This document shows, piece by piece, positions 1 through 33,540 of a stretch of DNA of 33,540 nucleotides. The notes beneath the pieces are model-generated. The model did not search any database, had not been told where the DNA came from, and saw nothing but the letters and a program-made list of their open reading frames with translations. The stretch is from Actinomycetota bacterium. GTDB lineage: Bacteria; Actinomycetota; Acidimicrobiia; Spongiisociales; UBA5794. The position numbers were made by a program, and so were the translations under genes. Each line of letters begins with the position of its first letter. The first letter of the stretch is position 1. The stretch spans positions 1 through 33,540 of the forward strand of contig JAQCAA010000007.1 in NCBI GenBank assembly GCA_027728645.1, in the 5' to 3' direction.

Positions 1-798
1 GTGCTCCCTGCGGTATTCGACCGGCTTGCGGCCACGCTGATTCCGCTGTTTATTGAGCCGGACGGAACATTCCCGAATCACCCTGCCGACCCGCTGAGAC
101 CGGAGAACCTTGTTGACCTGACGAATCTTGTCAGATCGGAGAAACCAGATATCGGGGTTGCCTTCGACGGAGACGCTGATCGTGCCTTCTTCGTCGACGA
201 CAACGCCGTTCCGCTACCCGGCAGCACGACCACAGCGATTATTGCCGAGTGGTTCCTCAGAAAGTCGCCAGGAAGCTCGATCGTTCACAATCTGATTTGT
301 TCGAAGGCTGTCCCTGAGATTGTTGCTGCCGCTGGTGGTGTTCCGGTGAGGACGCGAGTTGGGCATTCGTACATCAAACAGGTGATGGCTGAGTCCGGGG
401 CCATCTTTGGTGGTGAGCACTCGGGGCACTACTACTTCAGGGACAATTACCGAGCCGATTCAGGGATTATGGCGATGCTCGTGCTGATGCGCGTGCTGTC
501 AGATGCCAAGGTTCCGTTGTCTGAGCTCCGAACTCGATACGAACCGTATTGCCAGTCGGGTGAAATCAATTTTGTTGTCTCAGACGTTCGCGCTGCCGAT
601 GCCGCTGTCGCTGCTGTCTTTGTCGACTCTGCGAGTGATCGTCTCGATGGGCTTACGGTCGATCTTGGGGACCGCTGGTTCAACGTCAGGCCCTCGAACA
701 CCGAACCTGTTCTACGATTGAACGTTGAAGCGCGAGACAAGGCATCTGTCGACGAGTTGGTTGCCATCGTTGGAGCGATCATCGAGGAGAATGCATGA
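1..798 (+). CDS. manB: Phosphomannomutase/phosphoglucomutase, C-terminal part (5' end cut by window edge)
   Basis: GVAFDGDADRAFFVD metal-binding loop, GGEHSGHYYFRDNYRADSGI and RPSNTEPVLRLNVEA motifs of the alpha-D-phosphohexomutase family; ORF open at position 1. Confidence 0.9.
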   Translation: MLPAVFDRLAATLIPLFIEPDGTFPNHPADPLRPENLVDLTNLVRSEKPDIGVAFDGDADRAFFVDDNAVPLPGSTTTAIIAEWFLRKSPGSSIVHNLICSKAVPEIVAAAGGVPVRTRVGHSYIKQVMAESGAIFGGEHSGHYYFRDNYRADSGIMAMLVLMRVLSDAKVPLSELRTRYEPYCQSGEINFVVSDVRAADAAVAAVFVDSASDRLDGLTVDLGDRWFNVRPSNTEPVLRLNVEARDKASVDELVAIVGAIIEENA

Positions 799-986
799 GT
801 GACCACGAACCATTAATCGCCCCAAGTTTGCTCGCAATCATGCAGTGTCCAGCATGCACCGGGGACCTCAGCGAGCGCCTCGAGGACCCAGCGTTGGTCT
901 GTGGATCATGTGGTCGCGCGTACGCCGTGCGCGACGGCATACCGAACATGCTCATAGATGAGGCAGCACTCCCTTCAAACGATTGA
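795..986 (+). CDS. Trm112 family protein
   Basis: 63 aa; CPAC...CGSCGRAYAVRDGIPNML pattern typical of Trm112/YcaR-like zinc-ribbon proteins; overlaps manB stop by 4 nt. Confidence 0.85.
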   Translation: MSDHEPLIAPSLLAIMQCPACTGDLSERLEDPALVCGSCGRAYAVRDGIPNMLIDEAALPSND

Positions 987-1009
987 GAACTGACTCTTGA
1001 GTCAGTTCT
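986..1009. terminator. Stem-loop directly after the Trm112 stop codon
   Basis: AGAACTGACT-CTTG-AGTCAGTTCT, perfect 10-bp stem with 4-nt loop, followed by TCC. Confidence 0.6.
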
Positions 1010-1200
1010 TCCTAGCGTAGTTTGCCGGTCGCACGCCGCTCCTCGCACTCCTTCCATGTGTGGCCTGCGAGTGCGGTTGCGACAGCTGCCATGGTCCGGA
1101 AGGGGAGTAGCGTTGGTGCTATGCCGTGCACACCAGAGCGAGGGCTCCATCCAATTCCACGTTCGACGGCGAGCGCTCGAGCCTATGGAGCGGGATCGCC

Positions 1201-2916
1201 GTGACAAGGTTCCGCTCACTTGTTGACGATTCAGGACATCGTTACCTGTCGGTTGACGTGGTAGGACAAGCTGTCCTACAGGATGCCTTCCTCAACAAGG
1301 ACAACGCCTTCACTCGTGAGGAGCGTCAAGAACTCCGCATCGTTGGCATGCTTCCTGACCATGTGTCGACCATTGAGGAGCAGCTTGGAAGAGTTCGCTA
1401 TCAGTACGGTCGAAAGACTACTGAGATGAGTAAGAACATCTACCTCAACGGTCTGATGGACCGCAACGAGACCCTCTTCTACCGTTTCCTACTCGAGAAC
1501 ATCGAAGAGACGGTCCCTGTGATCTATACGCCGACCGTTGCAGAGGCGTGCTCCCACTGGAGCCGGATCTATCGGAGAGCTCACGGTCTTTATATCACGC
1601 CAAGAGATCGAGGAAGGATCGCTGAAGTCCTCAGGGCGCGTCCTGCCATGGAGCCTCCGGTGATCGTGGTGACAGACAATGAGCGAATCCTCGGAATCGG
1701 CGATCAAGGCGCTGGCGGCATGGGGATTCCTATCGGAAAGCTTGCGCTGTAAACAGCCGGAGGTGGGATCCACCCTGAGCGGTGCATCCCGGTGTCGATT
1801 GACGTCGGAACGAACAACGCAGAGTTGCTCGTGGATCCGCTGTATGTCGGGTATCGCGAGCCGAGATTGCGGGGTGTTGAATACGAGGAACTCATTGATG
1901 AGTTCGTGGATGCGGTGCGAACCGTGTACCCGGGAGCGTTGCTCCAATGGGAGGACTTCGCGAACTCAACGAGCTTCAGGAATCTCGAGACCCACCGCAA
2001 ACGAATAGCATCGTTCAATGATGACATCCAAGGGACCGGTGCCATGGCTGTTGCTGGGGTCTGGGCTGCGATTGCGCACGGCGATCTGACATCAGAGGAT
2101 TTGCGATTCGTAATTGCTGGCGCTGGATCCGCTGGGTATGGGATTGCACACCAGCTTGCCTTTGCGATGGAAGCCGAAGGCGTCGACACCGCTGACGCTT
2201 GGAGCAGGATCTTCGTGCTTGACAGCCGGGGGCTGATACTTTCCGACCGGAGAACGCTCAAGGGGACTAAGGCTGACTTGGCTACGGATGCCGCTGTGGC
2301 GGCCGGCTGGGATGCATGCGATGATCCGCCTTCGCTCGTCGACGTGATGCGGAACGTTCGCCCCACGGTACTCATTGGTGTGAGTGGGGAGGCTGGGTTG
2401 TTCGGTCGCGAAGCGATCGAGGAGATGGCAAAGTGGTGCGACCGGCCCGTTGTCATGCCGATGTCGAATCCGACCAGCCACAGCGAAGTCACCCCTGCCA
2501 ATGCCATTAGGTGGACGAGTGGGCGAGCGATCGTTGCGACAGGAAGCCCCTTCCCACCGGTGGTACACGATGGGGTCACTCACAGGGTTGGCCAAGCGAA
2601 CAACGCGTTCATATTTCCAGGCTTAGGACTCGGCGTCCTCACAGTTCGCGCGAGAGAGGTCACGGACGGAATGTTTCTCGCCGCTGCGCTTGCGCTGGCT
2701 GAATGCACGAGTCAGGACCTCGTGGCCAATGGGCAACTCTTCCCTGACATCGATGATGTCCGATTGGTGTCGCGTTCGGTTGCTATCGCTGTAGCGGCCC
2801 AGGCAATTGAAGATGGAGTAGCAGACGCGGTGGACGATCTTGAATCAAGGATCGACGCTGAGATGTGGTTCCCTGACTATCTGCCCGTGAAACCTTCACC
2901 GCTGTCGCGTGGCTAG
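1201..2916 (+). pseudogene. NAD(P)-dependent malic enzyme interrupted by one in-frame TAA at 1750-1752
   Basis: ORFs 1126..1752 and 1792..2916 are in the same frame. Reading through gives GIGDQGAGGMGIPIGKLAL[TAA]TAGGGIHPERCIPVSIDVGTNN. Likely start GTG 1201 preceded by GGAG. Confidence 0.85.
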
Positions 2917-2949
2917 CTACTGGTACCTGCCGACGGCGTTTGAGCGGGC

Positions 2950-3312
2950 CTAGGCATCGGTCGTGCCATCGCGGTTGTAATCATCCTCAAGGCGGACAAC
3001 GTCATCGAGGTGTGGTGTTGAAACCTCGATGATCTCGACGTAGCCATCTGCCGGCGCCTCAAACCGGTGAATTTGGCCGACGGGGATATCTGCTGACTCA
3101 CCGACGCTGAGCACAACGATTTCGGCATCAGGGCCCTGCCCAAGATTCAGAAGCAGTGTGCCGGATACCACCAAAACCGATTCACTCTTGTACTCGTGAA
3201 GCTGGAGGCTGAGTCGCTTCCCCGCGTCGATGTGGATGATCTTGCCCGCGTAGTAGTCGGTGAGGCTCCAAAGCAGCTCGTATCCCCATGGCTTGTCGGT
3301 CTTCGTGGACAT
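2950..3312 (-). CDS. Cupin, mannose-6-phosphate isomerase type II-like
   Basis: PWGYELLW...YAGKIIHIDAGKRLSLQLHEYKSESVLVVSGTLLL...VGQIHRFEAP cupin motifs. Confidence 0.85.
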   Translation of the reverse strand: MSTKTDKPWGYELLWSLTDYYAGKIIHIDAGKRLSLQLHEYKSESVLVVSGTLLLNLGQGPDAEIVVLSVGESADIPVGQIHRFEAPADGYVEIIEVSTPHLDDVVRLEDDYNRDGTTDA

Positions 3313-3437
3313 GGGGGAAGAATAGCGCCTGCGCTGCGCCGCCTCGCGCCTTGCGCCTACCGACGGCGTTCAGCGTGGGGCCACGCTCTGGGCGTTCGTT
3401 GTTCCTGTTGGATGTCCGCTATCAGAAGTTGCGCCAT

Positions 3438-3465
3438 TTGTCTCGCTCTGATCTCAGAGAGACAA
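3438..3465. other. Imperfect hairpin in the divergent cupin/VOC intergenic region
   Basis: TTGTCT-cg-CTCTGA-tc-TCAGAG-AGACAA. Confidence 0.35.
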
Positions 3466-3605
3466 CCGACCGGCATCCTCTAGATGCTACGAAACGCCGC
3501 AACACCCGACACAAGTATCAATCAGGCACATATGGGCGGGTGACTACGCCGCAGGGCGCTCGTTTGAGGAGTAGGTTGGGAGAGTACGCACCACCACGAG
3601 ACCAC

Positions 3606-3992
3606 ATGTTTGGATCCGCGCCGCTGCACCCTGTCCTCCCAGCTTCCGACCTGGAACGCGCCAAACGGTGGTATTCGGACAAGTTGGGCCTTGAACCGGT
3701 GGAAGAGGATGAGTACGGCGGCGCAACGTACGAAACCGGCGGTGGGACGTTCCTCGTCTACACATCGGAGTTCGCCGGAACCAACAAGGCAACAGCGGCC
3801 GGATTCCGAGTGGATGATTTCGATACCGCTGTTGCCGAACTGCGTGCCAATGGTGTCGTGTTCGAAGATGTCGATTTCGGTGAGTTGGGTGTCTCGGTCG
3901 ATGGAGTGATCTCCACACCCGACGGCAAGGACAAGGCAGCGTGGTTCAAAGACAGTGAGGGCAACATCCTTTCGCTGTCCACCATCGCCTGA
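3606..3992 (+). CDS. VOC family protein (glyoxalase/bleomycin resistance-like)
   Basis: HPVLPASDLERAKRWYSDKLGLEPVEEDEYGGATYETGGG...DGKDKAAWFKDSEGNILSLS; ATG at 3606 in frame with ORF 3288..3992. Confidence 0.85.
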   Translation: MFGSAPLHPVLPASDLERAKRWYSDKLGLEPVEEDEYGGATYETGGGTFLVYTSEFAGTNKATAAGFRVDDFDTAVAELRANGVVFEDVDFGELGVSVDGVISTPDGKDKAAWFKDSEGNILSLSTIA

Positions 3993-4308
3993 CGATACCG
4001 CCCATCGCAGCACTTATGCGCACTTGATGATCCGCACCATTGCACACCTCCTCGAGAACAACTCTCGTCGAAAGTGATACAACGACCACCTGATTTCACA
4101 GCACATATGAGCACTTCGACCCGCCCCAATTGTCGCAGAATCGCTGTCGCCGTCGGCCCGCCAGCCTCGAAGCAGGTGCCAGTGCCGCCTGCTGCCGGGA
4201 CCGTCGGCGCACCAGTAGAAGCCTGCGAGTCCGTGGTTCCAACCAAGACCAACTCTTGTGCCGCACTGCGTTACCCTCTGTCGACCGCACCGCTTAGGAG
4301 GCTCTTGC

Positions 4309-5556
4309 ATGGACTACGACGTCGCAGATATCGGATTGGCTGGCAAGGGTGACTTGCGGATTGAATGGGCTTCTCGGCGGATGCCTGTGCTTGCAGCCAT
4401 CCGCGCCCGCTTTGAGAAGGATAAGCCATTAGCCGGGTACCGCATCGGGGCTTGCATGCATGTGACATCGGAAACCGCGACCCTCATGTACACGCTTGTA
4501 GCCGGGGGCGCCGAGGTGGCGCTTTGCGCATCGAACCCACTTTCCACACAAGACGATGTGGCAGCCGCCCTCGTGAAGGCCGGTATCCCTACATACGCTG
4601 TGCGAGGTGAAAGTGCCGATGACTTCTATCGCCACATCAACGCCGTTCTCGACACCCAGCCCCACCTTGTCTTCGATGATGGTGCGGACATGACAACTGT
4701 CCTGCACAAGGAGCGATCTGAGCAAGCGGTCCTCGGAGGTATGGAAGAGACAACCACCGGCGTAATCAGGCTCAAGGCGATGGCCGACGAAGATGTCCTT
4801 AGGTATCCGGTGGTCGCTGTGAACGATTCCGACACCAAGCATCTGTTCGACAACCGACACGGCACAGGGCAATCGTCACTCGACGGCATTCTTCGAGCTT
4901 CGAACATCCTGTTTGCAGGCAAGCGGGTTGTGGTTGCCGGTTTCGGCGACTGCGGATGGGGGATCGCAACAAGGGCCAAGGGAATGGGCGCCGACGTGAT
5001 TGTCACCGAGATTGACCCGGTGCGAGCCGTTGCAGCCACGATGGAGGGCCATAGGGTGATGACCGGTGAGGAAGCTGCCGAGATTGGGGATGTCTTCATC
5101 ACGGCAACTGGGAATATCCACGTCTTCAGAGCGGAGCACTTCGAAAAAATGAAGGATGGTGCGATCATCGCCAACGCTGGTCACTTCGATGTTGAACTTG
5201 ATCTCATCGCCCTCGACGAGATGGCAGTATCCCGAAGAGTCATCAGAGACAACCTCGAAGAGTTTGTTCTGCCAGACGGGCGTGCAATCCATGTTGTGGC
5301 CGACGGTCGGCTCGTAAACCTGGGTGCTGCCGAAGGGCACCCGGCTGACGTCATGGACATGTCGTTTTCTGATCAGGCTCTTGCGGCAGAGTGGTTGATT
5401 GAAAATGCCACCAACCTTCACGCACAGGTGTACAAACTTCCAGACGAACTCGACAATGAAGTTGCCAGACTCAAGCTTGAGGCGATGGGCGGCTCGCTTG
5501 AGGTAATGACGCCGGAGCAAATCGGATACTTGGGCTCGTGGGAGCACGGCACCTGA
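4309..5556 (+). CDS. ahcY: Adenosylhomocysteinase
   Basis: MHVTSETATLMYTLVAGGAEVALCASNPLSTQDDV, NRHGTGQSSLDGILRASN, VVVAGFGDCGWGIATRAKGMGADVIVTEIDP; AGGAGG upstream of ATG 4309. Confidence 0.95.
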   Translation: MDYDVADIGLAGKGDLRIEWASRRMPVLAAIRARFEKDKPLAGYRIGACMHVTSETATLMYTLVAGGAEVALCASNPLSTQDDVAAALVKAGIPTYAVRGESADDFYRHINAVLDTQPHLVFDDGADMTTVLHKERSEQAVLGGMEETTTGVIRLKAMADEDVLRYPVVAVNDSDTKHLFDNRHGTGQSSLDGILRASNILFAGKRVVVAGFGDCGWGIATRAKGMGADVIVTEIDPVRAVAATMEGHRVMTGEEAAEIGDVFITATGNIHVFRAEHFEKMKDGAIIANAGHFDVELDLIALDEMAVSRRVIRDNLEEFVLPDGRAIHVVADGRLVNLGAAEGHPADVMDMSFSDQALAAEWLIENATNLHAQVYKLPDELDNEVARLKLEAMGGSLEVMTPEQIGYLGSWEHGT

Positions 5557-5636
5557 CTCCTCAGCCGAGCTGACCGATCCGAGTAGGTCATCCCAGTTGC
5601 TCAAGATGTGTCAGAGCTGATCGATATGTTGAAAAG

Positions 5637-6239
5637 ATGCTTTGTGTCGCTTGCGCAGCAAATAGCTACCCCCTCTGCCACGAGTGTGAGCAATCGTTGA
5701 GTTTGGCTTCGGACCGAACCTTGCAGCTCCGTGGTGTGCAATTGAGCGTCATCCCAGTCTTTGCCCACCGAGGGGCCGCCGCACGGTTGGTGCATAACCT
5801 CAAGTACCGCAGGTCGATGGCGGCAGCGCGATTACTCGGATCGCTGATGGCAGAGCGTGTACCTCCGGGAACCGACAGTCTCGTTCCGGTGCCGCGAGTA
5901 CTCGCGAGACGGATCGCATACGGAATCGATCAGACAGGCGTTCTTGCGGAAGTCGTATCTTCGATCACGGGGATACCTGTGCGGCAAGCGTTGCGAGCCA
6001 AGCCGTGGGCCAGAAGATCCGCTGGTAAGAATCGATCGGAAAGACCACGCACCGAGTTTGCGTTGATACTCACCCCTTCACACAGCCCGGTTCTTGTCGA
6101 CGATGTGTGCACCACCGGTGGCACCATCGCGGGCGCCGCAATCGCTCTTGGGCGGTCCACTGCATCGGCGCTCGTAGCTACCTCAGCGGGTAGCATGGAG
6201 CAAAGGACCGGCGGCTTCCAAGCGAGAGGAGTGGCGTGA
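5637..6239 (+). CDS. comF: ComF family protein (phosphoribosyltransferase-like)
   Basis: N-terminal CVAC...CHEC cysteines; LKYRR, LVPVPR, PVLVDDVCTTGGTIAGA PRPP loop. Confidence 0.85.
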   Translation: MLCVACAANSYPLCHECEQSLSLASDRTLQLRGVQLSVIPVFAHRGAAARLVHNLKYRRSMAAARLLGSLMAERVPPGTDSLVPVPRVLARRIAYGIDQTGVLAEVVSSITGIPVRQALRAKPWARRSAGKNRSERPRTEFALILTPSHSPVLVDDVCTTGGTIAGAAIALGRSTASALVATSAGSMEQRTGGFQARGVA

Positions 6240-6366
6240 CCAGCAGCTATGTGACTGTCCCCAGACCGAGTCATGCTGTGCCGCTTGAGCCCAGATCCTT
6301 TTCCAGAATGCCACGTAGCGTGAGATTCCACGCGCGTGGGTGAACCCAGCTACCAAGGGAGATCAA

Positions 6367-6912
6367 GTGACCATCCGCGTCCACGCCAGGAATATGCAGA
6401 TCTCGGAAGAGACGAGGACGACTACGGAGGACCGCGTCAAACATGCAACCAGGATTTTCGATGACGGTGGCAATGTCGACGTCGAGTTCACGGAGAAGCA
6501 CAACCCGAGACAAGCAGATGGTCGATTCAAAGTGGAGATCACATCCACCGCGGCTGGGAATATTGTGCGCATCGAGGCTGAGGCCTCCGAGCTACGAGCG
6601 GCTGTTGATTCAGCAGCGGACCGCTACGAGAGGCAGCTGCGGCGGCTCAAGGAACGTCTCGTTCAGAGAAGCAGAAGACGAGACAAAGGTCTCAACCCGC
6701 CCATAGAAGCCTCCGATGTAGAACAAGACCGTGGCGCAGTGATCGTCAGGACCAAGAGGTTCGAGATGAAGCCGATGACCGCAGAGGAAGCTGCTTTGCA
6801 GATGGAAATGCTCGGACACGAGTTCTTCTTTTTCCTCGACGGAGAGTCTGGCCAGCATTGTGTGGTGTATCACCGACGCGACGGGCATGTAGGACTGATC
6901 GAACCGGAATGA
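6367..6912 (+). CDS. hpf: Ribosome hibernation promoting factor, long form
   Basis: N-terminal S30AE-like domain and C-terminal IVRTKRFEMKPMTAEEAALQMEMLGHEFFFFLDGESGQHCVVYHRRDGHVGLIEP; GTG start 6367 after AAGGGAG. Confidence 0.92.
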   Translation: MTIRVHARNMQISEETRTTTEDRVKHATRIFDDGGNVDVEFTEKHNPRQADGRFKVEITSTAAGNIVRIEAEASELRAAVDSAADRYERQLRRLKERLVQRSRRRDKGLNPPIEASDVEQDRGAVIVRTKRFEMKPMTAEEAALQMEMLGHEFFFFLDGESGQHCVVYHRRDGHVGLIEPE

Positions 6913-6924
6913 GCTGAAGCCACC

Positions 6925-7575
6925 ATGAAAAGATTGCTTGTCGTAGATGACGTACCGCTCTTTCGAGCTGGACTGACATCAGCCCTCAGAGGCGCTGGAT
7001 ATGACGTGGTCGGCGAAGCCGCAGACGGTGAAACCGCCGTTGCACTGGCCGAAACGTCGCAACCAGACATTGTGCTTCTCGATGTCCTGATGCCTGGGAT
7101 GTCGGGAATCGATGCCCTAGCCAAGATTCGGGCGGTCGCTCCTGAAGCCGCGGTCGTACTTCTCACCGGGTCCGAATCCGAAGAAGACCTCGTTGCTGCA
7201 GTCCGGCTTGGTGCAAGAGGCTACATCGTCAAGGACATGCCGTTCGAACAGCTGGTTCTTTCGATAGACAGTGTTGCGGACGGAGGCGCTGCGCTATCTC
7301 CAGTCATGGCTGGCAAGCTGTTTGATGTTGCCCGCCAATTTGCACTCCATCACGACCTGCTCGGTGTCCGTAAGCCAACGCTGACAAGTCGAGAGATCGA
7401 AGTTCTCGAGTTGGTATCCGATGGCAAGACAAGCAAGCAGATAGGCGATCTTCTTTACATCTCCGAGAACACCGTCAAGAACCACATCCGCAACGTCCTC
7501 GACAAACTTGGCCTGCACTCTCGGAACGAAGCGGTGCTGTACGCGGTACGCGAAAGTTTGATAGTCCTGAGATAG
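6925..7575 (+). CDS. LuxR/NarL-family response regulator
   Basis: Receiver domain (LLVVDDVPLFRAGL, DIVLLDVLMPGMSGIDAL, VVLLTG, GYIVKD) plus LTSREIEVLELVSDGKTSKQIGDLLYISENTVKNHIRNVLDKLGLHSR HTH. Confidence 0.93.
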   Translation: MKRLLVVDDVPLFRAGLTSALRGAGYDVVGEAADGETAVALAETSQPDIVLLDVLMPGMSGIDALAKIRAVAPEAAVVLLTGSESEEDLVAAVRLGARGYIVKDMPFEQLVLSIDSVADGGAALSPVMAGKLFDVARQFALHHDLLGVRKPTLTSREIEVLELVSDGKTSKQIGDLLYISENTVKNHIRNVLDKLGLHSRNEAVLYAVRESLIVLR

Positions 7576-7597
7576 GCGCCGCTCGCTGCGCTCGCTC

Positions 7598-7762
7598 AGA
7601 GGACAGACCGTTCGCTTTGCTCTCTTACGGAGGACAGACCGTTCGCTTTGCTCTCTTACGGAGGACAGACCGTTCGCTTTGCTCTCTTACGGAGGACAGA
7701 CCGTTCGCTTTGCTCCCTCACTATCAGAAGTCCGTCCTCTGTCCTCTGTCCTCTGTCCTCTG
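7598..7762. repeat. Composite repeat element A: four 31-bp units then four 7-bp GTCCTCT units
   Basis: 31-bp units starting at 7599, 7630, 7661 and 7692 (GAGGACAGACCGTTCGCTTTGCTCTCTTACG; the last diverges at its 3' end); GTCCTCT x4 at 7734-7761. Confidence 0.95.
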
Positions 7763-7809
7763 CCCCAAGGGGTTCAAGCAAAGCTTTGGCTCCCGTAGTA
7801 TTCACACCA

Positions 7810-10470
7810 ATGTCTGTATTTGACAAAATCTTGCGTGCCGGCGAGGGAAAACGCCTCAAAGAGCTTGTTCAGCTTGCCGAGCGTGTCAACGCGCTCGAGG
7901 CTGACGTTGAGGTGCTCTCCGACGAGGATCTCAAGGCTCGAACGCAGTGGTTCAGAGATCGGCTTGCCGATGGCGAGACCCTCGACGACATCGAAGCTGA
8001 GGCGTACGCCACTGTTCGTGAGGCAGCAAAACGTGTGCTCGGCCAGCGCCACTACGACGTTCAGGTTGTTGGGGCAGGAACCTTGCATCGTGGCATGATC
8101 GCTGAGCAGAAGACAGGCGAGGGAAAGACACTTGTTTCTACGATGCCTGCGTACCTCAACGCGCTGTCAGGCAAGGGTGTCCATGTCATCACAGTCAACG
8201 ATTATCTCGCCGCCCGTGACGCGGCGTGGATGGGCAACATCCATCGATTTCTCGGCCTCGAAGTAGGTCTCATCCAGGCGTGGATGACACCCGAGGAGCG
8301 CCGTCCCGCGTACGCAGCGGATATCACCCACGGGACGAACAACGAATTCGGCTTTGACTACCTCAGAGACAACATGACCATGAATCCCGAGCACATGGTG
8401 CAACGGGGGCGGGCGTTCGCAATTGTGGATGAGGTCGACTCGATCCTGATCGATGAGGCGCGGACACCTTTGATCATTTCTGGACGCGTCGGAGAAACGG
8501 GCAAGTGGTATTCCGAGTTTGCCAAGATCGCATCACGTCTCCGTATTGAAGATCACTACGAGGTCGATGAGAAGAAGCGTCAGGTTGTGACCACCGAAGC
8601 CGGTGTCACCCGCGTTGAAAAGATGATGAACGTGGAGAACCTGTACGACCACGCAAACGTTGACTTCATTCACCACCTTGATGTTGCTCTGAAGGCCAAG
8701 ACGCTCTATCAACGCGACGTCGACTATCTCATCCGCGGCGGACAGGTAATGATTGTCGACGAATTCACCGGACGTGTTCTTGAAGGTCGGAGGTACTCAG
8801 AAGGCCTCCACCAGGCAATCGAGGCCAAAGAGGGCGTTGCGATCAAGGAAGAGAACCAGACTCTCGCGACGATTACGCTCCAGAACTATTTCCGCATGTA
8901 TGACAAGCTCTCTGGCATGACCGGTACCGCCATCACTGAGGAGGGCGAGTTTGTCGAGATCTATGGACTTGAGGTTGTTGTCATCCCAACCAACCAGCCG
9001 ATTGGACGCGTGGACCAGCCGGATCTCGTCTACGTCGATGAGGAAAACAAGTTCCAAGCGGTGGCCAACGACATCATCGAACGCCACGAATATGGTCAAC
9101 CAATCCTTGTGGGAACGGTTTCCATCGAGAAGTCTGAGAGGCTTGCAGATGCGCTGACACGCCGCGGCATCCCATTCGAGGTGCTGAACGCCAAGCAGCA
9201 TGAAAGGGAAGCCCACATCATTGCCCAGGCCGGCATGCCTGGCGCAATCACGGTTGCCACGAACATGGCTGGTCGTGGAGTCGACATCGCACTCGGAGGA
9301 AACGCCGAGCAACTCGCGGCAGCTGCGCTTCGTAAACAGGGTATCGAGACGACCGAACCGTCGTACGCCAAGCAGCTTAAGGAGCTGACAACCGAGTTTT
9401 CGATTGAAACGGAAAAGAACAGGGAAAAGGTGCTCGAGGCTGGCGGGTTGTACGTCCTTGGTACCGAACGTCATGATTCTCGACGCATTGACAACCAGCT
9501 TCGGGGACGATCCGGAAGACAAGGCGATCCAGGTGAGAGCCGGTTCTACTTATCTCTTCAGGATGATCTCATGCGCAGGTTCGCAAACGACCGTGTTGCA
9601 TCAATAATGTCTCGGCTCAAGATTCCGCCGGACGTCCCAATCGAAGCCAAGATGGTCTCCAAATCGATCGAGCGAGCGCAACGTCAGGTCGAGGGTCAGA
9701 ACTTCGAAATCCGAAAGAACGTTCTGAAGTACGACGAGGTAATGAACACACAGCGAAAGATCGTCTATCGCTGGCGGAATCAGATCCTTGAAGGCGACAA
9801 CACACAAGAGTTGCTTGGCGAATGGCGAAGCGAAGTCGTTGAGAGCACCGTGCTACAGATTGTCGGAGACGTCGACGCGTTCGACTGGGATTGGGATGAG
9901 TTGTCGGTTCGCATGAGTGCGTTGTACGACACCGCCATCTCAAAGTCGATGTTTGAAAACCCTGAGGATGTCGATGCCAATGAACTCGTGGACATGTTCC
10001 TCGAGGAGTCCGCACGCGCATACGAAAAGCGTGAAGCCGATCTCGGCGTCGATGTTGTGAGGGCTCTTGAACGTTCGGTGGTCCTGTCGGTCATCGACAA
10101 CAAGTGGCGCGAGCATCTCGCTGAGATGGATTACCTGCGCTCGGGTATCGGTCTGAGGGCGATGGGGCAGCGCGACCCACTCGTCGAGTATCAGCGAGAA
10201 GGTTTTCTGTTCTTCGAGGACTTTGTCGAATCAACAAAATCTGATGCAATCAGGTACATGTTCCACGTTGAGATCGCGGCTGCAAGCCCGCAGCCTGCGG
10301 CGAGCGGAGTGACGACGTCGAGTGCAAAGTCAGACGGAACGACCCGTCGGCAGGTTCAACGCACCGGCGAGAAGATCGGCCGCAATGATGACTGCCCCTG
10401 CGGGAGCGGCAAGAAGTACAAGCGCTGTCACGGCGCACCCGGTGCGGAACCGCTTCCCGCATCGGCATAG
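7810..10470 (+). CDS. secA: Protein translocase subunit SecA
   Basis: [105 protein letters not shown]-terminal [17 protein letters not shown] 7810 preferred over the ORF-track start at 7648, which lies in the repeat. Confidence 0.98.
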
Positions 10471-10552
10471 GTCTGCTGGCGAGTAATCGGCCAGAACCGG
10501 TCTCCCCGAAGCCCTGACCGCCTGAACCGACTCTCTGGGTACCCTCTCTGCC

Positions 10553-11665
10553 ATGGAACCAGTTGAACTTCGTGCGATCGTTGCTGACCTCGCTTCGCGC
10601 CTTGAAGACGCCAGGACGTTCCTTGACGTGGAGGGGAAAGAGGCTGAGCTTGTGGACCTTCGTGAGATCGTGTCGGAGCCCGACTTGTGGGATGACCAAG
10701 ACCGAGCACGAAGTGTTACGAGCAAACTCTCCCATCACGAAGGCATCATCAAGCATGTCGCCGATCTCGACCGAGCCGTGGAAGATCTCGGTGTGCTTCT
10801 TGGAATGGCGGTCGATGAGTCTGACGCAGAGGCCTTCGTTGAGGTCGAACGAGAACTCGGTGTGCTTGCGGCAGACCTTGCGCTGCTCGAGCGCGAATCA
10901 CTGTTTTTTGGACCGTACGACGACCGCCCTGCGATCCTCACCGTTTCCGTTGGAGCCGGAGGCGTTGATGCCCAGGATTGGGCAGAAATGCTCCTTCGCA
11001 TGTATCACCGCTACATCGAGCGGTCAGCCTTCACTTTTGAGGTTGACGAATATCAAGAAGGGGAGGAGGCAGGTATTAAGTCTGCCACTCTCACAATCCG
11101 AGGCGAGAACGCCTACGGCACCTTCGAATCCGAACGGGGAACGCACAGACTGGTCCGGATAAGCCCGTTTGACTCCCAAGCGAGGCGACACACCGCGTTT
11201 GCCGGCGTTGATGTGATTCCACAGGTCGATGTCGAAGACATGGAGATTGATGTCGAAGACCTGCGGATTGACACCTATCGAGCATCTGGTGCGGGTGGTC
11301 AGCACATCAACAAGACAGACTCAGCTGTGCGAATCACCCACCTTCCGACAGGGATTGTGGTTTCGTGCCAGGCAGAGCGGTCCCAGATGCAAAATAAGGC
11401 CAAAGCAATGCAGCTGCTCGTTGCTCGCCTCGCCGAACAAGCCAGACGGGAGCAGGCCGAGAAGGTCGCATCGATCCGAGGCGAGAAGCACGAGGCTGGT
11501 TGGGGTCGTCAGATCCGGTCCTATGTTCTTCAGCCGTACCAGATGGTCAAAGACCTACGAAGCGACTTCGAGATCGGCAACATCCAAGCCGTTCTCGACG
11601 GCGACATTGATGGCCTCATCGATTCCTACCTCCAGTGGCGCCGAGCCGAAATGTACGAGGCATAG
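10553..11665 (+). CDS. prfB: Peptide chain release factor 2
   Basis: SPF anticodon-mimic motif (RISPFDSQARRHTAF) and GAGGQHINKTDSAVRITHLPTGIVVSCQ; single uninterrupted frame. Confidence 0.95.
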   Translation: MEPVELRAIVADLASRLEDARTFLDVEGKEAELVDLREIVSEPDLWDDQDRARSVTSKLSHHEGIIKHVADLDRAVEDLGVLLGMAVDESDAEAFVEVERELGVLAADLALLERESLFFGPYDDRPAILTVSVGAGGVDAQDWAEMLLRMYHRYIERSAFTFEVDEYQEGEEAGIKSATLTIRGENAYGTFESERGTHRLVRISPFDSQARRHTAFAGVDVIPQVDVEDMEIDVEDLRIDTYRASGAGGQHINKTDSAVRITHLPTGIVVSCQAERSQMQNKAKAMQLLVARLAEQARREQAEKVASIRGEKHEAGWGRQIRSYVLQPYQMVKDLRSDFEIGNIQAVLDGDIDGLIDSYLQWRRAEMYEA

Positions 11666-11667
11666 GC

Positions 11668-11806
11668 AGAGGACAGATCGGTCGCTTTGCTCCCTTACGG
11701 ATGACAGATCGGTCGCTTTGCTCCCTTACGGATGACAGACAAGTCGTTTTGCTCCGCTGGAACGGTAGGCGCAAGGCGGCCTTCTGTCCTCTGTCCTCTG
11801 TCCTCC
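11668..11806. repeat. Composite repeat element B: three 31-bp units then three 7-bp units
   Basis: 31-bp register at 11669, 11700 and 11731 (GAGGACAG / GATGACAG / GATGACAG ... TCGCTTTGCTCCCTTACG; third unit decayed); GTCCTCT, GTCCTCT, GTCCTCC at 11786-11806. Confidence 0.93.
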
Positions 11807-11905
11807 GTCGCCCGCTCGTAATCCGCTGGTTTATTGGAAGCGCCACTACGCTTTCGCTTGGCTGGGATATGGGCCCCGACAACAGCCATTCTTGGATTTT
11901 TACAG

Positions 11906-12865
11906 ATGATCAAACTCGAAAACGTTACAAAGACCTACCCAGGGGGGACGGTCGCCGTCAAGGACGCCACGCTTGAGATTGCCAAGGGCGAGTTTGTGTT
12001 TCTTGTTGGTGCGTCGGGTTCGGGGAAGTCGACGCTGATTCGACTCATCATGCGGGAAGAGCAGCCAACGAACGGCGACATCTGGGTCGCAGGAAAACAT
12101 GCATCCGACCTTCCAAGCTGGAAAGTGCCTCATCTCCGTCGCTCCATCGGGACCGTCTTCCAGGATTTCAAGCTGCTTCCTACGAAGACCGTGTACGAAA
12201 ACGTCGCTTTCGCAATGGAGGTCACTGGCAAGCACCGCACGGTCATTCGAAACCAGGTTCCCCAGGTGCTGAAGCTCGTGGGGCTCTCAACAAAGGCCGA
12301 TCGGCTGCCGCGTCAGCTCTCCGGTGGTGAGCAGCAGCGAGTTGCTGTGGCACGAGCCTTTGTGAATCGGCCACTCATTCTGCTCGCGGATGAGCCGACA
12401 GGAAACCTCGACCCTGCGACCTCCGTTGGCATTATGCGGATCCTCGACCGGATCAATCGCACCGGAACCACTGTGGTGATGGCAACACACGACCACGCCA
12501 TCGTTGATGCCATGCGAAGACGGGTAGTTCAGATTGATCGCGGACGGATTACCCGCGATGAGTCCAGGGGCATCTACGAAACTCAGGCTCAGCCGAGCGT
12601 GCCAGTGACCACTGAGGTGCGGACCGTTGTCGAAGAATTCGGTGGTGAAGAACTCAACGATGAGTCTCCTGTTGACTCCGTCGTCACCGAAGTGGATGAC
12701 TTGGGCACCGCTGAAGCGGTTGCGTACGACCTGCTACGCAGCATTGATGAAGCTCCGGAACCATTGGTTGCCGACGAGATTTTCAAGGGCTCCGAAGAGT
12801 CAGACATGTCCTACGACATGGACTCCGCTGAAACCGAGAACGATTCGACGGACGGTGGCGCATGA
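11906..12865 (+). CDS. ftsE: Cell division ATP-binding protein FtsE with long acidic C-terminal extension
   Basis: [25 protein letters not shown], Walker [56 protein letters not shown]; followed by ftsX. Confidence 0.95.
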
Positions 12866-13752
12866 CCCGGATCAGCTACATGTTCAAAGAGGCGATATCG
12901 AACCTTGGACGCAACGCGCTTGTGGTGCTCGGCGCCATCCTCGCAGTCTTCATCTCTCTCACCCTCACTTTTGGAACTCTCGTATTCGGAGAGGTCGTCA
13001 GAGTCAATACGCTCCAGTGGGCCCAGGATGTACGCGTCATAGCCTTCCTTCAGGACGACATGACATCTCAGGACACAATCGAACTCCAAGGGGAGATTGC
13101 ATCATGGGACCAGGTCTCAGATGTGTTCTTCGTCTCGAAGACCGGTGCCTACGAGGAGGCACTCGTTCTGTTCGCAAACAACGACGCCATGTTGTCGGTC
13201 GTCGAACAGAACCCCGACCTCCTTCCCGCTTCTCTGCGTGTGCAACCCGTCGATCCCGAGGACTACGACATCATCGTGACACGCCTGTTGTCAACACCAG
13301 GAGTGGACAAAGTTCAAAGCGCTGATGACGCGATCGACGCGATGATTGCACTGAGGGATGGGCTTCAGCTCATGTTTTGGGTGTTGGCCGTTGCGCTTGG
13401 CGGCGCGGCCGTTGCCTTGATCGCCAACACGATCCACATGGCTATCTATGCGCGCCGCGAGGAGATCGAGATCATGCGACTCGTCGGCGCGAGCAACTGG
13501 TTTGTGCGAACTCCCTTCCTCATTGAAGGGGCTCTCGAAGGTTTCTTCGGGGGAGCACTTGCTGTCACGTTCGTCGTGGTTGCTCAACAGCTGTCTGTTG
13601 ACCGATTACAGGATCTGCCCGATTGGATCAATCTGGCAATTAACAATGACTTCCTCATCAAGCAGGGCGCGCTGGTTCTGCTGTTCGGAGTGGCCGCCGG
13701 TTTGATCGGTAGTTCTTTGAGCCTCGCAGTCCACCGCACCTTGCGCTCGTGA
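12862..13752 (+). CDS. ftsX: Cell division protein FtsX
   Basis: [33 protein letters not shown], central [47 protein letters not shown]; 4-nt overlap with ftsE. Confidence 0.95.
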
Positions 13753-14939
13753 TTCGCAAACTCGCTGTTTTCGCGCTCGCGTCCGGTCTCCTGGTTTCCC
13801 TATCTGTACCGGCAACCGCAGGCGACCTTGAGAACGATCTCGGACAAGTGAGGACACGGATAGCCGCTCTGAGAGCCGAACTTTCAGGTGTCGAGACGAC
13901 TCGCACCCCAATCGTGGCCGAGGTGCTTGCTGCGCAAGACGCCCTTGACGCGCTTGAGCTTGAGGCGGCTACGGCATTAGAGGCTCGCGATGCTGCGGAA
14001 GCCGAGACGATCGAGACGGAGGCGCGCCTGACAGCGGTCCGAAACGAGCTTGCTATTCGGTTCATTCACCTTGCCGAGCTGCGATCAGATGTTGCGTCAA
14101 CGAGGGCGGAGGCCGAGGCTTGGGCTGTTGAGGCGTACGTCCGTGGCGGGATGGCGGAACCAGCAATCGCGTTCGCGGCACCGGCGCTCGCGGATATTGC
14201 AGTCGGAGTGGCATACCTCGAGGTTCTCACGGGGATGAGTTCGAGTGTTGCTGACCGGCTTCAAACCGTTGTTGACGCTGAGGCGGAAGAAGAAGCCAAG
14301 GTGATCGCCGTTGAGGCACAGATCGAGGCCGAGGTTGCGGAACTGGGGCGAGTGCGAGCGGCGTTGGAATCAGCTCTCGTTCGACTTGACTCGACGCGAG
14401 CTGAGCTTGAAACGCAGGCCAAAGAGCAAGAAGGAAGGCTTGCGAGTCTCGACCAAGAGATCGAGCACTTTGAGAGTGACATTGAGGCGCTCGCTCGCGA
14501 GGAGTCGTCCATCAAGGCAGCGATCTACGCCGCATCCAATCCCATATCGAGTTCCCCAGGGCAACTCGTCAGGCCCGTCCCAGGGGCTGTGTCATCTGGG
14601 TTCGGGAACCGCGTCCATCCGATCTCGGGAGTTGTGAAGATGCACAACGGCGTCGACATGAACGCGTCTCACGGAGATTCCATCGTCGCAGCCGAGGACG
14701 GCGTCGTAATCCTTGCTGGCGTCAAAGGCGGTTACGGCAACACGGTCATGATCGACCACGGTGGAGGCATGGTGACGCTGTACGCCCACCAGTCAGCCAT
14801 TGGCGTGACCGTTGGTCAGACGGTGACCCAGGGCCAGACCATCGGCAGGATCGGATCAACAGGTCAGTCGACAGGCCCTCACCTGCACTTCGAGGTAAGA
14901 ATCAACGGCGTACCCAAGAACCCCGTCAATTACTGGTAG
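13749..14939 (+). CDS. Coiled-coil M23 family peptidase (FtsEX-associated murein hydrolase type)
   Basis: N-terminal signal-like segment, long coiled coil, C-terminal M23 domain (MHNGVDMNASHGDSIVAAEDGVV, GPHLHFEV); 4-nt overlap with ftsX. Confidence 0.9.
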   Translation: MIRKLAVFALASGLLVSLSVPATAGDLENDLGQVRTRIAALRAELSGVETTRTPIVAEVLAAQDALDALELEAATALEARDAAEAETIETEARLTAVRNELAIRFIHLAELRSDVASTRAEAEAWAVEAYVRGGMAEPAIAFAAPALADIAVGVAYLEVLTGMSSSVADRLQTVVDAEAEEEAKVIAVEAQIEAEVAELGRVRAALESALVRLDSTRAELETQAKEQEGRLASLDQEIEHFESDIEALAREESSIKAAIYAASNPISSSPGQLVRPVPGAVSSGFGNRVHPISGVVKMHNGVDMNASHGDSIVAAEDGVVILAGVKGGYGNTVMIDHGGGMVTLYAHQSAIGVTVGQTVTQGQTIGRIGSTGQSTGPHLHFEVRINGVPKNPVNYW

Positions 14940-15020
14940 AGATTCCAGGGTTAGCCAGCCGCAGGGGATTGCGTCGCTGACAGGACCACTATTGGTGGGC
15001 TGCGATGTAGCCTCGCTGGC

Positions 15021-15476
15021 ATGACGGGACGCAAAGTTGTTGCATCGAATCGGAAAGCACGGTTCAACTATGAGATTCTTGACACCTTTGAGGCAGGCAT
15101 GGTCTTGCTCGGATCAGAGGTGAAGTCTCTGCGCGCCGGTCAAGCACAACTCAAGGATGCGTACGCGGACATACGCGGGGGAGAGGTGTGGCTGACAAAT
15201 GCCCATATCTCGCCGTATCAGTTCGCTGAGAACGGTGGACACGAGCCTGAAAGACCCCGCAAGCTGTTGTTGCACCGTCGTGAGATCGAGCGCCTCTTTG
15301 CACGGATCCGTGAAGAGGGCCTCACGTTGGTTCCGATTCAGATTTACTTCAAAGAAGGAAAGGCCAAGGTCGAACTTGGCTTAGGCAAGGGCAAGAAGTC
15401 CCACGACAAGCGTCAATCGATCGTGGAGCGCCAACAAAAGCGCGAGATGGCACGGGCTCAAAGCCACCGGCGCTAG
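15021..15476 (+). CDS. smpB: SsrA-binding protein
   Basis: VVASNRKARFNYEILDTFEAGMVLLGSEVKSLRAGQAQLKDAYADIRGGEVWLTNAHISPY; C-terminal HDKRQSIVERQQKREMARA. Confidence 0.97.
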   Translation: MTGRKVVASNRKARFNYEILDTFEAGMVLLGSEVKSLRAGQAQLKDAYADIRGGEVWLTNAHISPYQFAENGGHEPERPRKLLLHRREIERLFARIREEGLTLVPIQIYFKEGKAKVELGLGKGKKSHDKRQSIVERQQKREMARAQSHRR

Positions 15477-16323
15477 TCGTGCAGGCCCAGGACCCTAGGT
15501 TTTCCATCTGGTCGAGCAGGCTTTGGACTTGTGCGAGTTCCAGCAGACCAGTCGTCCTGAGCAGGACTTCGCCGTCCCCATCGGTGACAACCCAGAATGG
15601 GAACGCTGAGACGCCCATCTTGATCGCCGCATCCGAGTTTGCATCAACGACAACTGGGAACGGGAACTGACTTTCGGCGAGGTAGGCCTCGAGCGGGTTA
15701 CCTCTCGAAGGATCGATGTTGGTTGAAACGGTCACAAACTCAGTCTCATAGTCGTCCGAAACGGTGGGGTACCAATCCGTCAGAAGCGGCAATTCCTGCT
15801 GGCAGAACGGACACCAGTGCGCCCAGATCATCCAGATTCGCTTGGTTCCGTCAGCTGGGTCAAATGACACGGTTTCCGCCGTGTACGCATCCACACCTTC
15901 GATTGGCCCCAATGTCATGCCAACGGCGCCGTCTTGAGTCGTCCTGTCAAACCTTGGGAGGTATCCGGGTGGCGCCGAAGCCGCTGGTGAATCGAGTGCG
16001 CTCGACCCGCCACCTTCTACTTGCGGAGCGCTGGCTGCTTCCTCAATGCTGCCCGAAACAGCTGCGAGATCATCTGATAATGCCGAAACCGAATCGTCGA
16101 TCGACCCAAGCTGGGCTTGCATGGCCTCGATCTCGCTCTTTGTGTCGTTCATCGAACTGATCAAGAAAACCTGTGCTGTGACAAGGGTGAGCACAATGAT
16201 GGACAACATGACCGCCATGCCGACCGCCCATCGCCTCTCGGCCGCAGTCTTGACTGGCTGAGACGGCATCTCGGGTGAGGTCACTTGAGGGTCTTGAGGC
16301 TGCCCGATGCCGATGTCGTCCAT
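15349..16323 (-). CDS. Membrane-anchored thioredoxin-like/TlpA-type protein
   Basis: N-terminal TM helix (WAVGMAVMLSIIVLTLVTAQVFLI), coiled coil, then IWMIWAHWCPFCQQELPLLTDWYP CxxC and a Trx fold with cis-Pro (SAFPFWVVTD). Confidence 0.85.
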   Translation of the reverse strand: MDDIGIGQPQDPQVTSPEMPSQPVKTAAERRWAVGMAVMLSIIVLTLVTAQVFLISSMNDTKSEIEAMQAQLGSIDDSVSALSDDLAAVSGSIEEAASAPQVEGGGSSALDSPAASAPPGYLPRFDRTTQDGAVGMTLGPIEGVDAYTAETVSFDPADGTKRIWMIWAHWCPFCQQELPLLTDWYPTVSDDYETEFVTVSTNIDPSRGNPLEAYLAESQFPFPVVVDANSDAAIKMGVSAFPFWVVTDGDGEVLLRTTGLLELAQVQSLLDQMENLGSWACTTSAGGFEPVPSRAFVGAPRSIDACRGTSCPCLSQVRPWPFLL

Positions 16324-16418
16324 GAAGTTGAGGCTAACGGGGGTGAGGTATTCGTGTGCGATGTCTCAGGCGGCCGGTACCCTGAGGGCAGTGGATGTGT
16401 ACAACACATGCCCCTTGC

Positions 16419-16772
16419 GGGGGTGACATGGTTTCGACCGTGGGCGTTGATGCGTCGGAAGCGAGCCGAGGTCGCCGGAGTCCTCGTTAAAGAGCCGGTA
16501 CAAAAATAAGTGCAGACAACGAAAGTTACGCACTGGCAGCGTAGATAAACGCTCCTGTCCTACCGGAGGGAACCCACCTCGCCGGATCAGGGCAATGCAA
16601 AGTGGGATGCCCCCGCCGGGGTTCCAGGACCGGCGGGGTAAGACAATTCTGGATAGGGCACAGGGTTGCTTGCCGGCAGGGTCCCAGTGCTTCGAAATTT
16701 TCCTGCTGGCTGCGCTCGGAGATGCCGGCGCTGAAATCTTGCGGGACGGGGGTTCGATTCCCCCCACCTCCA
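16419..16772 (+). ncRNA. ssrA: Transfer-messenger RNA
   Basis: 5' GGGGGTGACATGGTTTCGACC; 3' GGGGGTTCGATTCCCCCCACCTCCA pairing with the 5' end (GGGGGTG/CACCTCC, one G-U); tag ORF GCA GAC AAC GAA AGT TAC GCA CTG GCA GCG TAG (ADNESYALAA) at 16512-16544; CCA not encoded. Confidence 0.96.
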
Positions 16773-16778
16773 CTAGCC

Positions 16779-16804
16779 GATGCCTCCGGAACCCCGGAGG
16801 CATC
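16779..16804. terminator. Hairpin between tmRNA and the convergent MFS gene
   Basis: GATGCCTCCGG-AACC-CCGGAGGCATC, 11-bp perfect stem. Confidence 0.7.
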
Positions 16805-16838
16805 GTCGCGCAAAGCAGAAGAGGGGCGTTGCCTCGCC

Positions 16839-18398
16839 CTAGAGCTGCGAGGGCTCGATGTCGGTATCTGAAGCTCCGTAGAGGCGTTGGCGTTCGGCGG
16901 GATCCATCGCCTTTGCAGGAAGGAACGCAGCCGTGAGAACCGCCCCAATGAGTGCAACGACAGCTGCGACCCACACGGCTGTTGTCATCCCATCGACGAA
17001 TGCCTGATTCGCAGCCGCGACCAGTGGAGCACCCGCTTCGCCAAGCCGACTCGCTACTGCGAACGCACCTCCGATTGAGTCACCTGCGATCTCTGCGGCC
17101 TCAGGAGGTAGCACCCCAACGATCGGCGCCATCGCCGAACTGTACGAAGAGGCAAGCACGCTGCCGAGAACCGCGACGCCCAGTGCTCCGCCAATCTGCC
17201 GCGTTGTGTCGTTCATCGCAGAACCCACTCCAGCTTTGGCCAGAGGGACGGAGCACATGATCGACTCTGTTGCTGGTGCCATTGCGGCCCCCATTCCGAC
17301 CCCCAAAAAGCTCAGAGTGATCGCTATGTGACCGTAACCCGAGTTGATGTCAAGAGTTGCTAGCCACGCCATTGCGCCAGCGACGACGGTCAGTCCGGCT
17401 GCCACAACGACCTTGGACCCGAGTCGCTCCACGGTTCGTGCTGCGACCGGTGCGGCAATGATCATCGTCGCGATTGGCATGATCCGAATGCCAGCCTCGA
17501 GGGGTGAGAACAAGAGCACGAACTGCATGTATTGGGTAAGCATGAACACCGTTCCGAACATGGCGAAAAACACGAGGGCGATCGCCCCACTGGCGGCGCT
17601 GAATCGAGGGTTCTTAAAGAACTCCAACCGCAGCATCGGGTGCTCCGATTGGCGCTCCCACCAGAAGAAGGCTCCCAAGAGAACGGTTGCGAGCGCAAAG
17701 CCGATCAACGTCGCTGCGTCAAGCCATCCGTTGCTTGGCGCCTCAATGATCGAGTAGACGAGGCCGACGAGGCCCGCTATCGAGAGAAGCGCGCCGATCG
17801 GGTCGAGAGGAGTTGCTGTTGGGTCTTTCGATTCGGGGACAAGGGCGAATCCCAAGAGGATTGCGACGCCCACGATGAAGATATTGATGAGGAAGATTGA
17901 GCCCCACCAGTAGTGCTCGAGCAGCCAGCCTCCGAGCGCTGGTCCGATAACAATTCCGAGCCCAGCGACCGCCGCCCACGCAGCGATAGCTCTTCCTCGT
18001 TCAGCCCCCGTGAAGATGTTCGTAATGATCGACAATGTCGAAGGCATGATGAGGGCGCCGCCGACCCCCATGAGCGAGCGGGCGATGATGAGCGCGTCAG
18101 CGGAACCTGCGAACGCAGCGAAGACAGACGCAGCACCGAAAATCACCAAACCCGCATTGAGCGCCAGCTTCCTTCCGAACCTGTCGCCGAGTGCGCCCAT
18201 GGTGAGGAGCAACCCCGCAAACACAAGGACGTATGAGTCGACCATCCACTGCAGTTGGCTCGCTGATGCGTCAAGTTCGCGAACCAGAGTCGGCAGAGCG
18301 ACGTTGAGGATGGTGTTGTCAAGACCGATGATGACGAGACTCAGCGAGAGAACCGCAAGCGTCAGCCAACGCCGCCGGTGAATGGTTTCGCTGTCGAT
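16839..18398 (-). CDS. MFS transporter, DHA2 (EmrB/QacA-like) family; proposed noncanonical ATC start at 18396-18398
   Basis: ORF-track start at 18245 begins inside the family's N-terminal region. The open frame extends upstream to encode RRRWLTLAVLSLSLVIIGLDNTILNVALPTLVRELDASASQLQW before MVDSYVLVFAGLLLTMGALGDRFGRK. Confidence 0.8.
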   Translation of the reverse strand: MDSETIHRRRWLTLAVLSLSLVIIGLDNTILNVALPTLVRELDASASQLQWMVDSYVLVFAGLLLTMGALGDRFGRKLALNAGLVIFGAASVFAAFAGSADALIIARSLMGVGGALIMPSTLSIITNIFTGAERGRAIAAWAAVAGLGIVIGPALGGWLLEHYWWGSIFLINIFIVGVAILLGFALVPESKDPTATPLDPIGALLSIAGLVGLVYSIIEAPSNGWLDAATLIGFALATVLLGAFFWWERQSEHPMLRLEFFKNPRFSAASGAIALVFFAMFGTVFMLTQYMQFVLLFSPLEAGIRIMPIATMIIAAPVAARTVERLGSKVVVAAGLTVVAGAMAWLATLDINSGYGHIAITLSFLGVGMGAAMAPATESIMCSVPLAKAGVGSAMNDTTRQIGGALGVAVLGSVLASSYSSAMAPIVGVLPPEAAEIAGDSIGGAFAVASRLGEAGAPLVAAANQAFVDGMTTAVWVAAVVALIGAVLTAAFLPAKAMDPAERQRLYGASDTDIEPSQL

Positions 18399-18559
18399 GT
18401 TGTGTCCTTTGTTCGGGAAAGCCGAACGCTACCGTAACCGAGGTGCGGTTCGGGCAGTTGTGAAATCTTCTGCAAAGCCGCACGCTCGAAAGCGATGAAC
18501 GATCCCTCGGTAGGCCCGGACCAATAGTTGACAACCCCCCCCATGGAGATCAGTTCTTG

Positions 18560-20275
18560 ATGAACGACCAGCGGGAATCCGCACGACTCGGACCGCAACA
18601 GAGGGCTCGCGATCTCAAACGCATGACCTCGGAGGTATTCGATGTCGTCGTGATCGGGGGAGGCGTAACGGGTACCGGAACAGCTTTAGACGCGGTGACG
18701 AGGGGGCTCTCGACCGCTCTGATCGAGCAGCGTGACTATGCCAGTGGCACTTCGAGCCGGTCGAGCAAACTGCTTCATGGCGGCCTGAGGTATCTCGAGC
18801 AGATGAACTTCAAATTGGTCGCCGAGGCATTGCGTGAGCGCAACCTCATGCTCAACCGGCTGTGTCCCCATCTCGCAAGACCGGTCTCGTTCCTGTACCC
18901 ACTCCAACATCGTGTGTGGGAGCGGGCCTATGTCGGGGCGGGGATCATGCTCTACGACATGATGGCCTCTGCAGCCCGCACGCCGATGCCGCATCATCGC
19001 CACCTTTCGAAGAAGAACGCCCTTGCTCTTGCACCGTCGCTTGATGAGGATTCGCTGGTTGGCGGAATTGTCTACTGGGACGCCCAGGTCGACGACGCCC
19101 GCCACACGATGAACCTCGCTCGCACCGCCGAACACCACGGTGCCGCGTTAGCGCCGAGCGCGAGAGCGACCGGATTTGCCATGGAGGGCGACCGAGTGGT
19201 CGGTGTCGAGGTTCGGGACCTTGAGTCTGGCGAAGAGTTGTTCGTACGAGCACGACATGTAATCAACACGACCGGCGTGTGGGTTGACCAAGTTCAGAGC
19301 CTGGCTGGCCGTGACAGGAACGACATTCGTGCCTCGAAAGGTGTGCACCTCGTTGTGCCTCGGGATCGGATTCGAGGCGAAACCGGGATGATTCTGCGGA
19401 CAGATCAGAGTGTGCTCTTCGTGATCCCGTGGAACCATCATTGGATTATTGGTACGACTGATACCGATTGGAACCTTGACTTGGCCCATCCAGCGGCCAG
19501 CCAGGCCGACATCGACTACCTCCTCGACAATGTCAACAAGGTGCTTGCCGAACCGCTGACCGAAGACGACGTCGAAGGTGTATACGCCGGGCTGCGACCA
19601 CTGATGAGCGGCGAATCAGAAGCAACGAGCAAGGTCAGCAGGGAGCACCTCGTCCTTGATTCGGCTCCTGGGCTGACCTCTGTCGTCGGTGGAAAGTACA
19701 CGACGTACCGGGTGATGGCGAGCGACGCCGTCGATCGGGCCGCTTCGGCCCTCACCATGGAAGTTCCCACATCAACGACGAAACATGTTCGATTGGTCGG
19801 TGCTGATGGATATGAAGGTCTCTGGGACGATCGTGAGCGACTCGCACCGGACCTCGGTCTTGACATTTCGCGCACCGAGCACCTTCTCCGGCGGTACGGA
19901 ACGCTTGTTCACCAAGTCTTCGACGTTATCCGAGGGAATCCAGTTCTTGCAGAGCCGATGGCAGGTGCCGAGCAGTATCTGGCGGTCGAGCTCGTCTATG
20001 CCGCGTCCCACGAGGGTGCGCTGCATCTTGACGACGTGCTGACGCGACGGACGCGAATCTCGATCGAGACCGCCGACCGAGGTGTCATGTCGGCGAGGCC
20101 TGCGGCAGTGCTGATGGGCAAGGTTCTGGGGTGGGATGAGATCACCATCGACCGCGAAGTAGATCACTATCTCGCTCGCGTCGCTGCCGAGCTTGACTCC
20201 CAGGAACAACAAGATGACCACACCGCCGATGCGGCCAGGCTCGGTGCCCCCGATGTACGCATGGATGGCAGGTGA
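18560..20275 (+). CDS. glpD: Glycerol-3-phosphate dehydrogenase, GlpD/GlpA-like FAD enzyme
   Basis: FDVVVIGGGVTGTGTALDAVTRGLSTALIEQRDYASGTSSRSSKLLHGGLRYLEQMNFKLVAEALRERNLM; GGKYTTYRVMASDAVDRA. Confidence 0.95.
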   Translation: MNDQRESARLGPQQRARDLKRMTSEVFDVVVIGGGVTGTGTALDAVTRGLSTALIEQRDYASGTSSRSSKLLHGGLRYLEQMNFKLVAEALRERNLMLNRLCPHLARPVSFLYPLQHRVWERAYVGAGIMLYDMMASAARTPMPHHRHLSKKNALALAPSLDEDSLVGGIVYWDAQVDDARHTMNLARTAEHHGAALAPSARATGFAMEGDRVVGVEVRDLESGEELFVRARHVINTTGVWVDQVQSLAGRDRNDIRASKGVHLVVPRDRIRGETGMILRTDQSVLFVIPWNHHWIIGTTDTDWNLDLAHPAASQADIDYLLDNVNKVLAEPLTEDDVEGVYAGLRPLMSGESEATSKVSREHLVLDSAPGLTSVVGGKYTTYRVMASDAVDRAASALTMEVPTSTTKHVRLVGADGYEGLWDDRERLAPDLGLDISRTEHLLRRYGTLVHQVFDVIRGNPVLAEPMAGAEQYLAVELVYAASHEGALHLDDVLTRRTRISIETADRGVMSARPAAVLMGKVLGWDEITIDREVDHYLARVAAELDSQEQQDDHTADAARLGAPDVRMDGR

Positions 20276-20368
20276 CGAGCAGCGGCGAGATGATCTGCAC
20301 CTGCTCGATGACACAACCTAGACCGGTCAGCTCTTGCTGCGAACGGTCATCTGTTCGCGGTGAGCGGT

Positions 20369-20401
20369 GTCGTGAATGCCGCGTGGCGCGGCATTCACGA
20401 C
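20369..20401. terminator. Hairpin between convergent glpD and ald
   Basis: GTCGTGAATGCCGCG-TGG-CGCGGCATTCACGAC, 15-bp perfect stem with 3-nt loop. Confidence 0.75.
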
Positions 20402-20417
20402 GTTGGATCTGTGGGCG

Positions 20418-21533
20418 TTAACCGAACCCGAGGGCCGCGGCGGGTTCGACATAGGCGGTTCCAAGGGCATTGGCCACCGCCTCGTGTGTCACTTGGCCCG
20501 CTGCGACATTGATACCGCCGACGAGATCTGGCATGCGCTCGACGGCGACCTTGGTTCCGTCAGCGAGCGCCCGAACGTAGGGCAATGTCGCGTTGGAGAG
20601 TGCCTTCGAAGATGTGTGCGGAACAGATCCGGGAATATTCCCAACGGCGTAGTGGACAATCTCGTCAATGACGTATGTCGGTTCGCGATGAGTCGTCTCT
20701 CTGCTTGTCTCGAAGCATCCACCTTGGTCGATGGAGATGTCGACCACCACAGACCCGGCCTCCATGACACCAAGCATCTCACGATCGATGACAATCGGCG
20801 CTCGATCCCCAGCGACAAGAACAGCGCCAACAACGAGGTCTGCTGTGCTGATCCATTCCGTGACAGCAGCCTTCGTAGAGAACTCGGTGGTGACTCGTGA
20901 TCCCCATTGGCGGTGGACATGTTCCAGTGCTCCGATGTTGACGTCAAGAACCACGACGCGTGCACCTAGTCCGACTGCGACATCGACCGCGTTCAAGCCA
21001 GCGGCACCTGCGCCGATCACCACGACCCGCCCCTGCGGCACGCCAGCATGCCCACCGAGGAGTACGCCCTTTCCACCGTTGGGAGCCATGAGGTAGAACG
21101 CTCCGACCTGAGTAGACAGACGTCCAGCGATGTGGCTCATCGGTGCGAGAAGTGGCAATGACCCGCCCGAAACCACGGTTTCATAAGCAACGCAGGTGGC
21201 CCCAGAAGCCACAAGGCCCTCGGCGACTTTGGGGTAGGCAGCGAGGTGGAGGTAGGTGAAGATCGTGTGGTCGGGAGTCAGCATCGCGATCTCGGAAGCC
21301 TGCGGCTCCTTGACGTGGACAATCAGCTGTGCGGCTTCGAACACATCTTCTGCTGAGTCCAAAATTATGGCACCAGCCTCTTCGAATGCCTCGTCCGGTG
21401 CGCCAGCACCGGCACCAGCTCCTGATTGGACGAACACGGGATGTCCACGGAGCACGAGATCGTGAGCAGCACCAGGCTGGATCGCGACTCGCCGCTCGTC
21501 AGGCTTGATCTCTGCGATAACTCCGATGTTCAT
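20418..21533 (-). CDS. ald: Alanine dehydrogenase
   Basis: MNIGVIAEIKPDERRVAIQPGAAHDLVLRGHPVFVQSGAG, VHVKEPQ, FTYLHLAAYP, GVPQGRVVVIGAGAAGLNAVDVAVGLGARVVVLD; SD GGAGG before ATG at 21533. Confidence 0.95.
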   Translation of the reverse strand: MNIGVIAEIKPDERRVAIQPGAAHDLVLRGHPVFVQSGAGAGAGAPDEAFEEAGAIILDSAEDVFEAAQLIVHVKEPQASEIAMLTPDHTIFTYLHLAAYPKVAEGLVASGATCVAYETVVSGGSLPLLAPMSHIAGRLSTQVGAFYLMAPNGGKGVLLGGHAGVPQGRVVVIGAGAAGLNAVDVAVGLGARVVVLDVNIGALEHVHRQWGSRVTTEFSTKAAVTEWISTADLVVGAVLVAGDRAPIVIDREMLGVMEAGSVVVDISIDQGGCFETSRETTHREPTYVIDEIVHYAVGNIPGSVPHTSSKALSNATLPYVRALADGTKVAVERMPDLVGGINVAAGQVTHEAVANALGTAYVEPAAALGFG

Positions 21534-21674
21534 CGGACCTCCGTTGTCCGTATGTGAGGTGTACTCCAGCATTGTGATAGCTGGTGCCCATGTTTGATTC
21601 GTATCTGCGATTCCCGTTACACGAAACAAGCCCTGCAAGATCCTCGGACATGATCGAAGATCCCCTCGTGCGGC

Positions 21675-21702
21675 TTCAAACCATATCCCGATTTTGTATG
21701 GT
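21675..21702 (+). promoter_or_regulatory. Candidate promoter with overlapping inverted-repeat operator upstream of the pyrimidine cluster
   Basis: TTCAAA (21675-21680), 16-nt spacer, TATGGT (21697-21702); inverted repeat ACCATA-N11-TATGGT at 21680-21702. Confidence 0.35.
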
Positions 21703-21762
21703 GTGCATGTGGCAGGATGGGGTACACGGTTAACCCACCACCGAATGTGAAGGAGACAAGGG

Positions 21763-22605
21763 ATGAGTCGAGTCGTGCGCGCAGCAATTCTCCAGACAGA
21801 GTGGACCGGTGACAAGGAGTCCATGATCGAGCTGCATGAGAAATATGCTCGAGAGGCCGCAGCTGACGGCGCCAAGGTCATCTGCTTCCAGGAGCTGTTC
21901 TACGGACCATATTTCTGTCAGGTTCAAGACATCGAGTACTACGACTACGCAGAGGCGATCCCAGACGGTCCGACAACCAAGCGCTTCCAAGCACTGGCCA
22001 AAGAACTCGGCATGGTGATGGTGCTCCCTATGTACGAGAGGGAGATGGCGGGATTCCTCTACAACACGGCCGCCGTGATTGACTCCGACGGCACCTACCT
22101 CGGCAAGTACCGCAAGCACCACATTCCGCACGTTGGGGGCTTCTGGGAGAAGTTCTACTTCCGTCCCGGAAACGACGACTTTCCTGTTTTCGACACTGCG
22201 GTCGGCAAGGTTGGCGTCTACATTTGCTACGACCGCCACTTCCCAGAGGGCTGGCGTGCTCTCGGGCTCAACGGTGCAGAGATCGTGTTCAATCCGTCCG
22301 CAACAAGCCGGGGACTTTCCTCATACCTATGGCAACTCGAACAGCCAGCGTCCGCCGTTGCGAATATGTATTACGTCGGGGCGATCAACAGGGTCGGAGT
22401 TGAAGATCTCGGCGACAACGATTTTTATGGAACCTCGTACTTCGCCGACCCTCGCGGTCAATTCGTTGGCGATACCGCATCCGACACCGATGCCGAACTC
22501 ATTGTCCGCGACCTCGATCTTGACTTGATCGAGGAGGTTCGCAACACGTGGGCGTTCTACCGGGACCGCAGGCCTGATGCCTACGGGCCCCTTGTCAAGG
22601 GATAG
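21763..22605 (+). CDS. Carbon-nitrogen hydrolase, probable beta-ureidopropionase (N-carbamoyl-beta-alanine amidohydrolase)
   Basis: Nitrilase-superfamily Glu (ICFQELFYGPYF), Lys (YRKHHIPHVGGFWEKFYFRPGN) and Cys (VYICYDRHFPEGWRALGLNGAEIVFNPSAT); operon context. Confidence 0.88.
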   Translation: MSRVVRAAILQTEWTGDKESMIELHEKYAREAAADGAKVICFQELFYGPYFCQVQDIEYYDYAEAIPDGPTTKRFQALAKELGMVMVLPMYEREMAGFLYNTAAVIDSDGTYLGKYRKHHIPHVGGFWEKFYFRPGNDDFPVFDTAVGKVGVYICYDRHFPEGWRALGLNGAEIVFNPSATSRGLSSYLWQLEQPASAVANMYYVGAINRVGVEDLGDNDFYGTSYFADPRGQFVGDTASDTDAELIVRDLDLDLIEEVRNTWAFYRDRRPDAYGPLVKG

Positions 22606-22610
22606 GCAAA

Positions 22611-23900
22611 ATGGGTATTCACGCCGAACTCACCGAGCGCACGCGCGCAGTCATGCCGTCGTGGCTTGCGTTGTACTACGACGAGCCGATTGCTATCGAC
22701 AGAGGCGAAGGCAGGACGGTCTGGGATCTCGAGGGCAACGAGTACCTCGACTTCTTCGGTGGCATCCTCACAACCATGACCGCCTACTCGCTTCCTGAGG
22801 TGACGGCTGCGATAACCGAGCAAGCGGCCAAGGTGCTTCACACCTCGACGCTGTACCTGAACCAGCCGATGATTGAGCTTGCGGAAATGGTCGCAGAGAT
22901 GTCAGGCATCCCTGATGCGCGGGTGTTCTTTACACCTTCTGGATCCGAAGCGAACGATGCAGCGATGCTACTCGCAACGTCCTATCGCAAATCCAACCAG
23001 GTGCTCGCCCTCCGCAACAGCTATCACGGGCGAAGCTTCACGGCCATTGCGCTAACGAGCCATCGTTCGTGGTCGCCAACCAGCTACTCGGGTCTGAATG
23101 TGCACTATGTGCAAGGGCCATACAAGAAGCGGAGTCCCTACGCCCATCTCGATGATGACGCATTCACCGAGGCAGCAGTCGCGGACCTCCAGCAGGTCAT
23201 CGACATGATGACATCGGGCGATGTGGCGGCGATGATTGCTGAACCAATCCAGGGAGTTGGGGGATTTGCGACGCCACCAGATGGCTTCTTCAAGGCGTTC
23301 AAGGACGTGCTTGATGAGTACGGCATTCTCTTTGTTTCAGACGAGGTTCAGACAGGGTGGGGTCGAACCGGCGAGCACATGTGGGGCTATCAGGCCCACG
23401 GCATCACTCCGGACATCATGACGTTCGCAAAGGGCATGGGAAACGGACTTTCTATCGGCGGTGTGGTTGCCCGACCAGAAATCATGAATTGCATCGGTGC
23501 GAACTCGATTTCCACGTTCGGTGGGAACCCTCTTGCGAGCGCGGGTGCGCTGGCGAATCTCAAATATCTGGTGGAGAACGATCTCCAGGGCAATGCTCTG
23601 AAGCAGGGTTCACGCCTCTACGAGAGCCTTCTCCCTGTATCTGAGGAGACTCCCTGGATCTTCGAGCTTCGGGGCAAGGGTCTCATGCTTGCCATCGAGA
23701 CAGCGGAACCAGGAACAGGCAAACCCGACAGCACGAGGGCAGGTCGCCTTCTCGAAGAGTGCAAGCAACGAGGCCTCCTCATCGGAAAGGGAGGTCTCTA
23801 CGGAAACGTGCTTCGAATCGCTCCGCCGCTTTCGGTGACAGAGCAAGAAATCGACACCGCTGCTGAGATCATTACCGCAGCCGTATCGGCAATCGACTGA
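22611..23900 (+). CDS. Class III PLP aminotransferase, probable beta-alanine/beta-aminoisobutyrate aminotransferase
   Basis: DLEGNEYLDFFGGILT, SGSEANDAAMLLA, YHGRSF, LFVSDEVQTGWGRTGEHMWGYQ, MTFAKGMGNG; operon context. Confidence 0.88.
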   Translation: MGIHAELTERTRAVMPSWLALYYDEPIAIDRGEGRTVWDLEGNEYLDFFGGILTTMTAYSLPEVTAAITEQAAKVLHTSTLYLNQPMIELAEMVAEMSGIPDARVFFTPSGSEANDAAMLLATSYRKSNQVLALRNSYHGRSFTAIALTSHRSWSPTSYSGLNVHYVQGPYKKRSPYAHLDDDAFTEAAVADLQQVIDMMTSGDVAAMIAEPIQGVGGFATPPDGFFKAFKDVLDEYGILFVSDEVQTGWGRTGEHMWGYQAHGITPDIMTFAKGMGNGLSIGGVVARPEIMNCIGANSISTFGGNPLASAGALANLKYLVENDLQGNALKQGSRLYESLLPVSEETPWIFELRGKGLMLAIETAEPGTGKPDSTRAGRLLEECKQRGLLIGKGGLYGNVLRIAPPLSVTEQEIDTAAEIITAAVSAID

Positions 23901-23919
23901 GAATCAAGGAGGACTAGGT

Positions 23920-25344
23920 ATGAAGACGCTCATCTCAGGTGGCACCGTCATCACGGCCATCGACATCACAGCGGCCGATGTGCTGATCGAAGACGAAACG
24001 GTGGTCGCGATCGCTGCGCCAGGCTCACATTCGTGGGGCGACGACGCAGACAAGGTCATCGACGCTACTGGAAAGTACGTTGTTCCCGGCGGGGTTGATC
24101 CTCATACCCATATGGAGCTTCCGTTCGGAGGCACCTTCGCCTCGGACAACTTCGAATCCGGCACGCGGGCCGCAGCCTGGGGCGGAACCACCACCATTGT
24201 CGATTTTGCGGTCCAGACCAAAGGCGAAAGCCTCCTCGGAGGGTTCGACGTCTGGATGGCCAAGGCGGAAGGCGAGTGCGCCATCGACTACGGATTCCAC
24301 ATGATCGCAGGCGACATCAACGACGAGTCTCTTGCTGAAATGGACACGCTGATCGAAAGAGGCGTGACGTCGTTCAAGTTGTTCATGGCGTACCCTGGCG
24401 TCCTTTATTCAGACGACGGGGCCATCCTGCGTGCGATGCAGAAGGCAGCACAGACAGGCACCCTGATCATGATGCACGCAGAAAATGGAATGGCAATTGA
24501 CGTCCTTCGCGCCCAAGCGCTCGAGCGAGGGGAGACGGACCCTGTCCACCACAGCATCACAAGACCTGCCATCACCGAGAGCGAAGCTGTGCACAGGGCG
24601 ATCAAGCTCGCGGAACTTGCCGGCGCACATCTCTACATCGTCCATATGTCGGCCAAGGAAGGGGTCGCTGAGGTTGCAGATGCCAGAGACAAGGGACTTC
24701 CCGTCTTTGGAGAGACCTGTCCGCAGTACCTGTTCCTCAGTATTGAGGATCACCTCGACGCACCAGGGTTCGAGGGTGCGAAATACGTGTGCTCCACACC
24801 GATCAGAGCGAAGGCTGAAGGGCATCAGGACGCGCTGTGGATGTACCTCGCAACGAATGACCTCCAGGTCGTTTCGACAGACCACTGCCCATTCTGCATG
24901 GATGACCACCACGTCTATGGAACCCAGAAGAAGCTTGGGCTCGGGGATTTCACGGCGATTCCGAACGGTCTTCCAGGCGTCGAGGACCGTTTTCAGCTGA
25001 TCTACCACGGGGGGGTCGTTGGCGGCAGGATCGATCTGAACCGTTGGATAGAACTGTGTGCCACAGCACCAGCGAAGCTGTTCGGCCTGTATCCAAAGAA
25101 GGGCACAATTGCGGTTGGATCAGATGCGGACATCGTCGTCTTTGACCCAGGTGTTTCTTGGACGAAATCCGTCGACCAGCATCACATGGATGTTGATTAC
25201 TCGGCGTACGAGGGCATGGAAGTGAAGGGCAAAGTCGAAACGGTCCTGCTCCGTGGCAAGGTCATCATCGAAGACGACCAGTATCTCGGTTCCAAGGGCG
25301 ACGGGGCTTATCTGCCCCGCGAACGCATGTCCGTCCACCACTGA
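23920..25344 (+). CDS. Dihydropyrimidinase
   Basis: VVPGGVDPHTHMELPFGGT, GVTSFKLFMAYPG (carboxylatable Lys), MMHAENG, LYIVHMS, ETCPQYL, STDHCPF. Confidence 0.93.
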   Translation: MKTLISGGTVITAIDITAADVLIEDETVVAIAAPGSHSWGDDADKVIDATGKYVVPGGVDPHTHMELPFGGTFASDNFESGTRAAAWGGTTTIVDFAVQTKGESLLGGFDVWMAKAEGECAIDYGFHMIAGDINDESLAEMDTLIERGVTSFKLFMAYPGVLYSDDGAILRAMQKAAQTGTLIMMHAENGMAIDVLRAQALERGETDPVHHSITRPAITESEAVHRAIKLAELAGAHLYIVHMSAKEGVAEVADARDKGLPVFGETCPQYLFLSIEDHLDAPGFEGAKYVCSTPIRAKAEGHQDALWMYLATNDLQVVSTDHCPFCMDDHHVYGTQKKLGLGDFTAIPNGLPGVEDRFQLIYHGGVVGGRIDLNRWIELCATAPAKLFGLYPKKGTIAVGSDADIVVFDPGVSWTKSVDQHHMDVDYSAYEGMEVKGKVETVLLRGKVIIEDDQYLGSKGDGAYLPRERMSVHH

Positions 25345-25363
25345 CAGATAGTTTGGAGACCAC

Positions 25364-26851
25364 ATGAAACAGATCAATCACATCATCGGTGGGCAGGAAG
25401 TCGTTTCCACGTCAGGGCGTACATCCGAGGTGTTTAACCCTGCGACCGGCGAGGTGACTGGCTTGGTTGGTCTCGCGACTGTCGACGAAGTCGATTTGGC
25501 AGTCGGAGTTGCCAAAGCTGCGTTCGAATCGTGGAAACACACATCACTGGCACGACGCACGGCTGTGATGTTCAAGTTTCGGGATCTCGTTGATCAGTAC
25601 CAGCATGATTTCGCCGCGAGGCTGACAGCAGAACACGGCAAGGTGCTGTCCGATTCGCTAGGAGAGGTGAGGCGCGGTCTTGAAAACATCGAGTATGCAT
25701 GCGGACTCTCTGAGCACCTGAAAGGCGAGTTCTCTCAGGAGGCCTCAACGGACATCGATGTCTACTCGGTGCGCCAACCCCTCGGCGTCGTTGCAGGAAT
25801 CACCCCCTTCAACTTCCCAGTGATGGTCCCGATGTGGATGTACCCGAACGCGATCGCTGCTGGGAATTCATTCATACTCAAGCCATCGGAGAAGGACCCG
25901 AGCGTCAACGAACTCGCGGCCGAACTGCTCAGCCAAGCCGGCCTGCCAGACGGCGTCTTCAACATCGTTCAAGGCGACAAGGTTGCGGTCGATCGAATTC
26001 TTGAGCACCCCGATATCGCAGCGGTCTCGTTCGTTGGGTCGACGCCGATTGCGAGATATGTCTATGTGACCGGCACCACCAACGGCAAGCGTGTGCAGGC
26101 CCTTGGGGGAGCGAAGAACCACATGGTCGTTCTGCCGGATGCCGACATCGGGCTGGCTGCCGACGCAGCTGTGAGTGCTGCGTACGGTTCAGCTGGGGAG
26201 CGCTGCATGGCGATTTCAGTCATCGTCGCCGTCGGCTCATCAGCCGATCCACTGATCGCTGCCATCACAGAACGTATACCAACCGTGGTTGTCGGAGACG
26301 GCACCGATGAGGCTTCCCAGATGGGTCCTCTGATCACACGTGAACACCGAGACAGGGTCGCATCCTTCGTGGCGAACGCCGAGGAGGACGGAGCGTTGGT
26401 GGTCGTCGACGGCAGAGAACAATCGTTCGAAGGCGGTGGCTTCTTTTTGGCACCGTCGCTTCTCGACAACGTCGAACCTGGGATGGCGTGCTACGAGCAA
26501 GAGATCTTCGGCCCAGTGCTAGGTGTTGTTCGCGTTGGAACTTACGACGAGGCAATCAAACTTATCGACGACAACGATTTCGGAAATGGCACGGCAATCT
26601 TCACTCGAGACGGAGGAGCTGCTCGCCGATTCCAGGTCGACGTCGACGCAGGGATGGTGGGGATCAATGTTCCTGTTCCCGTGCCAGTGTCGTATTTCAG
26701 CTTCGGCGGTTGGGGAGATTCGCTGTTTGGAGACTCCCACGCCTATGGCCCGGAGGGCATTCATTTCTACACAAAGGCCAAGGTAGTGACCAGTCGCTGG
26801 CCAGATCCGGCAACGAGTTCCATCGATCTTGGGTTCCCGCAGAACGTATGA
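25364..26851 (+). CDS. mmsA: CoA-acylating (methyl)malonate-semialdehyde dehydrogenase
   Basis: GVVAGITPFNFPVMVPMWMYPNAIAAGNSFILKPSEKDPS, AVSFVGSTPIARYVY, GAKNHMVVLPDAD, YGSAGERCMAISV. Confidence 0.92.
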   Translation: MKQINHIIGGQEVVSTSGRTSEVFNPATGEVTGLVGLATVDEVDLAVGVAKAAFESWKHTSLARRTAVMFKFRDLVDQYQHDFAARLTAEHGKVLSDSLGEVRRGLENIEYACGLSEHLKGEFSQEASTDIDVYSVRQPLGVVAGITPFNFPVMVPMWMYPNAIAAGNSFILKPSEKDPSVNELAAELLSQAGLPDGVFNIVQGDKVAVDRILEHPDIAAVSFVGSTPIARYVYVTGTTNGKRVQALGGAKNHMVVLPDADIGLAADAAVSAAYGSAGERCMAISVIVAVGSSADPLIAAITERIPTVVVGDGTDEASQMGPLITREHRDRVASFVANAEEDGALVVVDGREQSFEGGGFFLAPSLLDNVEPGMACYEQEIFGPVLGVVRVGTYDEAIKLIDDNDFGNGTAIFTRDGGAARRFQVDVDAGMVGINVPVPVPVSYFSFGGWGDSLFGDSHAYGPEGIHFYTKAKVVTSRWPDPATSSIDLGFPQNV

Positions 26852-26855
26852 ATTG

Positions 26856-27800
26856 ATGCCAACCCGCGAGGAAACAACTCGTGCCGTAGCGCTCCTCGAA
26901 CGCAAGGCCGCTACAAAGCGCGGGACACGACGGTTTGTGGTCTTCATCGTCTTTCTTGCGGTCCTCGCACTCGCGTATACCGGCTACAAGGCTTTCGGCG
27001 AAGCGGTCGATGATGCCCAGACCGAGTGGGCAGTCGTTGGCAGAATCCTTCCGCGAACAGACGATCTGACGATGCCTCCAATCGTGGACATCATCACAGA
27101 ATTCGGCGAACCGCCGCAGCGCAACTCTGGCAAGCCGCTGGTCGCGTTCATCGCAGAAGCCTCACTTTTCACCCTAAGGGAGGCCGCCCTTGGATTCTTT
27201 CTCGGCATGCTGCTGGGACTTGGATTTGCAATCGTGATGCTTCGTTCGCGTTGGCTCGAACGGGGGATATCGCCCTACCTCGTTGCGAGCCAAACGGTTC
27301 CGCTCGTTGCGATCGCTCCGATCATCGTGATTTGGGGGTCAAAGTCGATGGGGTGGCTCCCCTTCGATTGGCAACCATGGATGTCGGTCTCGATCATCGC
27401 CACGTATCTGACGTTCTTCCCCATCGCAATGAACGGAATCAAAGGGTTCCAGTCAGCCGACCCAGCTTCGATGGAACTCATGCGCTCGTACGCGGCAGGT
27501 CGCCGTCAGACGCTCATCAAGCTCCAATTCCCAGCCGCGCTTCCGTACCTCTTCACGGCGTTCAAGCTCGCAGCGACGGTCTCAATCGTCGGAGCGATTG
27601 TCGGTGAAATTTCAGGAGGTGTTCGCGGTGGCCTTGGACGCCTCATCTTGGACTATGCAAGTCGGTACACAACCGGGCCCTCTCGGCTTTACGCCTCTGT
27701 TATTGGGGCGGCGGTGCTTGGCATCATTGCCGTTGGCCTTGTCACGATCGTTGAATACCTCGTCGTTTCCAGACGCCAGCAAGGGAGGACGGTGTCATGA
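26856..27800 (+). CDS. ABC transporter permease (SsuC/TauC-like)
   Basis: Multiple TM helices and LMRSYAAGRRQTLIKLQFPAALPYLFTAFKLAATVSIVGAIVGEISGG EAA-loop motif. Confidence 0.88.
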   Translation: MPTREETTRAVALLERKAATKRGTRRFVVFIVFLAVLALAYTGYKAFGEAVDDAQTEWAVVGRILPRTDDLTMPPIVDIITEFGEPPQRNSGKPLVAFIAEASLFTLREAALGFFLGMLLGLGFAIVMLRSRWLERGISPYLVASQTVPLVAIAPIIVIWGSKSMGWLPFDWQPWMSVSIIATYLTFFPIAMNGIKGFQSADPASMELMRSYAAGRRQTLIKLQFPAALPYLFTAFKLAATVSIVGAIVGEISGGVRGGLGRLILDYASRYTTGPSRLYASVIGAAVLGIIAVGLVTIVEYLVVSRRQQGRTVS

Positions 27801-28615
27801 CGGGTCACATCCAAGGGTCAGCGGCTGGCGGTGTCGCAGCAAGCGCAGCGGTTGAGATCTCAGACCTCTCGAAAGTGTTCAACCATGGCAAACCGAATGA
27901 GGTTCACGCTCTTGACGGAATAGGCCTCAGTATCGAAACAGGGTCGTTCGTCTCTCTCATCGGCCCCTCCGGATGCGGCAAGTCGACACTGTTGCGCCTC
28001 ATTGGGGCCCTGACCGCTCCAACCGACGGGACTGTTCTTGTGAACGGGAAGTCTGCCGACCAAGCAAGGCTAGACAGGGACTACGGGATGGCCTTCCAAA
28101 CCTCTGGCCTGTTCGGGTGGCGCACTGTGACGCAAAACATCGAGCTTCCTCTTCAGCTCATGGGTTGGAACAAGCTGGACCGCAAGAACAGGGCAGCGGA
28201 GATGCTCGAACTAATCAAGCTTCCAGAGTTCGGCGACCACTATCCCCACGAGCTTTCGGGCGGGATGCAACAGCGGGTCGCAATCGGTCGCGCCCTCTCC
28301 TTCCAGCCGTCGCTGTTGTTAATGGATGAACCCTTCGGCGCTCTTGACGAGATGACGCGTGAGCACATGCAAACTGAGGTTCTGGATATCTGGAAGAAGA
28401 CCGGCAAGACGGTCGTGTTTGTGACTCACTCGATTCCGGAGGCCGTGTTCCTTTCAAACCGGGTCATCGTTATGTCGCCTCGTCCAGGCAGGATTGCGGC
28501 CGATATTGAGATCGACCTAGGAGCCCGAACGTTTGACACCAGGGAATCTCAGCGGTTCTTTGAGCTGATAACGCAGGTGAGAGAAGTCCTCCGCTTCGAC
28601 GAGGACAGCCGATGA
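27797..28615 (+). CDS. ABC transporter ATP-binding protein (SsuB/TauB-like)
   Basis: Walker A GPSGCGKSTLLRLI, LSGGMQQRVAIGRALSFQPSLLLMDEPFGALDEMTRE, FVTHSIPEAVFLSNRVIVM. Confidence 0.95.
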   Translation: MTGHIQGSAAGGVAASAAVEISDLSKVFNHGKPNEVHALDGIGLSIETGSFVSLIGPSGCGKSTLLRLIGALTAPTDGTVLVNGKSADQARLDRDYGMAFQTSGLFGWRTVTQNIELPLQLMGWNKLDRKNRAAEMLELIKLPEFGDHYPHELSGGMQQRVAIGRALSFQPSLLLMDEPFGALDEMTREHMQTEVLDIWKKTGKTVVFVTHSIPEAVFLSNRVIVMSPRPGRIAADIEIDLGARTFDTRESQRFFELITQVREVLRFDEDSR

Positions 28616-29388
28616 TCGCAAAGGCACTCCGAAGCGCTGCCCCAGCGGTCCTGCTTGGTGCAGGCGGCCTCGTGCTCTGGGAACTCATTCTCCTGGTGGT
28701 CAACCCCGACGGCTTCGTCCTTCCTCGACCCACCGAGATTCTTGGTTCGTTGATCGAGAACTTCACCGAGATCTTGGCTGCCGCCGGCACGACAGGGTTC
28801 ATCGTGATCACGGGCCTCGTTGGAGGAATAGCGCTTGGTGTTGTGTGGGCGCTGTTGGTGTCGCAGTTCCGCATAGCGGATGAAATGTTGACCCCATTGG
28901 CAGTGGCTTTGAACGCGATTCCGATAATTGCCCTCGCCCCGATTTTCAACGCGTGGTACGGATTGCTCTCGCCGACGTCGAATCAGGCGATCGTGGTTCT
29001 GCTGGTGTTCTTCCCTGTGTTCGTCAACACTTCCAAGGGACTCACGAGTGTTGGCGCTATCGAGTTGGAGCTGATGCACTCGTACGCTGCTTCCAAATGG
29101 GAGATCACCAAGACGGTCCGGATCCCGAACGCCATGCCGCTGTTCTTCACATCGCTGAAGATCGCGTCGTCGCTGGCTGTAATCGGTGCGATCGTGGCCG
29201 AGTATTTTGGTGGTCGGCAGGATTCGCTAGGACAGTTTATTGTGCAGAACGCTGCTTCATCGAGGTACACGGAAGCTTGGGCTGCGGTGGTCGCCGCGAG
29301 CACCATGGGCATTCTGCTGTACTTTGTGAGCGGAGGTTTCGAACGAGTCGCCACGCCGTGGCGACGCGACGTTGATGTCGTCGGCTGA
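28612..29388 (+). CDS. Second ABC transporter permease
   Basis: LMHSYAASKWEITKTVRIPNAMPLFFTSLKIASSLAVIGAIVAEYFGG motif; 4-nt overlap with ATPase gene. Confidence 0.9.
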   Translation: MIAKALRSAAPAVLLGAGGLVLWELILLVVNPDGFVLPRPTEILGSLIENFTEILAAAGTTGFIVITGLVGGIALGVVWALLVSQFRIADEMLTPLAVALNAIPIIALAPIFNAWYGLLSPTSNQAIVVLLVFFPVFVNTSKGLTSVGAIELELMHSYAASKWEITKTVRIPNAMPLFFTSLKIASSLAVIGAIVAEYFGGRQDSLGQFIVQNAASSRYTEAWAAVVAASTMGILLYFVSGGFERVATPWRRDVDVVG

Positions 29389-29417
29389 CCGATGATCAGG
29401 AAGAGTGAGGAGACTCG

Positions 29418-29823
29418 ATGCAGATGAGGATGAAAAAGGGCGCAGTTCGGTGGCTTGTGGTGCTTGCAGCTTTTGCCATAGTCGCTTCGGCATGTAGCGA
29501 CGGTGGGGACGATGTGAGCACGGAGGAATTGACTCCGGTGACACTTCAGATGCAGTGGTTCACCCCAACGCTGGATGCTCAATGAGATCAACGGTCTGAT
29601 CTGGCCAGCATCTGGTGGAGTCGGAACGCTTGACCAATCGTTGTGGACTCAAACGATCAACAACGCAGTCCAAGGGGAACTCCTGGCCGGGCCGCCGACC
29701 GACGGTGCTTTCAGAACTGACATCAACGAAGAGGCTCTGAAGAACCTCAGAGATGATGGCGTCGATGTCGACGGCAACGGATGGACGCGACTCACCATCG
29801 AGCTAAACGAAGGTGGCGAGTAG
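29418..29823 (+). pseudogene. ABC substrate-binding lipoprotein (NMT1/ThiY-like), internally deleted and frameshifted
   Basis: 5' part: MQMRMKKGAVRWLVVLAAFAIVASACSDGGDDVSTEELTPVTLQMQWFTPTLDAQ* (stop 29583-29585) with lipobox. 3' part in another frame: MLNEINGLIWPASGGVGTLDQSLWTQTINNAVQGELLAGPPTDGAFRTDINEEALKNLRDDGVDVDGNGWTRLTIELNEGGE. Confidence 0.85.
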
Positions 29824-29867
29824 CCACCTGACTGGCGAGTAGCACAAGACCACAGGATGGGACGGGT

Positions 29868-31187
29868 ATGAACCAGATGAAGTCGCCAAACGGTATTTCA
29901 GAAGCGCTGCAACCAGCGCCGACGATGACCTGGGACGAGGCGCTTGTCGAGGCACATCGTTGCTTGATGTGCTGGGATGCACCGTGTACTCGGGCGTGTC
30001 CAACCGACATCAACGTTCCCCAGTTCATCAAGCGGATATCAACGGGTGACCTCATCGGTTCTGCCCGCTCCATCCTTGGGTCAAATATTCTCGGAGCATC
30101 ATGCGCGCGTGTGTGTCCCACAGAGGTTCTGTGTGCCGGTGCATGTGTGCTCAACGAGCTCCATGAGCGCCCTATCGACATCGGTCGCTTGCAGGCTTTT
30201 GCCACTGACGATGTGGTGTTTGGTGGGGTGAATATCTTCGAGGTCGCCGAACCGACGGGTCACTCGATCGGAATCATCGGAGCAGGGCCAGCCGGGCTTT
30301 CAGCAGGTGCCGAACTTGCGAAGTTTGGTCACTCGGTCGTGATCTACGACGCAAACGAGGAGCCGGGCGGCCTCAACACCCACGGTGTTGCGAACTACAA
30401 GATGGACAAGCACACGAGCTTGAGGGAAGTTGATTTCATCAAAAGTCTCGGCGTGGAGATTCGTAACGGGGTCGCTGTCGGCTCCGATGTATCGATGGAC
30501 ACGATGATGGACGACCACGAAGCCGTGTTCGTCGGCGTGGGCTTGGGCGGTGTCCCTGTGCTCGGCCTCGAAGGCGAGGACCTTGACGGTGTTGACGATG
30601 CGCTCGATTTCATAGCAGCCCTCCGAGATGGGTCTGCTGACGTTGCGGGTCAGCGGGTAGCGGTTGTTGGTGGCGGCAACACTGCGGTGGATGCTGTCAC
30701 CCAATCTGCAATGGCTGGGGCCGACCGGGTCTACCTCGTTTACCGTCGCGGCCGTGCTCAGATGGGCGGCTATCCACACGATGTGGAACGAGCGCTTCAG
30801 CATGGTGTGGAGTTCGTGCATTGGAGCGCGCCGGTGCGAATAGAAGGCGAAGGAAGGGTCAAAGCGCTCGCGAGTGTGCGGACGGAGCTTGACGATTCTG
30901 GCGTGCTCCAGACGATCGAAGGGACCGAGTACTCAATTCCTGTTGACAGGGTTCTGAGGGCAACAGGGCAGGCAAAGCTGACACCATTCCTCTCGACGCT
31001 CGACAGTGTTGAGATTGATTCGGGTGGCAGGGTGGTTGTCGATGAGCATCATCGGACGGGAAACAATCGGATTTGGGCAGGAGGGGACTGCGTGAATGGT
31101 GGCAAAGAGGTTGTCAACGCCGTCCAACACGGGAAGATTGCTGCTCGCAGCATCGACGAGGCGCTGCGGGCGACCGCAGCCGTTTGA
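29868..31187 (+). CDS. preT: NAD-dependent dihydropyrimidine dehydrogenase subunit PreT
   Basis: CLMCWDAPCTRACPTDINVPQFIKRI, CARVCPTEVLCAGACV, GIIGAGPAGLSAGAELAKFGHSVVIYDA, VAVVGGGNTAVDA. Confidence 0.93.
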   Translation: MNQMKSPNGISEALQPAPTMTWDEALVEAHRCLMCWDAPCTRACPTDINVPQFIKRISTGDLIGSARSILGSNILGASCARVCPTEVLCAGACVLNELHERPIDIGRLQAFATDDVVFGGVNIFEVAEPTGHSIGIIGAGPAGLSAGAELAKFGHSVVIYDANEEPGGLNTHGVANYKMDKHTSLREVDFIKSLGVEIRNGVAVGSDVSMDTMMDDHEAVFVGVGLGGVPVLGLEGEDLDGVDDALDFIAALRDGSADVAGQRVAVVGGGNTAVDAVTQSAMAGADRVYLVYRRGRAQMGGYPHDVERALQHGVEFVHWSAPVRIEGEGRVKALASVRTELDDSGVLQTIEGTEYSIPVDRVLRATGQAKLTPFLSTLDSVEIDSGGRVVVDEHHRTGNNRIWAGGDCVNGGKEVVNAVQHGKIAARSIDEALRATAAV

Positions 31188-31196
31188 GGAGTACCG

Positions 31197-32501
31197 ATGG
31201 CAGACCTATCAGTGAACATTTGCGGCATTCAGTCGCCAAACCCGTTCTGGCTGGCATCGGCTCCACCAACGAACACGGGGGACCAGATTTCACGCGCATT
31301 CGATGCCGGATGGGGTGGAGCTGTGTGGAAGACGCTCGGCGAACCGATCGAGAATGTGTACAGCCGCTACTCGTCTGTTGATATCAACGGTTCACGGATG
31401 ATGGGGCTCAATAACATCGAACTCATTACAGATAGATCGCTCGATCTGAATCTGATTGAGATTGCTGAGGTCAAGAAGCGGCATCCGGACAATGTCGTGA
31501 TTGTGAGCCTCATGGTTGAGTCGGACGCCGATGCGTGGGATTCCATCATCACGCAGGTCGAGCAGGCAGGCGCCGACGGCATCGAGCTGAACTTTGGATG
31601 TCCCCATGGGATGTCGGAGCGGGGGATGGGCGCTGCTGTCGGCCAGGTACCCGAGTACACATGCGATATCACTGCATGGGCGAAGGAATCTGCCAAGACA
31701 CCTGTATTTGTGAAGCTGACGCCCAATATCACTGATATCCGTCATGCGGCGCGCGCTGCCAAGGACGGTGGGGCAGATGCTGTGTCGCTCATCAACACCA
31801 TCAACTCGATTACCGGGGTGGATCTCGACTCGTTCACCCCTCGCCCCGTCGTGGGGAACAAGTCGAGTCACGGGGGCTATTGCGGTCCCGCCGTCAAGCC
31901 GATCGCTCTCAACATGGTCGCCGCAATCGCTGCCGACCCTGAGACGGCAGACTTGCCGATCAGTGGTATTGGCGGCATCGAGACATGGCAGGACGTTGCC
32001 GAGTACATCCTGTTGGGGGCAACAACGATTCAGGTGTGCACCGCTGTGATGCACTACGGGTATCGGATTGTTGAAGGCATGCACGAGGGGCTTTCGAATT
32101 ACCTCGACAGCAAGAACATCGCAAGTGTTGGCGAGCTTCGTGGGAAGTCCGTCGAGCGGCTTGCCACGTGGGAAAACCTCGACATCAACTACATCGTCAA
32201 GGCTGACATCGACCAGGAAAAGTGCATCGGGTGTGGTCTTTGCTACATCGCTTGTGAAGACGGTGCGCACCAAGCAATCGGGTCGAAACCGACCGTCGAC
32301 GGCAAGACAGAGGTCTGGATCAAGTACGACGACTGCGTCGGATGCAACTTGTGCAGCCTCGTTTGCCCTGTGAAGGATTGCATCACGATGGTGCCCCAGG
32401 ACCTCGGCCAGAAGTCGATGACATGGGTGGAATACTCAGGCGACAACCCTCCAGGCGAACTGTATCCACGGCCGAAACACGGTTTGACAATCGGGGGCTG
32501 A
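31197..32501 (+). CDS. preA: NAD-dependent dihydropyrimidine dehydrogenase subunit PreA
   Basis: LNFGCPHGMSERGMGAAVGQ, KLTPNITDIRHAARAAKDGGADAVSLINTI, two [4Fe-4S] motifs CIGCGLCYIAC and CVGCNLCSLVCPVKDC. Confidence 0.95.
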   Translation: MADLSVNICGIQSPNPFWLASAPPTNTGDQISRAFDAGWGGAVWKTLGEPIENVYSRYSSVDINGSRMMGLNNIELITDRSLDLNLIEIAEVKKRHPDNVVIVSLMVESDADAWDSIITQVEQAGADGIELNFGCPHGMSERGMGAAVGQVPEYTCDITAWAKESAKTPVFVKLTPNITDIRHAARAAKDGGADAVSLINTINSITGVDLDSFTPRPVVGNKSSHGGYCGPAVKPIALNMVAAIAADPETADLPISGIGGIETWQDVAEYILLGATTIQVCTAVMHYGYRIVEGMHEGLSNYLDSKNIASVGELRGKSVERLATWENLDINYIVKADIDQEKCIGCGLCYIACEDGAHQAIGSKPTVDGKTEVWIKYDDCVGCNLCSLVCPVKDCITMVPQDLGQKSMTWVEYSGDNPPGELYPRPKHGLTIGG

Positions 32502-32524
32502 TTCCAGTGGCTTCCCCTACTCCG

Positions 32525-32570
32525 TTTTGGCGTGGCTAACGGGAATATGTTCCCGTGCGTCACGCCGAAA
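32525..32570. terminator. Nested hairpin between convergent preA and the AbiEi-like gene
   Basis: TTTTGGCGTG-gcta-ACGGGAA-TATG-TTCCCGT-gcgt-CACGCCGAAA; outer arm (one G-T pair) and 7-bp inner stem. Confidence 0.75.
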
Positions 32571-33486
32571 CCGGTCGGGGGAGCGCAGATACGAGTATGG
32601 AAATCGCCATCGCTGGGTTGTCCTGGAGTTGGCGCCACGTGAATCGGTAGACCCGCCATCCCAACGCCTGAAGCTCGTTCTGCTTGAGCCGGTCGCGCTG
32701 AAACGTTTCCCGGTCCATGTGCCACTTCTCGCTGTCGAGTTCGATCGCGATCAGGTGATCCGGATAGGCGAAGTCTGCCCGACACACTTCTCGATGGCCG
32801 TTGAACACCCGATGCTGCTCGATGGGCATTGGAAGACTCGATCTCGAGACGATACGTCGGAATAGGTCCTCGAGATGGCTTTCAGTCAAGGTATTCCAGC
32901 CCACACGCTCTTCGATGAGCGGTCGGATTGTGCCTATACCGTTGCGACCCGATCGTGCCACCCGTTCGATGAATCGCTGAACATCTGTGACGTTGAACAT
33001 GTGAAGGCGAAGCCCCGTGTCGAGACAGTGTTCGACGTACTTGAACGACGCACTGGCTCCAAGATCGACGATCGTGCGCACCGGCGTCGTTGTGGGAATT
33101 CCGTCGACGATTACGATGTCTCGTTGTTCAAGATCGCGCGACTCGTGGATCTGAGGATGCTCGCGGGCAATCCGTTGGTGCCTGCGGGTCACGATCTCGC
33201 CCCGTTCTGGCTCGATCGTTGACATATTCCATAGGTATGCCGCCGTCTTGTGCGATGCCGCAGCGAGCCCCGGTGCAGCGAGCACCAGACCAACGGTCTC
33301 GTGTTGCCAAGATTCGGGAGCACCCCCGATTGCATAGACGCCACGATGCAGACGTTTGTACACACCTCGCCCAGCTCGTTTTCGAAGCGTCGACGGATCG
33401 AACCCAAGTGCGGTCGCCTGAGCGACCGAGAACACGCCATGTTGCTCCGCAGCGAGCGCCGCGAGCGAGAGATCTGGTCTTGACAC
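32560..33486 (-). CDS. AbiEi-like antitoxin N-terminal domain fused to a DUF559/Vsr-like endonuclease-fold C-terminus
   Basis: N-term LAALAAEQHGVFSVAQATALGFDPSTLRKRAGRGVYKRLHRGVYAIGG; C-term VCRADFAYPDHLIAIELDSEKWHMDRETFQRDRLKQNELQALGWRVYRFTWRQL. Confidence 0.75.
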   Translation of the reverse strand: MSRPDLSLAALAAEQHGVFSVAQATALGFDPSTLRKRAGRGVYKRLHRGVYAIGGAPESWQHETVGLVLAAPGLAAASHKTAAYLWNMSTIEPERGEIVTRRHQRIAREHPQIHESRDLEQRDIVIVDGIPTTTPVRTIVDLGASASFKYVEHCLDTGLRLHMFNVTDVQRFIERVARSGRNGIGTIRPLIEERVGWNTLTESHLEDLFRRIVSRSSLPMPIEQHRVFNGHREVCRADFAYPDHLIAIELDSEKWHMDRETFQRDRLKQNELQALGWRVYRFTWRQLQDNPAMAISILVSALPRPVSA

Positions 33487-33540
33487 CCCCCAGCGTTACA
33501 AATCGTTGAACGAATTACGACCCCCTCGGCGTTTTGGCGT

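What the first reader, a model, noticed from the sequence alone, without database searches (positions are those of the whole stretch)
7598..7762. Composite repeat A: 31-bp tandem array followed by a complementary 7-bp tandem array
Between the response regulator and secA, four 31-bp units each start with GAGGACAG (7599, 7630, 7661, 7692). They are followed after a short unique stretch (CTCACTATCAGAAGTCC) by exactly four GTCCTCT units (7734-7761). The 7-mer array is the reverse complement of the box opening each 31-mer (AGAGGACAG vs CTGTCCTCT), so each left box has a potential pairing partner on the right and several alternative hairpins are possible. 31 is not a multiple of 3, so this is unlikely to be a coding repeat, although it creates spurious ORFs and a false SecA N-terminal extension. 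It would lie in the secA 5' UTR or the upstream spacer. I do not recognise it as a REP/REPIN, CRISPR or IS end.
Basis: seen in the sequence. Interest (0 to 1): 0.75.

Follow-up and report, generated by a model that had tools for sequence, protein, structure and literature searches.

The report
Seven-base repeat arms of mobile element
The repeat in front of secA is a gene-less copy of a widespread, apparently undescribed bacterial mobile element in which two mirror-image arrays of a 7-base word normally flank one small four-helix-bundle protein gene; this links the long-unexplained 7-base repeats of bacterial genomes to a gene family known from insertions in ribosomal RNA genes.

Summary
In detail: a 31-bp unit x3.8 (7599-7715) and (GTCCTCT)x4 (7734-7761) lie between a response regulator and secA. 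A second copy lies at 11667-11809. They belong to a genome-wide system. An unbiased 204 kb of this genome holds 10 seven-bp arrays and none of periods 4-6 or 8-13. Both PF05635 genes (four-helix bundle, 23S-rRNA intervening-sequence protein) in this genome, and 63 of 71 tested in its family and other phyla, are flanked by inverted heptad arms. The word differs between loci but matches between the two arms. Gene-less arrays share words with the PF05635 arms of their own genome (40 of 74, against 9.7 for foreign genomes; 0 of 5000 permutations). Arrays are about five times rarer in relatives without the gene. The RR-secA spacer holds a gene-bearing element in G002 and G021. One Nostoc plasmid spacer is empty in three plasmids, carries gene-less arrays of different words in two, and a gene-bearing element in two. 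No reverse transcriptase or Y1 transposase was found in six relevant genomes. I conclude that the window repeat is a non-autonomous, MITE-like copy of an IVS-like mobile element. How it moves is unknown.

The parts
6925..7575 (+). LuxR-type response regulator gene; its stop codon is the left border of the spacer that holds the element (context)
   Evidence: ORF list; conserved upstream of secA in several relatives
7577..7597 (.). REP-like palindrome CGCCGCTCGCTGCGCTCGCTC directly after the response-regulator stop codon
   Evidence: sequence; the same core is interspersed with other heptads in relatives G002 and G021
7599..7715 (+). left arm: 31-bp composite unit x3.8, each unit an AGAGGACAG heptad box plus a TTCGCTTTGCTC-type core
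   Evidence: TRF 100% match, score 234
7716..7733 (.). short non-repeated interior; no PF05635 gene in this copy
   Evidence: only two PF05635 genes in the genome, on other contigs
7734..7762 (+). right arm: (GTCCTCT)4 heptad array, reverse complement of the AGAGGAC word
   Evidence: TRF 100%, score 58; same word at dozens of intergenic places and in the arms of the PF05635 gene on C65
7810..10470 (+). secA, true start ATG 7810 (context)
   Evidence: match of the 189-aa N-terminus and start shared with orthologues
11667..11755 (+). copy B, left arm: CAGAGGACAG plus 31-bp units x2.7, directly after the prfB stop codon
   Evidence: TRF 92% match; sequence
11782..11809 (+). copy B, right arm: (TCTGTCC)3.9
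   Evidence: TRF; inverted pairing in the RNA fold, z -3.5

Best explanation
The composite repeat is a non-autonomous, gene-less copy of a small mobile element. The complete form, present twice elsewhere in this genome, is: inverted array of a 7-bp word, then a roughly 120-aa four-helix-bundle gene (PF05635 / TIGR02436, the S23 or intervening-sequence protein), then the same array in reverse complement. Shown here: the anatomy, the sharing of words between gene-less arrays and the gene-bearing arms of the same genome, the dependence of arrays on the gene across relatives, and presence/absence of elements at the same spacer. Inferred: the pentameric four-helix-bundle protein acts in trans on the heptad arms, probably as DNA hairpins or cruciforms, and places elements in spacers next to stop codons; host replication and repair slippage then lengthens, shortens and homogenises the 7-bp arrays. 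In the window copy the arms have further become composites in which heptad pairs alternate with an 18-nt palindrome, and that 31-bp unit was tandemly amplified.
For: Both PF05635 genes of the genome lie between inverted heptad arms, one with CAGAGGA and one with CTACCGC/T, which are two recurrent words of its gene-less arrays. In 71 PF05635 loci with both flanks, 63 have own-arm complementarity above the 95th percentile of mismatched arm pairs: 38/43 in the family and 25/28 in other phyla. Period 7 alone is enriched in the flanks (55% and 41% of flanks against 1% and 0% of control windows). Arrays in random stretches share a word with the PF05635 arms of their own genome in 40 of 74 cases against 9.7 for foreign genomes, 0 of 5000 permutations. 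Array density is 15/Mb in relatives without the gene and 83/Mb with it. The RR-secA spacer carries a gene-bearing element in G021 (GTCGCAA arms) and in G002, gene-less arrays of other words in G001 and G003, and none in G015 and others. Nostoc plasmid spacer next to a TraM-domain gene: empty in three, gene-less arrays with different words in two, gene-bearing in two, with flanks up to 94-95% identical. Both PF05635 proteins hit solved homologues (2gsc, for the C83 protein) and pass Pfam/NCBIfam cut-offs. No RVT_1 and no Y1_Tnp in G000, G001, G002, G003, G015, G021.
Against: Many gene-less arrays are solo rather than inverted pairs: in G001 only 4 of 37 have an inverted partner within 500 bp, the same as the far control. 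9 of 28 searched genomes chosen for this heptad have no PF05635 hit, some of them isolates, so arrays can exist without the gene or outlive it. G056 has the gene but no arrays in the 100 kb sampled, and G006 has arrays but no gene. No target-site duplication or catalytic residue was identified, so the mobility step is inferred. One Pseudanabaena copy has direct, not inverted, arms.
Confidence: 0.72

Rival explanations
1. Ordinary heptanucleotide simple-sequence repeats that arise locally by polymerase slippage (the 7-nt footprint idea of Mrazek 2007, as cited in PMC4679880 and PMC4692102); no element is involved.
For: Heptads are the commonest long SSR class in many genomes. Copy number varies by one 7-bp unit between near-identical copies in Nostoc PCC 7120.
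Against: Slippage does not explain why the same word recurs at dozens of spacers in one genome and a different one in the next, why two arms around a PF05635 gene share a word in reverse complement, or why arrays track the gene.
Confidence: 0.12
2. A REPIN / RAYT-type system: palindromes mobilised as single-stranded DNA by a Y1 tyrosine transposase.
For: Palindromic core, intergenic location, inverted pairs, tens of copies.
Against: No Y1_Tnp domain in G000, G001, G002, G003, G015 or G021, while those genomes, several of them above 90% complete, are array-bearing.
Confidence: 0.04
3. A retroelement or diversity-generating system in which the Avd-like protein works with a reverse transcriptase.
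For: PF05635 resembles Avd (the C65 protein hits the Avd model at 1.3e-5 but far below its cut-off; PMC10053308).
Against: No RVT_1 hit in G000, G001, G002, G003, G015 or G021. An RT outside the RVT_1 model, or one missing from the drafts, is not excluded.
Confidence: 0.08
4. A cis-regulatory RNA element (translational or attenuation control of secA), as proposed for TAACTGA heptads in Beggiatoaceae.
For: It lies in the secA upstream spacer; PF05635 genes are co-oriented with the upstream gene in 53 of 69 cases (p 9e-6).
Against: The spacer has unrelated words or nothing in relatives; the window copy does not fold better than shuffles; sense-strand G-U and A-C mismatches are equally frequent in the arms (114 and 109); copies sit beside unrelated genes.
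Confidence: 0.07
5. An assembly artefact of a short-read metagenome bin.
For: Several contigs of the genome begin or end inside arrays.
Against: The same anatomy is present in complete Nostoc, Calothrix and Pseudanabaena plasmids and in the complete Clostridium carboxidivorans chromosome. Exact unit numbers in this genome remain uncertain.
Confidence: 0.02

Closest known systems
Intervening sequences (IVS) of 23S rRNA genes with the S23/IVP gene (Coxiella, Leptospira, Salmonella)
   Same: Same protein family (PF05635), same plan of complementary termini around an optional small gene; the Coxiella IVS has three tandem heptamers (GACAGAT) directly upstream of its S23 gene (PMC4990558).
   Different: The elements here lie in spacers between protein genes, not in rRNA; they exist in tens of arrays per genome, mostly gene-less; RNase III excision is not shown for them.
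Heptanucleotide repeats / STRR of cyanobacteria, TAACTGA of Beggiatoaceae, GGGNATC of Xanthomonas and Nostoc
   Same: Intergenic 7-bp tandem arrays, sometimes inverted (PMC4692102), one or a few words per genome.
   Different: Those reports do not link the arrays to PF05635 genes; here the arrays are the arms of a gene-bearing element.
MITEs
   Same: Short gene-less copies sharing terminal sequences with a gene-bearing element of the same genome.
   Different: No transposase and no target-site duplication identified; the arms are tandem arrays whose word differs between elements.
REPIN / RAYT
   Same: Palindromic core, paired inverted units, extragenic.
   Different: No Y1 transposase in the genome; the arms are 7-bp tandem repeats.
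Avd of diversity-generating retroelements
   Same: Four-helix-bundle fold family.
   Different: No reverse transcriptase or template/variable repeat system found; Avd model far below its cut-off.

Membership tests
IVS element of rRNA genes | located inside a 23S (or 16S) rRNA gene | tested here: not met
   window copies lie between RR and secA and between prfB and ftsE; PF05635 loci examined lie between protein genes
IVS element of rRNA genes | complementary termini that form a long stem | tested here: met
   C65 element: uninterrupted heptad stem of about 33 bp, z -6.6; window copy only weakly, z -0.9
IVS element of rRNA genes | S23/IVP gene of PF05635 (optional in short IVS) | tested here: met
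   met by the complete elements on C65 and C83; absent from the window copy
IVS element of rRNA genes | excision from RNA by RNase III | not testable with these tools
   no RNA data
Heptanucleotide SSR / STRR | 7-bp tandem unit, intergenic, many loci | tested here: met
MITE | terminal inverted repeats shared with an autonomous relative | tested here: met
   word sharing with PF05635 arms of the own genome, 40 of 74 against 9.7; many gene-less copies are solo arrays
MITE | target-site duplication | tested here: inconclusive
   none visible in the Nostoc series; part of the spacer is replaced
REPIN / RAYT | Y1 transposase (RAYT) in the genome | tested here: not met
   no PF01797 hit in G000 and five relatives
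Diversity-generating retroelement | reverse transcriptase next to Avd | tested here: not met
   no PF00078 hit in G000, G001, G002, G003, G015, G021

The most novel reading that the evidence does not exclude
Heptad-arm elements are a distinct class of bacterial mobile element that moves without any known transposase, recombinase or reverse transcriptase, with a pentameric four-helix-bundle protein as its only gene, and most intergenic heptanucleotide repeats of bacteria, including cyanobacterial STRRs, are its arms, solo arms or gene-less copies.
Probability: 0.35. Interest if true: 0.92.

Novelty: new variant of a known kind. Interest (0 to 1): 0.76.

Why it matters
Heptanucleotide repeats have been noted in many bacterial genomes for decades without an origin or function, and PF05635 four-helix-bundle genes are abundant, uncharacterised and best known from insertions in rRNA genes. 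If the arrays are the arms of the PF05635 element, both puzzles become one testable question: how a roughly 120-residue protein without an obvious catalytic domain spreads DNA through intergenic spacers of many phyla. It also explains why such spacers differ between close relatives and why short-read assemblies break there.

Tried and rejected
CRISPR, IS-end and coding-repeat readings: no support. REPIN/RAYT: no Y1_Tnp in the array-bearing relatives. RT/DGR: no RVT_1 there. RNA-structure constraint: the G-U versus A-C mismatch test on 76 elements was flat (114 v 109, p 0.79), and the window copy folds no better than shuffles. Inverted pairing as a general property of gene-less arrays: not supported in G001, so I do not claim it. 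Phages: no PF05635 relative by tblastn with the C83 protein; the heptad does occur in 19 stretches of viral contigs, not followed. A query for an empty RR-secA site in G053, the sister of G021, returned only heptad matches, no flank match, but revealed 67-72 GTCGCAA places per genome. Literature: no paper in the held library links heptad arrays to PF05635; the library is open-access only, so prior description elsewhere cannot be excluded.

Full report
Observation. The repeat is as described. Between the response-regulator stop codon (7575) and the secA start (ATG 7810) lie 3.8 perfect copies of a 31-bp unit (7599-7715), an 18-nt link, and four perfect GTCCTCT units (7734-7761). A palindrome, GCTCGCTGCGCTCGC, precedes the first unit. 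A second composite lies at 11667-11809, directly after the prfB stop codon. The 31-bp unit itself reads as two heptads (about 13 nt) plus an 18-nt palindrome-like core. Relatives G002 and G021 have 31-bp composites with the same kind of core but with their own heptads in place of AGAGGAC.

Genome-wide. The window's heptad occurs at about fifty places in this 1.95-Mb draft genome, with 133 hits of an 18-mer and none for the reversed control. In contigs taken in numerical order (204 kb) there are 10 arrays of period 7 and none of periods 4-6 or 8-13; in 360 kb of the relative G001 there are 30 of period 7 and at most 2 of any other period apart from the harmonic 14. Each genome has its own words: CAGAGGA, CTACCGT and CAGCTTT-type words in G000, CCGATGA and CAGACGT types in G001, GTCGCAA in G021 and G053. 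The exact 22-mer of the window's heptad is found in more than a hundred contigs from many phyla; these are often inverted arms around a palindrome.

The link to a gene. One pair of inverted CAGAGGA arrays in this genome, on contig C65, encloses a gene of PF05635 (23S rRNA intervening-sequence protein; TIGR02436 four helix bundle protein). The genome's only other PF05635 gene, on C83, is enclosed by CTACCGC/T arms. Both words are among the recurrent words of the genome's gene-less arrays. In the taxonomic family 28 of 50 genomes have PF05635. I tested 71 loci with both flanks, 43 from the family and 28 from genomes of other phyla: in 63 the left flank matches the reverse complement of its own right flank better than 95% of mismatched pairs. 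Period 7 is the only period clearly enriched in these flanks: 55% and 41% of flanks against 1% and 0% of control windows 700-900 bp away. The other-phyla set was chosen through the heptad, so it is not an unbiased sample; the family set and the cyanobacterial plasmids were not chosen that way. Of nine cyanobacterial plasmid loci read for their flanks (one of them from a later hit), six have inverted heptad arms, two (PCC 7120) have an array on one side only, and one (Pseudanabaena) has direct arms.

Gene-less arrays belong to the same system. Of 74 arrays in sampled stretches of seven genomes, 40 share a word with the PF05635 arms of their own genome, against a mean of 9.7 for the arms of the other genomes; no random relabelling in 5000 reached this. 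Array density is 15 per Mb in six relatives without PF05635 (5 arrays in 330 kb, 4 of them in G006, whose genus contains a genome with the gene) and 83 per Mb in eight with it; Spearman 0.61, p 0.02. Many gene-less arrays are solo: in G001 an inverted partner within 500 bp is no commoner than in the far control. The window copy is of the paired kind.

Mobility. The RR-secA spacer, home of the finding, holds a complete gene-bearing element in G021 (GTCGCAA arms) and a PF05635 gene in G002, other gene-less arrays in G001 (GTCTGAC) and G003 (CTCACAG and GAAAGCT), and nothing of the kind in G015, G007, G006 and G009. In Nostoc plasmids a spacer beside a TraM-domain gene is about 52 bp and empty in three plasmids, carries a gene-less GGCAGGA hairpin in N. 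punctiforme, a gene-less GGGAACA-type array pair in ATCC 53789, and a PF05635 gene with CAGGGAA arms in C052 and N. edaphicum; flanks are 84-95% identical. Another spacer is 1-4 bp in three plasmids and holds the element between stop and start codon in N. punctiforme. Elements also sit between nrdB and nrdA and between cas6 and cas4. No target-site duplication is evident, and part of the spacer is replaced. Two near-identical copies in PCC 7120 differ by one 7-bp unit.

Mechanism. No RVT_1 and no Y1_Tnp match exists in G000, G001, G002, G003, G015 or G021; these are drafts (84-95% complete), but a shared gene missing from all six is unlikely. This argues against a retro/DGR mechanism and against RAYT. 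Arm mismatches that would be G-U in the sense RNA are as frequent as those that would be A-C (114 and 109, p 0.79), so the arms do not look constrained as an RNA stem; a DNA-level process that keeps both arms alike fits better. The gene is co-oriented with its upstream neighbour in 53 of 69 cases (p 9e-6) and unbiased with respect to its downstream neighbour (37:34). My preferred model, largely inferred, is that the four-helix-bundle protein, whose solved relative 2gsc is a toroidal pentamer (PMC4990558), acts on heptad hairpins and spreads arms or whole elements into spacers next to stop codons, with slippage adjusting the arrays afterwards.

Relation to known things. The Coxiella 23S rRNA IVS is a 428-nt element with complementary ends, an S23 gene of this family and three tandem heptamers GACAGAT before that gene; RNase III excises its RNA (PMC4990558). 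Heptanucleotide arrays have been reported as SSRs in Xanthomonas, Nostoc, Calothrix and Beggiatoaceae without an origin (PMC4692102, PMC4679880). I found no paper in the held open-access library that joins the two. The elements here fail the defining location of rRNA IVS, so I file them as IVS-like, not as IVS.

Noticed in passing
G000 contigs C67, C74, C107, C119 (L021, L030, L029, L028): A second repeated sequence, about GGTCCTCCCTTGAGGGAGGACGGGCGAGCCCCGCGAGCCAGGAGGGTGGC, occurs next to several heptad arrays; it looks like a separate palindromic repeat family.
   Followed up: no
L384 (Pseudanabaena galeata plasmid pPg_01), 1745-2480: PF05635 gene inserted between cas6 and cas4 of a type I-D CRISPR locus, with long AAAAGCT / AAAAGCC arrays in direct rather than inverted orientation.
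   Followed up: partly
L391 (Pseudanabaena sp. ABRG5-3), 840-930: The same cas6-cas4 spacer has a short array of another heptad (AATTACG) and no PF05635 gene.
   Followed up: partly
L203-L221 (viral contigs): The exact heptad array occurs in 19 stretches of IMG/VR contigs; whether these are prophage edges or phage genomes was not checked.
   Followed up: no
genomes G070, G077-G080, G086, G089, G091, G069: Genomes with (GTCCTCT)3 but no PF05635 hit, including the isolates Salinicola avicenniae and Streptomyces sp. CB00455; possible relics or independent slippage.
   Followed up: no
Clostridium carboxidivorans, C. aciditolerans and C. muellerianum loci L127, L092, L168, L283-L299: Clostridial versions have longer arms (AGAGGACAATTGACAGAGGACAGTGAAGGAGG) with an inner palindrome GGATTTTTC...GAAAAATCC; gene-bearing and gene-less copies coexist in one genome.
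   Followed up: partly

Follow-up and report, generated by a model that had tools for sequence, protein, structure and literature searches.

The closest described counterparts of the element analysed here are the intervening sequences (IVSs) of 23S rRNA that carry an S23p open reading frame, as in Coxiella, Leptospira and others, where an inverted-repeat stem brackets the S23p gene just as it does in the elements of this study. In the Coxiella IVS, tandem GACAGAT heptamers are placed ahead of the S23p frame within a stem that is cut by RNase III, and the same 2016 paper called the function and origin of S23p-coding intervening sequences unclear (PMC4990558). S23p is a four-helix-bundle ring protein, with structure 2GSC described as a homopentameric toroid, and its family (PF05635) is related to Avd (PMC10053308), a DGR accessory protein of the same four-helix fold. 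Heptamer repeats are known, besides, from Xanthomonas (GGGAATC; PMC4692102), from the STRRs of Calothrix and Nostoc (PMC4692102) and from Beggiatoaceae (TAACTGA; PMC4679880). In the accessible portions of these two papers, such repeats are likewise intergenic, of few units, distributed over many loci and often near gene ends, and they are interpreted as SSRs, G-quadruplexes or regulator sites, with no mention of S23p in those portions. Within mainly open-access coverage, heptameric repeats and intervening sequences came together only in the Coxiella paper, and no open-access paper with a general link between heptamer repeats and S23p genes was found; earlier subscription work may exist. REP/RAYT elements and BIMEs offer a further comparison, being palindromic, intergenic and dispersed, as are the repeats considered here.

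The window, by which we mean the whole stretch of 33,540 nucleotides analysed, is one contig (C79) of a 1.95-Mb MAG of Acidimicrobiia that is 94% complete (G000), and the nearest named relatives of its PrfB are Acidimicrobiia MAGs. Locus B, the repeat under study, sits in the prfB-ftsE spacer instead of the 23S rRNA location of an IVS; a sister copy, locus A, lies between a response regulator (RR) gene and secA. Elements of this kind depart from the 23S rRNA IVSs in standing between protein genes at stop codons, with no 23S rRNA at any of 20 S23p loci tested, and in having many gene-less copies, of which locus B is an example. They differ from the known heptameric SSRs in that the arrays are tied to S23p genes, are often inverted arms and have a C-N-G core; from REP/RAYT and BIME in that the arms are heptamer arrays, not one fixed REP sequence, and no RAYT is present; and from Avd/DGR systems in the absence of a reverse transcriptase from the genome. 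Locus B is probably, together with locus A, a gene-less representative of S23p/IVS-type hairpin elements, a family that is genome-specific, and the kinship of locus B with S23p elements is well supported.

Locus B and its orthologous sites

The coordinates that the earlier note had given for a composite repeat between prfB and ftsE are correct (Table 1), and the repeat itself is genuine, far beyond what chance would give. The element starts 1-2 nt past the prfB stop and is bounded by an inverted-repeat stem, head and tail being exact 11-bp inverse complements, and its fold beats 200 of 200 shuffles (z -3.0). Nothing in the locus resembles a remnant of an S23p ORF, and no Rfam family was found there. 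Its left end TAGGCAGAGGACAGATCGG, including the TAG, is common to three copies in G000 (window:11663-11681, L009 and L029), and several element tails in that genome finish in CTCTGCCTA, which may mean that the ends of the element bring a stop codon of their own. At the sister locus, the mechanical secA ORF begins at a TTG within the repeat (window:7648-7810), the likely start being the ATG at 7810.

Table 1. Features of locus B and sister locus A, in positions of the window
Feature	Coordinates	Strand	Remark
Locus A (response regulator-secA)	7597..7762	+	head, four 31-nt units, four-heptamer tail
prfB, host gene upstream of locus B	10553..11665	+	stop TAG at 11663-11665
Head CAGAGGACAGA of locus B	11667..11677	+	inverse complement of tail
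31-nt unit 1, locus B	11669..11699	+	heptamer core and 24-nt body
31-nt unit 2, locus B	11700..11730	+	97% to unit 1
31-nt unit 3, locus B	11731..11761	+	only 68% to unit 1, therefore degenerate
Loop, locus B	11762..11782	.	
Tail, locus B	11783..11809	+	tandem heptamers TCTGTCC / GTCCTCT; GTCCTCT, GTCCTCT, GTCCTCC at 11786-11806
ftsE leader	11810..11905	+	aligns by eye with hairpin-less relatives
ftsE	11906..12865	+	

The apparent 31-mer resolves into a 24-nt body plus one heptamer, and the unit spacing of 38 at C146 and C77 is one heptamer more. At C156 and C89 the body is joined to a different heptamer, CCGATGA. In the congener G002, the orthologous prfB-ftsE spacer has it with GATCATCG, and the tail there is changed as well (TCGATGATCG). 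A match between 31-mer and 7-mer copy numbers, from which coupled expansion had been suggested, holds at A (4/4) and B (3/3) and fails elsewhere: the counts over six loci with the body, which include C52 (2/2), C89 (3/4), C146 (2/11) and C156 (2/≤1), show no coupling. Adenine-specific mutagenesis as in DGRs was considered and rejected, the differences between units being ordinary with transitions commonest.

In many genomes of the family the prfB-ftsE spacer measures ~90-155 nt and contains no heptamer array, and other relatives have a different repeat hairpin directly past the prfB stop, of the type CAGCTTT (G001), CAGTACT (G014), CTACCGG (G017), CGGTATC (G004) or CAGNNNN (G015), the fillers of the last showing a partial match between the two sides of the hairpin. 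The RR-secA site presents four different heptamers in four congeners and spacers of 52-80 nt in sister genera; in G002 the hairpin at this site encloses a 23S_rRNA_IVP gene (S23p, PF05635, E 1.5e-34). At orthologous sites, the position of the hairpin persists and its sequence changes. Sites that are empty or differently filled in relatives support the proposal, made from the window alone, of a dispersed, structured intergenic family.

Hairpins that recur at the same place, right past stop codons, with different sequence could also be understood as host 3'-end elements, selected for termination or mRNA protection and rebuilt repeatedly from local repeats, with S23p unrelated or co-opted. The fold of locus B agrees with this explanation, as do the arms in G015, which vary between neighbouring units yet match across the hairpin. 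We nonetheless consider it quite improbable: heptamer arrays are missing altogether from the spacers of several relatives, the fold of locus A does not stand out from shuffles (z -1.07), and the tie to S23p described below is strong. Moreover, a search for a T-run terminator at locus B found none, which makes an intrinsic terminator unlikely there; of the termination role once suggested for the repeat, it is a 3'-end hairpin function that may still apply.

Dispersal of the heptamer and its C-N-G core

Tandem heptamers of the sequence CAGAGGA/TCCTCTG occur at dozens of loci in G000, which shows the hallmark of heptameric SSRs or STRRs, 7-bp units in tandem at a large number of intergenic sites. 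The heptamer-pair pattern is found 7 times in the window as compared to 1.3 in shuffles, none of 100 of which reaches 7. Genome-wide, the 15-mer tail CTGTCCTCTGTCCTC gives 129+97 matches (226) at no more than 2 mismatches, against 3+3 (6) for the reversed control, and locus B used as query returns 60 matches over dozens of contigs. In 304 kb sampled from the genome there are 26 arrays at lag 7 and 0 at lags 5, 8 and 11. Contigs C15, C27, C32, C40, C53, C107 and C139 terminate within heptamer arrays, where the assembly breaks, and array counts are therefore lower bounds and copy numbers underestimated.

The heptamers have C-N-G in common, present in 48 of 49 arrays of the family when shuffling expects 24 and attains at most 34 in 2000. 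The C and the G are the least variable heptamer positions, with neighbouring units differing there in 9% and 7% of cases, respectively, as compared to 16% at the middle base and 20-30% at the four filler bases. Period-7 C-N-G runs in G000 number 26, above every other X-N-Y pattern, and there are 0 at periods 8, 10 and 11. The idea that C-N-G strictly holds for every S23p arm was discarded, for it fails outside the family (GCAATTC, GTAGAAA).

Two further repeat arrangements were seen in the same genome. At three loci (L237:3075-3178, L247:1346-1466 and L247:12332-12462) a second composite begins with (CAGAGGA)n and, past a short loop, continues with (CTGAAAG)n or (CTGAGAG)n; only the C-N-G core is common to its two arms, whose filler is not complementary. 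A separate palindromic REP-like family of the approximate form CACCCTCCTGGCTCGC..CTCGCCCGTCCTCCCTCAAGGGAGGAC is dispersed in the genome (L074:60-100 and 270-310, L083:200-250, L046:1-60) and sometimes adjoins heptamer arrays.

Dispersed and intergenic repeats with inverted ends, some of them recurrent (TAGGCAGAGGACAG / CTGTCCTCTGCCTA), bring to mind a REP/RAYT- or MITE-like element moved in trans by a DNA transposase or reverse transcriptase. Such an origin seems very improbable to us. RAYT (Y1_Tnp, PF01797) and the reverse transcriptase (PF00078) that a DGR would involve, which are the two families searched, are both absent from the 94%-complete genome; the recurrent ends were seen by eye at some loci, with neither target-site duplication nor matching transposase established. 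Where the earlier note suggested looking for a linked transposase or RAYT-like gene, the RAYT is missing and the linked gene appears to be that of S23p, located elsewhere in the genome; mobilization in trans, which the note had also raised, would have in S23p a plausible factor.

Heptamer arms at S23p genes

Only two PF05635 genes are present in G000 and both lie within inverted heptamer arrays. The arms of the gene on C65 are built from CAGAGGA, the exact heptamer of loci A and B, while those on C83 are of the CCGCCTA/CGGTAGA type found in other hairpins of the genome. Across the order, an inverted-repeat score of at least 30 is reached at 39 of 49 S23p loci and at 2 of 422 control genes, and 7-nt (lag-7) arrays are found in 74 of 98 S23p flanks against 35 of 844 control flanks, other lags giving 1-7 of 98. 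Ordinary control genes were used as the baseline because heptamers shared between loci inflate a null of mismatched pairs of S23p arms; only 12 of 49 loci exceed the 99% point of this null, a result that weighs against the association. A later set of 24 S23p loci from other actinobacterial families, examined at the same thresholds, gave inverted repeats at 15/24 and lag-7 arrays in 26/48 flanks (other lags, 0-4). In other phyla, inverted repeats accompany 19 of 21 S23p loci, with a 7-nt period that is less dominant (16/42 flanks).

The association extends to arrays lacking a gene. With no more than 1 mismatch, 34 of 58 gene-less arrays match S23p arms from the genome in which they occur (null 4.1, maximum 23 of 2000) and 24 of 58 have no such match; an inverted partner scoring at least 24 exists for 16 of 47, and many are without a clear partner. 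Array presence and PF05635 presence coincide among 60 genomes (23/7/5/25, P=6e-6) and by genus (14/2/3/14, P=9e-5), with P values that are optimistic because the genomes are related and with a cut-off of 10 for array presence that was set after the counts had been seen. The C-W-G and G-W-C counts were combined for this comparison as array indicator only, since G-W-C is itself present in many arrays and does not make a clean control. One genome (G006, 96% complete) has 142 C-W-G heptamer matches and no PF05635 gene detected; the gene may have been lost, or its role may be served by an unrecognized protein.

The S23p gene is co-directional with its upstream neighbour at 37 of 46 loci (P 4e-5). 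Its upstream arm lies at a median of 2.5 nt from the neighbour's stop codon and, where the downstream gene is convergent, the stop of that gene is at a median of 3 nt from the other arm, the neighbours being called by a simple ORF rule. The element, usually in the host gene's sense direction, is therefore likely to belong to the 3' region of the transcript. Arms at S23p loci have a median length of 4.9 units.

Coevolution of heptamer and S23p was rejected: heptamer type does not correlate with S23p sequence (rho -0.04, P 0.23) except above 80% identity, that is, among near-identical proteins. In genomes of other actinobacterial families (G156, G306, G232, G189), where a single genome can have as many as 11 matches, several S23p genes are stop-broken or truncated, which we take as signs of copy turnover. 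In a Leptolyngbyaceae genome (G060, L312 and L331), G-rich (GGGGGAT) and GATTGGA heptamers flank S23p genes and resemble the repeats already known from cyanobacteria; the G-rich case at L312, a single one, is consistent with a common origin.

The main rival explanation considers the arrays to be ordinary SSRs, arisen from replication slippage and tolerated near stop codons, with the S23p genes as passengers. Heptamers are a common bacterial SSR class for which polymerase slippage has been proposed (PMC4692102, PMC4679880). Copy numbers vary here, arrays are uniform within loci and many of them are single, without an inverted partner, all of which slippage would accommodate. Slippage in place, however, predicts neither the inverted pairing around S23p genes nor the agreement of dispersed arrays with the S23p heptamers of their own genome; a C-N-G core that stays while the filler changes is not simple duplication, and the same 24-nt body is dispersed. 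On balance, we consider slippage an unlikely explanation.

S23p as candidate trans-acting factor

On the preferred reading of an S23p/IVS-type family, a complete element comprises two inverted arrays of ~4-5 heptamers each that bracket one S23p gene. It sits immediately past the host gene's stop codon, usually in the sense direction, and gene-less copies retain arms built from the same heptamer, or just one such arm. By analogy with the 23S rRNA IVS, the arms may pair as a long stem in the RNA, and RNase III may cut them as it does in Coxiella. The predicted S23p fold (pLDDT 96.7) matches 2GSC and Avd, and the ring could bind the C-N-G cores that recur every 7 nt; recognition of filler bases is unlikely because heptamer type does not track S23p sequence. 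The protein might help gene-less copies to spread or be homogenized. Points that weigh against the preferred reading are the lack of an S23p frame at locus B, the many gene-less arrays with no clear inverted partner, those that match no S23p arm of their genome, the array-rich G006, the S23p arms devoid of C-N-G and the independence of heptamer type from S23p sequence. About five units per arm would suit a pentamer, a fit that is only suggestive because four-unit arms are as common.

A broader proposition is possible, if doubtful: the S23p ring might be the trans-acting factor of a very widespread hairpin class that does without transposase or reverse transcriptase and settles exactly at stop codons, with one protomer per C-N-G core per 7 nt, and the cyanobacterial STRRs, the GGGAATC repeats of Xanthomonas, the TAACTGA repeats of Beggiatoaceae and the 23S rRNA IVSs might all be its products.

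Lastly, the link between heptamers and S23p has importance in joining two puzzles, the intergenic heptamer repeats of many bacteria and the nature of the S23p-coding intervening sequences. It gives S23p, whose structure (2GSC) has been solved, a concrete candidate ligand. The link is checkable in any genome with PF05635 genes, and it predicts new copies at stop codons.
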